Program-made: the position numbers and the translations under genes | DNA from: Desulfatitalea sp. BRH_c12 | Lineage (GTDB): Bacteria > Desulfobacterota > Desulfobacteria > Desulfobacterales > Desulfosarcinaceae | Assembly: GCA_000961655.1 (NCBI GenBank) | Contig: LADR01000017.1 | Coordinates: forward strand, 1 to 64,000 | Length of the DNA stretch: 64,000 nt | Reading direction: 5' to 3' | The notes under the pieces: model-generated | Told to the model about the DNA's origin: nothing | Databases searched by the model: none | Seen by the model: only the letters and a program-made list of their open reading frames with translations | Shown: positions 1-64,000 of the stretch, piece after piece | Numbering within the stretch: position 1 is the stretch's first letter | Layout of the letters: each line of letters opens with the position of its first letter

Positions 1-223
1 GGGTTCCAAACGCCGGTGAGCCGGGCGGGTGGTCCGCGCCACACGCCATTTCGCTCAAGTGAGGCTAAAGGTGTGCGTAGGGTCGGGCCGCAAACTCGCT
101 GGCGCTCAAACAGTGCGGCCCGAACACCCTACGCACCACCTTAAGCCTCACTAAATCTCATGGCTGACAGTGGCGCGGACCACCCGCCCGGCTCACCTCA
201 CTGCGTGCCAATCCCGGAAGTTG
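1..223. repeat. Long palindromic (MITE-like) repeat, copy 1, cut by the window start
   Basis: A large imperfect palindrome. Bases 15-42 and 170-197 are perfect 28-base inverted arms. Inner arms follow (about 58-84 with 125-151, nearly complementary), then a short GC-rich inner hairpin around 86-123. The right end at 213-223 reads CCCGGAAGTTG. The left end would lie just outside the window. A deleted copy in inverted orientation is at 7528-7647. No coding capacity is seen, so it resembles a non-autonomous mobile element or a large REP-like hairpin. Confidence 0.8.
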
Positions 224-402
224 AGTTAAACTTTACACTTAACACTTCGCCCATAGGCAAGTGAGCGAACTGCATAACCAAATTCGGGTATTTTGCGCAA
301 AGAACGGTTGAGCGCCGGTGCAGAATGCTTTATGAAAGTGAACTCCATTGAACATCACATCGCTTGTCGACGGTTGGCAGATGCATCTTTAGGGGTGGAA
401 TC
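224..402. other. Intergenic stretch after repeat copy 1
   Basis: With the repeat, this completes a gene-free stretch of about 400 bases. Only a purine-rich ribosome binding site (AGGGGTGG, about 390-397) in front of the small membrane-protein gene is recognisable. I see no RNA gene here. Confidence 0.5.
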
Positions 403-603
403 ATGCATGTGTTGGTGAGTATCATCAAAAATATGGCCATGGTGCTTCTCATTCTTGCAGTCATGCTCTTCGGGCTGTATGCGCTGCTTCTGGTTTTGCA
501 GGCGATGCTCAAACTCAAATCAGGCCGAAGCGAAGAAGAAGGTCTTACGGACTTGTGGCTCGAGAGCGGCGTTGTCAAGCAGGCTGATCCACCGGAGGAT
601 TAA
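403..603 (+). CDS. Small single-pass membrane protein, function unknown
   Basis: Predicted 66-residue protein. A hydrophobic helix at about residues 10-32 is followed by a charged tail ending in several acidic residues. The ATG at 403 has an AGGGGTGG ribosome binding site a few bases upstream. A TTG 39 bases earlier in the same frame lacks one, so the ATG is preferred. It stands alone between the palindromic repeat and the EF-G gene. The family is not recognised; an inner-membrane location is inferred from the helix only. Confidence 0.6.
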   Translation: MHVLVSIIKNMAMVLLILAVMLFGLYALLLVLQAMLKLKSGRSEEEGLTDLWLESGVVKQADPPED

Positions 604-668
604 GAAAAACTTAGGCGGCGGCCACGCGTGATGCCGGCTGCCTTCGTTCGAAGGACGGTATAGGGTTC

Positions 669-696
669 TTGTATATCATCGATTGATTACTATGTT
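669..696 (+). promoter_or_regulatory. Candidate sigma-70 promoter upstream of EF-G
   Basis: TTGTAT (669-674) and TATGTT (691-696) are separated by 16 bases, about 190 bases before the EF-G start. Both boxes are imperfect, so this is a weak call. Confidence 0.3.
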
Positions 697-885
697 TGAA
701 TCCTTCCTTGGGGCAGTGCCGGGCGGTCGCCTTGACATCGGCAGGGAACTGGCTTAGCATACCGCGCTTCCGACCTGAGGGTGCGGAGACTTATCGTTTA
801 CATATTTCAGGCGGCCGGGAGGTCGCCGCAAGGGTCGGTCACGTAATGGGCGAAAGCTCTCGAAGGCCGATAGTCTGTGGGAATG

Positions 886-2919
886 ATGGCAAAGACAATC
901 AAAATACAAGATACCCGTAACATCGGCATTATTGCCCATATCGATGCCGGTAAAACCACGGTGACCGAACGGATCCTGTACTATACCGGTCGATCGCATA
1001 AACTGGGCGAGGTGCATGATGGCGAAGCCGTCATGGATTGGATGGTCGACGAACAAGAGCGCGGTATCACCATTACTTCGGCAGTGACCACCTGCCCGTG
1101 GCGCAATCGTGACATCCACATCATCGATACACCAGGGCACGTGGATTTCACTATCGAGGTGGAGCGTTCACTACGGGTGCTGGACGGGGCAATAGGCGTA
1201 TTTTGCGCGGTTGGCGGCGTGGAACCGCAATCGGAAACTGTTTGGCGGCAGGCCGACAAGTACCGCGTACCCAAGCTGGCGTTCGTTAACAAAATGGACC
1301 GCATCGGCGCCGATTTCTTTCGAACGGTCGAAATGATCAAGACGCGCCTTAAAGCCAACACACTGTTGCTGCAAGTGCCGCTGGGATCTGAAGACACGTT
1401 TTTGGGCGTCATCGATCTGATTCGGATGAAAGCGGTCGTTTGGGACGATGACACCTTGGGCGCCTCTTTCAGGGATATCGATGTACCCGAGGAAGAGTTG
1501 GCGCGTGCGACCGATTTTCGTGAAAAGCTCATCGAAACGGTTGCCGAAGTGGATGACGCCCTGATGGAAGCCTACCTGTCCGAAACCCCCATCGGACCGG
1601 AGATGCTCGCGGCGGCGATCCGCAAGGCGACTATCGATCTCAAGCTGGTGCCGGTTTTGTGCGGCAGCGCCTTAAAAAACAAGGGTGTCCAGCCTCTGCT
1701 CGATGCGGTTGTGGATTACTTGCCCAGTCCGGCCGATCTGCCCCCCATGCAGGGTATCCATCCTGATACGGGAGAGCCGGTTGACTGTCCGCCGGCTGAC
1801 AACAAACCTCTGGCTGCCCTGATTTTCAAGGTGGCCATGATCGAAGCGCGTAAACTCACCTTTGTCCGGGTATACAGCGGTCGCCTGGAAGCCGGTAAAG
1901 AGGTATATAATCCTTTTCGAAAAAAGAAGGAAAAAATTTCGCGTCTGTTGCAGATGCACGCCAACAAACGCGAACGGCTGGATGTTGCCGGTGCTGGCAG
2001 CATCGTCGGTGTCATCGGTTTGAAAGACTCTTCCACCGGCGAAACGATCTGCAGCGCGGACAATCCAGTGATTCTGGAGAATATCGAAATTTATGAGCCG
2101 GTCATTTCGATGGCCGTCGAGCCCAAAACCCATTCGGATCAGGATCGGCTGCAGGAAGTGCTGGAGAAGTTCGTCGATGAAGATCCGACCCTGCGCGTTC
2201 AGCAGGACGCCGATACCGGCCAGATGATCCTGTCAGGCATGGGCGAATTGCACCTTGAGGTGATCATCAGCCGCATGCGCCGCGAGTTCAATACCCAAGT
2301 CAATGTGGGCAAGCCTCAGGTGGTTTACCGTGAGAGCATCGAGCAGTCGGCCCAGGGGGCTGCCGTATTTGACAAGGAGGTCGCCGGACAGCGTCATTTC
2401 GGTGAAGTGCGTCTGCTTCTCAGTCCACTTGCGCGCGGCACCGGCAATCGTTTTGTCAGCAAGGTGGGCGAGACAGTCCTGCCGCCCGTGTTCGTGAAAG
2501 CGGTCGAAAAAGGGGTCATGGAAAGTCTGGAAAGCGGAACAGTCATGGGGTACCCGGTGGTGGACGTCGAAGCGGTGCTGGTGGATGCCAATTACAAAGA
2601 CTCCCAAGGCTCGGAACTGGCCTACAAAGTCAGTGCGGCCATGGCCTGTAAAGAAGCGCTGGCCTCGGGCAACGGCTTCTTGCTGGATCCGATTATGCGG
2701 GTGGAAGTGTTCGTACCCGAAGAGTTTATGGGAGAAGTCATCGGTGATCTGAATGCCCGTTCGGGCAAGATCGAAGCCATCGAACCCAAAATCGGTGTGC
2801 AGGCGATTCAGGCAGTGGTTCCGCTGGCGCGTATGTTCGGGTACTCCACCTCTTTGCGGAGCGCCACCCAGGGCCGCGGCACCTTTACCATGCAGTTTTC
2901 GCATTTCGATCGGGCCTGA
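886..2919 (+). CDS. fusA: Elongation factor G (stand-alone copy)
   Basis: About 677 residues, normal EF-G length. EF-G is a GTPase that drives ribosomal translocation and, with RRF, ribosome recycling. The G domain shows AHIDAGKTT (residues 17-25), the switch segment [13 protein letters not shown] and NKMD, followed by the usual EF-G domains II-V. The ATG at 886 gives the standard MAKTIKIQ start; a GTG nine bases earlier is also possible. The gene is not in a str operon with rpsL, rpsG or tuf. It may therefore be a second EF-G, as in organisms that split translocation and recycling between two copies. That reading is inference. Confidence 0.93.
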
Positions 2920-2953
2920 TTCGCCATCTTGTGACGGTCCAAAGCAGGGTCGC

Positions 2954-4378
2954 TTACTGCTGTTCTTCTTTCTTGGGCAGTTTCTTGATGATATCCACGG
3001 ATTGCTTGATCGCTTCCCGCTTGGCGGGATCTGTGATGTCTTTTTGGGCGCGCATCAGATGAAAATAGGCAGTGCGATCGTCGCCGTTTTTGAAGTGAAA
3101 CATCCCTAAAAAATAGTGTGCCTCGGGAATGCGGTCCATTTTACCGTAGCTTTCACCCAGAAAATAATAGGCTGGCGCATAGCTGTCTTGAAAGCGCAGG
3201 AGTCGCTCGAAGGCCTCGGCCGCGGCGGTAAAATCGCCCAGTTCCATGTGCGTGCGTCCGAGATAAAAAAGTCCTTCCGGATGATCGGCTGCCAGGGATA
3301 CGGCCCCTTGTAAAACGGGCAGGGCATCTTTCACGCGACCAGCAAGAAAATAAATTTTTCCAAGATCAGCGAGAATGATCGGGTCCAAGGCATTTTTGGC
3401 GAGGGCCTTTTGCAGATGATGCACGGCCTCGGTGTGATTTCCTGTTCGTGCCATAGCCAGCGCGTAGCCATAGGCCAAATCAAGGTTGCCAGGGTGCTGG
3501 GCCAACCCGGATTTGAAAAATTGAATGGATGCAGCCGGATCGCCGTACAGGGCACGTAACCGATATTGAATGCGACTGAATTCGCTTGATCCTTCGGGCT
3601 TCTTTCTTTTGTGCGCGGCCTCATCACGGGTGGCCATCCAGGTGTCGATCTGCGCGATGCGTTCTTCCACCGCCGGGTGCGTCATCATGTAGGTGGGCAC
3701 CTGGTCTGAGCCGAACCATTGTTTACCGCGTATTTTTTTCAGAATTTCGATCAAGCCGTCGGCTGAGTAACCGGCATTGGCGAGATAACCCAGCCCGATC
3801 TGATCGGCTTGCGCTTCATCATCGCGGCTGTACGCCAGGGACAATGATGTGCCCGCCGCCGCTGAACCGAGCGTCAAGGCTTGTGCAGCGGCCGCACTGC
3901 CACCGGCCGCTCCCAGAAAAATTCCCGCAACCACACCGGCCATCGAGGCGAGATCGATTTTCTTGGAACGCTCGATACGCTGGGAAATGTGGCGGCAGAC
4001 CACATGGGATATTTCATGCGACAAAATGCCGGCCAGCTCCTCTTCGCTGTCCATGGCCAGAAGCAGTCCGCTATTGATGAAAATATAGCCTGCCGGAATC
4101 GCAAAGGCATTGTAGACATCTTCCTTGATCACAAAAAAGCGATAGGTGAAAGGTTGCGGGGGCAGGCCGTCTAATATTTTGCGTCCGATTCGACCGACAT
4201 AATCCGTAATCAGCGGATCATCAACCACCTCGAAATGCCGGTTGACCATGCGCATGAATTGTTGGGACAGTTCCTGCTCTTCCTTTAAAGAGATTGCCCA
4301 GCCAGGGGAATACCAGACCATCAGGCAGACCATTGACAGGATAATGACAAGACATCTTTTGAATTTTAATCTAAACAT
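2954..4378 (-). CDS. Secreted M48-family zinc metalloprotease with TPR repeats (BepA/YfgC-like)
   Basis: About 474 residues. The N-terminus is a signal peptide (basic MFRLKFKR, then a hydrophobic core ending near residue 28). The peptidase domain has the zinc motif HEISH at 121-125 and the third ligand Glu in RDDEAQAD (about 188). A Gly/Ala-rich hydrophobic stretch lies around 147-182. The C-terminal half is a run of TPR-like helical repeats from about residue 275. This architecture matches periplasmic BepA/YfgC proteases that degrade or assist outer-membrane protein assembly. The start at 4378 is chosen because it begins the signal peptide; the frame stays open 28 codons further upstream. 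It converges on the EF-G gene and diverges from parA. Confidence 0.88.
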   Translation of the reverse strand: MFRLKFKRCLVIILSMVCLMVWYSPGWAISLKEEQELSQQFMRMVNRHFEVVDDPLITDYVGRIGRKILDGLPPQPFTYRFFVIKEDVYNAFAIPAGYIFINSGLLLAMDSEEELAGILSHEISHVVCRHISQRIERSKKIDLASMAGVVAGIFLGAAGGSAAAAQALTLGSAAAGTSLSLAYSRDDEAQADQIGLGYLANAGYSADGLIEILKKIRGKQWFGSDQVPTYMMTHPAVEERIAQIDTWMATRDEAAHKRKKPEGSSEFSRIQYRLRALYGDPAASIQFFKSGLAQHPGNLDLAYGYALAMARTGNHTEAVHHLQKALAKNALDPIILADLGKIYFLAGRVKDALPVLQGAVSLAADHPEGLFYLGRTHMELGDFTAAAEAFERLLRFQDSYAPAYYFLGESYGKMDRIPEAHYFLGMFHFKNGDDRTAYFHLMRAQKDITDPAKREAIKQSVDIIKKLPKKEEQQ

Positions 4379-4572
4379 CGGTTTCCGTTCGACGGATCGT
4401 TTCACGCAGGCGCAATCGTTGCCGAATCGTCTCCCCGCGTTCATACCGCCTACAATAAGCATTTAAAGACGCATGACCAACGCCGCGCCCTCTTTTTCAG
4501 AGGTCATCTTTACAAGCATGGCACATTCTTAACCGCTTTTCAAACCCCATGAACTATGGTAGTGTCCGCCTG

Positions 4573-5343
4573 ATGGCACAAATCATTTGCATAGCCAACC
4601 AAAAGGGGGGCGTGGGCAAAACGACCACCGCGGTAAATCTTTCCGCTGCGTTGGCCATTTTTGAGAAAAAGACCCTTCTCGTGGACTGCGATCCTCAGGC
4701 CAATGCCACCACCGGTGTTGGCCTGAACAAAACGCAGCTCAAGCACACCCTGTATCATGGCATGATCGGCGAAAGTGGCATTGAGGAATTGATCGTCGAT
4801 TCAGAGATCAGTGCGCTCAAAGTGCTGCCGTCACGTGTGGAACTTATCGGATTCGATGTTGAAATGCTCTCCGAACCCGATCGCGAGACAGCCCTGAAAC
4901 GTCTTTTGGCGCCTATCGGGGCAAGCTTTGATTACATCATTATCGATTGCCCGCCATCGCTGAGCCTGCTTACCGTCAACGCCATGACCGCGGCCGACGC
5001 GATGCTGATTCCTCTGCAGTGTGAATTTTATGCCCTGGAAGGGTTGAGTCAGCTCATCCAGACGGTTCAGCGGATACGGCGCAGCTTGAACCCGCACCTG
5101 CAAATCGCGGGTATATTGTTGACTATGTTCGATAAGCGGACGAACCTGTCCCATCAGGTTGCCGAAGATGCTGAGGCTCATTTTAAGGAACTCGTTTTTA
5201 AGACCATCATTCCTCGCAATATACGGCTGGGTGAATCGCCCAGTTTCGGCAAACCTATTTTGCTCTACGATGCCGCATCGATAGGTTCACAGAGCTACTT
5301 TGCGTTGGCTCAGGAAATCTTGGCCAAACCGATTGCCAACTGA
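4573..5343 (+). CDS. parA: Chromosome-partitioning ATPase ParA/Soj
   Basis: About 256 residues. The deviant Walker A motif KGGVGKTT lies near the N-terminus, followed by DCDPQAN and the Walker B segment IIIDCPPSL. ParA is a DNA-binding ATPase that positions ParB-parS complexes during chromosome segregation. Starting at ATG 4573 gives the family-typical MAQIICIANQKGG; an in-frame ATG at 4549 would add eight residues, and neither start has a clear ribosome binding site. parB follows after about 90 bases. The genes are separated from rsmG/mnmG, with which parAB is often found. Confidence 0.93.
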   Translation: MAQIICIANQKGGVGKTTTAVNLSAALAIFEKKTLLVDCDPQANATTGVGLNKTQLKHTLYHGMIGESGIEELIVDSEISALKVLPSRVELIGFDVEMLSEPDRETALKRLLAPIGASFDYIIIDCPPSLSLLTVNAMTAADAMLIPLQCEFYALEGLSQLIQTVQRIRRSLNPHLQIAGILLTMFDKRTNLSHQVAEDAEAHFKELVFKTIIPRNIRLGESPSFGKPILLYDAASIGSQSYFALAQEILAKPIAN

Positions 5344-5432
5344 CAACGTCAGCGTAGGATGACGATTGCAAACGATACCGAAGGGGCTAATGAAATCGGC
5401 ATCGACCATTCTATTTTGTAGAAGGAAAAACA

Positions 5433-6344
5433 ATGAGTATAGCGCATAAAGCCAACGACCCCACCGCCAAAAAGCGGAAAAAAATGGCGCTCGGCAGAGG
5501 GTTGGATGCATTGATTCCCGGTATAGAGTCCACGCAGGATGCTCCGGGTGAGCATGCGCCTAAGAATTACCTGGAGTGTGATATCGAATTGGTGCAACCC
5601 AATCGCTATCAGCCCCGCACCCGATTCGCCCCCGAGGAGCTGGCCGAGTTGTCCGAATCCATTCGCACGCAAGGCATTCTGCAACCGCTTCTGGTGCGTC
5701 GCAGCGACGTCGGCTACGAACTGGTGGCCGGCGAACGGCGCTTGCGGGCCGCTAAAATGGCCGGGTTACAGCAGGTGCCGGTCGTGATAAAAACGGTAAC
5801 CGATGCCGAAATGCTTGAGATGTCCATCGTTGAAAATATCCAGCGTGAAAATCTCAACCCCATCGAAGAATCCGAAGCATATCATCGTTTGATCGAGGAA
5901 TTCGGTTTAACTCAAGAACAGACAGCCTCGCGGGTTGGCAAAAGTCGTTCTGCCGTGGCCAATTTTTTGCGCTTGCGCCAGTTGCCTGAACCGATCAAAA
6001 CCAGCATTAATGAGGCCCAACTCAGTATGGGACATGCGCGCGCCTTGCTGGGGGCCGATACACCGGTTCAACAGAACGCAGCTTGGCGTGCGATTGTGCG
6101 CAAAGGCTTATCTGTGCGTCAGACCGAGGAACTGGTCAAGCGGTTGCGCAGCGCATCGGAAGCCGTGGAGCGCAAGAAAAGCAGCTCTGAGGACCGTCAT
6201 CTGACCACTGTGGCCGATTCGCTCTCACGCCGATTCGGCACCAAGGTCGAAATCAAGCGCAAGGGCAAGAAGGGCCGACTGGAAATAGAATTCTACAGCA
6301 CGGAAGACCTCAACCGGCTATTGGAACTGCTCAACGCGCTTTGA
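5433..6344 (+). CDS. parB: Chromosome-partitioning protein ParB/Spo0J
   Basis: 303 residues. ParB binds parS sites, spreads using CTP and stimulates ParA. The N-terminus has the ParA-contacting type of segment (RGLDALIP). The ParB/Srx CTP-binding motif GERRLRAAK follows, then [13 protein letters not shown], a helix-turn-helix region around residues 160-190, and a C-terminal dimerisation domain. A GAAGGA ribosome binding site precedes the ATG. No intact 16-base parS was seen in the window. Confidence 0.94.
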
Positions 6345-6368
6345 TGAACACCCCTTAAAACCTCTAGG

Positions 6369-6405
6369 GCCACGGGCAAACGGGCCAACGGGTCCACGGG
6401 CAACG
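6369..6405. repeat. Short degenerate tandem repeat before the NYN-domain gene
   Basis: About four imperfect 8-10 base units built on ACGGGCAA, ACGGGCCA and ACGGGTCC fill the space between parB and the next gene. They end six bases before its ATG and take the place of a recognisable ribosome binding site. Confidence 0.5.
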
Positions 6406-6411
6406 ACCCAC

Positions 6412-6930
6412 ATGCATATTGTCATCGATGGCTATAATCTCATCCGCCAATCATCGTATTTCGGTGCGCTGGATCAGCAAGAGCTCCAGGCCGGGCGCGA
6501 TGCGTTGGTCGATGCGCTGGCGGCCTATAAGAGGGTCAAGGGATTTGCCATCACCGTTGTTTTCGATGCGCAATCCGCACCGTTAGGTATGCCTCGTCGC
6601 GATCGCATCAAGGGCATCGATGTGTACTATTCGCGGCAGGGCGAATTGGCTGATGCCGTGATTAAACGCATGGCTGACAGAGAAAAAGATCGGATGACCG
6701 TGGTCAGTTCCGACAATGAGGTGATCCGCTACGCTGCCGCCAAGGGGGCGGGGATTATCAGTGCGGACGAATTTGAAAAAAGGATTCTCATGGCCCGCAT
6801 GATGGATATCAAAGGGGGGGACGAAAGCGAAGCATCGATGGGATGGCAGCCGAGTACCCGGAAAACAGGACCGTCCCGTCGCCTTTCCAAGCGTCAGCGC
6901 AAAATGAAACAAAAGATAGCCAAACTATAG
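6412..6930 (+). CDS. NYN (PIN-like) domain ribonuclease, YacP/Rae1-type
   Basis: 172 residues. It opens with HIVIDGYNLI, carrying the first catalytic-type Asp, and continues with VVFDAQ, a segment IDVYYSRQGELADAVIK, and VVSSDNEVIRYA with another conserved Asp. This is the YacP/NYN pattern; Bacillus Rae1 of this family cleaves mRNA on the ribosome. The C-terminus is very basic (from about 140), consistent with RNA binding. It may be co-transcribed with parAB. No Shine-Dalgarno is evident at the start. Confidence 0.8.
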   Translation: MHIVIDGYNLIRQSSYFGALDQQELQAGRDALVDALAAYKRVKGFAITVVFDAQSAPLGMPRRDRIKGIDVYYSRQGELADAVIKRMADREKDRMTVVSSDNEVIRYAAAKGAGIISADEFEKRILMARMMDIKGGDESEASMGWQPSTRKTGPSRRLSKRQRKMKQKIAKL

Positions 6931-6969
6931 AATTCAACAGAATAGATCGGATCGGGAAAGCGTTCGACT

Positions 6970-7422
6970 ATGGCCATGCCAAAAAAAATTTGTGTGATAG
7001 ATGGGCAAGGTGGCAGCATTGGTAGCGCCATCATCAAGAAAATCAAAGAAACTTTTGGCGAATCGGTCGAGATCGTCGCTTTGGGAACCAACGCCATTGC
7101 CACCGCCCAAATGCTCAAGGCCAAAGCCAACCGAGGTGCTTCGGGTGAAAACGCCATCGTGCAGACGGTGTCCAAAGCAGACATTGTTGCCGGTCCATTG
7201 AGTATCGTGCTGGCGCATGCCATGATGGGTGAAGTGACACCCAAAATAGCAATGGCTGTAGCAGCCTGTCGCGCCGCGAAAATGCTGCTGCCGCTCAATC
7301 AGGAAAACGTCTCGGTGATCGGCGTATCAAGCCTGCCCTTGCCGCACTTGGTGGGCGAGCTTGTCGATAACCATATACGGAAGTATCTTGATGGGCTGGT
7401 TGCAATGGAATTGAAAGTCTAA
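6970..7422 (+). CDS. DUF3842 family protein
   Basis: 150 residues. A Rossmann-like N-terminus KKICVIDGQGGSIGSAII suggests nucleotide binding. The central part repeats ALGTNAIATAQMLKA and ADIVAGPLSIVLAHAMMGE, and the C-terminal half has VSVIGVSSLPLPHLVGELV. I recognise the DUF3842 pattern, common in Firmicutes and Deltaproteobacteria, with no established function that I know. An in-frame ATG two codons downstream is an alternative start. Confidence 0.8.
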   Translation: MAMPKKICVIDGQGGSIGSAIIKKIKETFGESVEIVALGTNAIATAQMLKAKANRGASGENAIVQTVSKADIVAGPLSIVLAHAMMGEVTPKIAMAVAACRAAKMLLPLNQENVSVIGVSSLPLPHLVGELVDNHIRKYLDGLVAMELKV

Positions 7423-7733
7423 TGCGAAAAGAGTACAATTAATTATCTTATCGCCCTACGATGGGCCCTAATAATCCACGGTTTTCAGGTGGACCTGCTC
7501 GGATGGGCTCAGTCAAGGGTTATGACGCAACTTTCGGGATTGACACGTAGTAAGGTGAGCCGGCGGGTGGCCCGCGCCACAGTCAGCCGAGATTAGTGAG
7601 GGCTTAAGGTGTGCGTAGGGTCACCGGCGTTTGGAACCCGAAAGTTGAATGATGAGTAATTTGCAATGCCACTTTAAAATGCGTTGACGCGATCCGTATA
7701 GGATTGGCGTGACTTATAAAAGAGGATTGAACG
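7423..7733. other. Intergenic stretch between the DUF3842 gene and cooT
   Basis: Contains repeat copy 2 (7528-7647) and otherwise only short AT-rich segments. The last bases hold the GAGGATT ribosome binding site of cooT. No RNA gene or confident promoter is seen. Confidence 0.5.
7528..7647. repeat. MITE-like repeat, copy 2: inverted internal-deletion derivative of copy 1
   Basis: A 120-base element bounded by perfect 11-base terminal inverted repeats, CAACTTTCGGG (7528-7538) and CCCGAAAGTTG (7637-7647). Its body matches the reverse complement of copy 1 bases about 124-223 joined directly to bases 1-19. The loop and one arm, about 104 bases, are missing. The outer end CCCGAAAGTTG shows what should lie just left of window base 1 for copy 1. 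Confidence 0.8.
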
Positions 7734-7919
7734 ATGTGCGAAGCCAATGCGTATATAATAGATGGTGAAAATGAACGCCTGATTATGGAGTCGGTCGACA
7801 CGGTCGAACCCGATGAAGACGGTCTGCGACTGGTCAATATTTTTGGCGAGCAAAAGTTTATCAAGGCGCGTATTAAAGCTTTATCCTTGGTTGATCATAA
7901 AATTTTACTGACGGTCTGA
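7734..7919 (+). CDS. cooT: CooT-family nickel-binding protein
   Basis: 61 residues, typical for the family. It begins MCEANAYI, with the conserved Cys2 used for Ni(II) binding in characterised CooT dimers, and is otherwise a small beta-rich protein. In Rhodospirillum CooT helps nickel maturation of CO dehydrogenase. No CODH or other nickel-enzyme gene is visible here, so its client is elsewhere or its role differs. A GAGGATT ribosome binding site lies just upstream. Repeat copy 2 ends 86 bases before the start. Confidence 0.85.
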   Translation: MCEANAYIIDGENERLIMESVDTVEPDEDGLRLVNIFGEQKFIKARIKALSLVDHKILLTV

Positions 7920-7945
7920 ACGCATCAGGATATCGTGTTGACATC

Positions 7946-9670
7946 ATGAAGATCGTTGTCGCCAAGACAGCCGGTTTTTGCATGGGAGTGCGTCGTGCCG
8001 TGGAACTGGCGCTGGATGCGCCTTCCCAACAACAAAAGCCGATATTTACCTATGGCCCGTTGATCCACAATCCGCAGGTGCTGGCAATGTTTGTCGAGCG
8101 GGGAATCACGGTCATGGAGAAAATCCCCCCAAAGGGTTCCGGGACCGTATTGGTACGGGCTCACGGTGTGCCGCCGGAAACCAAGCAGCAACTCAAGCAG
8201 GCTGGCTTTACAGTCATTGACGCCACATGTCCGCGAGTCGTCAAGGTTCAAGCCATCATCAAGCGTTTCGCCCGTAAAGGGTTTGCCGCCATCATTGTCG
8301 GAGATCAGGATCATCCTGAAGTCATCAGCTTGCAAGGGTTTGCCGGCCAAGCGGGCCATGTGGTCGGATCTTTGGAGGCGCTGCAGAATCTTCCAGTCTT
8401 CGATCAGGCGATCGTCGTCGCCCAAACAACCCAGAATGAGCGCTTGTACCAGCAGATAAAAACCTGGGTTGGCGAACATCGGGCGCACTACGAGCTTTTT
8501 GATACAATCTGCGATTCCACTGAAAAACGTCAGGCCGAAGTGCGCAAACTGGCGCATGAAGTGGATGCCGTGGTGGTGGTCGGCGGAAAAAGCAGCGGAA
8601 ACACACGCAGATTGGCGGAGATTGTTTCTGAATCAGAAAAATGCGCCTACCATGTGGAAACCGAAACGGAGTTGGATCTGAAAGCCCTTTCACGGGTGCA
8701 GACTGTTGGCATCACAGCCGGTGCATCTACACCCACATGGATCATCCGGCACGTGGTGCGGGCGATCGAGCAGATGCCCATGCAGACTGGCCTGGGCTGG
8801 CGGTCCCATCTGCTGCGCGTCCAAAGATTGGCCCTTCTGACCAACGTGTATGTGGCACTCGCAGCCGGCTGCCTGAGTTATGCGGTCATGCATTTACAAC
8901 ATTTGCGCCCCTCCTTGCCTGCTCTGTCCGCAGCTATTCTGTATATCATGTCCATGCATATTTTAAATCATCTTACCGGACGCGCCGAAGACAGTTATAA
9001 CGATCCCGACCGCGAACGCTTCTACAGCCGGCATAAACGGCCGTTGATTTTTATGGCTTTGGCTGCCGGTGCGATAGGATTGGTGGCTGCCTACCGGATG
9101 GGCGCTTTGGCTTTTTGGACGTTGCTGGCCATGAGTCTGCTGGGGCTTTCCTATAACTTGCGGCTGATTCCCAGTCGGATGTGGCCATCTTTTCATTTTC
9201 GACGTATTAAGGATTTTCCAGGTTCAAAAACCATATTGATCGCTCTGGCCTGGGGCGTGGTGACGGCTGGTTTGCCGGCCCTTGCCGATGCCGAAGGGCG
9301 ATGGCTGAGCGGCACCCTGGCCGTCGCCTTGGCATCCGCCCTCGCTTTCAGTCGCACTGCATTTTTCGATATTCTCGATATCCAAGGAGATCGCATCGTC
9401 GGCAAGGAGACTATCCCTATCCTGATGGGGCCGGTCCGTGCTTTGAAGTTGTTGAAAGTCACATTGGCAGGCGTTCTGATTTTACTGTGCCTGTCTGCAT
9501 GGACAGGAATCTTTTCTCATTTGGGTTTCCCTTTGATCGTGGTCCCAGCTGCTTTTTGGGCCATCATCGTCGTTCATGAACGCGATCCCATGTTTTCCGG
9601 TGTTCAGCTTGAATTTCTGGTGGAAAGTATCTTCGTTCTGAGTGGTCTGCTGGCTTTCCTCATGGCGTGA
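7946..9670 (+). CDS. ispH: IspH (HMBPP reductase) fused to a UbiA-like membrane prenyltransferase
   Basis: 574 residues, about twice normal IspH length. Residues 1-277 are a complete IspH/LytB: cluster cysteines C12, C95 and C189; histidines H41, H73 and H123; E125 in HPEV; and the SSGNT motif near 216-220. IspH makes IPP and DMAPP in the last MEP-pathway step. Residues 285-574 form a polytopic membrane domain with the second UbiA Asp-rich motif intact (DILDIQGD, 475-482). The first motif is altered: the expected NDxxDxxxD reads NHLTGRAED at 341-349. The fusion would couple C5-precursor synthesis to prenyl transfer at the membrane. The acceptor is unknown, and a quinone or other aromatic acceptor is a guess. 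The frame is open throughout with no sign of a false join. Confidence 0.88.
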   Translation: MKIVVAKTAGFCMGVRRAVELALDAPSQQQKPIFTYGPLIHNPQVLAMFVERGITVMEKIPPKGSGTVLVRAHGVPPETKQQLKQAGFTVIDATCPRVVKVQAIIKRFARKGFAAIIVGDQDHPEVISLQGFAGQAGHVVGSLEALQNLPVFDQAIVVAQTTQNERLYQQIKTWVGEHRAHYELFDTICDSTEKRQAEVRKLAHEVDAVVVVGGKSSGNTRRLAEIVSESEKCAYHVETETELDLKALSRVQTVGITAGASTPTWIIRHVVRAIEQMPMQTGLGWRSHLLRVQRLALLTNVYVALAAGCLSYAVMHLQHLRPSLPALSAAILYIMSMHILNHLTGRAEDSYNDPDRERFYSRHKRPLIFMALAAGAIGLVAAYRMGALAFWTLLAMSLLGLSYNLRLIPSRMWPSFHFRRIKDFPGSKTILIALAWGVVTAGLPALADAEGRWLSGTLAVALASALAFSRTAFFDILDIQGDRIVGKETIPILMGPVRALKLLKVTLAGVLILLCLSAWTGIFSHLGFPLIVVPAAFWAIIVVHERDPMFSGVQLEFLVESIFVLSGLLAFLMA

Positions 9671-9724
9671 ACGTGGCCGCGGTTTTAAAAGCTACCTGAA
9701 GCAGGCTGGCCGCCCTAGGGTATT

Positions 9725-10015
9725 ATGATGGCACCTATTTCAATTCCCATCGATGGTATATTGGATCTGCATACTTTTGACCCAAGAGAGCTGCCCGACC
9801 TTTTAGAGGATTATCTGGAGGCCTGCAGAGAGAAGAACGTACTGAATGTCCGAATCATCCATGGAAAGGGGTCAGGCATGCAAAAGGCCAGGGTGCGGTC
9901 TTTGCTTTTAAAAAACCCCTTGGTCCGCGAGTTCAAGGACGCGCCTCCGCAGGCCGGCGGCTGGGGGGCAACTGTGGTTGCGTTGATCCCGCTCACCCTT
10001 CCAGAAACAGAATGA
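9725..10015 (+). CDS. Smr-domain protein
   Basis: 96 residues forming a stand-alone Smr domain. The two signature motifs are visible: LDLHTF near residue 13 and IIHGKGSG near 44. Smr domains occur at the C-terminus of MutS2 and as small nucleases acting on DNA or RNA. No MutS2 is adjacent, so a nuclease role in repair or ribosome rescue is only a family-level inference. ATG 9725 is followed by a second in-frame ATG. Confidence 0.85.
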   Translation: MMAPISIPIDGILDLHTFDPRELPDLLEDYLEACREKNVLNVRIIHGKGSGMQKARVRSLLLKNPLVREFKDAPPQAGGWGATVVALIPLTLPETE

Positions 10016-10030
10016 TGGCGAGCAAAATAA

Positions 10031-10057
10031 AAACGGACAGCTTTATGCTGCCCGTTT
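10031..10057 (-). terminator. Intrinsic terminator of tRNA-Ala
   Basis: AAACGG and CAGC pair with GCTG and CCGTTT around a five-base loop, with one mismatch. On the minus strand the stem is followed by a T-rich tract (TTTTTATTTT), placing a good terminator about 14 bases after the tRNA 3' end. Confidence 0.75.
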
Positions 10058-10070
10058 CATATGAACAATT

Positions 10071-10146
10071 TGGTGGAGCTGAGGGGGATCGAACCCCTGG
10101 CCTCATGACTGCCAGTCATGCGCTCTCCCAGCTGAGCTACAGCCCC
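10071..10146 (-). tRNA. tRNA-Ala (anticodon GGC)
   Basis: The reverse complement folds as a cloverleaf. The acceptor pairs GGGGCTG with CAGCTCC, the anticodon stem is CATGA/TCATG, and the loop CTGGCAG carries GGC. The T loop is TTCGATC, and the CCA end is encoded. Alanine identity follows from the anticodon. Confidence 0.95.
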
Positions 10147-10535
10147 GAACACGAGTCGGCTAACTAACAAACCCGTGGGTGCCTGTCAATCTTATTTTTT
10201 CAGTGCGAGCATGGTTGCCCAAAAAATGCTTCGGATATGCATGTGCCAAATGGCAACTTGCCCATGTTTATTGATGGCTTCGTAAAAGCTCCCATCAGCA
10301 CCGTTTGTTACTGATGGAGAATTTATCTGTGTGCATCTGGCCATCTCAGAGGCACCCGACACCTTGGTATGTGCAAATTCATAAGGTGGGGAGAGTATCA
10401 TTAATCTATGCTGAAACACGCCCCGTAAATTCTGGAGCCGAGGTGTACTTATTGACAAACTTTTGGATTTACTATAATATTCACCCGCTGTAGATATCTT
10501 GCAGGATCAATCTTAGACACAAGAGAGGGTAAGGC
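10147..10535. other. Intergenic region upstream of ppiD
   Basis: AT-rich and without a convincing gene. It holds a promoter (10452-10480) and small inverted repeats, for example CATCAG/CTGATG around 10293-10317 and GTTGCC/GGCAAC around 10213-10257. The first part would contain the tRNA-Ala promoter on the minus strand, not confidently located. Confidence 0.5.
10452..10480 (+). promoter_or_regulatory. Sigma-70 promoter for ppiD
   Basis: A consensus -35 box TTGACA (10452-10457) is followed after 17 bases by TAATAT (10475-10480). An overlapping TATAAT starts two bases earlier. It sits about 55 bases before the ppiD start, downstream of a long non-coding stretch. Confidence 0.65.
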
Positions 10536-12434
10536 ATGCTTAGTATAATGCGCAAGCAAGCAAGCAGTTGGATCATCAAAGTGCTCCTATTTGCGATTGT
10601 GGCGGTTTTCATATTTTGGGGAGTTGGTAGTTTTAATGCCGGGCGCGACACCAAAGTGGCCGATGTGAATGGTGAAATTGTATCGTACGATGCGTATCGT
10701 GAGGCTTACGATCGCCTGCGCGAACAGTATCGCAGCGCTTACGGTGGTGCCATAAATGATGAGATGTTAAAAAGCATGCAGCTCGAAGAGCAAGCTCTCA
10801 ATCAAATCATTCATCGCATCTTGATGTTGCAGGAAGCCAGCCGTTTGGATATTCAAGTGGCGGATCAATCGATCGATAAAGCCATTCAGGAGATACCAGC
10901 TTTTCAGAACAACGGTGTCTTCGATGAAGCACGCGCCGAAATGCTTTTATCCCAAAACAGATTGTCGGTCGCTGATTTCAGGAATAATTTTCGTGAAGAT
11001 TTAATAATCGATAAGCTGCGCGCGCTGGTTGTGGATGGCGTGGTTGCAAACGAGCATGAAGCCAAAGAGTGGTTTGAGTGGTACAATGCGGAAATCGATC
11101 TTAATTATATGTTGTTCCAAGGTGACCATTACAAGGACATTGACACCACTGACGAGGAAATTGCCGCGCATTTCAAAACCAATGAAACGGATTACCGGAC
11201 CGAACCGCAAGTCAAGGTCAGCTATCTGTTCTTCGATCCCATGGCCTACAGGAGTCAGGTAGAGGTTCCGCAAGAAAAAATCGCAGAATACTATTATGAC
11301 AACATCGATGAATTTAAGTCCGAAAAAACCGTGGAAGCACGTCATATTCTATTGAAGCTCGATGCGGACGCTGACGCGCAGACTGTTGCCGCCAAGGAGC
11401 AGGAGGCGCGCAAAATCTATGAATTGGCCAAATCGGGCAAAGCTTTCGATGCGTTGGCCAAGCAGTACTCAGAGGGACCGACGCGCGAGAAGGGCGGATA
11501 TCTTGGTGAATTCAAGAAAGAGGCCATGGTAAAGCCCTTTGCAGATAAAGCCTTCGGCATGACGCCCGGTGAGATCAGTGAACCGGTGAGGACAAACTTC
11601 GGCTGGCACATCATCAAAGTGGAGAATGTCAAAGAGGCCAATATTCAGACCCTGGAAGCCGCCGCGGACGGTATTCGCGAAAAACTGATCGATACCGGCG
11701 CACGGACTTTGGCGCTGCAAAAAGCCGAAAAGGTTTATGATGCGACATTATTCGAAGGGGCCGATCTCGCCGATGTCGCCCAACAGAATCAAGTGCCCGT
11801 TCGAACCACTGAATTTTTCACACCGCAAGGATTGAATACACCCGAGATCGGTGCTCCCCGGCTTTTTGCCGAAAAAGCGTTTACATTGCAGAAAATGGGC
11901 ATCAGCGATATTCAGGATTTTAACGATGGCTACTATCTGCTGCAAGTCATCGATCGCATTGAGGCGGCTATTCCGTCATTGGACAAAGTAAAGAACGACG
12001 TCAGGGTGGATCTGATCCGGAAAAAGCAGAACGAGCGCGCCAAAGCAGATGCACAAGCCTGCCTGGACGCGTTGAAGGCTGGCAAAAGCCTGGATGAGAT
12101 CGCTGCGCAATTCGAACCGAAGCCCCTGCAAACCGGCTTTTTCAAACGTGCCGGCAGCATTCCCGAAATTGGTTATGAACAGGGGATCAGTGAGGCGGCT
12201 TTTGCGCTTGGCTCTGATAAAACGTTACCAGATCAAATTTTCGAGGGCGCTAAAGGTTGGTACGTGATCCAACTCAAAGAGCGTAGGCCACCCTCCGAAG
12301 AAGGTTTCAACAAGGAAAAAAGTGCGATCGTAAGCCGGCTGACCGAACAGAAAAAGCAAACCACGCTTCAGCAGTGGCTGGCCGATTTAAGAGCGCACGG
12401 CACTGTTGAAGTGAATTATGATCTGGTGCGCTAA
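10536..12434 (+). CDS. ppiD: PpiD-like periplasmic peptidyl-prolyl isomerase/chaperone
   Basis: 632 residues, close to E. coli PpiD (623). It starts with the PpiD-type anchor: a short cytoplasmic segment MLSIMRKQASSWIIK, then one transmembrane helix at about 16-36. A SurA-N-like chaperone region follows. A parvulin domain (about residues 265-370) begins EARHILLKL and includes SEGPTREKGGYLG and FGWHIIKVE. A second parvulin-like segment without full motifs lies near 490-590. It assists folding of secreted proteins at the periplasmic face of the inner membrane. A GAGAGGG ribosome binding site precedes the start. Confidence 0.9.
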   Translation: MLSIMRKQASSWIIKVLLFAIVAVFIFWGVGSFNAGRDTKVADVNGEIVSYDAYREAYDRLREQYRSAYGGAINDEMLKSMQLEEQALNQIIHRILMLQEASRLDIQVADQSIDKAIQEIPAFQNNGVFDEARAEMLLSQNRLSVADFRNNFREDLIIDKLRALVVDGVVANEHEAKEWFEWYNAEIDLNYMLFQGDHYKDIDTTDEEIAAHFKTNETDYRTEPQVKVSYLFFDPMAYRSQVEVPQEKIAEYYYDNIDEFKSEKTVEARHILLKLDADADAQTVAAKEQEARKIYELAKSGKAFDALAKQYSEGPTREKGGYLGEFKKEAMVKPFADKAFGMTPGEISEPVRTNFGWHIIKVENVKEANIQTLEAAADGIREKLIDTGARTLALQKAEKVYDATLFEGADLADVAQQNQVPVRTTEFFTPQGLNTPEIGAPRLFAEKAFTLQKMGISDIQDFNDGYYLLQVIDRIEAAIPSLDKVKNDVRVDLIRKKQNERAKADAQACLDALKAGKSLDEIAAQFEPKPLQTGFFKRAGSIPEIGYEQGISEAAFALGSDKTLPDQIFEGAKGWYVIQLKERRPPSEEGFNKEKSAIVSRLTEQKKQTTLQQWLADLRAHGTVEVNYDLVR

Positions 12435-12551
12435 AAATATAGCATTCTTCGGTTTGGCCGCATATGAACAGGTGCAGGCATGTGCGGCCAAAGAACACCA
12501 ACCGTCCTGTGCCTCTTAAGTGCATTAAGCGGAACTTGTTCTGGAGGGATT

Positions 12552-12779
12552 ATGAGCGCGCCATCCTCGTCAAAGGAAAAGAAGCACATCAGCAAAAAAT
12601 GCCCCGAATGTTACGAGTATATGCCTCTGGAAGCCAAAGTGTGTCCCGCATGCAAAATGCGTGTGGGAAAGATCGGCCCGCATGGAATGGCGGTTCGCCT
12701 GACCGAATGGCGAGCCTATACGATCTGCATGGCGCTATGGCTGTTTCTGGCTTTTTACATCAAGTGGGCTTTTTTTTAG
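12552..12779 (+). CDS. Small zinc-ribbon membrane protein, function unknown
   Basis: 75 residues. An N-terminal lysine-rich segment leads to a four-cysteine ribbon (CPEC then CPAC, about residues 17-34) and a C-terminal hydrophobic helix (about 54-74). The ATG at 12552 has a GGAGGG ribosome binding site. A longer reading from 12480 would look like a lipoprotein signal but has no ribosome binding site. The last four bases overlap the end of the convergent helicase gene. Function unknown. Confidence 0.7.
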   Translation: MSAPSSSKEKKHISKKCPECYEYMPLEAKVCPACKMRVGKIGPHGMAVRLTEWRAYTICMALWLFLAFYIKWAFF

Positions 12780-14785
12780 AACGATCCGGCCTTAAAGTAT
12801 CTTCGTTCCAAAACTTCCTCCGGTATTGCATCCAAGAAGCGCGAGGGCTCGTACAAGACCGACTGGGTCGCGTGATCGAATATGCCTACAGGGTAGGTGA
12901 TGTTCAGATGGTGTTGGGCACGCGTTGCGGCCACGTACATCAGGCGCCGTTCTTCTTCTAAAGAATTGGGTTGCTCGCAAGACTGGCTGGAAGGAAAACG
13001 GCCATCCAGAGCCCAAAGGATAAATACCGTATCCCACTCCAACCCTTTCGCCGAGTGAATCGTAGAAAGCGTCAGGCTGTCGGCATGACCTTCATCGACC
13101 GTGAGCCGATCTTCTACGCTGGTATTGGGTGGTTCCAGAGTCATATCGGCTAAAAAATCCTCTAAGTGTTCATAGCGTTCCATGATGGTGAGTAGTTGTT
13201 CTATGTCACGCACCCGTCGCGGATGATCGTCGAATCGTTCTTTTAGCTTAGGGAGATAGTATTGGAGAACCCTCTCACCCCACCCGACCAAAGAATGGGG
13301 GGCCGCATACATGGTGCTGATTAGGTCCTTCAGCCGATCTAGCCCCGGTTTGTTTTTGACTTTTAGTCCGGCACTTAACAGCCCTTGGGCGCCGATCCCC
13401 TGCCGGGCGATTGTTTCGTAAATGCGCTCGGCCGTGCGCGGGCCGATTTTTTCGACCAGCAACAGGACACGATTCCAACTTAACCGATCGCGCGGCGCAA
13501 TAAAAATGCGCAAATGCGCCAAAACATCTTTGATGTGAGCTGATTCTGCCAATTTGAACCCACCGACTTTAATGAACGGCATTGACGCTCGGGTCAGTTC
13601 CAGCTCTAAATCGAATGAATGAAAACTGGCCCTGAACAGAACGGCGATACGGTCCAAAGGCAATCCCTTGCTGCGCAGGCGCGCAATTTCCCTGACGACA
13701 TATCGCGATTGGGCATTTTCGCTGGTGGTTGCCGCAAGTACCGGCAACTGTCCGCCGCCGCGCTGTGTGAACAGGCATTTTGAGTATTTTTCGGCGGCCG
13801 GTTCGATCAAAGCGTTCGCCAGGTCCAGGATGGGCTGCAGGCTGCGGTAGTTTTGTTCCAGTTTGATGATGTGTGTGCCTGGAAATCGATGCGGGAAGTC
13901 GATGATGTTCTTATAGTTGGCTCCCCGGAAAGCGTAAATCGATTGCGCATCATCGCCAACGACCATGAGATTCCGATGGGAACCAGCCAGTAAAAAAACG
14001 ATTTCCGCTTGCATGGCATTGGTATCCTGATATTCATCCACCATAATATACTCATACATGTCAGAAATACGCCTTCTGATATCATGGTGGTCTGAAAGCA
14101 GGCGAAGCAGATAGACCAGCAAATCATCATAATCCATAAAATGATGTTCGCGCTTGCGTTGCGCATACACCTGCCGGATGCGGTCGATGACATCGATCTG
14201 AGCACCCAGATGGGGGTACTCTTCATATACGATATCTTCAAGGGGCAAACCTTTGTTGACAGTGCGGCTGAAAAGCGATGCGAGTGTGGATTTGCGCGGT
14301 AAATGGCAGCTGCCTCCAGCGTCCACCTCCTTGCGGATCATTCCCATAAGATCTTCTGAATCACCGCGATCGATGATCGTAAAGCCGTGATCAAACCCGA
14401 TTACCTTTGCATAGCGCCGAAGGATGATGTTGGCAAAGGAGTGGAACGTGCCGCCAGTCACTTCCTGACAACGGTTATCGAGAAGCTTGGTGGCGCGTTT
14501 GAGCATTTCCTGCGATGCTTTGCGAGTAAACGATAGCAACAAAATTGATTTTGGTGAGACACCGTTTTCGACCAGGTGCGCGACGCGATATGTTAATGTG
14601 CGGGTTTTGCCGCTCCCTGCCCCGGCAATGACCAACAGAGGTCCTTTCTCGAAGGTGACTGCCTCCAGTTGCGCCGGGTTCAGCTCTCGACCATAATCGA
14701 TGCTGCTCCCCTGCGAACCGCGGCCAATGGTATCATTATGGTCTGAGCTGTGGCATACAATTTTTTTTTCGCCGATAGGCGGCAT
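12776..14785 (-). CDS. UvrD/Rep-family superfamily 1 DNA helicase
   Basis: About 669 residues, similar in length to Rep. SF1A motifs appear in order: AGAGSGKTRTLT (Walker A), DEYQDTN (Walker B), VGDDAQSIYAFRGA, LEQNYRS, STIHSAKGLEWD, and VAATRAQ near the end. Such enzymes unwind DNA 3'-5' in repair or replication restart. Without a full comparison I cannot choose between Rep, PcrA and UvrD; the C-terminal RNA-polymerase-binding tail of PcrA/UvrD is not evident. A GGGAG lies seven bases before ATG 14785; an ATG at 14791 is too close to it. Confidence 0.9.
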   Translation of the reverse strand: MPPIGEKKIVCHSSDHNDTIGRGSQGSSIDYGRELNPAQLEAVTFEKGPLLVIAGAGSGKTRTLTYRVAHLVENGVSPKSILLLSFTRKASQEMLKRATKLLDNRCQEVTGGTFHSFANIILRRYAKVIGFDHGFTIIDRGDSEDLMGMIRKEVDAGGSCHLPRKSTLASLFSRTVNKGLPLEDIVYEEYPHLGAQIDVIDRIRQVYAQRKREHHFMDYDDLLVYLLRLLSDHHDIRRRISDMYEYIMVDEYQDTNAMQAEIVFLLAGSHRNLMVVGDDAQSIYAFRGANYKNIIDFPHRFPGTHIIKLEQNYRSLQPILDLANALIEPAAEKYSKCLFTQRGGGQLPVLAATTSENAQSRYVVREIARLRSKGLPLDRIAVLFRASFHSFDLELELTRASMPFIKVGGFKLAESAHIKDVLAHLRIFIAPRDRLSWNRVLLLVEKIGPRTAERIYETIARQGIGAQGLLSAGLKVKNKPGLDRLKDLISTMYAAPHSLVGWGERVLQYYLPKLKERFDDHPRRVRDIEQLLTIMERYEHLEDFLADMTLEPPNTSVEDRLTVDEGHADSLTLSTIHSAKGLEWDTVFILWALDGRFPSSQSCEQPNSLEEERRLMYVAATRAQHHLNITYPVGIFDHATQSVLYEPSRFLDAIPEEVLERRYFKAGSF

Positions 14786-14971
14786 ATCCATGCTCCCGTA
14801 AGTACGCGTTTCGATAAAGACTTAATTGTGACCTATGGGGTTTCATTCCTTTTGTCAAGGACGCCCGTCAAGTCCCCGAACGGCGCCAGGGTGCAATCCA
14901 TGGCCCGGACACAATCGGTTCCTCTTCGAAAAAAATGGCCAACAATTCTATCGAAATGAGGGCCGCCGATG

Positions 14972-15111
14972 TTCGTAAAGTAAACAGTTCTTTACCTGTC
15001 ACGGCATTGGAAGCGATATTACGCTACCCTGTTGCCACACACATGCAGGAAAAAGGGGGTGTTATTGCTTTGAAAATTTGACAGAATACCTTCTGTCAAC
15101 TACTTTACGAA
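14972..15111. promoter_or_regulatory. Nested inverted repeats, possible operator or structured region
   Basis: TTCGTAAAGTA (14972-14982) is perfectly inverted as TACTTTACGAA (15101-15111). Between them, TTGACAG (15078-15084) is inverted as CTGTCAA (15093-15099) with an eight-base spacer. The latter has the size of a repressor operator and contains a -35-like TTGACA. Confidence 0.45.
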
Positions 15112-15332
15112 GACACTTACGTCCGCGGAAGTTCAGGTGAAGACTCCTTGGCGGTCCCTAAGGTTCCGCGTTCGATGAAAATACCGTTTAAGCGAAGATT
15201 TGATCGGTATAATTAAACAAGTGCTTTTTTCTTTCACTCCATCGAATATAGAACTGTCGCGGCTCGGCGAAGACGCACTTTTTTGGGGCCAAACTGGAAT
15301 TCTGTAAAATGCTACTTTCGTAAAAGAAGTTG

Positions 15333-15356
15333 TTGACAATTTACAGGGGCTATAAT
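15333..15356 (+). promoter_or_regulatory. Candidate promoter of the H1-like gene
   Basis: A perfect TATAAT (15351-15356) lies 60 bases before the start codon. A perfect TTGACA (15333-15338) is only 12 bases upstream of it, so the true -35 may be the overlapping TTGTTG (15330-15335) at 15 bases. The exact -35 is uncertain. Confidence 0.45.
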
Positions 15357-15415
15357 AGGGCTGAATTAATTTGCATGGTTTTGCAACAAAATTCAAAAAC
15401 TTAGGAGGTAGTAAT

Positions 15416-15856
15416 ATGAAAAAAGTTCAGACCCAAATTAAGACCATCGCCAAGAATTTGGCATCGTTGGCCGACAAACTCGAGAAGTTGAATACACAGT
15501 TGGAAAGCGCTCCGGCAAAAGCTGCAGCACCTGAAAAGAAAATGCCGGTTGCGAAGGCAAGCAAGAAGGCGGCACCCCAAAAAGCTTCTAAAAAAGCTGC
15601 TCCCAAAGCTGCGCCCAAAACGCCGCCCAAGGCCAAGGCGCCTAAGAAAGCACCCGCTGTTTCCGCCGATGAGGGCAAGAACACCGTCCTCGATAATGTT
15701 TTGGATGTTATCGCAAAGAGTCGCACGGGCGCAAACATTGCCAATCTGAAAGAAAAAACCGGTCTGGAGTCCCGCCAATTAAGCAACGCCCTCTACAAGT
15801 TAAGCAAAAAAGGTCAAATCAAAACTGTTAGCCGTGGTGTATACGTTAAAGCATAA
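15416..15856 (+). CDS. Histone-H1-like Lys/Ala/Pro-rich protein with C-terminal winged helix
   Basis: 146 residues. Residues 1-30 form a short heptad-like helix (IAKNLASLADKLEKLNTQLE). Residues 31-82 are a low-complexity basic tail of AAPK/KKA repeats like eukaryotic histone H1 or bacterial Hc1. Residues 88-146 look like a winged helix (NTVLDNVLDVIAKS, then RQLSNALYKLSKKGQI and a wing VSRGVYVKA). The AGGAGG ribosome binding site is consensus and a terminator follows, suggesting a strongly expressed single gene. A nucleoid-associated role is inferred. The frame is open upstream to 15371, but the Shine-Dalgarno fixes the ATG at 15416. Confidence 0.8.
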   Translation: MKKVQTQIKTIAKNLASLADKLEKLNTQLESAPAKAAAPEKKMPVAKASKKAAPQKASKKAAPKAAPKTPPKAKAPKKAPAVSADEGKNTVLDNVLDVIAKSRTGANIANLKEKTGLESRQLSNALYKLSKKGQIKTVSRGVYVKA

Positions 15857-15890
15857 TTTCAGTCCTCTCGTTCAATTCCAATCATGGAAG

Positions 15891-15936
15891 CCTTCAGCGC
15901 CCCTGTGTGAACAGCAGCGGGCGCTGAAGCTTTTTT
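15891..15936 (+). terminator. Intrinsic terminator after the H1-like gene
   Basis: TTCAGCGCCC pairs with GGGCGCTGAA (a ten-base GC-rich stem), followed by C and TTTTTT. It separates the H1-like gene from the M16 peptidase gene. Confidence 0.85.
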
Positions 15937-16032
15937 ATCATAGCCCGATGCAACTCCGGGCTCCCCGTTTGACCGGGCTTGCCAAGGATGTTCAGGTAAG
16001 TACGTTCACCCGTTTTGAGTAGAGGTCTGAAA

Positions 16033-18915
16033 ATGATACTGAATCAAAGAAAGTGGTTTCTCGCAATAGTCGTTTTTACCGGATTGGGGCTTACCGGTTG
16101 TGCTTCATTGATCCCTGTCGCAGACAGCCCGCGCACCCTGGTGCTTAACCAGGCTTGGCCGCATGACACCAGCGACCTGTTGCCTGATCCGGCAACTGAC
16201 TTCGGAGTATTACCCAATGGTGTGCGCTACATCCTCAAAGAGAATCAAACGCCTCGCGACCGTGTCAGTATGCACCTGTACATTCAATCCGGTTCGCTGG
16301 CCGAATCGGAAGGGGAGGAGGGTATCGCACACTTTCTGGAACATATGCTGTTCGAAGGCTCCATTCATTTTGAACCAGGTGAGTTGGTCAAATACTTTCA
16401 ACGCATCGGGATGCAGTTCGGGCCGGATGCCAATGCCCATACGGGTTTTGGACAAACGGTATACGACATTCTGATCCCCAAGGGTGATCCGCAAAGCATT
16501 TCCGAGGGGCTGCTGGTGCTGAACGATTTTGCGAAAGGTGCGCTTTTGTCGCCGGAGCAGGTACAAAAGGAAAAGAACGTGATCCTGGCTGAAAAGCGCG
16601 CGAGCGACTCGGCTCAGTACCGGACGATGAAGGCCGTTTTTCAGTTCGAAATGCCCGAAAGCTTGCCGGCACGACGCCTCCCCATTGGAGAGGCGTCGGC
16701 CATTATAAATTTCGATGCACGCATGCTGCGTCAGTTCTACGATACCTGGTATCGACCGGAGCGGATAGTACTGGTCATGGTAGGTGCGTTTGATAAAAGC
16801 GCAGCAAAAAAGATGATCGAAAAATCGTTTGCCGACATGCGGCCCCGCGCAAAATCCGGTCGGCTGCCGGATTTCGGTCATTTTTCTCACCAGGGTATCA
16901 AGGCCTTTTATTACCCGGAAAGAGAAAGCGGCGCCGCTACCGTTCGTATCGAAACCATTGAGAAACAGAACGCGCCAGCAGATACGACAGCGTATCGGCA
17001 TAAAAATCTGCTGCAGCGCCTGGCCGAACATATAGTTCAGAAAAGGCTCGACAAGATTATGCAGGACCCGGACAGCGTTTTCATCTCCGCAAGCATCGGG
17101 TCAGGTGACTATCTTCAACAGATTCGTTACAGAGAGATTTCAGCCGAAAGCAAACCGGAAAAATGGCAACAGGCCTTGACCGGAATTGAACAGTCATTGC
17201 GCGGTGCCCTCACTCACGGCTTCACGGATTCGGAATTGCAGCGTGCCAAAGCCGATTTCAAAGCTGCCTTGCAGCGCGACGTCAACGAGATGGCTACACG
17301 CGACAGCAAAGATCTGTCGCAGGAGATCATGGACAACTTGAACCAGTGGCAGGTATACCAATCCGCTCAGCAGCAATGGACGCTGCTTGGCCCCATGATC
17401 GAAACGGCCTCGCTTGAAGATGTCCACCAAGCCTTTAGGGACCTGTGGTCCGCTGACCACCGTCTGGTATTGGTCACCGGCAACGCCTGGATGCACCAAG
17501 GCGGCCTGTCTCCGTCCGAGCAAATTGTATCCGCATATGATGCCAGCAATGCCATCGCGGTAGATGCCAGGGAAGATCGCGCGGCGGCTGAATTTCCTTA
17601 CCTTTCGCTTCCGGCGGAAAAGGGGACAATTCGCCAGCGTGTGCGTCTCGATGAGCTGGGAGTCGAACAAATCGAATTCGACAATGGGCTACGATTGATA
17701 CTCAAACGGACCGCATTCAAAAAAAATGAAGTGTTGACGGCGCTTTCCTTCGGTGGCGGCAGGTCTTCGGAACCCTACGAGCAGCCCGGATTGGCAGTGT
17801 TGAGCGAACTGGTTGTCAACGGGTCTGGTTTCGGATCTTTGGACCGAACAGGATTGGACGAGGCGTTGGCGGGTCGTCTTGCGGACATTTCCCTTGACGT
17901 TCGAGAAGAGACGTTTGTGGTCAATGGCCAAGCAGACAGCTCGGAACTACCTCTCTTGTTTCAACTGATGAATACTTTTGTTCAGGATCCGGGATATCGG
18001 GCCGATGCGCTTAAAACAGCATACAAAAGTCTGGCGCAACACTACCGTTCTTTCGATCATCGTGTCGAAGGAATGATGCAGGTCCATGGCGAAAAATTTC
18101 TGGCCGGAGGAGACAGTCGCTTCGGATGGCCGTCCTGGCAGAATATGCAGCAACTCACCATAGAACATATCAAACAATGGTTTGGTGACAGTTTGAAGAA
18201 CGCGCCTCTGGAGTTAGCCATCGTCGGCGATTTCGAGCCCGAGGCTGTGATAGAATTGGCAAGGCGTTATTTGGGTTCCTTGACGCCAAGGACCGAGGCG
18301 CGGCAGTCTGGATCGCGTTCACTTAATTTCCCGGCCGGAGAGTCACTCCATCTGGCGCCTGATTCCGAGATTGAAAAAGCGCTCGTGGCCGTCGTTTATC
18401 CCACGGCTGATTTCTGGAATATTCACCGCACGCGCCGGCTGAATGTGCTGGCGGAACTTCTCTCGGAAGAGCTGCGCGTGCATATCCGTGAGAAGATGGG
18501 CGCTGCTTACTCGCCCTATGCCTATCATCACGCTTTTCGTGCCTATTCCGGATATGGCTTGCTCCAGGCCCATCTTCTTGTAGATCCTGCCCAGATCGAT
18601 ATGATCGCCGCCGAAGTTAAACGCATCGCCGGACAAATGGCCAGCCAAGGCATCAGTGCGGACCAATTGCGCCGTGTTCTGGATCCGACGTTGGTTCAGA
18701 TCAAAGATTTGCGTCAGTCCAACATGTACTGGCTCAACAGCGTACTGGCAGGCGCAAGCCGGCATCCCGAACAGTTGGCGTGGGCGCGGACCATGGAAAG
18801 CGATTACCGGGCCATCAGTGTCCAGGAGATAAATACGCTGGCCAAACAATACCTGGATAACCAAAAGGCGGCCACGATCGTCGTTGTTCCTGGGAAAAAT
18901 CAAATAGAAAAGTAG
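16033..18915 (+). CDS. M16 (insulinase/pitrilysin) family zinc peptidase, lipoprotein
   Basis: 960 residues in the two-module M16 layout (like PqqL/pitrilysin). A lipoprotein signal ends in LTGC with the lipidated Cys at about 23. The inverted zinc motif HFLEH lies at 100-104, with the probable third ligand Glu near 187 (VILAEKRA). The second half (from about 540) repeats the fold but lacks the zinc motif, as usual for the inactive module. It probably degrades peptides or imported protein fragments at the periplasmic side of a membrane. ATG 16033 is preferred over a start six codons earlier because of the signal peptide and an AGAGG site. Confidence 0.9.
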   Translation: MILNQRKWFLAIVVFTGLGLTGCASLIPVADSPRTLVLNQAWPHDTSDLLPDPATDFGVLPNGVRYILKENQTPRDRVSMHLYIQSGSLAESEGEEGIAHFLEHMLFEGSIHFEPGELVKYFQRIGMQFGPDANAHTGFGQTVYDILIPKGDPQSISEGLLVLNDFAKGALLSPEQVQKEKNVILAEKRASDSAQYRTMKAVFQFEMPESLPARRLPIGEASAIINFDARMLRQFYDTWYRPERIVLVMVGAFDKSAAKKMIEKSFADMRPRAKSGRLPDFGHFSHQGIKAFYYPERESGAATVRIETIEKQNAPADTTAYRHKNLLQRLAEHIVQKRLDKIMQDPDSVFISASIGSGDYLQQIRYREISAESKPEKWQQALTGIEQSLRGALTHGFTDSELQRAKADFKAALQRDVNEMATRDSKDLSQEIMDNLNQWQVYQSAQQQWTLLGPMIETASLEDVHQAFRDLWSADHRLVLVTGNAWMHQGGLSPSEQIVSAYDASNAIAVDAREDRAAAEFPYLSLPAEKGTIRQRVRLDELGVEQIEFDNGLRLILKRTAFKKNEVLTALSFGGGRSSEPYEQPGLAVLSELVVNGSGFGSLDRTGLDEALAGRLADISLDVREETFVVNGQADSSELPLLFQLMNTFVQDPGYRADALKTAYKSLAQHYRSFDHRVEGMMQVHGEKFLAGGDSRFGWPSWQNMQQLTIEHIKQWFGDSLKNAPLELAIVGDFEPEAVIELARRYLGSLTPRTEARQSGSRSLNFPAGESLHLAPDSEIEKALVAVVYPTADFWNIHRTRRLNVLAELLSEELRVHIREKMGAAYSPYAYHHAFRAYSGYGLLQAHLLVDPAQIDMIAAEVKRIAGQMASQGISADQLRRVLDPTLVQIKDLRQSNMYWLNSVLAGASRHPEQLAWARTMESDYRAISVQEINTLAKQYLDNQKAATIVVVPGKNQIEK

Positions 18916-19148
18916 GGCCGCACCCTTTCGGTGGACGGACGCGCTATCCGTGTTCCACTTTTTTGTGCAGGAGCGCGAGATGTGAAACCTCCCGGTTGCC
19001 ACCCGTCTTTGGATCTGATAATGATATCGGGCTTATGTTTGCAGTAGTGCGTTTGTCAAAGACATACACCCAAGCGTTATAACGAAAAATCGCGCCATTT
19101 TTCACTTTTCGCTCCGGCGGAGCCGGGGGCGTGTTGAAGGCCACTGAC

Positions 19149-20591
19149 ATGGATGAAAAAACGATCATTTCGCCCAATATCATGAACAGCTTGTGGCGAT
19201 TTTTAGCTTCTCTGAAACTGACGGTAGTGCTGTTGCTTTGTATGGCGGTGCTCTCTATTATTGGCACTGTGGTTCCTCAAAACAGTTCTCCCCAGGAGTA
19301 TGTCACCTTTTACGGTCTGTTCGCTTATCAGGTATTTGTATTGCTCGATATCGTCGACATGTATCACTCGTGGTGGTTTGTAGGACTGCTGCTGCTGCTG
19401 GTGGTCAATATCGTCGTGTGCTCCATCGATCGGCTGCGGAGCAGTGCTAAAGTCATATTTACGCGCAAGCCGTCTTTTGATATGCAAAACTACCGGCAGC
19501 GCAAAGGCCGCAATGAGTTTACCTCCGACATACCGGCCGAGCGTCTGAAGGCGCCTTTCGAACGCGTGTTGCGCAGACGATTTCGTTATTGCCAGCCCAC
19601 GCAGACGGACAAGGGATTCGCGTTCACTGCCGAAAAAGGGCGTTGGACGCGTTTGGGCGTTTACGTGGTTCATTTAAGCATCGTCGTGTTGCTATTCGGC
19701 GGATTGATCGGATCAAAGTTTGGCTTTGAGGGGTTCGTGAACATTCCGGAAGGCGAGACTGCCGATACCATCCAGTCGAACCGCTCAGGTCAAAGACTTA
19801 CCCTGCCTTTTTCCATTCGCTGTGACGATTTCAGTTTACAGTTCTACGAAGGCGGGCAGCGTCCCAAGGAGTATCGTTCCAGTCTGACGATTCTCGAAGA
19901 GGGAAAAGAGGTCGTGCGCAAGGATATCGTGGTCAACGATCCTCTTACCTATAAAGGTATCGGCATCTATCAGTCCAGCTATGGCCGGATGGCGCCTGCC
20001 ACCGCACCGGTGGCAATGGACACGGAAGTGCCTGAGCAGATCTCGCTTTCGTTTCGCAGCGCTGCTTCCGGCATGATATATCCCGGAACGACAAAGTTGG
20101 GGGAACCACTTCAGATACCGGAAGGATTGGGGCAATTGGTTCTGAATCGCTTCGAACCGGAAGCCAAATTCAAGGGAATGGATTTGGGGCCGGCCTATGA
20201 AGGAACCCTGACGAATCGTGAGGGGGTATCCGAATCCGTGATCTTGCCACTGAAATTTCCGAAATTCGACAATATGCGCGGCGGTGATGTGGCGATCGCC
20301 GTTGACCAACGACAAGCCCCCGTTCAGGAACGTTATTATACCGGGTTGCAAGTGGTTTCGGATCCTGGCGTGGGATTTGTTTATGCAGGATTTATTTTGA
20401 TGATTGCCGGATGCATTGTGGCTTTTTTTATGTCTCATCAACAAGTGGTCGTCGAAGTGACAACCAAAGGCAGCGGCAGTCGGATCATGGTGTCCGGCAA
20501 AGCCAATAAAAATCAAGCCGGCTTCCAGATGACGCTTCAGCGCCTGGCTGACCGTCTGGCTGTCCTTGCGAAAGATCGCTCCGCACGCTAG
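19149..20591 (+). CDS. resB: ResB-type cytochrome c biogenesis protein
   Basis: About 480 residues. Transmembrane helices lie at about 18-38 and 62-92, with a third near 172-192. A long periplasmic domain and a final helix (about 410-432) follow. The RFLASLKLTVVLLL opening and VPQNSSPQEYVTFYG match ResB/Ccs1 of system II cytochrome c maturation, which with CcsA moves heme across the membrane and attaches it to CxxCH. The start at ATG 19149 fits the family; a TTG six codons upstream is possible. ccsA follows after 92 bases. Confidence 0.9.
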   Translation: MDEKTIISPNIMNSLWRFLASLKLTVVLLLCMAVLSIIGTVVPQNSSPQEYVTFYGLFAYQVFVLLDIVDMYHSWWFVGLLLLLVVNIVVCSIDRLRSSAKVIFTRKPSFDMQNYRQRKGRNEFTSDIPAERLKAPFERVLRRRFRYCQPTQTDKGFAFTAEKGRWTRLGVYVVHLSIVVLLFGGLIGSKFGFEGFVNIPEGETADTIQSNRSGQRLTLPFSIRCDDFSLQFYEGGQRPKEYRSSLTILEEGKEVVRKDIVVNDPLTYKGIGIYQSSYGRMAPATAPVAMDTEVPEQISLSFRSAASGMIYPGTTKLGEPLQIPEGLGQLVLNRFEPEAKFKGMDLGPAYEGTLTNREGVSESVILPLKFPKFDNMRGGDVAIAVDQRQAPVQERYYTGLQVVSDPGVGFVYAGFILMIAGCIVAFFMSHQQVVVEVTTKGSGSRIMVSGKANKNQAGFQMTLQRLADRLAVLAKDRSAR

Positions 20592-20614
20592 TTCGACCAA
20601 TGCTTGCTGACGCG

Positions 20615-20639
20615 CGTCTGACGCAGGGATCTTCAGACG
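20615..20639. other. Intergenic hairpin between resB and ccsA
   Basis: CGTCTGA (20615-20621) is inverted as TCAGACG (20633-20639). There is no T tract, so it is more likely an mRNA stability or attenuation hairpin than a terminator. Confidence 0.4.
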
Positions 20640-20683
20640 ACTTGCATGAGTGATCCCAATCGACTGTTAAGGATATCGGGAAA

Positions 20684-21529
20684 ATGAACTCTTTGATTTT
20701 ATCTATTGTAACTTTTGTTTACGGTGTAGCGGCGGTTTTCTATATCTTCGGCTGGATTTTTAACAAGCAAACGCCCGGCAAGATTGCCACATGGGTGATG
20801 CTGATCGCCTGGATAGGCAATACCGTGGGCATTCTGCTGCGCTGGATGGAGTCCTACCGTCTGGGCGGCGATTACGGGCATGCCCCTTTTTCAAACATGT
20901 ATGAGTCGCTGGTCTTCTTTGGCTGGACTATCGCTCTCATTTACCTCGTGCTGGAACGCCGCTATCAATTTCGTACACTCGGCGCCTTGGCAGCCCCGCT
21001 GGCCTGTATAGCCTTGGCTTACGCCTCTTTTACACCGGACAAGTCGATTCAACCGCTTATACCGGCGTTGCAGAGCAATTGGCTGATCGCGCATGTGATT
21101 ACCTGTTTTCTCGGGTATGCGGCCTTCGCGGTCGCTTTTGCCGCCAGCATCCTGTACCTTCTCAAAGCCAACGGAGGCGGTCCATCGGGTAACGGTCTGA
21201 ATTACCGGATTCCTTCCAAGGACCTTTTGGATGAACTGACCCACCAATTGGTCATGTTCGGCTTCTTATTTCTCACCGCCGGCATCATCACGGGGGCCGT
21301 ATGGGCCAAGCAAGCCTGGACACGTTACTGGAGTTGGGACCCCAAGGAAACGTGGTCGCTGATAACGTGGTTGATTTATGCGGCATTGTTGCATTTTAGA
21401 ATGATGCGCGGATGGCGCGGCCGGCGCATTGCCATTCTTTCAATTATCGGATTTTTTGCCGTATTGTTCACCTACTTTGGCGTCAACTATTTCCTGGCCG
21501 GTCTGCATAGTTATGGAACGCCAACGTAG
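20684..21529 (+). CDS. ccsA: CcsA/ResC-type heme handling protein for cytochrome c biogenesis
   Basis: 281 residues with about eight transmembrane helices. The heme-handling WWD-type motif appears as YWSWDPKETWSLITW (around residue 212), with conserved histidines at HAPFSNMYESL and after the WWD segment. With ResB it forms the system II heme lyase acting at the periplasmic face. Directly downstream is an operon encoding a multiheme cytochrome (QrcA), a natural client. Confidence 0.92.
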   Translation: MNSLILSIVTFVYGVAAVFYIFGWIFNKQTPGKIATWVMLIAWIGNTVGILLRWMESYRLGGDYGHAPFSNMYESLVFFGWTIALIYLVLERRYQFRTLGALAAPLACIALAYASFTPDKSIQPLIPALQSNWLIAHVITCFLGYAAFAVAFAASILYLLKANGGGPSGNGLNYRIPSKDLLDELTHQLVMFGFLFLTAGIITGAVWAKQAWTRYWSWDPKETWSLITWLIYAALLHFRMMRGWRGRRIAILSIIGFFAVLFTYFGVNYFLAGLHSYGTPT

Positions 21530-21678
21530 GGTTTGACCGAACCCGGGCGAGGCCGCACACCAAGCGCTGTCCTATTTCGGTTTTATTGTCGGTCATCGGC
21601 TGGAGAGACCGTCCGTTCAGGAACACTCGGGGAACGCCCTATCGGAAATTTTTCCTATGATTCCCGTATGAATTAGAC

Positions 21679-21707
21679 TTGACAAAAAGGGTGGGTCTGG
21701 ATAGTAA
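21679..21707 (+). promoter_or_regulatory. Candidate promoter of the qrc operon
   Basis: A perfect TTGACA (21679-21684) is followed after 17 bases by TAGTAA (21702-21707), within the AT-rich TAGTAAAAT. It would give a leader of about 170 bases before qrcA. Confidence 0.5.
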
Positions 21708-21769
21708 AATGCCTTTCGTGGCGCCTCTATGACGCAAGTCGGAATATGTAGTTGACTGCAACTTGAAGC

Positions 21770-21858
21770 GCAACACGGGCGGGAAGACCCAATCATGGTT
21801 GGGTGAGAATGGCGCACCCCATGGGCGATGACCTGCCGATGTTCACAATAGCGAACGG
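21770..21858 (+). promoter_or_regulatory. Possible structured 5' leader of the qrc mRNA
   Basis: In the leader, ACCCAA pairs with TTGGGT around a six-base loop (about 21788-21806). A CCCATGGG palindrome and a CCTGCCG that could close with the upstream GC-rich CGGGCGGG follow, then a GTTC...GAAC hairpin. The fold is not one I can assign to a known riboswitch class. Confidence 0.3.
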
Positions 21859-21884
21859 ATTCCAAAACAGATGACGGAGTGTCC

Positions 21885-22562
21885 ATGAGCAGCAACGATA
21901 CCCTCCAAGCGCACAGTGATTCCCATCCACCCTCCCCGGATTCTAAAGGCGGAGGTCCTTACATTCTTCTATTTTTCTTTATCGGTGTGGCCCTGAGCCT
22001 GGTCGTGGGGTGGGGCGTTTTCCCCAAGCTCTTATACAGCCAGAAAAATCAGCCGTTCGATTTCAATCACAAAAACCATCTGGAGATGGTGGATAATGGC
22101 TGTCAAAGCTGCCATTTCTTCCGCGCGGACGGGTCTTTTTCAGGCTCACCACGACTGGCGCAATGTGTCGAGTGCCATGAAGAGATGCAGGGCCAGAGCG
22201 AAGACGAAGCGATTTTTGTCGAAGAATATGTCTCCAAAGGACAAGAGGTGCCCTGGCTGGTGTATGCGCGTCAGCCCGATTGTGTTTTTTTCTCCCATTC
22301 GGCCCACGTCAATGGCGCTAAAATGGATTGCATCACATGCCACGGACATATCGGGACATCGGAAAGCCTGAAAACCTACGAATTTAATCGAATCACCGGT
22401 TACAGTCGGGACATTTGGGGCCGCAGCATATCCGGTCTCAAAAGCAACAGCTGGGATCGCATGAAGATGGATGATTGCGCGGAATGCCATGCCAAGTATG
22501 ACGCCGTCCATGATTCCAGTGTGCAAACCAAACGCGATGCGTGCTTTGTTTGCCACAAGTGA
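21885..22562 (+). CDS. qrcA: QrcA, multiheme cytochrome c subunit of the quinone reductase complex
   Basis: 225 residues. An N-terminal helix (about 27-46) anchors a periplasmic domain with five CxxCH heme sites at 73-77, 94-98, 149-153, 198-202 and 220-224. QrcA of Desulfovibrio is described as hexaheme. A single-Cys segment CVFFSH (133-138) is a speculative site for another heme. QrcA takes electrons from periplasmic type I cytochrome c3 fed by hydrogenases and formate dehydrogenases. GGAG six bases upstream supports ATG 21885 over the GTG at 21879. First gene of qrcABCD. Confidence 0.92.
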   Translation: MSSNDTLQAHSDSHPPSPDSKGGGPYILLFFFIGVALSLVVGWGVFPKLLYSQKNQPFDFNHKNHLEMVDNGCQSCHFFRADGSFSGSPRLAQCVECHEEMQGQSEDEAIFVEEYVSKGQEVPWLVYARQPDCVFFSHSAHVNGAKMDCITCHGHIGTSESLKTYEFNRITGYSRDIWGRSISGLKSNSWDRMKMDDCAECHAKYDAVHDSSVQTKRDACFVCHK

Positions 22563-22653
22563 TCCTCCCGAAGATGGGCAGGGTTGCTTTGATGCATGTC
22601 GAAGCGAATTAATTTCAACCAGCAATGGGCGACATTCAGTCTGAGGAAAATTT

Positions 22654-24879
22654 ATGAAACTGTCCAGACGATGCTTTTTATCCCTTTCCATTGGAGGCAC
22701 TGTCGGCACGGCGTTGACCCCCTTGCCCTGGAAGCTCACCGACGATATGTCCATCTGGTCGCAAAATTGGCCGTGGACACCGGTTCCTCCAGACGGTGCT
22801 TATACATACATCAACTCAACATGCACGTTGTGTCCCGGTCACTGCGGTATTCGCGTGCGAAAAGTGGATGACCGGGCGGTCAAAATCGAAGGCCAGGAAG
22901 GTACCCCGCTAAATCAGGGCGGCGGGTTATGTCCGCTTGGACTTTCGGGTCTGCAGCTGCTTTATGGCCCCAGACGTATTCAAGGTCCCCTGAAGCGAGA
23001 TGGTGAACGTGGAAAAGGGCAATGGAAACCCATATCCTGGCAGCAGGCGATCGACGAGGTATCCCGCAAACTGGCCGACATCCGTTCGCAGGGCAAACCC
23101 CAGTCGCTGGCCTGTTTGACTGACAGCGATACCGGTACGGTGCCACAGTTGTTCAAAAGGTTTTTGAACGCTTATGGCTCTCCCAATTTTTTCCGCATGC
23201 CATCCGTGGAGGACGCATATGAATCGGTCCTGTCCCTGACTCAGGGCGTGGACGGCTTTGCGGGACTCGATCTGTATAACGCCGATTTTATCCTGAGCTT
23301 TGGCAGTGCCTTGCTGGATGGCTATGGTGCGCCGCCGCGGGTGATGCAGGCCATCAGCCGCCTGAAAGAGCAAAACGGTACGTTGGTTCAGGTCGAGCAC
23401 AGACTTTCCAACACAGCCGCCAAAGCGAATGTCTGGCTGGCTGCCAAGCCCGGCACGGAAGCTGACCTGGCTCTGTCCATGGCATACGTGATCATCGCAC
23501 AACAAAAATATGACACCGATTTCATTGGTACCCATACGGAAGGGTTTGAAGCCTTCGTCAGAATGGTGCAAGAACGCTTTGATCCACAAAAAGTGGCTGC
23601 CTACTGCGGTGTCGAAGCCGATGTTATTGTTCGCACCGCCCTGGCTTTTGCCACTGCCCAAAAACCGCTGGCAGTCTATGGCAAGGGCAAGGGGCAAACC
23701 GCCGGCAGTTTGAGAGAGGCGCTTGCCGTGCATGCCCTCAATGCCCTGGTTGGCAACATCAATCGCGTCGGCGGCGTTCAGGCAATTCCCGCTTACGACT
23801 ATCTCCAGTGGCCCGCGGTCATGACGGACGAGACTGCGGCTGCCGGGTTGCAAACCCAACGGCTGGATCGGGCGCGTAGCCCTGAATTCCCTCATGCCCA
23901 GGCCATCGTCCATCGGTTGTTCGAAACGGTCAATGCATCGCCCGGAGAAGTGCAGGCGCTTTTCGTGGCCGAAGCCAACCCATGTTACAGTTTGCCCGGT
24001 AGCGCAAATGTGCAGGAAGCTTTCGATAAGATTCCCTATGTGGTCAGCTTTTCTTCCTACATGGACGAAACGGCCATGCAGGCGGATTTGATTCTCCCCA
24101 ACCATGTTTACCTGGAAAGATATGAAGATGTGCCCGTGCGGTCGGGTACCACGCGACCCATGATTGGTTTGTGCCAACCAGTGGTGGCCCCCCAGTTGAA
24201 CACCCGGCATGTGGGCGACAGCGTCATACTCATTGCCAAGGCGCTCAAAGGTGCCGTGGCCGAGTCCTTTCCATGGGCCGATTATGAATCCTGCCTGCAG
24301 GAAGCGCTTGGCGATCAATGGGACGCCATCAGCGACCAAGGGTTCTGGGCAGCAGCCGAATCGGCGCCCGCTTCTTTGGATAATGGGTTCGGCACGCCTT
24401 CGGGCAAGTTTACTCTGATGGATGAGACCATCGGGGCTGTCTACCAGGTCGGCGAACCCTCCGCTGCCGGAGACGCGAGCGAATATCCCCTGCTGTTGAT
24501 GCCTTATGATTCCATCCGGCTGACCAGTCGCTATGTCGGCGGAACGCCGTTCATGCTCAAAACCGTCGCGGACACTGTCTTAAAGGGGCAGGACGGTTTT
24601 GTGGATCTGAATCCCGAAACAGCCGCTCATATCGGGCTGGGGGAAGGGCAGGCGGTCCGGTTGAGCACTCCGGTGGGAGAAGCCCGGGTGCGCGTTCATC
24701 TCGATGATGGCGTGATGCCGGGAATCGTGAGTATCCCTCGCGGACTGGGGCACACAGCCCAAGGGCCCTTTTTGGCAGGCAAGGGAGTGAATGTCAATCG
24801 ACTCATCGCACCTGTAGAAGATCCGGCATCCGGTCTTGACGCGGCCTTGGGCATCCGGGCCAAATTGACCAAAGCCTAA
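22654..24879 (+). CDS. qrcB: QrcB, molybdopterin-oxidoreductase-like subunit
   Basis: 741 residues. A twin-arginine signal (SRRCFLSLS) is at the N-terminus. A [4Fe-4S] motif uses C57, C60, C64 and C93. The molybdopterin oxidoreductase fold follows, with a C-terminal molydopterin-dinucleotide-binding-like domain near residues 640-740. In the characterised Desulfovibrio complex this subunit belongs to the family but carries no molybdenum cofactor; whether that holds here cannot be read from sequence. It sits between QrcA and the iron-sulfur subunit in the periplasm and relays electrons towards menaquinone. Confidence 0.93.
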   Translation: MKLSRRCFLSLSIGGTVGTALTPLPWKLTDDMSIWSQNWPWTPVPPDGAYTYINSTCTLCPGHCGIRVRKVDDRAVKIEGQEGTPLNQGGGLCPLGLSGLQLLYGPRRIQGPLKRDGERGKGQWKPISWQQAIDEVSRKLADIRSQGKPQSLACLTDSDTGTVPQLFKRFLNAYGSPNFFRMPSVEDAYESVLSLTQGVDGFAGLDLYNADFILSFGSALLDGYGAPPRVMQAISRLKEQNGTLVQVEHRLSNTAAKANVWLAAKPGTEADLALSMAYVIIAQQKYDTDFIGTHTEGFEAFVRMVQERFDPQKVAAYCGVEADVIVRTALAFATAQKPLAVYGKGKGQTAGSLREALAVHALNALVGNINRVGGVQAIPAYDYLQWPAVMTDETAAAGLQTQRLDRARSPEFPHAQAIVHRLFETVNASPGEVQALFVAEANPCYSLPGSANVQEAFDKIPYVVSFSSYMDETAMQADLILPNHVYLERYEDVPVRSGTTRPMIGLCQPVVAPQLNTRHVGDSVILIAKALKGAVAESFPWADYESCLQEALGDQWDAISDQGFWAAAESAPASLDNGFGTPSGKFTLMDETIGAVYQVGEPSAAGDASEYPLLLMPYDSIRLTSRYVGGTPFMLKTVADTVLKGQDGFVDLNPETAAHIGLGEGQAVRLSTPVGEARVRVHLDDGVMPGIVSIPRGLGHTAQGPFLAGKGVNVNRLIAPVEDPASGLDAALGIRAKLTKA

Positions 24880-24898
24880 CCGCTGAAATGAGGTTCTG

Positions 24899-25741
24899 AT
24901 GAAACAGACGCAGACACATAATCAAAAGCCACCCCAACGTTACGGCATGGCGATCGACTTGGACAAATGTACGGGCTGCGGCGCATGCATGGTCGCCTGC
25001 TCTGCCGAAAACAACGTGCCTTTTAAAGAGGACGAAACCAATAAGTTGCTCAGCATCACCTGGATGAAGGTGTTCAGGATTACAAATGGTCGTGAATTCC
25101 CTCATGCAGAGGTATGCTATCTGCCGCGTCCTTGCCAGCATTGTGCCGGGCAACACGAGGGGCATTCCCCCTGTGTATCTGTGTGTCCGGCAACAGCAAC
25201 GGATTACAGCGCCCAAACGGGCATTGTCAGTCAGATCTACACCCGTTGTTTTGGCTGCCGGTACTGCATGGGAGCTTGTCCCTATCATGCCCGCTACTTC
25301 AACTGGTGGGATCCGGTCTGGCCCGTGGGAATGGAAAAATCTCTCAGCCCAAACGTGTCACCGCGTATGCGCGGTGTCGTCGAAAAATGCAGCTTCTGTT
25401 TTCACCGCTATCAATTGGCCCGTGACAAAGCCTACGCGGAAGACAAACGGGAAGTCGGCGAGGCCGAATACCAGACCGCCTGCGCCCAAGCCTGCCCGGC
25501 CGGTGCGATTGTTTTCGGCGACCTGAATAATCCGGAGCACGCCGTAAGCCGGATTGCGCAACCCGACCGGCATGATCATTACAAATCGCAGAACCCGCGT
25601 GCGTTTCGACTGCTGGAACGTCTCGGTACCAATACGAAGGTCTACTACTTGTCCGACCGTGAGTGGGTGCGCAAGGCGGGCGACAACTATCTGGCCGACG
25701 AAAATCCCAGTGCATCGACGCCGCCCAAAGAACACGCGTAA
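24899..25741 (+). CDS. qrcC: QrcC, four-cluster iron-sulfur subunit
   Basis: 280 residues of the PsrB/NrfC/DmsB ferredoxin type. The first cluster motif is CTGCGACMVAC (24-34). Further groups are CQHC with CVSVC, then CFGCRYCMGAC, then CSFC with CAQAC, enough cysteines for four cubane clusters. No signal peptide is seen, so it is probably exported as a passenger of Tat-targeted QrcB. It carries electrons from QrcB to the membrane subunit QrcD. It starts 19 bases after qrcB. Confidence 0.92.
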   Translation: MKQTQTHNQKPPQRYGMAIDLDKCTGCGACMVACSAENNVPFKEDETNKLLSITWMKVFRITNGREFPHAEVCYLPRPCQHCAGQHEGHSPCVSVCPATATDYSAQTGIVSQIYTRCFGCRYCMGACPYHARYFNWWDPVWPVGMEKSLSPNVSPRMRGVVEKCSFCFHRYQLARDKAYAEDKREVGEAEYQTACAQACPAGAIVFGDLNNPEHAVSRIAQPDRHDHYKSQNPRAFRLLERLGTNTKVYYLSDREWVRKAGDNYLADENPSASTPPKEHA

Positions 25742-25765
25742 AGGGAATTGGCGCGCAAAGTATCG

Positions 25766-25788
25766 ATGGCGCTATTTAAGAACGCCAT
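25766..25788. other. Intergenic hairpin between qrcC and qrcD
   Basis: ATGGCG (25766-25771) is inverted as CGCCAT (25783-25788) around an 11-base loop, with no T tract. A possible processing or stability element that would tune qrcD relative to qrcABC. Confidence 0.35.
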
Positions 25789-25815
25789 TGTAAGGAAAAC
25801 AAGGAGCACAACCTT

Positions 25816-27153
25816 ATGGATTCTGCATTGATACCCGATGGCGTCCGACGGTGTCCCCTATGGAAATTCCTGTTAGGTCTGTCTGTTGCCGGTGCCGTAT
25901 TATTGTGGGGCGTCTATGCCATGTTGCTGTGCTGGGTCAAAGGATTGAACCAGACCAATATGAATGACTACTACGGATTTGCCCTTTGGATTTGGGCTGA
26001 TCTGGCAGTCATCGCTCTCGGCGGGGGCGCCTTCTTTACGGGTTTGCTCAAATACGTTATCGGCAAAGACGAACTGAAGAATATTATCAACTATGCGGTT
26101 CTGATTGGTTTTATCTGTTATAGTTCGGCACTGTTGATTCTGGCCATTGACGTCGGGCAGCCGCTGCGCAGCTGGTTTATTTTCTGGCATGCCAACGTGC
26201 ATTCCATGCTTACGGAAGTGGCCTTTTGCCTGTCCTGCTATTTTGCGGTTCTGACTATTGAGTATATCCCTCTTGTCCTGGAAAACCGTCAGCTCGACAA
26301 AGTGCCTTTTTTCCATAACCTGAGTCATAACATGCATTCAGCCATGGCTGTTTTCGCTGCCACCGGCGCTTTCCTCTCTTTTTTCCATCAAGGATCACTG
26401 GGCGGTGTGGCAGGTGTTCTGTTCGGACGACCCTTCGCCTTTCGCGAGCATATCCTGATTTGGCCGTATACCTTTTTTCTTTTCACCTGGTCTGCTGCTG
26501 CGTACGGTCCCTCGTTCACGCTCTTCATCACTTGGTTGACCGAGAAAATTACGCACAAGAAACTGGTCAAAGACAACGTGGTCTTTCTGCTGGCGAAAAT
26601 TTCCGGCTGGATGATTCTGACCTATATCGCCGCCAAGAGTGTGGATACGCTTTACTGGATGTTTCAAACCGCACCAGCGCAGGGTTTGCAGTGGCATTTT
26701 TTCTACCAGAACAACGCTTTTTACGGAAAATGGATTTTGTTCACCGAGATCATCCTGTGCGGCTGGTTACCCGCTCTGATCCTGGTTTACCGACCATTGC
26801 GGGAACGCGCGTCCTGGCGTGTAACAGCGTTTGTGCTCGGCATCATTGGTGTGTCTCTCAATCGTTGGGTGATGGTGCTGCAAACCATGGCGGTACCCGT
26901 CATGCCTTTTGACGAATGGGTGCTGTACATTCCCAGCTGGCAGGAAGTGGCCACCACCATTTTACCCGTGGCGTATGGCGTGATACTGATCATGATCTCT
27001 TACCGCTACCTGCCTATTTTCCCGCAGGAAAAGGAACTTAACCCGATCACCATTCCTAACGGCCAAGAGCCCGAGCTGACGACTGACCCGCAGGATCTGG
27101 CGGTTAAGACGATGGCAGTTTCCAATTCAGTCGAAGAAGTCGCCGCAACCTAA
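25816..27153 (+). CDS. qrcD: QrcD, NrfD/PsrC-type integral membrane quinone subunit
   Basis: 445 residues with about ten hydrophobic helices, the NrfD/PsrC fold in duplicated form. It is the menaquinone-interacting membrane subunit of Qrc, which in Desulfovibrio couples periplasmic electron entry to energy conservation. AAGGAG about ten bases upstream supports the start. The hydrophilic tail after about residue 410 is cytoplasmic or periplasmic and of unknown role. Confidence 0.92.
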   Translation: MDSALIPDGVRRCPLWKFLLGLSVAGAVLLWGVYAMLLCWVKGLNQTNMNDYYGFALWIWADLAVIALGGGAFFTGLLKYVIGKDELKNIINYAVLIGFICYSSALLILAIDVGQPLRSWFIFWHANVHSMLTEVAFCLSCYFAVLTIEYIPLVLENRQLDKVPFFHNLSHNMHSAMAVFAATGAFLSFFHQGSLGGVAGVLFGRPFAFREHILIWPYTFFLFTWSAAAYGPSFTLFITWLTEKITHKKLVKDNVVFLLAKISGWMILTYIAAKSVDTLYWMFQTAPAQGLQWHFFYQNNAFYGKWILFTEIILCGWLPALILVYRPLRERASWRVTAFVLGIIGVSLNRWVMVLQTMAVPVMPFDEWVLYIPSWQEVATTILPVAYGVILIMISYRYLPIFPQEKELNPITIPNGQEPELTTDPQDLAVKTMAVSNSVEEVAAT

Positions 27154-27179
27154 GGCCGTGTTGCAAGGAGGAATAATAC

Positions 27180-27338
27180 ATGTTGCCGTTTAATTTCGAA
27201 TGGGTCTGGGATATGGGCCACTATGTGTTTCATGGCGGTCTCTGGTACGCTTTGACGGTCATCGGATTGGGGATGAGCTACTGTGTGATCAAAGCTGTCA
27301 TTGACACCTCCAAAGGCAAAGGTGCCGGCCACCATTGA
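27180..27338 (+). CDS. Small membrane protein at the end of the qrc operon
   Basis: 52 codons, with a near-consensus AAGGAGG ribosome binding site and a start 26 bases after the qrcD stop. The protein begins MLPFNFEWVWDMGHYVF, has one hydrophobic helix (about residues 20-40), and ends with a short basic, Gly/His tail. The intrinsic terminator follows about 30 bases after the stop, so the gene is the last in the operon. I do not know a named homologue. Its position and helix suggest an accessory subunit of QrcD or the assembled Qrc complex. Confidence 0.78.
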   Translation: MLPFNFEWVWDMGHYVFHGGLWYALTVIGLGMSYCVIKAVIDTSKGKGAGHH

Positions 27339-27368
27339 ACCCACCTGTCCGCGTCAATTGAAATCGCA

Positions 27369-27402
27369 GCGCCTTTCCATTTGGAACAGGCGCTTTTTTT
27401 TT
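27369..27402 (+). terminator. Intrinsic terminator of the qrc operon
   Basis: GCGCCT (27369-27374) pairs with AGGCGC (27388-27393), with inner TTCC/GGAA pairs, followed by nine T residues. It ends the transcript after the 52-codon gene. Confidence 0.9.
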
Positions 27403-27557
27403 CTTGTTTGCCACTGCAATCATGATAATTAGCTGACCTGTCGATCTTGTCTGACTGCCGGATAGGCCTTTGCTGCACGTACAAACACTGGCATATGGGG
27501 CCTCTATCGCGCCAATGACGATTACCTGAAACCTTACTCGATAGAAAAGAAGCTTGT

Positions 27558-28811
27558 ATGGATAAAATACTCGTTCAAGGCGGGCGCAGGCTGAACGGAT
27601 CTGTGCGGATCAGCGGGGCCAAGAATGCGGCCTTGCCCATTTTAGCGGCAGCCCTGTTATGCGATGGGACCAATACTTTCACGAATGTCCCTGATCTGAA
27701 AGATATTCAAAGCACACTGGAATTGCTCAGCCATCTGGGTGCGCGCTGTCAAATGCAAGACCATACAGTGCAGGTGGACGCGGCCGGCCTGAACAATCAC
27801 GAAGCCCCTTACGATCTCGTTCGCAAAATGCGTGCTTCCATTCTGGTACTGGGGCCCTTGGTCGCCCGGTTGAAAAGGGCGCGCGTGTCGCTTCCCGGAG
27901 GATGCGCCATCGGCGCTCGTCCGATTAACCTGCATCTGAGGGCCCTTGCGCTTCTGGGGGCCACCATAGAATTGTCGCATGGGTACGTGGAGGCATCCTG
28001 CGCGCAGCTGCGCGGTGCGGACATCTATTTTGACGTGGTGACCGTCACCGGCACGGAAAATATTATGATGGCTGCCGTTTTGGCCGAGGGCACCACCATA
28101 TTACGCAATGCCGCCTGTGAGCCTGAGATCGAAGCGCTGGCCGACGTGCTCAATCGCATGGGCGCCTCTATTCGAGGTGCCGGTACGCCGGAGATCGTTA
28201 TTGAAGGCGTTGCGCGGCTTCATCCGGTCACTGCCCAAATTATTCCCGATCGCATTGAAACCGGTACGTTTATGGCCGCAGCCGCGTTGACCGGCGGTGA
28301 TGTGCGTATACTAGGCGCCGACCCCACGCATGTGGACGCTGTCATTCACAAACTACGTTTGACCGGCGCGCATATCGACGTCCAGGACGGTACCATTCAC
28401 GTGCAGAGCAACAATGGTATCGGCAGCGTGGACGTTAAAACGCTGCCTTACCCAGGGTTCCCAACCGATATGCAGGCGCAATTCATGGTGTTGATGACGG
28501 TGGCCCGAGGTTCCTGCCTGATCTCCGAAACCATTTTCGAGAATCGTTTTATTCACGTGGGCGAACTGCGCCGCATGGGTGCCGACATCACTGTTTCAGG
28601 CAATGCGGCCTTGATCAAGGGCGTGGCCAAGCTATCGGGCGCACCGGTTATGGCTACGGATCTGCGTGCCAGCGCCTCTTTGATTCTAGCCGGCCTGATT
28701 GCCGAAAACACCACAGAAATAAATCGGGTCTATCATCTCGATCGCGGCTATGAATCGCTGGAATCAAAATTTCAGCAATTGGGAGCGGTCATTCGGCGGG
28801 TCAAAGCGTGA
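27558..28811 (+). CDS. murA: UDP-N-acetylglucosamine 1-carboxyvinyltransferase
   Basis: 417 residues, standard MurA length. It transfers enolpyruvate from PEP to UDP-GlcNAc, the first committed step of peptidoglycan synthesis, in the cytoplasm. [13 protein letters not shown] near residue 22 binds substrate. The catalytic cysteine is C116 in [10 protein letters not shown], so the enzyme should be of the fosfomycin-sensitive Cys type. The C-terminus has the expected [12 protein letters not shown] and YHLDRGYE motifs. Confidence 0.96.
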
Positions 28812-28851
28812 TGCGGACATAGAAGAGTTTGCCATACTGTCGCCCGCATGT

Positions 28852-28874
28852 GTTCGCGCGCGAAGCGAGCGAAC
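28852..28874. other. Inverted repeat between convergent genes
   Basis: GTTCGC (28852-28857) is inverted as GCGAAC (28869-28874). It lies in the short gap between murA and the convergent gene, a place for a bidirectional terminator, but no strong T tract is present. Confidence 0.35.
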
Positions 28875-28888
28875 TTTGCTCAAATCTT

Positions 28889-29296
28889 CTATTCCTTGGA
28901 AAGATCCTTTTTGAGTTTCTTTTCGATATCCGCAAAAAGATCCTTTTTTTTCTGCGCTTGAAGCTCTTTGATGGTTTCTACTTTTTGGGCAAGTTTATTT
29001 CTTTCGGATTGGAACTTTTTGAGCGCATTGTCCAACTGGGTGACTTCGAGATCTTTGGGGAGTCCTTCCAATTTAAGATGATCCGCGACGCCCCAGCGAT
29101 CACCGAAAGCTCCCGCTACTTGTTCAATGATGCCCGCATCCCGCAGGCGTCGACTGATCAGGCCGGTCTGTTCGGTGGAGAACTGGATCAGCTCTGCTAT
29201 TTGATCCAGATCGGGTGGGGCACCATGCCGGCGTTCCAAGACCCGTATGGCTGCAACAAACACATGCCCCTCATGATATAGTGATTTGCTTTCCAT
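28889..29296 (-). CDS. Winged-helix protein with C-terminal coiled coil, function unknown
   Basis: 135 residues from ATG 29296. A GGGAG lies 12 bases upstream; an ATG four codons earlier directly abuts it. Residues about 10-75 look like a winged helix-turn-helix (LDQIAELIQFSTEQTGLISRRLRDAG). From about 90 onward a Lys/Glu-rich coiled coil runs to the end. A DNA-binding or scaffold role is plausible, but no family name is recognised. Confidence 0.7.
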   Translation of the reverse strand: MESKSLYHEGHVFVAAIRVLERRHGAPPDLDQIAELIQFSTEQTGLISRRLRDAGIIEQVAGAFGDRWGVADHLKLEGLPKDLEVTQLDNALKKFQSERNKLAQKVETIKELQAQKKKDLFADIEKKLKKDLSKE

Positions 29297-30936
<1,640 letters not shown>

Positions 30937-30954
30937 GCCGTTCTGACTTACATT

Positions 30955-30984
30955 AAACGCCGGCAAGTGTTCTTGCCGGCGTTT
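30955..30984 (+). terminator. Intrinsic terminator after eno
   Basis: AAACGCCGGCAAG pairs with CTTGCCGGCGTTT around a four-base loop, followed by a short T-containing tail. The A-rich left side could also let it function on the minus strand. Confidence 0.85.
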
Positions 30985-31166
30985 CTGTTGAACCGGTCCG
31001 ACACGATTACCCACAGGTGTTTCCGACTTAGCGTGCCGCAAGATGCTCTCTGCCGGCGTTCGACCTCGTTCTATTCCTCCGGGCGACTTGTCCAGTTTCT
31101 CATGTGGCTATCGCGGAAAAAAATCAAATATAAAACTGACTTCCCCAACCAGGGGGTTTATGATAA

Positions 31167-32864
<1,698 letters not shown>

Positions 32865-32924
32865 TGCCGGTGGATGACCGGCATGGTCGGTCTGTGAACG
32901 CAAAGTTTTTCGGAGTGAGCTGAC

Positions 32925-33461
32925 ATGGTCGAAATCGTAAGCTTATCCGAGTATCGTGAACGTTGCGCGTTACAGGCCGGTTATGCGCTGTGGCGCCGCT
33001 GCTTCAAAGAAGATTTTCATGGCCACACCCGCCTGTGCGATCTTACTCCGGCCGTGCTGTGCAGCTTGGCGGCACCGGCCGAGACGAGTGATCCGTTTTA
33101 CAATGCACTCATTCTGGGATTCTTAGGGTACGGTGCTCATGCGCACTTCGAGTACCTCGACAATCGTACACGGATGCAGGTGGTCGATCTGCAACTTTTT
33201 CTTTCGGATCAAGTCCGATTTGAAATCATGCACCGCCTGGGCTGGCTGGCAGGCTTTGGCGCAGCCCAGTACACGTTGTTTGAGATGGTGCGGGACTTTG
33301 GTCGCGTCAGAATGGCCTGCCAGGCCCATCCGCCGCATCTGGCTTCGAACCATCCGGGCTTTGAAGAGTACCAGGGCCTGGTGGACCGTGATCAACAGGT
33401 CTTTATCCGGCGCCTGTTTCAGACGGCTCTGGAAGCATTCAGGCAGAATACGTTCGGATGA
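32925..33461 (+). CDS. Conserved-looking protein of unknown function
   Basis: 178 residues, soluble, rich in aromatic residues and histidines, predicted mostly helical (for example QVRFEIMHRLGWLAGFGAAQ). There is no signal peptide, transmembrane helix or recognised motif. It starts 60 bases after pyrG with GGAG upstream, so it may be co-transcribed. Codon use looks like its neighbours. I cannot assign a family. Confidence 0.65.
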   Translation: MVEIVSLSEYRERCALQAGYALWRRCFKEDFHGHTRLCDLTPAVLCSLAAPAETSDPFYNALILGFLGYGAHAHFEYLDNRTRMQVVDLQLFLSDQVRFEIMHRLGWLAGFGAAQYTLFEMVRDFGRVRMACQAHPPHLASNHPGFEEYQGLVDRDQQVFIRRLFQTALEAFRQNTFG

Positions 33462-33488
33462 TTGTGCGAAGGCCGTCGGATGGCGCTT

Positions 33489-33806
33489 TTATGCCGACAT
33501 CCGGGATGTCATTTGGCTTTCTTCCTCATCCCCGTTGATTTTCTCCCGTAGTTTTCCTGAGCATTTAAAGGTGACCACCTTGCGTTCCCTGAGCAGCAGG
33601 TCGCTGCCTGTGGCTGGATTGCGCCCGCGTCGGGGGCGTTTGTCTTTGACGCAGAATTTGCCGAAACCCGACACCAGGACATCATCGCCGGATGCCAATG
33701 ATGCTTTGATGATTTCAAGCAGTGATTCGACCACTTCGGCAGCTTTTTTTTTGGTGAAACCCAAATCATTCACTTTGGTCACAATGTCGTTTTTCGTTAA
33801 TGCCAT
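33489..33806 (-). CDS. ihfA: Integration host factor alpha-type DNA-bending protein
   Basis: 105 residues. The ATG at 33806 has a GGAGGAAA ribosome binding site on the minus strand; the frame is open further upstream but unlike the family. It begins MALTKNDIVTKVNDLGF and shows SGFGKF and the DNA-arm motif RRGRNPATG, followed by RKVVTFKCSGKLRE. These favour IHF-alpha over HU. It bends DNA at specific sites as a dimer; no ihfB is in the window. The acidic C-terminal tail is a little longer than usual. Confidence 0.85.
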   Translation of the reverse strand: MALTKNDIVTKVNDLGFTKKKAAEVVESLLEIIKASLASGDDVLVSGFGKFCVKDKRPRRGRNPATGSDLLLRERKVVTFKCSGKLREKINGDEEESQMTSRMSA

Positions 33807-33882
33807 GCCATTTCCTCCAAAATCCCATGATTGTCTCGCTGTCCCAGTCGCCTGACCTGTCGGCGCCGGAGCCGGTGAGGTG

Positions 33883-34014
33883 CTACTCTTGATCAGGTTC
33901 GGTATTTCCCTGTTTGGCTGGATCGAGCTTTTCCACCTGCTGCACAATTTTATCGATGCGTTTGGAAATTTGTTCGATTTCCGCTTTCAGATCCAAGTCA
34001 TCAATGTCATTCAT
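33883..34014 (-). CDS. Very small coiled-coil protein, function unknown
   Basis: 43 residues from ATG 34014, with AAAAGG about ten bases upstream. The sequence MNDIDDLDLKAEIEQI begins a single amphipathic helix followed by a polar tail. It lies between the 112-residue gene and ihfA on the same strand, with short gaps, and is likely in one transcript with them. It is too short for confident assignment. Confidence 0.5.
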   Translation of the reverse strand: MNDIDDLDLKAEIEQISKRIDKIVQQVEKLDPAKQGNTEPDQE

Positions 34015-34085
34015 TTTTAGAACCTTTTCACATCTTCCCGACAGCCTGGGTGTGCTTAGGGTCTTGCATGTACACCGTCGGCGCA

Positions 34086-34424
34086 TCAGCGCGGGTACAT
34101 ACCGCGGTTATAGAGATAATCGAAGTAGTAAGTTTGATACTCTTCGTTTTCCAAGGCGATATCTTTCATTTTATCCGGTTGCTCCAAGGATACTTGCAGG
34201 CTTTGCAGCCAAAGGTTGCGGGAGAAGGTGTACAACACATTGACGAGTAGACTCGGATCTTCCACCAATTCCGGATTTTCGCGACAAAACTGATGTGTTC
34301 CTTCTATGATCGCTTTGACATTGCGAACGTATTCGGTATCATCGATGTTGTCTTCAGTGCGTACCAGGTGCATACGATTCAATATGCTTTTCACGGTTCC
34401 TTCAACAGCGTCAATGCATTTCAT
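34086..34424 (-). CDS. Helical protein of unknown function
   Basis: 112 residues, probably all helical and soluble, ending in an aromatic stretch (YQTYYFDYLYNRGMYPR). GAGG lies five bases before the ATG. A good promoter is about 140 bases upstream on the same strand, so this is the first gene of a small operon with the 43-residue gene and ihfA. No family recognised. Confidence 0.65.
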   Translation of the reverse strand: MKCIDAVEGTVKSILNRMHLVRTEDNIDDTEYVRNVKAIIEGTHQFCRENPELVEDPSLLVNVLYTFSRNLWLQSLQVSLEQPDKMKDIALENEEYQTYYFDYLYNRGMYPR

Positions 34425-34751
34425 TGAAACCTCGTAAGAAAGTCGCTATATATATCGGTTCTTGCTCCCGCCGGGATATCTCCCGTTTGGGACGATTCCC
34501 AAGCATAGGGGTCCCCTTGGTTTCAGGGTTCCGGTATATGGGAATAATATCATATAGATGGCAAGATATATGGATAGTTTCATGGTGTCAAGTCAACAAA
34601 TATCGAGAGATGCCCATCGCCCGTCGGGGCTTTGGTATTAGGATTTAACTGGCCTGCGGGGGATAATGACGTGAGCCCGGCTGAGATGAATCACGCGAAT
34701 AGGGTCGTTCCATCCATTACGCAGTGTACCTTAGGTACATGCGTATTAGGG
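34425..34751. other. Intergenic region between the 112-residue gene and tRNA-Thr
   Basis: About 330 bases without a gene. It contains a minus-strand promoter (34563-34591), an AT-rich TATATATA stretch near 34447, and a small palindrome TGTACC/GGTACA (34725-34739) close to the tRNA 3' end. It may also contain the promoter for mfd, which would then be transcribed antisense through the tRNA gene. Confidence 0.5.
34563..34591 (-). promoter_or_regulatory. Sigma-70 promoter for the 112-residue gene and ihfA
   Basis: Read on the minus strand, TTGACA (34586-34591) is separated by 17 bases from TATCTT (34563-34568). This gives a leader of roughly 130 bases before the first gene. Confidence 0.6.
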
Positions 34752-34827
34752 TGGAGCCGGCGAGCGGAGTCGAACCGCTGACCTGCTGATTACGAATCAG
34801 CTGCTCTACCTACTGAGCTACGCCGGC
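34752..34827 (-). tRNA. tRNA-Thr (anticodon CGT)
   Basis: The reverse complement folds as a cloverleaf with a perfect acceptor stem GCCGGCG/CGCCGGC. The anticodon stem is GCTGA/TCAGC with loop TTCGTAA, anticodon CGT. The T loop is TTCGACT, and the CCA end is encoded. It reads Thr ACG codons. Confidence 0.95.
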
Positions 34828-34839
34828 CAAAACGGTTTT

Positions 34840-34868
34840 CAACTACTGTGTTTATGGGACAAAATCAA
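34840..34868 (-). promoter_or_regulatory. Probable tRNA-Thr promoter overlapping the start of mfd
   Basis: On the minus strand TTGATT (34863-34868) and TAGTTG (34840-34845) are 17 bases apart, and the -10 box ends 12 bases before the mature tRNA. The -35 box lies inside the first codons of mfd. Confidence 0.45.
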
Positions 34869-37800
34869 GAAGAAATTTCCTGGCAGCAACTATCGGTGGG
34901 ACTTGCCGGTCGCAAGGGGCCTGTCGATGTCGTCGGCCTCAATGGTTCCGCCCGCGCCTATGCGGCAGCCCGGATCTACCGGCAACACCGCCTGCCCATG
35001 CTGGTTCTGTTTGCCGGTGCCAAGGCCGCGGAGCGGTTTGTCGAAGAAGTGTCGCTGTTTCTCAAGGATCTGAAACCCGACATTCTCTATTTGCCCGCCT
35101 ATAATCTGCTGCCGTTCAAATTCATGGCGTATCACAACGAGACCGCCGCTCAGCGTGTCAAAACCCTCTATCAGGTGATTGAAAGTCCGCGGCCCCCCAT
35201 CGTGGTCACGACCGTTGGCGCGATCATGCAGTGCCTGATGCCCAAAAACGCCCTGATGGATTACGCTGAACTTCTGGTCGCTGGCGAGGAGATCGATCGG
35301 GACGGCCTTGTCAGCAAGTTGGTTGCCGGAGGGTACAGCCGGGCGGCCGTTGTGGAGGAGGTCGGCGATTTTGGTCTGCGCGGCGGCATTCTGGACGTTT
35401 TTTCACCCCTGTACGATGATCCGCTGCGCGTAGAGTTTTTCGGTGACATGGTCGAGTCCATCCGTATTTTTTCGGCGGATAGTCAGCGAACGCTGCGATC
35501 TATGGATGAGGCGGTCATTCTGCCCGCCCGGGAGGCCATTGTCCCACCCGCGCAACTGAATGAAGTCCTGGGGCGCATCCGCACACGCGCGGCCGAACTG
35601 AATCTCCCGACCACCAAGATGCGTGAAATCGTGCAGCGCATCAAAAACGAAGGCCTTTTTCCTGGCGTGGAAAGCATTCTGCCTCTGATTTATCACCGTT
35701 TGGATACGTTGTTCGACTATCTGCCGTCGCACACGCTGGCGTTTTTGGCAGATCCGGGCGATTTGGCCGACAGCGCCGCCGATGTTACCGCCCAAGCCGG
35801 GCAGGCTTATCAAAGCGCCAGGGAACAGCGCAATCTGTATGTCGAACCGGACAGCTGCTTTCTTTCATGGACGCATATACTGGAATCGCTGGACCGCTAC
35901 ACACCGCTGCGCTTTAAAACACTTTCGGTCGTCAGTGCCGAAGGCGCCAATGCGTCCGCGGCCGTTTGCCGGACCCACACCGAGGATACCTCCGATGTGC
36001 GCAGCGCCCTGCAGACCCGGACCGAGGTCAATGCCGACAAACCGTTTCAACCATTGGCCGATTGGATGCTGCGCCAAAAAGAAGCCGGCTGCACCATTCT
36101 TGTGGTTTGCCGCCGGCCATCGCACGTCGCGCGCCTGACCGCATTGTTGAATGATTATGGCCAGTCGACAACAGCGATCGACGCATTGTCAGATGTGCTT
36201 GATGATCGCAGACGTATATACATAATCACCGGCGCCGTCCCCAGTGGTTTCGCCTGGCCGGAAGCGGGCGTGGCGCTGATCAGCGATGAAGAGATTTTCG
36301 GCACAGCCTACCGTTCTCGTAAAACGGCCGTCCCCTCTAAAGTGGCTGAACTGCTCAATATCGAGGATCTGAAAATCGGGGATCCGGTGGTACACGCCGA
36401 GCACGGCATCGGCCGCTACGAAGGGTTGGTGAAACTCAGCATTGAGCGTGCCGTCAACGATTATCTGCTGATCGTCTATCGAGACGATGACAAGCTGTAT
36501 CTGCCTGTCGAGCGCATGAACCAGGTGCAAAAGTACATGGGGGTGGAAGAATACGCCCCGGTACTCGACAAAATGGGCGGCGTCACCTGGGAACGCATCA
36601 AGGACAAAGTCAAGCGTTCGACAGAGAAAATCGCCGGGCAGCTGCTTCAGCTGTACGCTGCGCGCAAGGTCCAGAAAGGACACGCCTTCGGTGTCAACGA
36701 TGCCTATTTCAGAGATTTCGAGGAGGGTTTTCCATTCGAAGAAACGGTCGACCAGCGCAAGGCGATCGAAGATGTGCTTCACGATATGCGTCAGCCCACG
36801 CCCATGGATCGTTTGGTGTGCGGGGATGTGGGCTACGGGAAAACCGAGGTGGCTTTGCGGGCTGCCTTTTTGGCGGTCAGCGAGGCCAAGCAGGTGGCCG
36901 TGCTGGTGCCCACCACGGTGTTGGCCGAGCAGCATTATGCCACCTTCAGCCAGCGTTTCAAGCGCTACCCGGTGCGCATCGCCTCCATGAGCCGTTTTCG
37001 CTCGCACAAGGAACAAGCGCTGATAGCGGCCGGCATCAAAGATGGCACGATCGATATTGTCATCGGCACCCATCGCCTGCTTCAAAAAGATATCGCGTTC
37101 AAAGAGATGGGATTGTTGATCATGGATGAGGAACAGCGCTTCGGGGTCAAGCACAAGGAGAAGATCAAAAGCCTGCGGGCCTCGGTGGATGTGCTGACGC
37201 TGACGGCCACTCCCATTCCGCGTACGTTGCACCTGTCCCTGTTGGGCATCCGGGATATCAGTCTGATCTCCACGCCTCCCGAACAGCGACGCCCGATTGT
37301 CACTTATATCTGCGAGTTCGATGACAACGTCGCCGCCGAAGCCATGCGCAAGGAACTGGCCCGAAAAGGGCAGATATTCTTTGTTCATAACAAAATTTCC
37401 AATATTGAAAGAATCGCCGCGCGTCTGCAGAAGCTGGTCCCGGAAGTGCGCCTGGCTGTGGCGCACGGACGCATGTCCGAAGATCAGCTGGAAAAGGTGA
37501 TGCTCGATTTCATGCAGCAACGGCTGGACATGCTGGTATGCACCACGATCATCGAGTCGGGGCTCGATGTTACATCGGCCAACACCATTCTCATCAATCA
37601 GGCCGATCACTTCGGTCTGGCCCAGATTTATCAACTGCGCGGCCGGGTAGGGCGGGGAGAGGAACAGGCCTACGCCTATTTGTTTATCCCCAGTGAGACC
37701 ACTTTGACCAAGGACGCTCAGAAAAGGCTGAAGGTACTCATGGAACACAGCGATCTGGGGTCCGGATTTCAAATTGCCATGAGCGATCTGAAGATCCGTG

Positions 37801-38372
37801 GTGGCGGTACCATTTTGGGGGCTTCCCAGTCCGGCCATATCGCCGCAGTGGGTTATGATATGTTTTTGCGGCTTATGGAAAGCTCCATTGCCGAACTCAA
37901 GGGGGAGCCGATCCTGGCTGCGTTGGAACCTGAAATCAATTTGCCGATTGCCGCTTTCTTACCGGAAAAGTATATCAGCGACATTGACCAGCGGCTGGCC
38001 ATTTACCGGCGGTTGGCCCGCATGGATGACCTTAAGGAAATCAGTGCGCTGAAAGCCGAAATGGAAGATCGTTTCGGCACGCTGCCTGATGAAGCCGGAA
38101 ACTTGCTGCTGAAAATCATGCTCAAAGTTCTGGCGGTGCGGGCCGGCTGCAAACGTCTGGATTTGACAGAAAATTTCCTGTCGCTGCATTTTTCGGAAGC
38201 CCATCAGATGAAGCCTTTTGGCATTGTCGAAATGGTTTCCGTCGCGGGTAATAGATACCGGTTTACCCCCGATCATGTGTTCCGGGCAGCGCTCGTGGCA
38301 GGGCCGCCCTCGGCCCTTATGGCGCAATCCAAAAACATCTTGATCGAAATTGCACGGCATGTTAACCAATAA
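34854..38372 (+). CDS. mfd: Transcription-repair coupling factor
   Basis: About 1172 residues. Mfd removes stalled RNA polymerase and recruits UvrA. Regions in order: UvrB-like damage-recognition module (about 1-400); CarD-like RNA-polymerase-interaction domain starting [16 protein letters not shown] near 507; SF2 translocase with GDVGYGKTE near 656 and DEEQRFGV near 757; TATPIPRT; and the C-terminal TRCF domain. ATG 34854 or GTG 34848 can start it; neither has a clear Shine-Dalgarno. Only 26 bases separate it from the divergent tRNA-Thr. It heads a probable operon running to glyS. Confidence 0.95.
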
Positions 38373-38470
38373 ATTCCTAAAAAAATGGATAGCTTGAATC
38401 GTTTGTGGGGACATGATGTTACCCGCGCGGATCGCAACCCATGCTGAAGTTCGTCTTTGAGGAGAGTGCC

Positions 38471-39175
38471 TTGTCGGTCGCCGGAAAATATTCATGTCAC
38501 GTACGATGGATGACCGTTATAGCGGTTGTCATGGTCGGGGCCTTGCTTTGTTCAGGATGCACGCGTAAAAAAGACACCGAATACCTGGTCCGTGTACGGG
38601 ACCGCTCCCTGACCGTTTTTGACTACAACCGTGCGGTGGAGGCTGCGGCCGAAGAGGCTTTTGCGGGAGAGCGCGATGTCGGGGCGGACGAGTTAATCGA
38701 ACTGAGGGTGCGCATTTTGAATCAACTGACCGAGGAGATGCTCATTTCCGTTTTCGCGGCCGACAACAATATCCAAATCACACCCGAAGAACTGATCAAA
38801 GCCGTGGATGCAATCAAAGCCGATTACCCTGACAATACCTTTGAAGAAACGCTGCTCGAAAATGCAGTGTCGTTTTCTTCCTGGAAAGATAAACTGGCCA
38901 CGCGTCTGTTAGTCGAAAAAGTGATCGGCAGTGAGTTGATCGATACGGTTCAAATCACGTCCGGCGATATCGAACAATATTATAAAGACAATTTCCCCCA
39001 AGGACTGCCGGCCGAAAGCGATGCCGATGCAACCCATCGGAAAGTGGTCAAACATTTGCGTCTCATGAAAGCTGAAACAGCGTATAAAGAATGGATCGAG
39101 CGCTTGCGGCAGACCTATTCGGTCGACATCAACAAATCGGCCTGGGAAAGTCTGAAAGAGCTGCCGCATGCGTAA
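38471..39175 (+). CDS. SurA/PrsA-like chaperone lipoprotein lacking a parvulin domain
   Basis: About 234 residues. A TTG start at 38471 with GGAG six bases upstream gives a lipoprotein signal whose lipobox LLCSGC places the lipidated Cys at 30. An ATG ten codons earlier is an alternative. The mature part resembles the helical N-terminal chaperone module of SurA/PpiD (RVRILNQLTEEMLI, ITPEELIKAVDAIKAD). The region where a parvulin domain would sit is missing. It directly precedes surA (27-base gap), so the pair probably cooperates in outer-membrane protein delivery. Confidence 0.75.
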   Translation: MSVAGKYSCHVRWMTVIAVVMVGALLCSGCTRKKDTEYLVRVRDRSLTVFDYNRAVEAAAEEAFAGERDVGADELIELRVRILNQLTEEMLISVFAADNNIQITPEELIKAVDAIKADYPDNTFEETLLENAVSFSSWKDKLATRLLVEKVIGSELIDTVQITSGDIEQYYKDNFPQGLPAESDADATHRKVVKHLRLMKAETAYKEWIERLRQTYSVDINKSAWESLKELPHA

Positions 39176-39202
39176 GGCGGGGGCATTCATAGGAGAAAAT
39201 TC

Positions 39203-40192
39203 TTGATCCAAACGAACACTTTTTTCAATAGCACCCTATTGCCGATCATGATCGGCATTCTATTGGTGATGATCGGCACAATCGTGCCCAGCCGGGCGGA
39301 AGTGGTGGATCGCATTGTTGCCATCGTCAACGAGGATATCATTTTGCTTTCGGAAATGGAGCAGGCTGCCGAGAGCTATCGGGAAATGCTCAAGGAATCG
39401 GGCTACCCCGAGGACCAGCCCCTTACGCGCGATCAACGGTCCCAGTTGCTGGACAAGATGATCAACGACAAGCTGACCGATCAAGAGGTGAAACGGCAGG
39501 GCATCACGATCAAAGATGAAGAGGTCGATCGCACCATCGATCGTCTCAAGCAGGTCAATCAAACATCCCATGAAGACCTCGTCCGTCTGCTCAAGCTCAG
39601 GGGGATGAGCTTTGAGGAGTACCGGGCCCAGATCAAAGAGCAGCTATTGCAATCGCGCATCGTCAATCGCGAAGTCAAATCCAAGATCGTCATTACCGAA
39701 GACGACGTGAACGCCTATTATGAGGCGCATAAAGCGCAGTATACCGGACAGACCAAGTACCATTTGCGCCACATACTGATGCAACTGCCCTCCAATGCGT
39801 CGGATGAGCGCTCCCGGGTTTACCAGCAGATGCAGGAACTGCATCGGCGTTTGCAAGCCGGAGAAGATTTTTCCAGTCTGGCCAAGATATACTCTCAGGC
39901 TGCGACCGCTGAAGAGGGCGGTGATTTGGGATTGTTCGAGAACCGCTTGCTGACCGACGAGATCCGCAATGTGTTAAGCGGTTTGACCTCTGGCCAATTC
40001 ACCCCGGTGGTAGAAACCGAACAGGGCTATCAAATCTTCTATGTTCAAGAGGTGATCCACACCGCGGGCAAAGATCCGGAAGAAGTCAGGGCGGAGATCC
40101 AGGACAAGCTGTTTGCCGAGGTGGTGGAGCAGAAGTTCGCGGCCTGGTTCAAAGAATTGCGAAAACGAGCGCACGTCGAGATATTGGATTGA
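39203..40192 (+). CDS. surA: Periplasmic chaperone and peptidyl-prolyl isomerase SurA
   Basis: 329 residues. It starts at TTG 39203 with TAGGAGA upstream. A signal peptide (to about residue 32) is followed by the SurA N-terminal domain VVDRIVAIVNEDIILLSEME. A single parvulin domain (about 184-285) begins KYHLRHILMQ and includes EEGGDLGLF and EQGYQIFYV; E. coli SurA has two. It escorts unfolded outer-membrane proteins through the periplasm. Its stop overlaps the recO start by four bases (TTGA). Confidence 0.9.
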   Translation: MIQTNTFFNSTLLPIMIGILLVMIGTIVPSRAEVVDRIVAIVNEDIILLSEMEQAAESYREMLKESGYPEDQPLTRDQRSQLLDKMINDKLTDQEVKRQGITIKDEEVDRTIDRLKQVNQTSHEDLVRLLKLRGMSFEEYRAQIKEQLLQSRIVNREVKSKIVITEDDVNAYYEAHKAQYTGQTKYHLRHILMQLPSNASDERSRVYQQMQELHRRLQAGEDFSSLAKIYSQAATAEEGGDLGLFENRLLTDEIRNVLSGLTSGQFTPVVETEQGYQIFYVQEVIHTAGKDPEEVRAEIQDKLFAEVVEQKFAAWFKELRKRAHVEILD

Positions 40193-40962
40193 CGCACACC
40201 ACTTCAGCCGCCATCGTTCTGCGACGTCGTGATTACGGCGATTTCGACCTTATCCTGACCGTTTTGACGCAAGGCAATGGGGTTTGCACCCTGATCGCCA
40301 AGTCAGCCAAAAAAAGCGTCAAGCGCTTTGCCGGCATTCTGGAGCCCTTTGCCGGCCTCCACATCGTCTACCGCCAGGGACACGGCAACGCAATGCCGGT
40401 CCTGGAGGAGGCGACCCTGGAAAAATCCTACGGCAGCGTACGCAACGATATCGTCAAAACCGCCTACGCCAGTTACTGGTCCGAACTGGTCGCGCTGTGG
40501 CTGGAGTCGGGTCAGGCCAGACCGGATGTCTATGAACTGCTCGATTATGTCCTCGACGGGCTATCAGGAAACACCGCGCCCGGCGCGCTGTTGAGCCTCT
40601 TGTTTCAGATGCGTTTTGTCGGACAGGAAGGGCTGCGTCCCGTTCTGGAGCGCTGTGTCTGCTGCCAAATCGATATCGAGCAGTTACCCCAGCAGTTGTT
40701 CTGCATCGATTTGCGCCAGGGGGGCATTGTCTGCCACGCCTGTCCGTCCCCTGAAACCGCCCAGTTGCAATTGGGTAAGGGGACGCTCAAACAGCTGTTG
40801 TGGATGGCCGAAGGCGATCTGGCGACCGCCTTGCGGGTGCGTTTCAGCCCGCGCGCCATGGCCGAGGCCACCACCTTTCTGGAAGCATTCGTGCCCTATC
40901 ACATCGGCCGGGCACCCAAAAGTCTTGCGTTTTTACGTCAGGTGCGCAACCCGTCCGTATAA
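40189..40962 (+). CDS. recO: DNA repair protein RecO
   Basis: 257 residues, typical length. The N-terminal OB fold begins TTSAAIVLRRRDYGDFDLI. The C-terminal helical part has a zinc-type cluster, CVCC near 163 and CHAC near 183, present in many RecO proteins. RecO loads RecA with RecF/RecR and anneals single strands. It starts at TTG overlapping the surA stop, implying translational coupling. Confidence 0.9.
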   Translation: MTHTTSAAIVLRRRDYGDFDLILTVLTQGNGVCTLIAKSAKKSVKRFAGILEPFAGLHIVYRQGHGNAMPVLEEATLEKSYGSVRNDIVKTAYASYWSELVALWLESGQARPDVYELLDYVLDGLSGNTAPGALLSLLFQMRFVGQEGLRPVLERCVCCQIDIEQLPQQLFCIDLRQGGIVCHACPSPETAQLQLGKGTLKQLLWMAEGDLATALRVRFSPRAMAEATTFLEAFVPYHIGRAPKSLAFLRQVRNPSV

Positions 40963-40973
40963 GGAGTCCTGTG

Positions 40974-42020
40974 ATGAGTGATCTGAGATCTCTTTTGGAA
41001 CAAAACCCGGTGGAAGCGTCAGCCCCATGCCGCATCGATATGGGGGGGACACTCGATCTGAGCACTTTTTACCTGCCGTTGCGGCACCTGCGGCCCTGTA
41101 CCTTCAATGTCGCCCTGAATTTAAGGACGCGGGTGCGGTTGAGCGCGCATACCCGTGGAAAAATCAAAATCGGCTCACGCGGATTCGAAGACCTGGAGGT
41201 CGACAGCGCACGGGCCCCGTTCGATCATCCCATGGGCCTGATGATGGCTGTGGCAGCCTATTTTCAGGCGGATGGTGTCCATATCGAAATCGATTCGGCC
41301 TCGCCGCCGCGCAGTGCCCTGGGCGGCTCTTCAGTGGCCGCGGTGGCGCTGATATGGGCTTTTTCCAAAATAATGGCGCGCGCTGGGCATCCGTTGCCCG
41401 AACTGCAGCGCGTCGCCTTGCTGGCGCATGCTATCGAGCAGAGCGTGGCGGGCGTCCCCTGCGGCATCCAAGACCAGTTGGCTGCAGTTTACGGCGGGGT
41501 GAACAGTTGGTACTGGCTCGGCGAACCGGGCCTTGATCTTTTTGAACGGCGGCAAGTCGTGCCGCACCAGGCCTGCGATGCTTTCGGGCAGCATCTGCTT
41601 GTGGCCTACTGTGGTGTGCCGCATGTTTCCAAGGATATCAATGGCACCTGGGTTCGGGATTTTCTGGCCGGCCGCCATCGCGAGCAGTGGCATCGCATCT
41701 GCCACCTGAGCCGGCAATTCACCGAGGCCGTGGCCGGTGGGCGCTATGACCAGGCCCAGGCCTGCATGAACCAGGAAACCGATCTCCGTCTGGACATGAC
41801 CCCCGATGTACTGGATGATCTCGGCCATCCGCTCGTGGCCGCCGCCCGTCGGGAGCAATGCGGCGCCCGTTTCACCGGGGCCGGCGGCGGCGGGTGCGTC
41901 TGGGCGCTGGGCGCCCCGAACCGCATTGGGGCTTTGCGGTCTGTGTGGCGGCAGATTCTCGCCCAGCGCAGGCACGCCACGCTTTTGGATGCATCTGTCG
42001 ATGCTTCTGGCGTATTGTGA
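40974..42020 (+). CDS. GHMP-superfamily small-molecule kinase, substrate unknown
   Basis: 348 residues. GHMP motifs: N-terminal APCRIDMGGTLDLS; the P-loop variant PPRSALGGSSVAAVAL (111-126); and the C-terminal GARFTGAGGGGCV near 297. Arrangement and length resemble sugar or heptose-phosphate kinases of the family, but the substrate cannot be read from sequence. AAGGAG lies seven bases before ATG 40974; an upstream extension inside recO is possible but unlikely. No sugar-nucleotide genes are adjacent, which makes its place between recO and glyQ unusual. Confidence 0.82.
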   Translation: MSDLRSLLEQNPVEASAPCRIDMGGTLDLSTFYLPLRHLRPCTFNVALNLRTRVRLSAHTRGKIKIGSRGFEDLEVDSARAPFDHPMGLMMAVAAYFQADGVHIEIDSASPPRSALGGSSVAAVALIWAFSKIMARAGHPLPELQRVALLAHAIEQSVAGVPCGIQDQLAAVYGGVNSWYWLGEPGLDLFERRQVVPHQACDAFGQHLLVAYCGVPHVSKDINGTWVRDFLAGRHREQWHRICHLSRQFTEAVAGGRYDQAQACMNQETDLRLDMTPDVLDDLGHPLVAAARREQCGARFTGAGGGGCVWALGAPNRIGALRSVWRQILAQRRHATLLDASVDASGVL

Positions 42021-42142
42021 TTTTAGACAGAAAGTGTTACAGACACCCGATTCTTTTATCCGCGGTTTCAACCTGCGTACAAAGCCATGCAGGCAAGCGG
42101 CGTCGCTCGCACGGCCGCAAAAAATGGATGTGAGGGAAAGAC

Positions 42143-43012
42143 ATGCTTTTTCAAGACGTGATTCTGGCATTGCACAAGTTCTGGTCCCGCAAAGGGTGTC
42201 TTCTGATTCAGCCCTATGACATGGAGGTCGGCGCCGGCACTTTCCATCCCGCCACGCTGTTACGGGCACTGGGACCGGAACCTTGGAAGGTGGCCTATGT
42301 CCAACCGTCGCGGCGCCCCACGGACGGCCGTTACGGCGAAAACCCCAATCGCCTGCAACACTACTATCAATATCAGGTTATTCTCAAACCATCTCCTCAG
42401 GATGTTCAGCAACTCTATCTGGACAGCCTGAAAGTGCTGGGTATCGATCCATTGGAGCATGATATCCGGTTTGTCGAGGATGACTGGGAATCGCCGACCC
42501 TGGGTGCCTCCGGATTGGGTTGGGAAGTGTGGCTGGACGGCATGGAGATCACCCAGTTCACTTACTTTCAGCAGGCCGGCAGCATCGAACTGTCACCAGT
42601 TTCGGTGGAACTGACCTATGGCTTGGAGCGCATCACCATGTACCTGCAGGGCGTGGACAATGTCTACGATCTGAAGTGGAACGATGAAACAGCTTACGGT
42701 GCGGTGCATCACCAGCAGGAGGTCGAGCAGTCGACCTATAACTTCGAGGTGGCTGATGTGCCCATGCTGCTCACGCTGTTCAATAACTACGAAGCCGAAT
42801 CACAGCGCATCATTGCGCGCGGACTGGTACTGCCGGCTTACGAGTATTGCCTGAAATGTTCGCACACCTTTAATTTGCTGGATGCCCGCGGTGCTATCAG
42901 CGTCACCGAACGCACCGGCTATATTGGTCGTATTCGTAATCTGGCCCGCACCTGTGCCGAAGCTTATCTCAATCAGCGCGAGCAGATGGGCTTTCCTCTA
43001 CTGGCCCGTTGA
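42143..43012 (+). CDS. glyQ: Glycyl-tRNA synthetase alpha subunit
   Basis: 289 residues, normal for the bacterial alpha2beta2 enzyme. This subunit holds the class II active site that makes glycyl-adenylate. Visible signatures are [38 protein letters not shown] and [26 protein letters not shown] precedes the ATG. glyS follows after 69 bases. Confidence 0.97.
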
Positions 43013-43081
43013 TACGCTTCCTATCCGATTATTTTTACAGGGGATGCCGGTTCTTGCCGTTGAAACCCTTTTGAGGTGTGT

Positions 43082-45148
43082 ATGGAAAACTTACTGATCG
43101 AAATCGGGACCGAAGAAATTCCAGCCGGCTACATCCAGCCCGCCTTGGAAGCCCTTGCGGCCGAGATGGTGCGCAGGCTGACAGCTGCCCGCATCGACCA
43201 CGGTGCCGTTGACACGCATGGAACCCCCCGACGCCTGGTAGTGGCCATCGCGGGGGTGGCCTTGCGCCAGCGACCGGTCACTGAAAAAGTATTGGGACCG
43301 CCGGAACGGGTTGCCGTCGATGATCAGGGGCAATTGACGCTGGCGGCGCGGAAGTTCGCAGAAAAGGTTGGCGTCGCCATCGAGCGCCTGAGTTTTACGG
43401 ATACCGAAAAGGGGCGCTACGTATGCGCTTCGATTTCCGACAAGGGCACCAGTACCAAAAAATATCTTGCCCAGATCCTTCCGGAAATCATTTTAGGGGT
43501 GCCTTTTCCAAAAACCATGCGCTGGTCCGATTTGAACATCGCCTTTGCGCGCCCCATCCAATCCATCCTGGCGCTAATTGGCAAGCAGGTGATTCCTTTT
43601 ACGCTCGGCGACCGGCTCAAGAGCGGCCGGCATGCATGGGGACACCGTTTCATGCAACATAGACGGATTCTCATCGACGATGCTGACAGTTACATGGAGC
43701 GCATGCGCGGCGGGCAGGTGGTAGTCGACATATCGGCGCGCAAGCAGATGGCCCGTGCAGAGGTCGAAGCCGCTGCCGCCACCCTGGGTGGAAAGATTCT
43801 TCCCGACGAAGCCTTGCTGGACACGGTCACCAATCTGGTCGAGATCCCGATTGCCGCCGCAGGCCGCTTCAGCGACACATTTCTGGAATTGCCCAGTGAA
43901 ATTCTGATCACGTCGATGCGCGAACATCAGAAGTATTTCGCCGTCACTGATGATTCCGGAAAGCTGATGCCCTGTTTCGTGGCGGTCAACAATACCCGGA
44001 CCAAGGACATGGCGCTGGTGGCCAAGGGCCATGAACGCGTGCTGCGCGCCCGGTTGTCCGACGCCCAGTTTTTTTACCGCTCTGATCTGCAGCAAAACAT
44101 GGAAACCTGGGTCGAACGGCTCAAAGGGGTTCTTTTTCAGGCCCAGTTGGGAACCATGCATGCCAAGTGCCAAAGGGTCGAGCAGATTGGTTCGCAACTG
44201 GCCGACCTTGCCGCGCCCGAACTGAAGGCCATGGTGGCGCGTGCGGCCCAACTGTGCAAGGCCGATCTGGTCAGTCAGGTGGTTTTCGAATTTCCTAATC
44301 TGCAGGGTATCATGGGGCGCACGTATGCCGCCGCGGCAGGTGAGCACCCCGACGTGGCCGCTGCCATCGAGGAACATTACCGGCCGACCTACTCGGGCGG
44401 TCCGCTGCCTCAAACGCGTGTCGGCGCTTTGCTGGCCATCGCTGACAAGCTGGACACGCTTTGCGGATGTTTTTCAGTGGGGTTGATTCCCACCGGCGCT
44501 TCGGACCCATACGCCCTGCGGCGGCAGGTGATCGGCATCTTGCAGATCATCCTGGCCCGCAAATTTACTTTTTCCTTGCGCACGGCCATCGATCTGAGTC
44601 TGAAACATTTTACGCCGACCGACCCGCAGGCAACGCGTGAGGCGGTGTACGCTTTCATTCAGCAGCGCATGGCGCACCTGTTGGCCGAAGAGGGCTACGC
44701 CAAAGATGTGGTTGCTGCCATCATCAGCGTATCGGCGGATCATGTCCCCAATGTCTGGCAGCGTGTGGCTGCGCTTCAGCAACTTAAAGGGCTTCCCGAT
44801 TTCGAGCCACTGGCAGTTGCCTTCAAGCGGGCCGTCAATATCTTACGCAAAACCAATGAGGCGATTCCGCAATCTCCGGATGCATCCCTTTTTGCCGATC
44901 CGAGTGAAGGAAACCTGTATGCGGCCTATCAATCAGTGAAAGAACAGGTCGAGCAACTGCTCTCCGCTGGAAATCCGGATGCGGCCCTGCGTTTAATCGC
45001 CGGATTACGCGAACCGGTTGACCGTTTCTTTGAAGATGTGATGGTCATGGCCGACGACGATGCTTTGCGAAGAAACCGTTTGGCGCTGCTGCAAGCGATT
45101 GCCTCGCTCTTCGAAAGTATTGCCGATTTTTCCAAAATCTCCGTGTAA
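43082..45148 (+). CDS. glyS: Glycyl-tRNA synthetase beta subunit
   Basis: 688 residues. It begins with the family signature LLIEIGTEEIPAGYI and contains TPRRLVV, REHQKYFAV and, towards the end, an anticodon-binding/HD-like region. It binds tRNA-Gly and works with GlyQ. ATG 43082 with TGAGG upstream is chosen over a TTG/GTG two codons earlier. Probably the penultimate gene of the mfd operon. Confidence 0.97.
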   Translation: MENLLIEIGTEEIPAGYIQPALEALAAEMVRRLTAARIDHGAVDTHGTPRRLVVAIAGVALRQRPVTEKVLGPPERVAVDDQGQLTLAARKFAEKVGVAIERLSFTDTEKGRYVCASISDKGTSTKKYLAQILPEIILGVPFPKTMRWSDLNIAFARPIQSILALIGKQVIPFTLGDRLKSGRHAWGHRFMQHRRILIDDADSYMERMRGGQVVVDISARKQMARAEVEAAAATLGGKILPDEALLDTVTNLVEIPIAAAGRFSDTFLELPSEILITSMREHQKYFAVTDDSGKLMPCFVAVNNTRTKDMALVAKGHERVLRARLSDAQFFYRSDLQQNMETWVERLKGVLFQAQLGTMHAKCQRVEQIGSQLADLAAPELKAMVARAAQLCKADLVSQVVFEFPNLQGIMGRTYAAAAGEHPDVAAAIEEHYRPTYSGGPLPQTRVGALLAIADKLDTLCGCFSVGLIPTGASDPYALRRQVIGILQIILARKFTFSLRTAIDLSLKHFTPTDPQATREAVYAFIQQRMAHLLAEEGYAKDVVAAIISVSADHVPNVWQRVAALQQLKGLPDFEPLAVAFKRAVNILRKTNEAIPQSPDASLFADPSEGNLYAAYQSVKEQVEQLLSAGNPDAALRLIAGLREPVDRFFEDVMVMADDDALRRNRLALLQAIASLFESIADFSKISV

Positions 45149-45178
45149 GCAGCCACTGGGAACACAATGCTAAAAACC

Positions 45179-45196
45179 ACGCGCTGCAACGCGCGT
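45179..45196 (+). terminator. Weak hairpin after glyS
   Basis: ACGCGC pairs with GCGCGT around a six-base loop, with only a moderately T-rich tail. It could partly terminate the glyS transcript ahead of the small gene downstream. Confidence 0.35.
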
Positions 45197-45243
45197 TCAT
45201 CCTTTATGTGTTTTAGATGTAATAGAAAGAGAGGTTCAGCCCA

Positions 45244-45498
45244 ATGCCTTATGATCCGACCAAAGATGAAACGATAAAACAGTGGCACTGTGAAGAAACC
45301 GGTTTAATGGTATCCATTCACCGCTATGATGGCGGCGAAGCCAAGGTCCAGATCGGCCCTCGCATTCTACGCCGCAAAGACGGTGGTGAACGCGCCCCCG
45401 CCAAAGCAGGCCGATTGACCATCGAGGATCTGATGTGGCTTTACGACATCATCGACGAGGTAAAGGAAGAGTTGTCCGGGATGGTCGGACCGGAGTAA
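45244..45498 (+). CDS. Small soluble protein of unknown function
   Basis: 84 residues. A short beta-rich N-terminal half (WHCEETGLMVSIHRYDGGEAKVQI without an obvious zinc pair) is followed by basic RRKDGGER and a C-terminal helix (LTIEDLMWLYDIIDEVKEEL). A GAGAGG site lies upstream. It lies 95 bases after glyS. No family recognised. Confidence 0.65.
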   Translation: MPYDPTKDETIKQWHCEETGLMVSIHRYDGGEAKVQIGPRILRRKDGGERAPAKAGRLTIEDLMWLYDIIDEVKEELSGMVGPE

Positions 45499-45746
45499 TC
45501 TTTTCAGCAAAATGAGAGAGGAGGCCTACAAGGCCTCACGGCGCATCGGCGTTTGAAAAACCTGAGAGTTGGCGTTTCCGCTTTTCGTTACCCACAGTTA
45601 CCTGGGGAGTATAGGAAAGTATGCTACTTAATGGACTTGCCTATCTAATCGCCGCGATTTCTGTGGTAAGCGTTACGTCTCTTAGACCATCAACGTTGAA
45701 TGACCACTTGAAACTTAATCTTCCGGCGAAGTCGGTTTATACAAAA

Positions 45747-47570
45747 ATGGACATTGACGCGCTTGCCGCCCAGCTTGAAAAATATAATGCCGCTTATCGC
45801 AGCGGTCAGCCTCTGGTGGACGATGCCACCTATGATCGTCTGGTCGAACAGTTGCGGATCTTGGATCCGCAGCATCCTTATCTAAGGACGGTCGAACCCG
45901 AAAAATTCAGCGGGCGCAAAGAAGTCCGGCACGCTTCGCCCATGCTTTCCATGGACAAAGCCTATACGGATGCCCAGTTGGAACGCTTCATCGGGCGCGT
46001 GTTGAAAGAAGCGCAGGCCCTGGGCATCGATACCGTTCTTTTCCGGGCCACACCCAAACTGGACGGTCTGGCTGCGCGCGATGACGGCAATATCCTGGCC
46101 AGTCGCGGCAACGGCCAGGTGGGCTATGATATCACCGATGCTTTCGAAAAAGGTGTTGTGCCGGTCGGCGGACGCGGGCAGGGGCTGGGTGAGATTGTCG
46201 TGGTCAACTCCTATTTCGATGCGCACCTGGCCGATAAGTTCGTCCATCCGCGCAACATGGTCGTGGGGATCGTTTCTTCCGATACCTTGAACAAGGACGT
46301 GCTGCAAGCGTTGGCAGACGGCATGGTGCGATTTGTGCCTTACTCCCAATTAAAAGGCTGGGAAGGCAACGCGCAGGCGTTGCTTGTCCAAATGGACACC
46401 TTGAGCCGGCAATTGAAGGAAGAAACCGATTATCCGATGGACGGCCTGGTGGTTTCGACGGTCGATCAGCGTCTCAGGGAACACATGGGGGCCACTGCGC
46501 ATCATTACCGCTGGCAGGTGGCCGTCAAGCGCAAAGGCGAAACCGCGATCACGCAAGTGCAATCCATTCAGTGGCAGGTGGGGCGTACCGGCAATATTAC
46601 GCCGGTCATGGAGGTTGCGCCCGTATTGGTATCAGGTGCAACCATCCGTCGTGTAACCGCCCATCACGCCGGAATGGTGTCCAAACTGGGTATCGGACCG
46701 GGCGCGCGTATCGAGATCATCCGCAGCGGCGAAGTTATTCCCAAGTTGGAGCAAGTCCTGGAACCTTCGGGTACCGTCGATGTACCGCAACATTGTCCTG
46801 CCTGTGGGCAATCCCTGACCTGGAAGGGAGACTTTCTGCGCTGCACCCATCTGAATTGCCCGGCGCAACGGGAGCAGCGCATCAGCCATTGGTTTCGGAT
46901 CTTGGGCAATGCCGACTGGTTCGGTATCAAGACCATTCAGAAAATGGTGGCCGCAGGATATGACACGCTCGAGAAGATATACACCTTAGAAGAAAAAGAT
47001 TTTGTAGCGATGGGATTCGGTCCGGTGCAATCCAGGAATCTGGCCCAGGCGTTGCAAACCAGTCGCAGCAAATCGGTTGAAGACTGGCGGTTCCTGGCTG
47101 CTTTGGGCATACCCGACCTGGGTGTCGGCGACAGCCGTAAACTGCTGCGACATATCGATCTTAAACAACTGCCCTCGGTGACTGAAGAAAGCATCCAGCG
47201 CATCAACGGTTTTGGAGAGATAACCAGCCATTCCATCGTTCAGGGGCTGGCCGAAGTGCGCGAGACGATGTTGCATCTGTTGAACATGGGCTTTAATTTG
47301 CAAGAAACAGCCTTGCCGGCCGAAGAGGCCGAGGCAACGCCAATCAGCGGAAAAAATATTGTTTTTACCGGTAAAATGGGACAGGGCAGCCGGGAAGATA
47401 TGGAAGCCGAGGCACGCCGTTTGGGCGCCAACGTGCAATCGGCGGTCAGTCGAACGACCGACTACCTGATTTGTGGAGAAAAAGTGGGGGCCGCGAAAAA
47501 AAGCAAGGCGTCCCAATTGGGCGTTCAGATGCTTTCCGAAGAAGAGTATTACCGTTTCATCGGCCGGTGA
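45747..47570 (+). CDS. ligA: Divergent NAD+-dependent DNA ligase (LigA family)
   Basis: About 607 residues, shorter than E. coli LigA (671). Features in order: part of domain Ia (LVDDATYD, 23-30); HASPMLSMDKAY; the nucleophile K104 in PKLDG; SRGNGQVGYDIT; an OB domain with VGRTGNITPV; a four-Cys zinc finger (CPAC then CTHLNC); helix-hairpin-helix; and a C-terminal BRCT domain (about 530-607). Several normally fixed residues differ: the Ia YH pair reads YR, the GED motif reads GYD, the NAAAGSLR block reads NMVVGIVS, and the DGVVIK lysine is Ser in DGLVVS. The frame is open to 45621, but the domain start fits ATG 45747. It may be a second ligase. Confidence 0.82.
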   Translation: MDIDALAAQLEKYNAAYRSGQPLVDDATYDRLVEQLRILDPQHPYLRTVEPEKFSGRKEVRHASPMLSMDKAYTDAQLERFIGRVLKEAQALGIDTVLFRATPKLDGLAARDDGNILASRGNGQVGYDITDAFEKGVVPVGGRGQGLGEIVVVNSYFDAHLADKFVHPRNMVVGIVSSDTLNKDVLQALADGMVRFVPYSQLKGWEGNAQALLVQMDTLSRQLKEETDYPMDGLVVSTVDQRLREHMGATAHHYRWQVAVKRKGETAITQVQSIQWQVGRTGNITPVMEVAPVLVSGATIRRVTAHHAGMVSKLGIGPGARIEIIRSGEVIPKLEQVLEPSGTVDVPQHCPACGQSLTWKGDFLRCTHLNCPAQREQRISHWFRILGNADWFGIKTIQKMVAAGYDTLEKIYTLEEKDFVAMGFGPVQSRNLAQALQTSRSKSVEDWRFLAALGIPDLGVGDSRKLLRHIDLKQLPSVTEESIQRINGFGEITSHSIVQGLAEVRETMLHLLNMGFNLQETALPAEEAEATPISGKNIVFTGKMGQGSREDMEAEARRLGANVQSAVSRTTDYLICGEKVGAAKKSKASQLGVQMLSEEEYYRFIGR

Positions 47571-47661
47571 GTTATCGCGCCAAGCGTATACCCCGGGTGT
47601 GGCCCTGATGCCAACAGCCGGTCCCCGCAGATATATTTTGTACCGAAAGGCAGGTGGCAAG

Positions 47662-47940
47662 ATGGTGAGCAACCAAAAAGCACATGTCATCATATCCGGG
47701 CGCGTGCAAGGGGTTTTCTTCCGTGCCGAGACGCGTCGGGCCGCCGAGCGTATTGGGGTCACCGGATGGGTGCGCAACCGTCCGGACGGAACCGTGGAGG
47801 CCGTTTTCGATGGAAATCCGCAGGCCGTAAAAGATGCCATCGCCTGGTGCCACAGGGGATCTCCCATGTCAAAAGTCGAAGATTTGCAGGTGACATGGGA
47901 AGAAAGCGACGGAGCGTTCACCGATTTCAGCATCCGCTGA
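47662..47940 (+). CDS. acyP: Acylphosphatase
   Basis: 92 residues, the standard size. The signature GRVQGVFFRAETRR supplies the catalytic Arg, and GWVRNRPDGTVEA supplies the catalytic Asn. It hydrolyses acyl phosphates in the cytoplasm. AGG-rich bases precede ATG 47662. It follows the ligase after 91 bases and converges on the HU gene. Confidence 0.93.
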   Translation: MVSNQKAHVIISGRVQGVFFRAETRRAAERIGVTGWVRNRPDGTVEAVFDGNPQAVKDAIAWCHRGSPMSKVEDLQVTWEESDGAFTDFSIR

Positions 47941-48017
47941 CAGCAGATAGATGAGGCGTAATCCAACGCAGGCGCTTGTTTCGCGCGGGCTTATATTTAC
48001 AGTTTATCTCCTGCTGT
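47940..48017. terminator. Possible bidirectional stem between acyP and hup
   Basis: ACAGCAG (47940-47946) is inverted as CTGCTGT (48011-48017), with partial pairing inward. It lies between convergent stop codons, but the loop is long and no strong T tract is present. Confidence 0.3.
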
Positions 48018-48023
48018 AGCGGT

Positions 48024-48296
48024 TTACGCAATATCCTTGAGCTTTTTGCCCGGGCGGAATTTAACCACGTTGCCCGCTTTGATCTTGATAACTTCACCGG
48101 TTTGAGGATTACGGCCCTTGCGGGCCTTGCGGCGCGTCTTGGCGAAGGTGCCGAAGCCGACAAGCGTTACCTTTCCATCCTTTTTCTTGAGTGTCTTGAA
48201 CACTGAATCCACAAAAGAGTTCAGCGCGGCCGTTGCGGCAATTTTTGAGATGCCAGCATCGGTAGCCATTTTTTCAATGAGTTCCGCCTTGTTCAT
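48024..48296 (-). CDS. hup: HU-family DNA-binding protein
   Basis: 90 residues, exactly HU size. It begins MNKAELIEKMATDAGISK and contains VGFGTF and the DNA-arm motif RKGRNPQTGEVIKI, then NVVKFRPGKKLKD. HU compacts and bends DNA non-specifically. GGGGGAG lies about six bases before the start. A promoter is at 48451-48477. Confidence 0.95.
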   Translation of the reverse strand: MNKAELIEKMATDAGISKIAATAALNSFVDSVFKTLKKKDGKVTLVGFGTFAKTRRKARKGRNPQTGEVIKIKAGNVVKFRPGKKLKDIA

Positions 48297-48620
48297 GTGT
48301 CACTCCCCCTTTTTCAAATGATGATAGCCAAAACGCTTCTGGTTCTATCTGCCTATCCGGCTTCACCGAAGTGGTCCATCTGAATACATCCCAAAAACCA
48401 CCCCTTTGCGAGGATTTCCATAAAGGTTCTATCTGGCCAGATTAGTATTCAGTATAGTAGCCTACGGAACGTGTCAATACAAAAAGCCCCGTCCCGCTTG
48501 CGTTTAAGGCGCTTTATCTTTGAAAATCGGGTGCGGTGCATGCTTGCAAACCCGCTATTTGGGGAGTGCCGGAACCCCCTCCTGCCATTGGCGTTTCAAT
48601 GCCCCGGCAAAGGCAATGTT
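48297..48620. other. Intergenic region between hup and ftsY
   Basis: About 320 bases without a gene. It contains the hup promoter and a leader of about 150 bases. Downstream of ftsY (minus strand) there is no clear terminator. Confidence 0.5.
48451..48477 (-). promoter_or_regulatory. Candidate hup promoter
   Basis: On the minus strand a perfect TTGACA (48472-48477) and TATACT (48451-48456) are separated by 15 bases, shorter than the optimal 17. Confidence 0.5.
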
Positions 48621-49742
48621 TCAAAAGAGTGCATTGATAAACGTGTTGGCATCGAATGTCTGTAGATCTTCGATGGCTTCTCCAACCCCGATATAGTGCA
48701 GGGGCAGGTTCAATTGCTGACAAATGCTGATCACGATTCCGCCCTTGGCCGTACCATCCAATTTGGTCAATGCCAACCCTGTAACGCCTATGGATTCATG
48801 AAACATTTTGGCTTGCGCGATGGCATTTTGGCCGGTGGTGGCATCCAGAACAAGAAGAACTTCATGCGGTGCTTCGGGCAGTTTCTTGCCAATGCTGCGT
48901 TGGATTTTTTTGAGTTCTTCCATCAAATTGATTTTGGTATGCAGTCTTCCGGCGGTATCAATGAAGACGGTGTCGACTTTTCTTGCCAGGGCGGCTTCGA
49001 TACTATCGTAGGCCACGGCGGCCGGGTCGGCGTTATCCTTGTGCCTGACAATATCAGCGCCCGCCTTGTCCGCCCAGATGGCCAATTGCTCGACTGCCGC
49101 GGCGCGAAAGGTATCGGCTGCGGCGATCAGCACTTTATGTCCTTCGTTGACTTTTTTCGCCGCCAATTTGCCGATGGTGGTGGTTTTGCCGACCCCATTG
49201 ACACCGACCACCATGACCACATTCGGTTTATGACCGGAAACCGGCTTCGAAGGCGGTGCGATGCTGTCGAACAAAGCGAGGATTTCTTGCCTGAGGACTT
49301 GTTTCAGAGCTTCCGGACTTTCGATTCTGGCGGCTTTGCGGGTCACGGTGTTCATCAATGCCATGGTCGTCTGAATGCCGATGTCGGACGTGATCAACAG
49401 TTCTTCGATCTCTTCGAGCATTGCGTCGTCAATGTGATTTTTGCCCCTGAACAGATCTTCGATATCGGTGTTCAGGATCGCTCGGGTTTTGGTCAGGCCG
49501 CGTTTTAATCGTGCAAAAAGGCCTGAGTGAGGTGTCGACAAGGTCTCTGTGGGAGCATTTTCTACAATCGTCACGGGTTCCGGCGATGTCGTATCTGCGG
49601 CATCATTGACCCGCGGGGGCTCCTGGGTCACGCTGTTCTGTGACGGACTTTCTTTCCGCGAGGGGATGGTGGAATCGGCCTCGGATGACTTCCCGGATGC
49701 CGCTTCGGATTTATTTTTTTTCTTGAACCATTGAAAAGCCAT
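48621..49742 (-). CDS. ftsY: Signal recognition particle receptor FtsY
   Basis: 373 residues. An acidic, low-complexity A region (to about 85) precedes the NG GTPase domain. Motifs: GVNGVGKTTTIGKLA, DTFRAAAVEQL, DTAGR, and TKLDGTAKGG. FtsY docks SRP-ribosome complexes at the inner membrane. It starts 14 bases after the smc stop, so the two genes form an operon. Confidence 0.97.
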   Translation of the reverse strand: MAFQWFKKKNKSEAASGKSSEADSTIPSRKESPSQNSVTQEPPRVNDAADTTSPEPVTIVENAPTETLSTPHSGLFARLKRGLTKTRAILNTDIEDLFRGKNHIDDAMLEEIEELLITSDIGIQTTMALMNTVTRKAARIESPEALKQVLRQEILALFDSIAPPSKPVSGHKPNVVMVVGVNGVGKTTTIGKLAAKKVNEGHKVLIAAADTFRAAAVEQLAIWADKAGADIVRHKDNADPAAVAYDSIEAALARKVDTVFIDTAGRLHTKINLMEELKKIQRSIGKKLPEAPHEVLLVLDATTGQNAIAQAKMFHESIGVTGLALTKLDGTAKGGIVISICQQLNLPLHYIGVGEAIEDLQTFDANTFINALF

Positions 49743-49756
49743 GTTTCTACCTTTGA

Positions 49757-52700
49757 TCAGGCGGCTGCTCTGCCTTGTAAATTGACCGATACGATTTTTG
49801 AAATGCCTTTGTACTCCATGGTGACGCCGAAAAGCATTTCAGCAAATTCCATACTTTTTTTATTGTGGGTGATCATAATGATCTGGGATTTTTCGCCGAT
49901 GACCTGCATCAGGTTGTTAAACCGCACGACATTGGCTTCGTCCAGCGGCGCATCGATTTCGTCGAGCAGACAGAAAGATGTCGGTCTGATCAGGAAAATG
50001 GCAAAGATGAACGCAATGGCCGAAAGCGCCTTCTCACCACCTGAAAGCAGACTCATACGGGTCAGTTTTTTGCCTGGCGGATGGACCATATACTCTACAC
50101 CGGTTTCCAGCGGCTTGTTGGGTTCGGTCAGGTCCAGCCGTGCCGATCCGCCTTCGAACAGTCTGGGGAAAACCTCTTGGAGTTTTTCATTGACCTGGTC
50201 ATAGGTTTCCATGAATCTTTCTTGGGTAATCCGGTTTATTTTGCGGATCACCTTGTGCAAGTCTTCAATGGCTTTGACCAGATCGGCGTGCTGGGTATTA
50301 AGAAAATCGAAACGCTCCTTGAGCTCTTCGTACTCCTTGATGGCGCCCATATTCACGTCGCCGATGCCGGCCATTTGCGCACGCAGGCGCTCCAGTTCTT
50401 TTTCCATTTCAGGCAGGGCCATCTGCAGCGATGGCTGCTGGGCCCGTTGCGCGCGCAGGGCGGTAATGGAAATATGATAGCGCTCCTGGACTCTGCCGGC
50501 AATGTTGTCCCGCCGCACGCGTTTTTCGGATAGATCGATCTCCAGCATGCGAAGTTTTTCCAATGTTTTTTGCCGTTCCGACTGAATTGCAGCCAGTTCC
50601 TCATCGCTTTTGCGCAGCGTGGTATCGATCGAGACGTATTCCGATTCATTGGCCGCCATGGTTTCTTCGAGGCGCTTCAAATCCTCGTACATGCGCTGCA
50701 GCGTGCTTTCGAGACCAGCGGCTTTGACCTCCGCCGTCTGACTTTTTTCCTTTTTCTGATCGATTTCAAGGCGGAGTTGATCGAGACGCACATGGCTGTC
50801 GCGTTCGAATTCACGCAGCCGCTGAAGGGTGTGTGTGCCGTGTTCCAGCTTGGCCTGCAGGGAGGTGAGTTGCAGTTTGTGGTCGACTACTTTTCGATTG
50901 TGGGATTCCAGTTGCGCGGCAATTTGCTCTATCCCACGGGTAGTATCCGCGCTGCGTTCCTGAAGTAGCTGGACATCGGCGGCTATTTTGGCGAGCGCCT
51001 GGTTGTATTTGCCCATCTCCTCGTCCAGATCGCTCTCTTCGCCCATGAGCTGTTCCTGCTCCAGTTGGATGATGTCAAGATGCCGACGGGCATTCTTCAA
51101 GTCTTCGCTGAGCCGGTAGAGTAGCTTTTCGGCGGACATGGCTTCTTCGGCGGCGCTGTTTTTGGCGGTGATCGCCTGTTGCAACGCTATTTCAAGCTGG
51201 CGTACACTCTCTTCGATGGCCTGCTGGCGCGCTGCTGCCTCGGCGGCTTCCTGGTCCAGTTCGGCGCTGCGGGCGATCAGCGTTTTCAGCTCCTGTTTTT
51301 TGGCAAGAATACCGGAAAGCTGTTCCCGGCTGCCGCCGAGGAGTAAACCCTGGTGTGAAACGATATCTCCGGACTGGGTGACAATAGTCTGTGCCTGGCC
51401 ATTGCGATTGAACAGGGCCACGGCCTCATCCAGGTGAGGCACAACAACGGCGTGGCCAAGCAAGGTCTGGGCAACAGGCTCATAATCGGGCTTTACCGCG
51501 ACATGCGCAAGCAACTGCGGATAACCATCGAGTGATTCCTGATGCGCACCGGTCATCGGTTTGACGGCGGCCACCGGAATGAACCCGCTGCGGCCCGCAC
51601 CGCTGCTCTGAAGGTAATCGATGGCGGCGACGGCGGCTTGCTGGTCCCGCACCAGAACATACTGAAGGGCTTCACCCAGCACAGCTTCGACGGCATCCTC
51701 ATAACCGGGTGCCGGCTCGATGATGTCGGCGACCAGTCCGACAATGCCGTCCAGAAACGTTTTAGACGCATCGTCTTCGGAGCGGGGGGTGTCCCCATCG
51801 CGTCGGGCGCGCATAATCGCTTTGACGCCGTCGCGGTACCATTCAAAATTCGCCGCCATTTTCTTCAGGGCCGCTAAATGCGAACGCGTTTTGGTGCGTT
51901 CCATCTCCAGCGTCTGGGTCTGCTTGACCTGGGCCACCAGGTCGGCCGAGCGCGCGGTCAGGGCGCTCTTCAGCTCTCCGATGCGCGATTCATAGTCAGC
52001 CATGGCGGCCTTAGTGTCATCCAATTGCCGCTGGGCTTCGGCGCGCTCTTTGTCGGTTTGGGACACTTTCTGAGCAGCCAGGACAACCTCTTCGTCGATG
52101 CGTTTGAGGCGTCTTTTTAAATTTTCCTTGCTGTTGGATGCTGTCTGATAGGTGTTTTTGTAGCGCGCCTCGTCCGCTACCAACCGCATGAGGCTGTTTT
52201 TGTTGTCTTCGGCCATCCGATTCAAATCGGCCAATTGCGCATGCAATCCCTGCGCGCCGCTTTTTTCTTGTTCGAGCGCTGCCTTAAGCTGGTCAATCTG
52301 GCTTTCGCATTGCTGATTCTGCCGGATCACCTGCGCCACTTCCGTTCCGATGGTGGCACTCTTGGCGGAAAGATCGTGTTGGGCCTGTTGCAAAGAGTCC
52401 GTTTCGGTGCGCAGACGCGCGGTTTCGTTTTTTAAATGCGTCTGTTCCGACTCTATGCGGTCAATCGTGCGTTGGGTTTCAAACCGACGGGACTTTTGCG
52501 TGGAGATTTCCTGATCCTTCTGGTGTTTTTTGAGCTTGATCTCCTCGACCGCCGCGTCGATTTTTTTGAGATGGGTGACATGGGCGAGATCCGAATCCTT
52601 GAGCCCGTCAATCAGTGCCCCGGCTTCCTGGATCTTGCGGCTATAGTCGTCGAAATGCGCGATCAGCAAGTGTGTGTCGATATCCCTGGCCCGCTCTTGA

Positions 52701-53362
52701 TAGTGCTTGAAACGCTCGGCTTTTTTGGCTTGCCGCTGCAATCCGGCCATCTGGCGGTTGACTTCGGCGATAATGTCATTGATGCGCAGCAAGTTCTGTT
52801 CAGTGGCTTTGACTTTGCGCAACGCCTCGTTCTTACGGAATTTATAGCGGGTCACGCCAGCCGCTTCTTCAAGAAAAAGGCGGCGTTCATCCGGGCCGGC
52901 ATCAATAATGGCGCCGATATTTCCCTGCTGAATGATGGCGAATGTGCGCGTCCCGACACCGCTTCCCATGAACAGGTTGTAAACATCTTTCAGGCGGCAG
53001 GGTTGTTTGTTGATCAAGTATGCGCTCTCGCCGGAGCGGTACAATCGGCGCGTTATGGCTATTTCGGAATAATCGCGGAACTCTTCGGGGGCATTGCCGT
53101 TGTCGTTCACCATGGTAAGCGTTACCTCGGCCATGTTCAGTGGCGGCTTGCCGTTTGCCCCGGAAAAGATGATGTCTTCCATGCTTTTGCCGCGTAGCTG
53201 CTTGACGCTTTGTTCGCCCATGACCCATCGTAACGCGTCGATGACATTGCTTTTGCCGCAGCCATTAGGCCCTACGATGGCTGAAATCCCGGGTGGAAAT
53301 TGAATGCTGGCTTTGTCTTGAAATGATTTGAAACCTACAATATCCAGCTTCCTGATCTTCAT
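49757..53362 (-). CDS. smc: Chromosome segregation ATPase SMC
   Basis: 1201 residues. The N-terminal head has GPNGCGKSNVIDALRWVMGE. Two long coiled coils flank a hinge (about 530-670, with DGIVGLVADIIEP). The C-terminal head has LLSGGEKALSAIAF and LLDEIDAPLDE. SMC with ScpA/ScpB condenses and separates sister chromosomes and is loaded by ParB, which is encoded about 45 kb away in this window. GGAG upstream supports the start. Confidence 0.97.
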   Translation of the reverse strand: MKIRKLDIVGFKSFQDKASIQFPPGISAIVGPNGCGKSNVIDALRWVMGEQSVKQLRGKSMEDIIFSGANGKPPLNMAEVTLTMVNDNGNAPEEFRDYSEIAITRRLYRSGESAYLINKQPCRLKDVYNLFMGSGVGTRTFAIIQQGNIGAIIDAGPDERRLFLEEAAGVTRYKFRKNEALRKVKATEQNLLRINDIIAEVNRQMAGLQRQAKKAERFKHYQERARDIDTHLLIAHFDDYSRKIQEAGALIDGLKDSDLAHVTHLKKIDAAVEEIKLKKHQKDQEISTQKSRRFETQRTIDRIESEQTHLKNETARLRTETDSLQQAQHDLSAKSATIGTEVAQVIRQNQQCESQIDQLKAALEQEKSGAQGLHAQLADLNRMAEDNKNSLMRLVADEARYKNTYQTASNSKENLKRRLKRIDEEVVLAAQKVSQTDKERAEAQRQLDDTKAAMADYESRIGELKSALTARSADLVAQVKQTQTLEMERTKTRSHLAALKKMAANFEWYRDGVKAIMRARRDGDTPRSEDDASKTFLDGIVGLVADIIEPAPGYEDAVEAVLGEALQYVLVRDQQAAVAAIDYLQSSGAGRSGFIPVAAVKPMTGAHQESLDGYPQLLAHVAVKPDYEPVAQTLLGHAVVVPHLDEAVALFNRNGQAQTIVTQSGDIVSHQGLLLGGSREQLSGILAKKQELKTLIARSAELDQEAAEAAARQQAIEESVRQLEIALQQAITAKNSAAEEAMSAEKLLYRLSEDLKNARRHLDIIQLEQEQLMGEESDLDEEMGKYNQALAKIAADVQLLQERSADTTRGIEQIAAQLESHNRKVVDHKLQLTSLQAKLEHGTHTLQRLREFERDSHVRLDQLRLEIDQKKEKSQTAEVKAAGLESTLQRMYEDLKRLEETMAANESEYVSIDTTLRKSDEELAAIQSERQKTLEKLRMLEIDLSEKRVRRDNIAGRVQERYHISITALRAQRAQQPSLQMALPEMEKELERLRAQMAGIGDVNMGAIKEYEELKERFDFLNTQHADLVKAIEDLHKVIRKINRITQERFMETYDQVNEKLQEVFPRLFEGGSARLDLTEPNKPLETGVEYMVHPPGKKLTRMSLLSGGEKALSAIAFIFAIFLIRPTSFCLLDEIDAPLDEANVVRFNNLMQVIGEKSQIIMITHNKKSMEFAEMLFGVTMEYKGISKIVSVNLQGRAAA

Positions 53363-53772
53363 GACACCGGTCTCCGTGTTTTACAGTATAACGCTTTTCC
53401 ACAGCTTTGCAGGTGCTCTTTACGCTTTGGGCGGTAATAGCCCTGTCGATTTCGCATCAGTGTTTTAGTATTTATAATGGTGATTGTCTAGAATGAACAG
53501 GGCACCGGTCAGATCGCCGGGATGCCCAAAGATTTTTTTAATATCAAGTCAGGTCATCATTGTAAAGCGAAAAGCCCTATAGGGGGTATGGAATTGGGCC
53601 CACTGGTACTACATTTAGTGTTGTTCGGCCTGTTTGGGGCGGAATTGACGTTCGAGCGCCGGCCAATTTTCTTGACTTGCAAGCGCAAGGGCCGTTATTG
53701 ATTAGAAATACAAGTCTTGCCGGAGCATCACGGTATGCCCCTTAAACATCGCCAAAACACAGGGAGGTCCAC
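53363..53772. other. Intergenic region between divergent smc and the phosphofructokinase gene
   Basis: About 410 bases without a gene. A minus-strand TATACT-like -10 box lies near 53384, close to smc. TTGACT at 53672 on the plus strand lacks a good -10 box. Nothing else is recognisable. Confidence 0.5.
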
Positions 53773-55878
53773 GTGTCGCCAAGAACACCTGTCGATGTCC
53801 GTACACTTTTAGAAGATCCGGATATTCAACGCGTGACGTCGCCCGTCAGCGAGCCGCTCAAAGGGCGGTGTACCTATCAGCCGCCGGTTTGCAACGTCTT
53901 TCGGGGTCAATGTACCAATATGGCGGATGTTGCGCACTTCCGCTTCGATGTTGATCCGGAAGCACGACGGCAGTTGCCGGATATCATCGACACGCAGGTG
54001 CAGGCAATCTACGCCGCGGATGATCCGGACGACGCCTTTGTGCGTACGTATACGCGTCCCCGCAGGATCGGCATCGTTTTTTCGGGCGGTCCGGCGCCGG
54101 GCGGTCACAATGTCATAGCCGGACTTTACGACGCAGCCAAACGCGCCAATCCGGCCAGTCACGTTTTCGGCTTCCTGGTCGGTCCTGACGGCATCATTGA
54201 AAATGAATACATTGAGCTGACCGATGGCCTGGTGGATAATTACCGCAATCTGGGCGGGTTCACCATGATCAAAACCGGTCGCACAAAAATTGACACTGCC
54301 CAGAAAATGGCCCAGGCGAAAGAGAATATCCTTGGCTTGAAATTGGACGCTCTGGTGGTCGTGGGCGGCGATGATTCGAATACCAATGCGGCTTTTTTGG
54401 CCCAGGCCCTATTTAAGGACAACGTCCAGATCATCGGCGTGCCCAAAACCATCGATGGCGACATCCAGGTTCGCGATGCGGATGAAAATGTCCTTTGCGC
54501 CATGTCATTTGGTTTTCATTCGGCCGCACGCGCCTTTGCCCTTGCGATCAGCAATTTGAGCAACGACAGCAGTTCGGATATTAAATACTGGCACATCTGT
54601 CGCGTGATGGGACGCGTAGCCAGCCATCTGGCGCTGGAAGTGGCCTTGCAGACGCACGCCAACCTGACGCTGATCGGCGAGGATCTGGCCAATTACGTGG
54701 ATCAGCAGCGTCTGGAAAAGGCCAGGGCCCAAGGGACCGTCGATTATACCGCCTACGGCATGACCTTGCGGCACTTGTCACGGGTTATCTGCGATGCGAT
54801 CGTGCGGCGCGCCGCGGTAGGAAAAAATTACGGTACTGTGGTCATACCCGAAGGCATCCTCGAATTTGTCAACGAGATCGAGGTCTTCATCATCAAGCTC
54901 AACACGATCATTGCGCATTACAACAGTACGCACGATAAAGACTTTCACACCAGTTTTCCCAGGTTGAACGAAAAAACGGATTATATAGGTCATCTGGTAA
55001 ACGACACGCCGCCGGGACTGGCGCCCAATATCTGGAATGCCCGCGATGACCAGCTTTTCAACGATTTGCCCGATTTTTTCCAGGAAGGATTGCTGACCGA
55101 AAGAGACAGTCATGGCAATTTTCAGTTTTCACAGGTCTCCACCGAAAAAGTCCTGCTGGATCTCGTCACCGACTATCTGAAGATTTTGCGCGACCAAGGC
55201 AGATATAAAATCGGTATCGCAAAGGCTTACTTTGCCAAAATCTGCAATAAATCCGGACTGTCTCCCGATTTTTACGGACCGATACTATTCAGAAATTTCG
55301 GAAATGCGGAATACCTGCTGGTAAAAGAGACCATTATTTCGTTGCGTACGCTCAGGAACGCCCTCGTGCAGGCAGGCGCCATCGGCACGGACGACACCAT
55401 TCCGTCGGCCATTGAGAAAGTATATAAGGCATCGGTTCCGAAATTTAAAACCCAGTCCCACTTCTATGGATACGATGGACGGGGTAGCGATCCCACTAAA
55501 TTCGATTGCATGTACACCTATAATCTTGGCCTGACAGTCTTCAGTCTCATTGCAAACGGCGCTACGGGATTGATGGCGGCCATCCGCAATCTGGAGCACG
55601 GTTTTGACCAATGGGAGCCTCTGGGCATTCCCATCGCTCCCTTGATGCGGTTGGAAGAGCGCCTTGGGCGCTTATCGCTGGTGCTTGAAAAAAGTTTGGT
55701 GGACATCCACTCGCCCGCATTTCAGGTGGTGAAGGCCTTCAGGGAAAAGTGGCTGGCCGCTGTTGCCGGGGATGATCAGTACCGCCGCCCCGGACCGATC
55801 CGGTTGCACAGCGACAACGAAGAGGATCGTCCGATCACGCTTCGCATCAATGCGATCGGACAGACGGGCGCATCCTGA
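53773..55878 (+). CDS. Pyrophosphate-type 6-phosphofructokinase (long form)
   Basis: 701 residues, the long PFP/PFK clade. GGPAPGGHN (near 105) binds the phosphate donor. GGDDSNTNA (about 197) carries the Asp typical of PPi-dependent enzymes where ATP-PFK has GGDGS. PKTIDGDI (about 223) and MGRVASHLALE (about 278) complete the active site. The reaction is reversible between fructose-6-phosphate and fructose-1,6-bisphosphate. PPi use would suit a sulfate reducer, since sulfate activation releases PPi; this link is inference. The start is GTG with GGGAGG upstream. The first 80 residues, with four cysteines, are an uncharacterised extension. Confidence 0.9.
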   Translation: MSPRTPVDVRTLLEDPDIQRVTSPVSEPLKGRCTYQPPVCNVFRGQCTNMADVAHFRFDVDPEARRQLPDIIDTQVQAIYAADDPDDAFVRTYTRPRRIGIVFSGGPAPGGHNVIAGLYDAAKRANPASHVFGFLVGPDGIIENEYIELTDGLVDNYRNLGGFTMIKTGRTKIDTAQKMAQAKENILGLKLDALVVVGGDDSNTNAAFLAQALFKDNVQIIGVPKTIDGDIQVRDADENVLCAMSFGFHSAARAFALAISNLSNDSSSDIKYWHICRVMGRVASHLALEVALQTHANLTLIGEDLANYVDQQRLEKARAQGTVDYTAYGMTLRHLSRVICDAIVRRAAVGKNYGTVVIPEGILEFVNEIEVFIIKLNTIIAHYNSTHDKDFHTSFPRLNEKTDYIGHLVNDTPPGLAPNIWNARDDQLFNDLPDFFQEGLLTERDSHGNFQFSQVSTEKVLLDLVTDYLKILRDQGRYKIGIAKAYFAKICNKSGLSPDFYGPILFRNFGNAEYLLVKETIISLRTLRNALVQAGAIGTDDTIPSAIEKVYKASVPKFKTQSHFYGYDGRGSDPTKFDCMYTYNLGLTVFSLIANGATGLMAAIRNLEHGFDQWEPLGIPIAPLMRLEERLGRLSLVLEKSLVDIHSPAFQVVKAFREKWLAAVAGDDQYRRPGPIRLHSDNEEDRPITLRINAIGQTGAS

Positions 55879-56109
55879 CAGCAGCCCCAAACCCGAAGGC
55901 GGTTACCCTGACTCCCATTAGTGCCGTTACCTCCTGCTTGAAAAAAAGGTGCCCCCAGTATATTCTTTGACCACTTTGCCGCGTGTTCCCATAGGGGCGA
56001 TCTTTTGTTCGCATGTTCGCCCGCGTTCGACGCGCGCAATTATAAGCGCAGGCTGAAACGACATCGTCTGCGCTTTGGCATGATCAACCACGGAGAAAGT
56101 AAAGGTAAA

Positions 56110-56589
56110 ATGCGAATCGGCATGGGATATGATGTGCACCGTCTGGTCAGCGGCAGGCCGCTGATTCTGGGTGGCATAACAGTACCTTTTGACAAAGGCT
56201 TGTTAGGCCATTCAGATGCGGATGTGCTGGTGCATTCGGCCTGCGATGCCCTGTTGGGTGCGGCCGGCATGGGCGATATCGGACAGCATTTCCCCGATAC
56301 CGATCCTCAATACAAAGACATTTACAGCATGGAGCTTCTGAAACGCAGCATTCAACGGGTCCGGGAATCTGGCCTGGAATTGTGCAACATGGATGCCACG
56401 CTTTTTGCGCAAGCCCCCAAGATAGCGCCTTATCGCGACGCCATGCGCCAGGCCATCGCCGCGGCAATGCAGGTTTCCGTCGATCGGATCAACATCAAGG
56501 CCACCACTACCGAAGGCCTCGGCCAGGTGGGTGCCGGCGAGGGCATGGCGGCCATGTGTGTCGTGCTGATGCAGTGCCAAACAGCGTAA
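56110..56589 (+). CDS. ispF: 2-C-methyl-D-erythritol 2,4-cyclodiphosphate synthase
   Basis: 159 residues. It starts MRIGMGYDVHRL, with metal ligands in DVH, and shows GHSDADVLVHS and the C-terminal KATTTEGLG. It makes MEcPP in the MEP isoprenoid pathway, whose last step is the IspH domain of the fusion at 7946-9670. The frame is open 35 codons upstream, but the family starts at ATG 56110. Confidence 0.96.
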   Translation: MRIGMGYDVHRLVSGRPLILGGITVPFDKGLLGHSDADVLVHSACDALLGAAGMGDIGQHFPDTDPQYKDIYSMELLKRSIQRVRESGLELCNMDATLFAQAPKIAPYRDAMRQAIAAAMQVSVDRINIKATTTEGLGQVGAGEGMAAMCVVLMQCQTA

Positions 56590-56719
56590 GGGCCTTTCCC
56601 GCTTTACATACCCGCAGCCTGCCTTACCCTTGTCGTTGAAAAGGACACCCCTGATCCGAATGGGCATCCGATTCAGCCAGGTGGTAGAATAATCCAATAG
56701 CTTTCAAGCGGTTCTGATA

Positions 56720-58714
56720 ATGCAGCAGTTCAACCTTGTTTCCGATTATACCCCCAAGGGGGACCAACCCCAGGCCATAGAGCGTCTGTGCGAAGGATTG
56801 CGCAGCGAAATCAAAGAACAGGTGCTGCTGGGCGTTACCGGTTCAGGCAAAACGTTCACCATGGGCCATACCATTGCCGCCATGAATCGGCCGGCATTGG
56901 TCATCGCCCCCAACAAGACGCTGGCCGCGCAGCTCTATCATGAATTCAAGCAGCTTTTTCCTGAAAACGCCGTCGAATATTTCGTCAGTTACTACGATTA
57001 CTATCAACCTGAAGCCTACATTCCGACCACGGACACCTATATTCAGAAAGACTCTTCGATCAATGACATGATCGACAAAATGCGTCATTCCGCAACCCGT
57101 TCTGTGCTGTCCCGGCGCGACGTGGTGGTGGTTGCCAGTGTGTCTTGCATTTTCGGCCTGGGCGCTCCGGAAGATTATCTGGCCATGCGCATCGACGTGG
57201 AAAAAGACATGGCGTTGTCGCGCGACCGTCTGCTTTATGACCTCGTGGCCATGCACTACCAGCGCAACGATGTCGATTTTCACCGCGGAACGTTCAGGGT
57301 GCGGGGCGACCGCGTGGAAATTTTCCCGGCCTATGAGGAAGACCACGCCCTGCGCATCGATTTTTTCGGTGACAACGTCGATGCCATCCAAGAGATCGAT
57401 CCCTTGCGGGGAGTAGTTCGGCGCGCATTGAAAGCCACTACCGTTTTTCCGGCCAGTCACTATGTGACCACACAGCAGACCCTTAAAAGAGCCATGCAAT
57501 CCATTTTGGAGGAGCTCAAAATACGCGTCGACCACTTCCGGGACGAGCACAAGCTGATCGAAGCGCAACGGGTCGAAGAGCGCACACGCTTCGATCTGGA
57601 GATGATTCAGGAGCTGGGGTATTGCAACGGCATTGAAAACTACTCGCGCCATTTGACCGGAAGAAATCCAGGCGATCCGCCGCCCACGCTGATCGACTAC
57701 TTTCCGTCCGATTACCTGATGTTCATCGATGAGAGCCATATTGCCGTGCCCCAGGTGCGCGCCATGTACAAAGGCGACCGATCCCGCAAGGAGACCTTGG
57801 TAAATTTTGGATTCCGTCTTCCGTCCGCTTTGGACAACCGGCCCCTGCGTTTTGATGAATGGCAGCAGCGGGTAGGGCAGGTGATCTATGTTTCGGCCAC
57901 GCCGGCCGACTATGAACTGGCGCATGCCCAAGGTGCGGTGGTCGAACAAATCGTGCGCCCCACGGGACTGATCGATCCACGGGTGGAGATCCGACCGGCC
58001 GTGCACCAGGTGGACGATCTGTATGCGGAGATTGTGTTGCGCAAGCAGCGCAATGAACGTATCCTGGTGACCACGTTGACCAAGCGCATGGCCGAAGATT
58101 TGAGTGAGTACTACACTGATCTGGGACTGTCCGTGCGATACTTGCACTCCGATATCGTTACCATGGAGCGCATGGAGATCATCCGCGAATTGCGCATGGG
58201 GACATTCGACGTGCTGATAGGCATCAACTTGCTGCGTGAAGGTCTCGATATTCCGGAAGTCAGCCTGGTGGCCGTGCTGGATGCAGATAAGGAAGGCTTT
58301 CTTCGCTCGGCCCGTTCGCTGATCCAGACCTCAGGCCGGGCGGCACGCAATGTCAACGGGACCGTAATTATGTATGCGGACCGGACAACCCCGTCCATGC
58401 AGCAGGCGATCGATGAAACCGATCGCAGGCGTACGATCCAGATCCAGTTCAATGCGGATCATGGCATTGTCCCGCAATCGATCAAAAAGACGATCACGGG
58501 CGTCTTCGACAACGCCTATGCCAGCGAGGCGCCTTCTGCCGGCAAGATTGCCGAACCTGCCGCGGAATGGCACTCACTGGAAAATGCCGAGCAAACGATA
58601 GTGAAAATGGAAAAAGAGATGCAGCGGGCCGCGCGCGATCTGGATTTTGAACGGGCCGCCGAGCTCAGGGACCGCATTAAACAACTCAAACGCAAACTGA
58701 TGTACGAAGCGTAA
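56720..58714 (+). CDS. uvrB: UvrABC excision nuclease subunit B
   Basis: 664 residues. It opens with the UvrB signature [15 protein letters not shown] and has [11 protein letters not shown] (Walker A), a [12 protein letters not shown] beta-hairpin, DESHIAVPQ, and a C-terminal UVR domain that binds UvrC. UvrB verifies damage delivered by UvrA. Its stop overlaps the uvrC start (TAATG). Confidence 0.97.
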
Positions 58715-60591
58715 TGGAAACACAGGCATCTCCAAAACATTCCGATCCAGCGGCCGCTCCCTTTACCGAAGAGGTGCGCCATGTGGTATCCTTGCCAGGG
58801 GTCTACTTGATGCGCGACAAGGAGGGGGGCATCCTTTATGTGGGCAAGGCCCGTAATCTCAAAAAGCGGCTGCAATCCTATTTTCAAGCCCATCGGCCGC
58901 ATGATCCCAAAACCTCCCTGATGCTCTCCAAGGTGGCTTCTTTCGAGACCCTTTCGACCCACACCGAAAAAGAAGCCTTGATCCTGGAATCCAATCTGAT
59001 CAAGCGTCACCGGCCGCGCTACAATGTCAATCTCAAAGATGACAAGCGTTATCCATCCCTGAAGCTCAACATCAACGATCCGTACCCCACGTTGACCATC
59101 GTGCGCAAAATCGGCAGCGACGGTGCCCTGTATTTCGGCCCCTATGCCTCTTCCGGCGCCGTACGTCAAACCATTAAGTTCATCAACAAGACCTTTAAGC
59201 TGTGCAAGTGTCGCTGCGAGACATTCAAAAAAAGAGCCCGGCCATGTTTGAATTTTCAGATGGGACTGTGCATGGGCCCCTGCTTCATGGATATTGATCC
59301 CGGTTTGTACCGTGAAGTGGTCAAAGAAGTAGTGGCTTTTCTGCGCGGACGCACGCCCGCCCTGATCCGCAAAATCAAAAAACAGATGTTGGACGCGGCG
59401 CAAAATCAAGCCTACGAACGGGCCGCCATGCTGCGAGATAAGCTGTTCGCATTGGAGCAAACCCTGGAAAAACAGGTTTCCGTCACAGCAGATCACAAGG
59501 ATCGCGATGTCGTCGGGATCACTATCGAAGACGACCTGTCGGTGATCACCTTGTTGCGTATCCGTGGAGGCTATCTGCTGGGCAGTCGCCACTTCAGCTT
59601 CGAAAACGCGGTCGGCTCGGAGCAAGATCAGATCGATGCGTTTTTGAGGCAATATTACGAATCGGCGCCGCATGTTCCCAAAGAAGTGGTGGTCAGCCAT
59701 CTACCGGTGGATAAAGATCTGGTCGAGGAGCTTTTGTCCGATCAAAAAAACGCCAGAGTGACCATCACGGCCCCGCAGCGCGGTGATAAGGAGAAGCTGG
59801 TTCAAATGGCCGTCCAGAATTCCCACCAGGCGTTGAAAGAAAAGCGTCGCCTGATAGACAGTCAGTTGGATCTGCTGGAGCGCCTGCAAAAACGGTTGCA
59901 TTTCAAACGCCTGCCGCAACGTATCGAGTGTTTTGACAACTCCAGTCTTGGTGGCACAGAGCCCGTATCGGGCATGGTGGTATTCGCGCACGGAGCGCCT
60001 CAACCATCGGGATACCGGCGCTACAAACTGTTGAGTTCACAAAAATCGGATGACTACGCGTATATGGCCGAGGTGTTGCGCCGTCGATTCTCAAAGGTGG
60101 ATGATCACAATCCCCTGCCTGATTTGCTGCTGGTCGACGGCGGCAAGGGACAATTGAATGTCGCCATCGCCATTTTGCTCGATCTGAATTTGATCGATGC
60201 CTTCGATGTCGCCGGCATCGCCAAGAAAGATCCTTTTGTGGGTGAGCACCAGGACAAGGTTTACCTCATGGGTCGCGCTAACCCGGTTCAATTCGGCCGT
60301 GATCAGGATCTCTTGCTCTTTTTACAGCGCATCCGCGATGAAGCCCACCGCTGGGCGATCACTTTTCAACGCAAGCGCCGTCACGGCAACACCTTGCACT
60401 CTCTTCTGGATGAAATCGATGGTGTCGGACCCGCGCGCAAATCACAATTACTTAATTACTTCGGTAGCTTAGATAATATTGCGGCAGCCTCGCTGACGGA
60501 ACTGCAATCGCAACCCGGCATCTCCGAACGACTGGCCAAGACAATCAAAGCAGCACTAAGCGCTGAAAAACATCAAGGCAGTCAGACCTAA
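58714..60591 (+). CDS. uvrC: UvrABC excision nuclease subunit C
   Basis: 625 residues. The N-terminal GIY-YIG nuclease reads GVYLM and YVGKA with NLKKRLQSYF, and makes the 3' incision. A UVR domain (about 220-255) contacts UvrB. An RNase H-like domain contains ECFDNSSLGG and LLLVDGGKGQL and makes the 5' incision. Two helix-hairpin-helix motifs end the protein. It is translationally coupled to uvrB by a one-base overlap. Confidence 0.97.
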   Translation: METQASPKHSDPAAAPFTEEVRHVVSLPGVYLMRDKEGGILYVGKARNLKKRLQSYFQAHRPHDPKTSLMLSKVASFETLSTHTEKEALILESNLIKRHRPRYNVNLKDDKRYPSLKLNINDPYPTLTIVRKIGSDGALYFGPYASSGAVRQTIKFINKTFKLCKCRCETFKKRARPCLNFQMGLCMGPCFMDIDPGLYREVVKEVVAFLRGRTPALIRKIKKQMLDAAQNQAYERAAMLRDKLFALEQTLEKQVSVTADHKDRDVVGITIEDDLSVITLLRIRGGYLLGSRHFSFENAVGSEQDQIDAFLRQYYESAPHVPKEVVVSHLPVDKDLVEELLSDQKNARVTITAPQRGDKEKLVQMAVQNSHQALKEKRRLIDSQLDLLERLQKRLHFKRLPQRIECFDNSSLGGTEPVSGMVVFAHGAPQPSGYRRYKLLSSQKSDDYAYMAEVLRRRFSKVDDHNPLPDLLLVDGGKGQLNVAIAILLDLNLIDAFDVAGIAKKDPFVGEHQDKVYLMGRANPVQFGRDQDLLLFLQRIRDEAHRWAITFQRKRRHGNTLHSLLDEIDGVGPARKSQLLNYFGSLDNIAAASLTELQSQPGISERLAKTIKAALSAEKHQGSQT

Positions 60592-60715
60592 AGCGTAACT
60601 CGTTTGTTGACATCCAGAGTGTTTTATGGTTTCGCAACTTCTTCTCTATCAAATTGGCGAAATCCCGTTGGGAGTTGTAACTTAAACCATTACTTTAAGA
60701 AATGGAGAATTATTC

Positions 60716-61693
60716 ATGAAGAACCCAGTTCGAGTCACGATTACAGGCGCCGCCGGTCAGATCAGCTACTCCCTTATTTTCCGCATTGCCAGTGGCGATA
60801 TGCTGGGTAAGGACCAACCTGTGATTCTGCAGCTGCTTGAAATCCCGCCGGCCATGAATGCGCTTCAGGGCGTTTTGATGGAGTTGCAAGATTGCGCATT
60901 CCCCCTGGTGGCCGGTGTGATTGCGACCGATGATCCGAATGTTGCCTTCAAGGATACCGATTATGCCTTGTTGGTGGGTGCAAGACCGCGTGGACCCGGA
61001 ATGGAAAGATCCGACCTTCTCATGGCCAATGCCCAAATCTTTTCCGTTCAGGGCAAGGCGCTCGATCAGCATGCCAGCCGCGATGTCAAGGTATTGGTCG
61101 TTGGAAACCCTGCCAACACCAATGCAATGATTGCATTGAAAAATGCGCCGAATCTGAACCCGCGCAACTTCACCGCCATGATGCGGTTGGATCATAACCG
61201 GTCTTTGTCGCAATTGGCGCAAAAAACCGGAACGCATACCACCCAAATCGAAAAAATGGTCGTCTGGGGCAACCATTCGGCTACCCAATATCCTGATATC
61301 AGTTTTGCCACGATCGAAGGGCAACCGGTTAAAGGCAAAGTGGATGATGCCTGGTACGTAAAAGAATTTATACCCACCGTGCAGCAACGCGGGGCGGCGA
61401 TTATCAAGGCGCGCGGTGCTTCAAGTGCCGCCTCGGCAGCTTCGGCAGCCATTGACCACATGCGTGACTGGGCTTTGGGCAGCGACGGCAAATGGGTCAG
61501 CATGGGGGTTTACAGCGCCGGCAATTCCTATGGTATCGATCAGGATATCATTTATGCGCTTCCGATTGTTTGTGAAAAGGGCGCCTGGCGCGAGATCGGC
61601 GGGTTGACGATCAGCGACTTCAGCCGCGAACGGATGAAGGTCACCGAAAAAGAGTTGCTGGACGAAAAGTCAGCGGTAGCCAGTTTGATTTAA
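60716..61693 (+). CDS. mdh: Malate dehydrogenase (type 2)
   Basis: 325 residues. The NAD-binding motif is [11 protein letters not shown]. Substrate-binding [22 protein letters not shown] and the catalytic-His segment [12 protein letters not shown] identify the cytosolic/type 2 MDH family rather than the LDH-like one. It interconverts malate and oxaloacetate in the TCA cycle. TGGAG precedes the ATG. Confidence 0.96.
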
Positions 61694-61709
61694 TTTGCAA
61701 TCGTGGAAG

Positions 61710-61745
61710 GGATGCCGGCAGGGGCCGCGTGCCTCTGCCGCATCC
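61710..61745 (+). terminator. Hairpin after mdh
   Basis: GGATG and CGGCAG pair with CTGCCG and CATCC, with one mismatch. The T tract is very short, so this is a weak or factor-assisted terminator. Confidence 0.5.
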
Positions 61746-61882
61746 TTGGGCATTCTGAGGGCGCCAAGGATTCAAAACTGCGCCTTGTCATCTATCCTTT
61801 CTCGCTTGGCGTTTTTCAACGCGTCGTATCCGACGGGGTTTGAAGGCCCTTGCTTATAGCTTATTTAATTTACTATTAAATA

Positions 61883-61912
61883 TTGACTTCATGCCGTCAT
61901 TCGCGCTAAAAG
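61883..61912 (+). promoter_or_regulatory. Candidate promoter of the PilZ-like/mglA operon
   Basis: TTGACT (61883-61888) and TAAAAG (61907-61912) are separated by 18 bases in an AT-rich stretch, about 145 bases before the first gene. Confidence 0.4.
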
Positions 61913-62055
61913 TATATTTTTTTATATTGCACCTTACACCCCTGCGCTGTTTCTCGGCCGGGTGCAACCTTCGTGGAAACAGCGATGGTCGATAAACTTG
62001 TCGCCCAACAACTGAAGGCTTTGCGTAATACAGATAAACCGTGGCGGGAGCTTTA

Positions 62056-62991
62056 ATGGATATAAAACAGCGCATTAAAACCGTGCTTCAAGAAGCTGAA
62101 ATTTATCGTTCCCAAGGGTTGATCGGCGAAGCGCATGCCAAATACGAAAACGCCGCGAGTCTCATTCATTCGATTGAAAAGCTTAAAAACAAGGAAAACC
62201 TGTTAAAAGCGGTATCCGATAAGATCCAGGCCTTGGATTCAACCCGGAAAAAGGTCGAAAAAGGACCGGCAACACCGGAATTATCAAAAAAAGCGCAAGA
62301 TTTAATAAAGAATCTGTTCACTTTTTCCGAGAATAAGGATGAAGCGGCTGCCGCTCTTGAAGGTGCCGTCGCTTTAGCCAAGTTCGGCCAGTTCGATCGC
62401 GCCCTGGTAGAACTGAACGAACTTCTGGAAAAAGAGAGTACGCGTGTGGATGCGGCCAAGAACATCTTGCGATGCCATTTGGCATCCTCATCGGCTGAAG
62501 AAGCGATCAATCAATACCATCAGTGGTATTCAGGCGATCTCTTTCAGAGCAATCAACTTGAGGCGGTGCGTGGTTATCTGGAGGATATTTTAACCAAGAA
62601 GGGACTTCAGGTATCACTGCCATTGCCGGTGGATGTTGCCTCTTCGCCGGATGCCGAAGTGACGCTTGAAGTGGAAGCGCAACCAGAGCCCGAAGAGGAG
62701 TTTTTGGACATCACCTCCATCGGAATCACCTTCGACAGCGGACCGCGCAAGGGTAAAATGGTCGAATTCGATGTTAATTTCCAATCCGGCAATATGCTCA
62801 GCCTGATCATTTCCAAAAAAGATCAGGTAATCATCGAAGGGCTCAAAGAAGGTTTGAAAATAAAAGAAATCCAGTTTTTTTCACCCATTGCCATTTTTAA
62901 CGGAAGCGGCATGGTTGCGTCTAAAACGCAAATCAAAACCGGTCCCAAACAGGGTGACTTTTGTTTGGATATCCGGATCGTCAGTTCATAA
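62056..62991 (+). CDS. Helical-repeat protein with C-terminal PilZ-like domain
   Basis: 311 residues. The N-terminal two thirds are helical with TPR-like pairs (IYRSQGLIGEAHAKYENAASLI, here cited in part; ALVELNELLEKE). An acidic linker (about 198-215) leads to a beta-rich domain (about 220-311) with SIGITFDSGPRKGKMVEFD and FFSPIAIFNGSGMV. This resembles a PilZ fold, but the classical RxxxR c-di-GMP motif is not seen. ATG 62056 has GGGAG upstream. Gene order with mglA and a DUF4388 gene suggests a role in polarity or motility signalling (inference). Confidence 0.65.
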   Translation: MDIKQRIKTVLQEAEIYRSQGLIGEAHAKYENAASLIHSIEKLKNKENLLKAVSDKIQALDSTRKKVEKGPATPELSKKAQDLIKNLFTFSENKDEAAAALEGAVALAKFGQFDRALVELNELLEKESTRVDAAKNILRCHLASSSAEEAINQYHQWYSGDLFQSNQLEAVRGYLEDILTKKGLQVSLPLPVDVASSPDAEVTLEVEAQPEPEEEFLDITSIGITFDSGPRKGKMVEFDVNFQSGNMLSLIISKKDQVIIEGLKEGLKIKEIQFFSPIAIFNGSGMVASKTQIKTGPKQGDFCLDIRIVSS

Positions 62992-63027
62992 AGCATCAGA
63001 GCCTTTTTTTTGCAGGAGCCTCATCTT

Positions 63028-63642
63028 ATGGCGATTTTCAATTTGAAGAAGCGCGAGATCGAATGCAAAGTGGTTTATTACGGACCGGGACGCTGTGGTA
63101 AAACGACCAATCTGGAGTATATTTTCGGAGCCTACAAGAAACAGGTCAAGGGCGAAATGGTCTCCATCAACACCGAGGGCGACCGAACGCTTTTTTTTGA
63201 TTTTCTACCGATCGGGCTCGGGCAGATACGCGGATGTAACGTCCGTGTGCAACTTTACACGGTTCCGGGTCAGGTCAAGTACAGCTCCACGCGCAAACTC
63301 GTATTGCGCGGGGTGGATGGCATGGTTTTTGTCGCCGATTCTCTTGAGGTCCGTCGCGAAAAAAATATGTTGTCGCTGAAAGATTTGCAGGCCAATCTAA
63401 AAGAATATGGCAAAAGTATCTTCAGAATGCCTCTGGTGATGCAGTTCAATAAACGTGACTTGGCGGAGCAGGGCATCCCCCTCATGTCGGTTGAACAGAT
63501 GCAGAAGGATCTGAACCGACAGTTGAAGGTTCCCGCATTTGAAGGCAGCGCGGTCAAAGGGGATGGTGTGGGGGTCACTCTGAAAGAGTGCCTCAAATTG
63601 ACCCTTCAGTCGCTTCAAAGAGAATTCAAATGGGCACAATAG
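63028..63642 (+). CDS. mglA: MglA-like Ras-superfamily GTPase
   Basis: 204 residues. It begins MAIFNLKKREIECKVVYYG and has the P-loop GPGRCGKTT (19-27), TVPGQ (78-82, replacing Ras DxxG as in MglA) and NKRD (141-144). In Myxococcus MglA sets the leading pole for gliding and type IV pili. The partner GAP mglB is not seen in the window. AGGAG about ten bases before ATG 63028 fixes the start. The downstream DUF4388 gene begins nine bases after its stop. Confidence 0.9.
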   Translation: MAIFNLKKREIECKVVYYGPGRCGKTTNLEYIFGAYKKQVKGEMVSINTEGDRTLFFDFLPIGLGQIRGCNVRVQLYTVPGQVKYSSTRKLVLRGVDGMVFVADSLEVRREKNMLSLKDLQANLKEYGKSIFRMPLVMQFNKRDLAEQGIPLMSVEQMQKDLNRQLKVPAFEGSAVKGDGVGVTLKECLKLTLQSLQREFKWAQ

Positions 63643-63650
63643 ATTAAGCC

Positions 63651-64000
63651 ATGCGGGACAATGTCGTACTGGCCGGTAGCCTTAAGTTCTTAGCTTTGGG
63701 CGATATTATGCAGCTGTTGGGCGCAAACGCCAGCACGGGCGTACTGCGGCTCATCAGTCGGTATGCCCCCGAGCCGGGGTTCATCTACTTTGAAAACGGC
63801 AACCCGGTAAACGCTTCATGCGGTTCAACCATCGGTCTGGAAGCCGTTTTCTCTCTTTTTGGATGGGCCGAGGGGGAATTCGAATTCACCCATGAAAATA
63901 TTTTCAGTCAGCGGGTGATCACCAAAAGTCGCATGGGGATTATTTTAGAGGGTCTAAAAATGGTTGACGACGGTCAGATTAAAAGAGTCGGCCCCGGTGT
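63651..64000 (+). CDS. DUF4388 (PatA N-terminal-like) protein, cut by the window end
   Basis: 116 codons are visible and the frame stays open. It reads MRDNVVLAGSLKFLALGDI, then MQLLGANASTGVLRL, GFIYFENGNPVNASCG and FSLFGWAEGEFEF. This is the DUF4388 pattern found in gliding, two-component and c-di-GMP related proteins. The start is nine bases after mglA with no gap for a promoter, so they are co-transcribed. The missing C-terminal part may carry further domains. Confidence 0.75.
   Translation, partial: MRDNVVLAGSLKFLALGDIMQLLGANASTGVLRLISRYAPEPGFIYFENGNPVNASCGSTIGLEAVFSLFGWAEGEFEFTHENIFSQRVITKSRMGIILEGLKMVDDGQIKRVGPG

Follow-up and report, generated by a model that had tools for sequence, protein, structure and literature searches.

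Hybrid proteins joining IspH, the reductase that completes the MEP isoprenoid pathway, to a UbiA-like domain were described by Rao et al. 2015 (PMC4746011), who reported 47 of them, mostly from Desulfobacterales, called the UbiA part PT_UbiA_5, found 'two DXXXD repeats' and noted separate UbiA/MenA proteins in fusion genomes. They put the fusion forward as a source of IPP/DMAPP at the membrane and favoured a prenyltransferase activity; expression of the full-length fusion protein failed. Our full-text literature search on the IspH-UbiA fusion returned, beyond that study, merely a citing mention. In the UbiA family itself, AfUbiA holds Mg2+ and prenyl diphosphate with N68 and D72 of its first motif and D198 and D202 of its second, the third first-motif Asp, D76, making no metal contact; GPP binding is abolished in N68A and D72A and weakened in D198A and D202A, and EcMenA mutated at the equivalent positions loses all or nearly all function (PMC4106721). 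A further precedent is human UBIAD1, a sensor of GGpp through which HMG-CoA reductase (HMGCR) is controlled (PMC9314443).

The window analysed here, a stretch of 64,000 nucleotides from Desulfatitalea sp. BRH_c12, contains an ispH-ubiA fusion gene at 7946..9670 on the + strand, a single frame of 574 codons plus stop with an ATG start and no internal stops, whose product has 574 aa. Residues 1-277 (7946..8776, +) make up the IspH domain, identified by Pfam LYTB (residues 3-274, E 2e-88), by TIGR00216 (281 bits; cut-off 188) and by aligned residues. A short linker, residues 278-285 (8777..8800, +), placed from the domain boundaries, leads into the membrane domain of residues 286-574 (8801..9667, +), where Pfam UbiA PF01040 matches residues 306-543 (E 3.2e-16, 59.8 bits; cut-off 34.2). 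The first-pass annotation had read a complete IspH and a polytopic UbiA-like domain in one frame, and both Pfam families bear this out. The membrane domain has nine hydrophobic segments, and AlphaFold models built from 3-row alignments reached pLDDT values of 57 and 52, with nine long helices in the low-confidence model. A Foldseek search with that model ranked UbiA structures first, at E>=1.9e-3 with none at E<=0.001, and a profile of the membrane domain gave no match against PDB sequences; by its Pfam profile and nine predicted helices together, this half belongs to the UbiA superfamily in fold.

The IspH half retains its three cluster-ligating Cys residues (C12, C95 and C189) and, in the substrate site, H41, H73, H123, E125, T162, S217, N219 and S261; each of these is identical in 140/140 aligned sequences. 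The first-pass annotation had called the fusion the only IspH of the window, with ispF 46 kb away; ispF is indeed found downstream as a YgbB gene at 56005-56589, and the fusion proves to be the only IspH copy of the whole 6.0 Mb, 98% complete genome. As the sole IspH, it is very likely active as an HMBPP reductase that makes IPP/DMAPP. The same annotation asked whether separate ubiA/menA genes exist, and the genome has two UbiA genes besides the fusion. One is mqnP, which matches MqnP models and adjoins an MqnB-like phosphorylase gene and an MqnA/D-like VitK2_biosynth gene. The other (L002, G000:C13) encodes 332 aa with both motifs intact, and lies near an alpha/beta-hydrolase-like gene and a gene for a multi-helix membrane protein. 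A role of the fused domain as menaquinone or 4HB prenyltransferase is unlikely, since mqnP is present separately and the domain matches the named UbiA equivalogs of NCBIfam weakly (best 39 bits; cut-off 269).

Within the class of the window genome (Desulfobacteria by lineage), 141/147 genomes have an IspH match, and by our table reading, in which a few genes are split by contig ends or carry insertions, all but seven of these 141 have the fusion; the seven have bare IspH alone. Fusions also occur in many families of the phylum outside the class. The sampled genomes are partly MAGs, and related sequences were counted individually. Four genomes that are 99-100% complete (G010, G165, G233 and G236) have no detectable IspH, and two others (G068 and G138) have the fusion plus a second, bare IspH. 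Two fusions, L076 and L077 (G029 and G037), have inserts of tens of residues at two sites of the IspH domain, which extend their ORFs to 665 and 648 aa; no other class fusion seen had such inserts.

This recurrence bears on whether the frame is real, since the first-pass annotation had named a sequencing error removing a stop, or decay of the membrane domain, as grounds for rejecting its reading; neither applies. Full-length fusions of the same layout, free of internal stops, are found in most class genomes and in many families outside the class, and over the same 30 close pairs omega is about 0.07-0.26 in the membrane half and 0.08-0.30 in the IspH half. As its omega is like that of the IspH half, the membrane half is not decaying and is kept by purifying selection, which also rules out drift to a dead tail. 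We found no support within the window for an artefact, be it two genes joined in error or a pseudogene tail; the recurrence and the selection exclude that reading, to which we give next to no credence. Among the copies looked at, the only clearly damaged fusion is L084 (G168:C37), whose membrane half is broken by stops or a frame change into frames of 341 aa and 223 aa. The most conserved domain residues in the class include Y403, K428 and W436 (each 81/81), P354 and T489 (80/81), R470 (79/81) and N341 (78/81); the alignment of Y403 and K428 with Y139 and K146 of AfUbiA is not certain.

The first motif, NHLTGRAED (residues 341-349), runs on into SYNDPDR, up to residue 356 (together 8966..9013, +); the second, DILDIQGD (residues 475-482; 9368..9391, +), is intact in sequence and alignment, with D478-IQG-D482 as first annotated. 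The register comes from a profile-profile alignment in which the class's own unfused UbiA proteins (MqnP) served as reference, and which places N341, G345, D349, D478 and D482 at the canonical N, D, D, D and D. The AfUbiA quartet N68/D72/D198/D202 is thus N341, G345, D478 and D482 in the window fusion, and the canonical NDxxDxxxD is broken, N341 being kept and 345 being G. Two of three first-motif Asp residues had been reported as replaced, and the profile alignment puts the replacements at H342 and G345. By this alignment G345 is the important one, because the AfUbiA ligands are N68 and D72, with D76 off the metal; H342 matters less, because MqnP-type UbiA proteins carry R there. No fusion with a readable motif has Asp at 342, the sole D being in the degenerate L074. 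The conserved YNDPxR element that follows lines up with what we take to be the N-x-P-x-R stretch after motif I, by comparison with ChlG. Behind the first motif the sequence has no RPLxSG stretch. Two DXXXD strings can be read in the UbiA half, D478-IQG-D482 and D349-SYN-D353, the latter shifted downstream by one turn relative to the canonical ligand.

The full quartet is intact in 1/81 class fusions, against 21/52 fusions elsewhere in the phylum (Fisher p about 2e-9) and 32/32 of the unfused UbiA proteins that the class itself carries (p about 2e-27), with kinship ignored in both comparisons; the first-motif N+D pair alone is kept in 5/81 class fusions and in 32/32 unfused controls. Motif II is intact in 57/81 class fusions, the window protein included. 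The altered motif is conserved at the level of the class: position 345 is small (G/S/T/A) in 68/81, D349 is present in 68/81 and D353 in 59/81, whereas fusions from outside the class usually have D345 and seldom an acidic residue at 349. Class subclades differ in the ligand that they have lost: most lack the one at 345, A replaces D478 in ten sequences and S replaces D482 in eight. The eight S482 sequences (L041, L111, L118, L121, L122, L127, L128 and L135), probably one clade, all have an acidic residue at 345, as though a single one of the two metal sides had been retained. In families f78 (L066-L070) and f74 (L071-L074) the fused multi-helix domain is kept, the first motif is gone and the second is reduced.

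The surroundings of the gene are also shared. A YacP-like NYN-domain gene (6412..6930, +) and a DUF3842 gene (6970..7422, +) lie upstream of the fusion and an Smr-domain gene (9725..10015, +) lies downstream, and the class repeatedly shows this order, NYN - DUF3842 - ispH-ubiA - Smr; DUF3842 is upstream in 28/38 class loci with sequence to inspect, and Smr is downstream in 11/36. IspH stands alone in at least five genomes, in four of them within this same neighbourhood, ending at the domain boundary beside NYN, DUF3842 and Smr (L079), NYN and DUF3842 (L080), DUF3842 (L081) or Smr (L089); at L078 bare IspH has an Smr-type gene close downstream. Because bare IspH occurs at the same loci, the membrane half is dispensable in some relatives and IspH is not. 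On a tree of the IspH domain, the fused and bare states have to interchange six times, of which well-supported branches force only two. The context of L090 (G130), where bare IspH is followed by prenyl diphosphate synthase-like and DXS-like frames, is unlike that of the other bare copies. When 56 genomes, most of which have bare IspH, were searched with a domain profile, no free copy of the membrane domain was found. Diverged fusions in G178 and G347 matched weakly through their C-terminal halves, and G230 gave one partial match (E=1.6e-5). This absence from bare-IspH genomes suggests that the domain travels with IspH and is not an independent enzyme.

Direct results are the fusion and its wide distribution, the fact that selection retains it, the metal-ligand loss, the lack of free copies and the in-place domain losses; the orientation in the membrane, the absence of transfer, the binding of prenyl diphosphates and the coupling to IspH are inferred. 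With moderate confidence we favour a reading in which IspH is tethered to the membrane and its UbiA-fold half binds or senses prenyl diphosphates but does not carry out canonical transfer. The C-terminal domain would hold the sole IspH at the membrane's cytoplasmic face, in keeping with the membrane placement first proposed, which holds up as likely; as UbiA Asp motifs lie on the cytoplasmic side (PMC4106721), the N-terminal IspH would then be located at the entrance to the prenyl diphosphate pocket. In the class, the canonical first Mg2+ site is lost and the rest of the diphosphate pocket is held under purifying selection. Most likely the domain has given up prenyl transfer of the usual UbiA kind. 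In the membrane it would instead bind prenyl diphosphates with long chains, and such binding could localise IspH or match IspH activity to the isoprenoid pool further down the pathway. We prefer binding or sensing to canonical transfer because ligands are lost only in fused copies and because the pocket is under sustained selection, as the low omega, the invariant Y403, K428 and W436 and the near-invariant N341 attest. Further support comes from the near absence from the class fusions of a quartet of which N68 and D72 are needed for GPP binding in AfUbiA (PMC4106721), from the loss of different ligands in different subclades, from the fused domains of L066-L070 and L071-L074 that persist without a first motif, from the lack of any free copy in the genomes searched, from the cover of menaquinone prenylation by mqnP, and from the UBIAD1-HMGCR precedent (PMC9314443).

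Several of these observations can be read another way. The domain could be an active prenyltransferase whose first metal site has been rebuilt, with N341, D349 and D353 in place of the N/D pair, supplied with prenyl diphosphates downstream of its own IspH and making a putative prenylated membrane product; we regard this as possible, though doubtful. The intact second motif of the window protein and of most class fusions argues both for such an enzyme and against binding or sensing, as do D349 and D353, which could act as replacement metal ligands: D349 and a small residue at 345 are each usual in the class, with the reverse outside, as if the acidic ligand had moved by one helical turn. The purifying selection and the invariant Y403/K428 also speak for it, the strong conservation of the pocket residues is like that of an active site, fusions outside the class with the full quartet may well be active, and Rao et al. 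2015 favoured such activity (PMC4746011). However, the N68/D72 equivalents are essential in the UbiA proteins studied (PMC4106721), 478 or 482 is also lost in subclades, the RPLxSG stretch is missing, the seven class genomes that keep IspH without the domain imply that any product is dispensable there, and free copies of the domain were not found. Transfer to or from a non-standard partner, as raised in the first-pass annotation, is likewise possible; it is not the best-supported reading, given the lost D72 equivalent and the subclades without second-motif ligands. That the UbiA half is a membrane anchor only, its pocket conservation residual, fits the persistence of motif-less fused domains in two other lineages, but the conservation of Y403, K428 and W436 exceeds what an anchor needs and omega equals that of IspH, and we consider a plain anchor improbable.

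Returning to binding or sensing, a bolder form of it would make the domain a class-wide pseudo-prenyltransferase built into IspH, sensing membrane prenyl diphosphates and feeding back on IspH; argued by analogy, this is an unlikely extension. If the feedback were true, it would be a bacterial counterpart of UBIAD1-HMGCR control within one polypeptide, and a new regulatory layout for the MEP pathway. Ligands lost only when fused, strong purifying selection, no free copies and in-place losses together recast the idea of prenyl supply at the membrane as two alternatives that can be tested against each other, a rebuilt enzyme and a sensor.

Compared with known systems, the IspH-RPS1 fusions share with ours an IspH with a C-terminal partner, in anaerobes, but that partner is ribosomal protein S1 and is soluble. 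UBIAD1-HMGCR (PMC9314443) is alike in that a UbiA-fold protein touches a reductase of an isoprenoid pathway, and is an analogy only; it is eukaryotic, involves separate polypeptides and the mevalonate pathway, and works by degradation-based control. With the UbiA prenyltransferases (AfUbiA, ApUbiA, MenA, MqnP, DGGGP synthase and chlorophyll synthase) the window protein shares the Pfam UbiA match, nine helices and the second Asp motif, and it differs from them in G345 for D72, H/N at 342, the lack of RPLxSG and the fusion to IspH. The closest relatives are the hybrids of Rao et al. 2015, in which IspH is likewise N-terminal, the UbiA-like part is C-terminal, a separate UbiA/MenA is found elsewhere in the genome and the two DXXXD strings are present. 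The fusion and the idea of prenyl supply at the membrane were thus already published in 2015; the main text of that paper (PMC4746011) describes no class-wide loss of motif-I Mg2+ ligands, no contrast with unfused paralogues and no in-place losses, and what is new here is this altered-motif pattern of the fusions, in which ligands are lost, unfused UbiA proteins of the same class contrast with the fused domain, and the domain has been lost in place.
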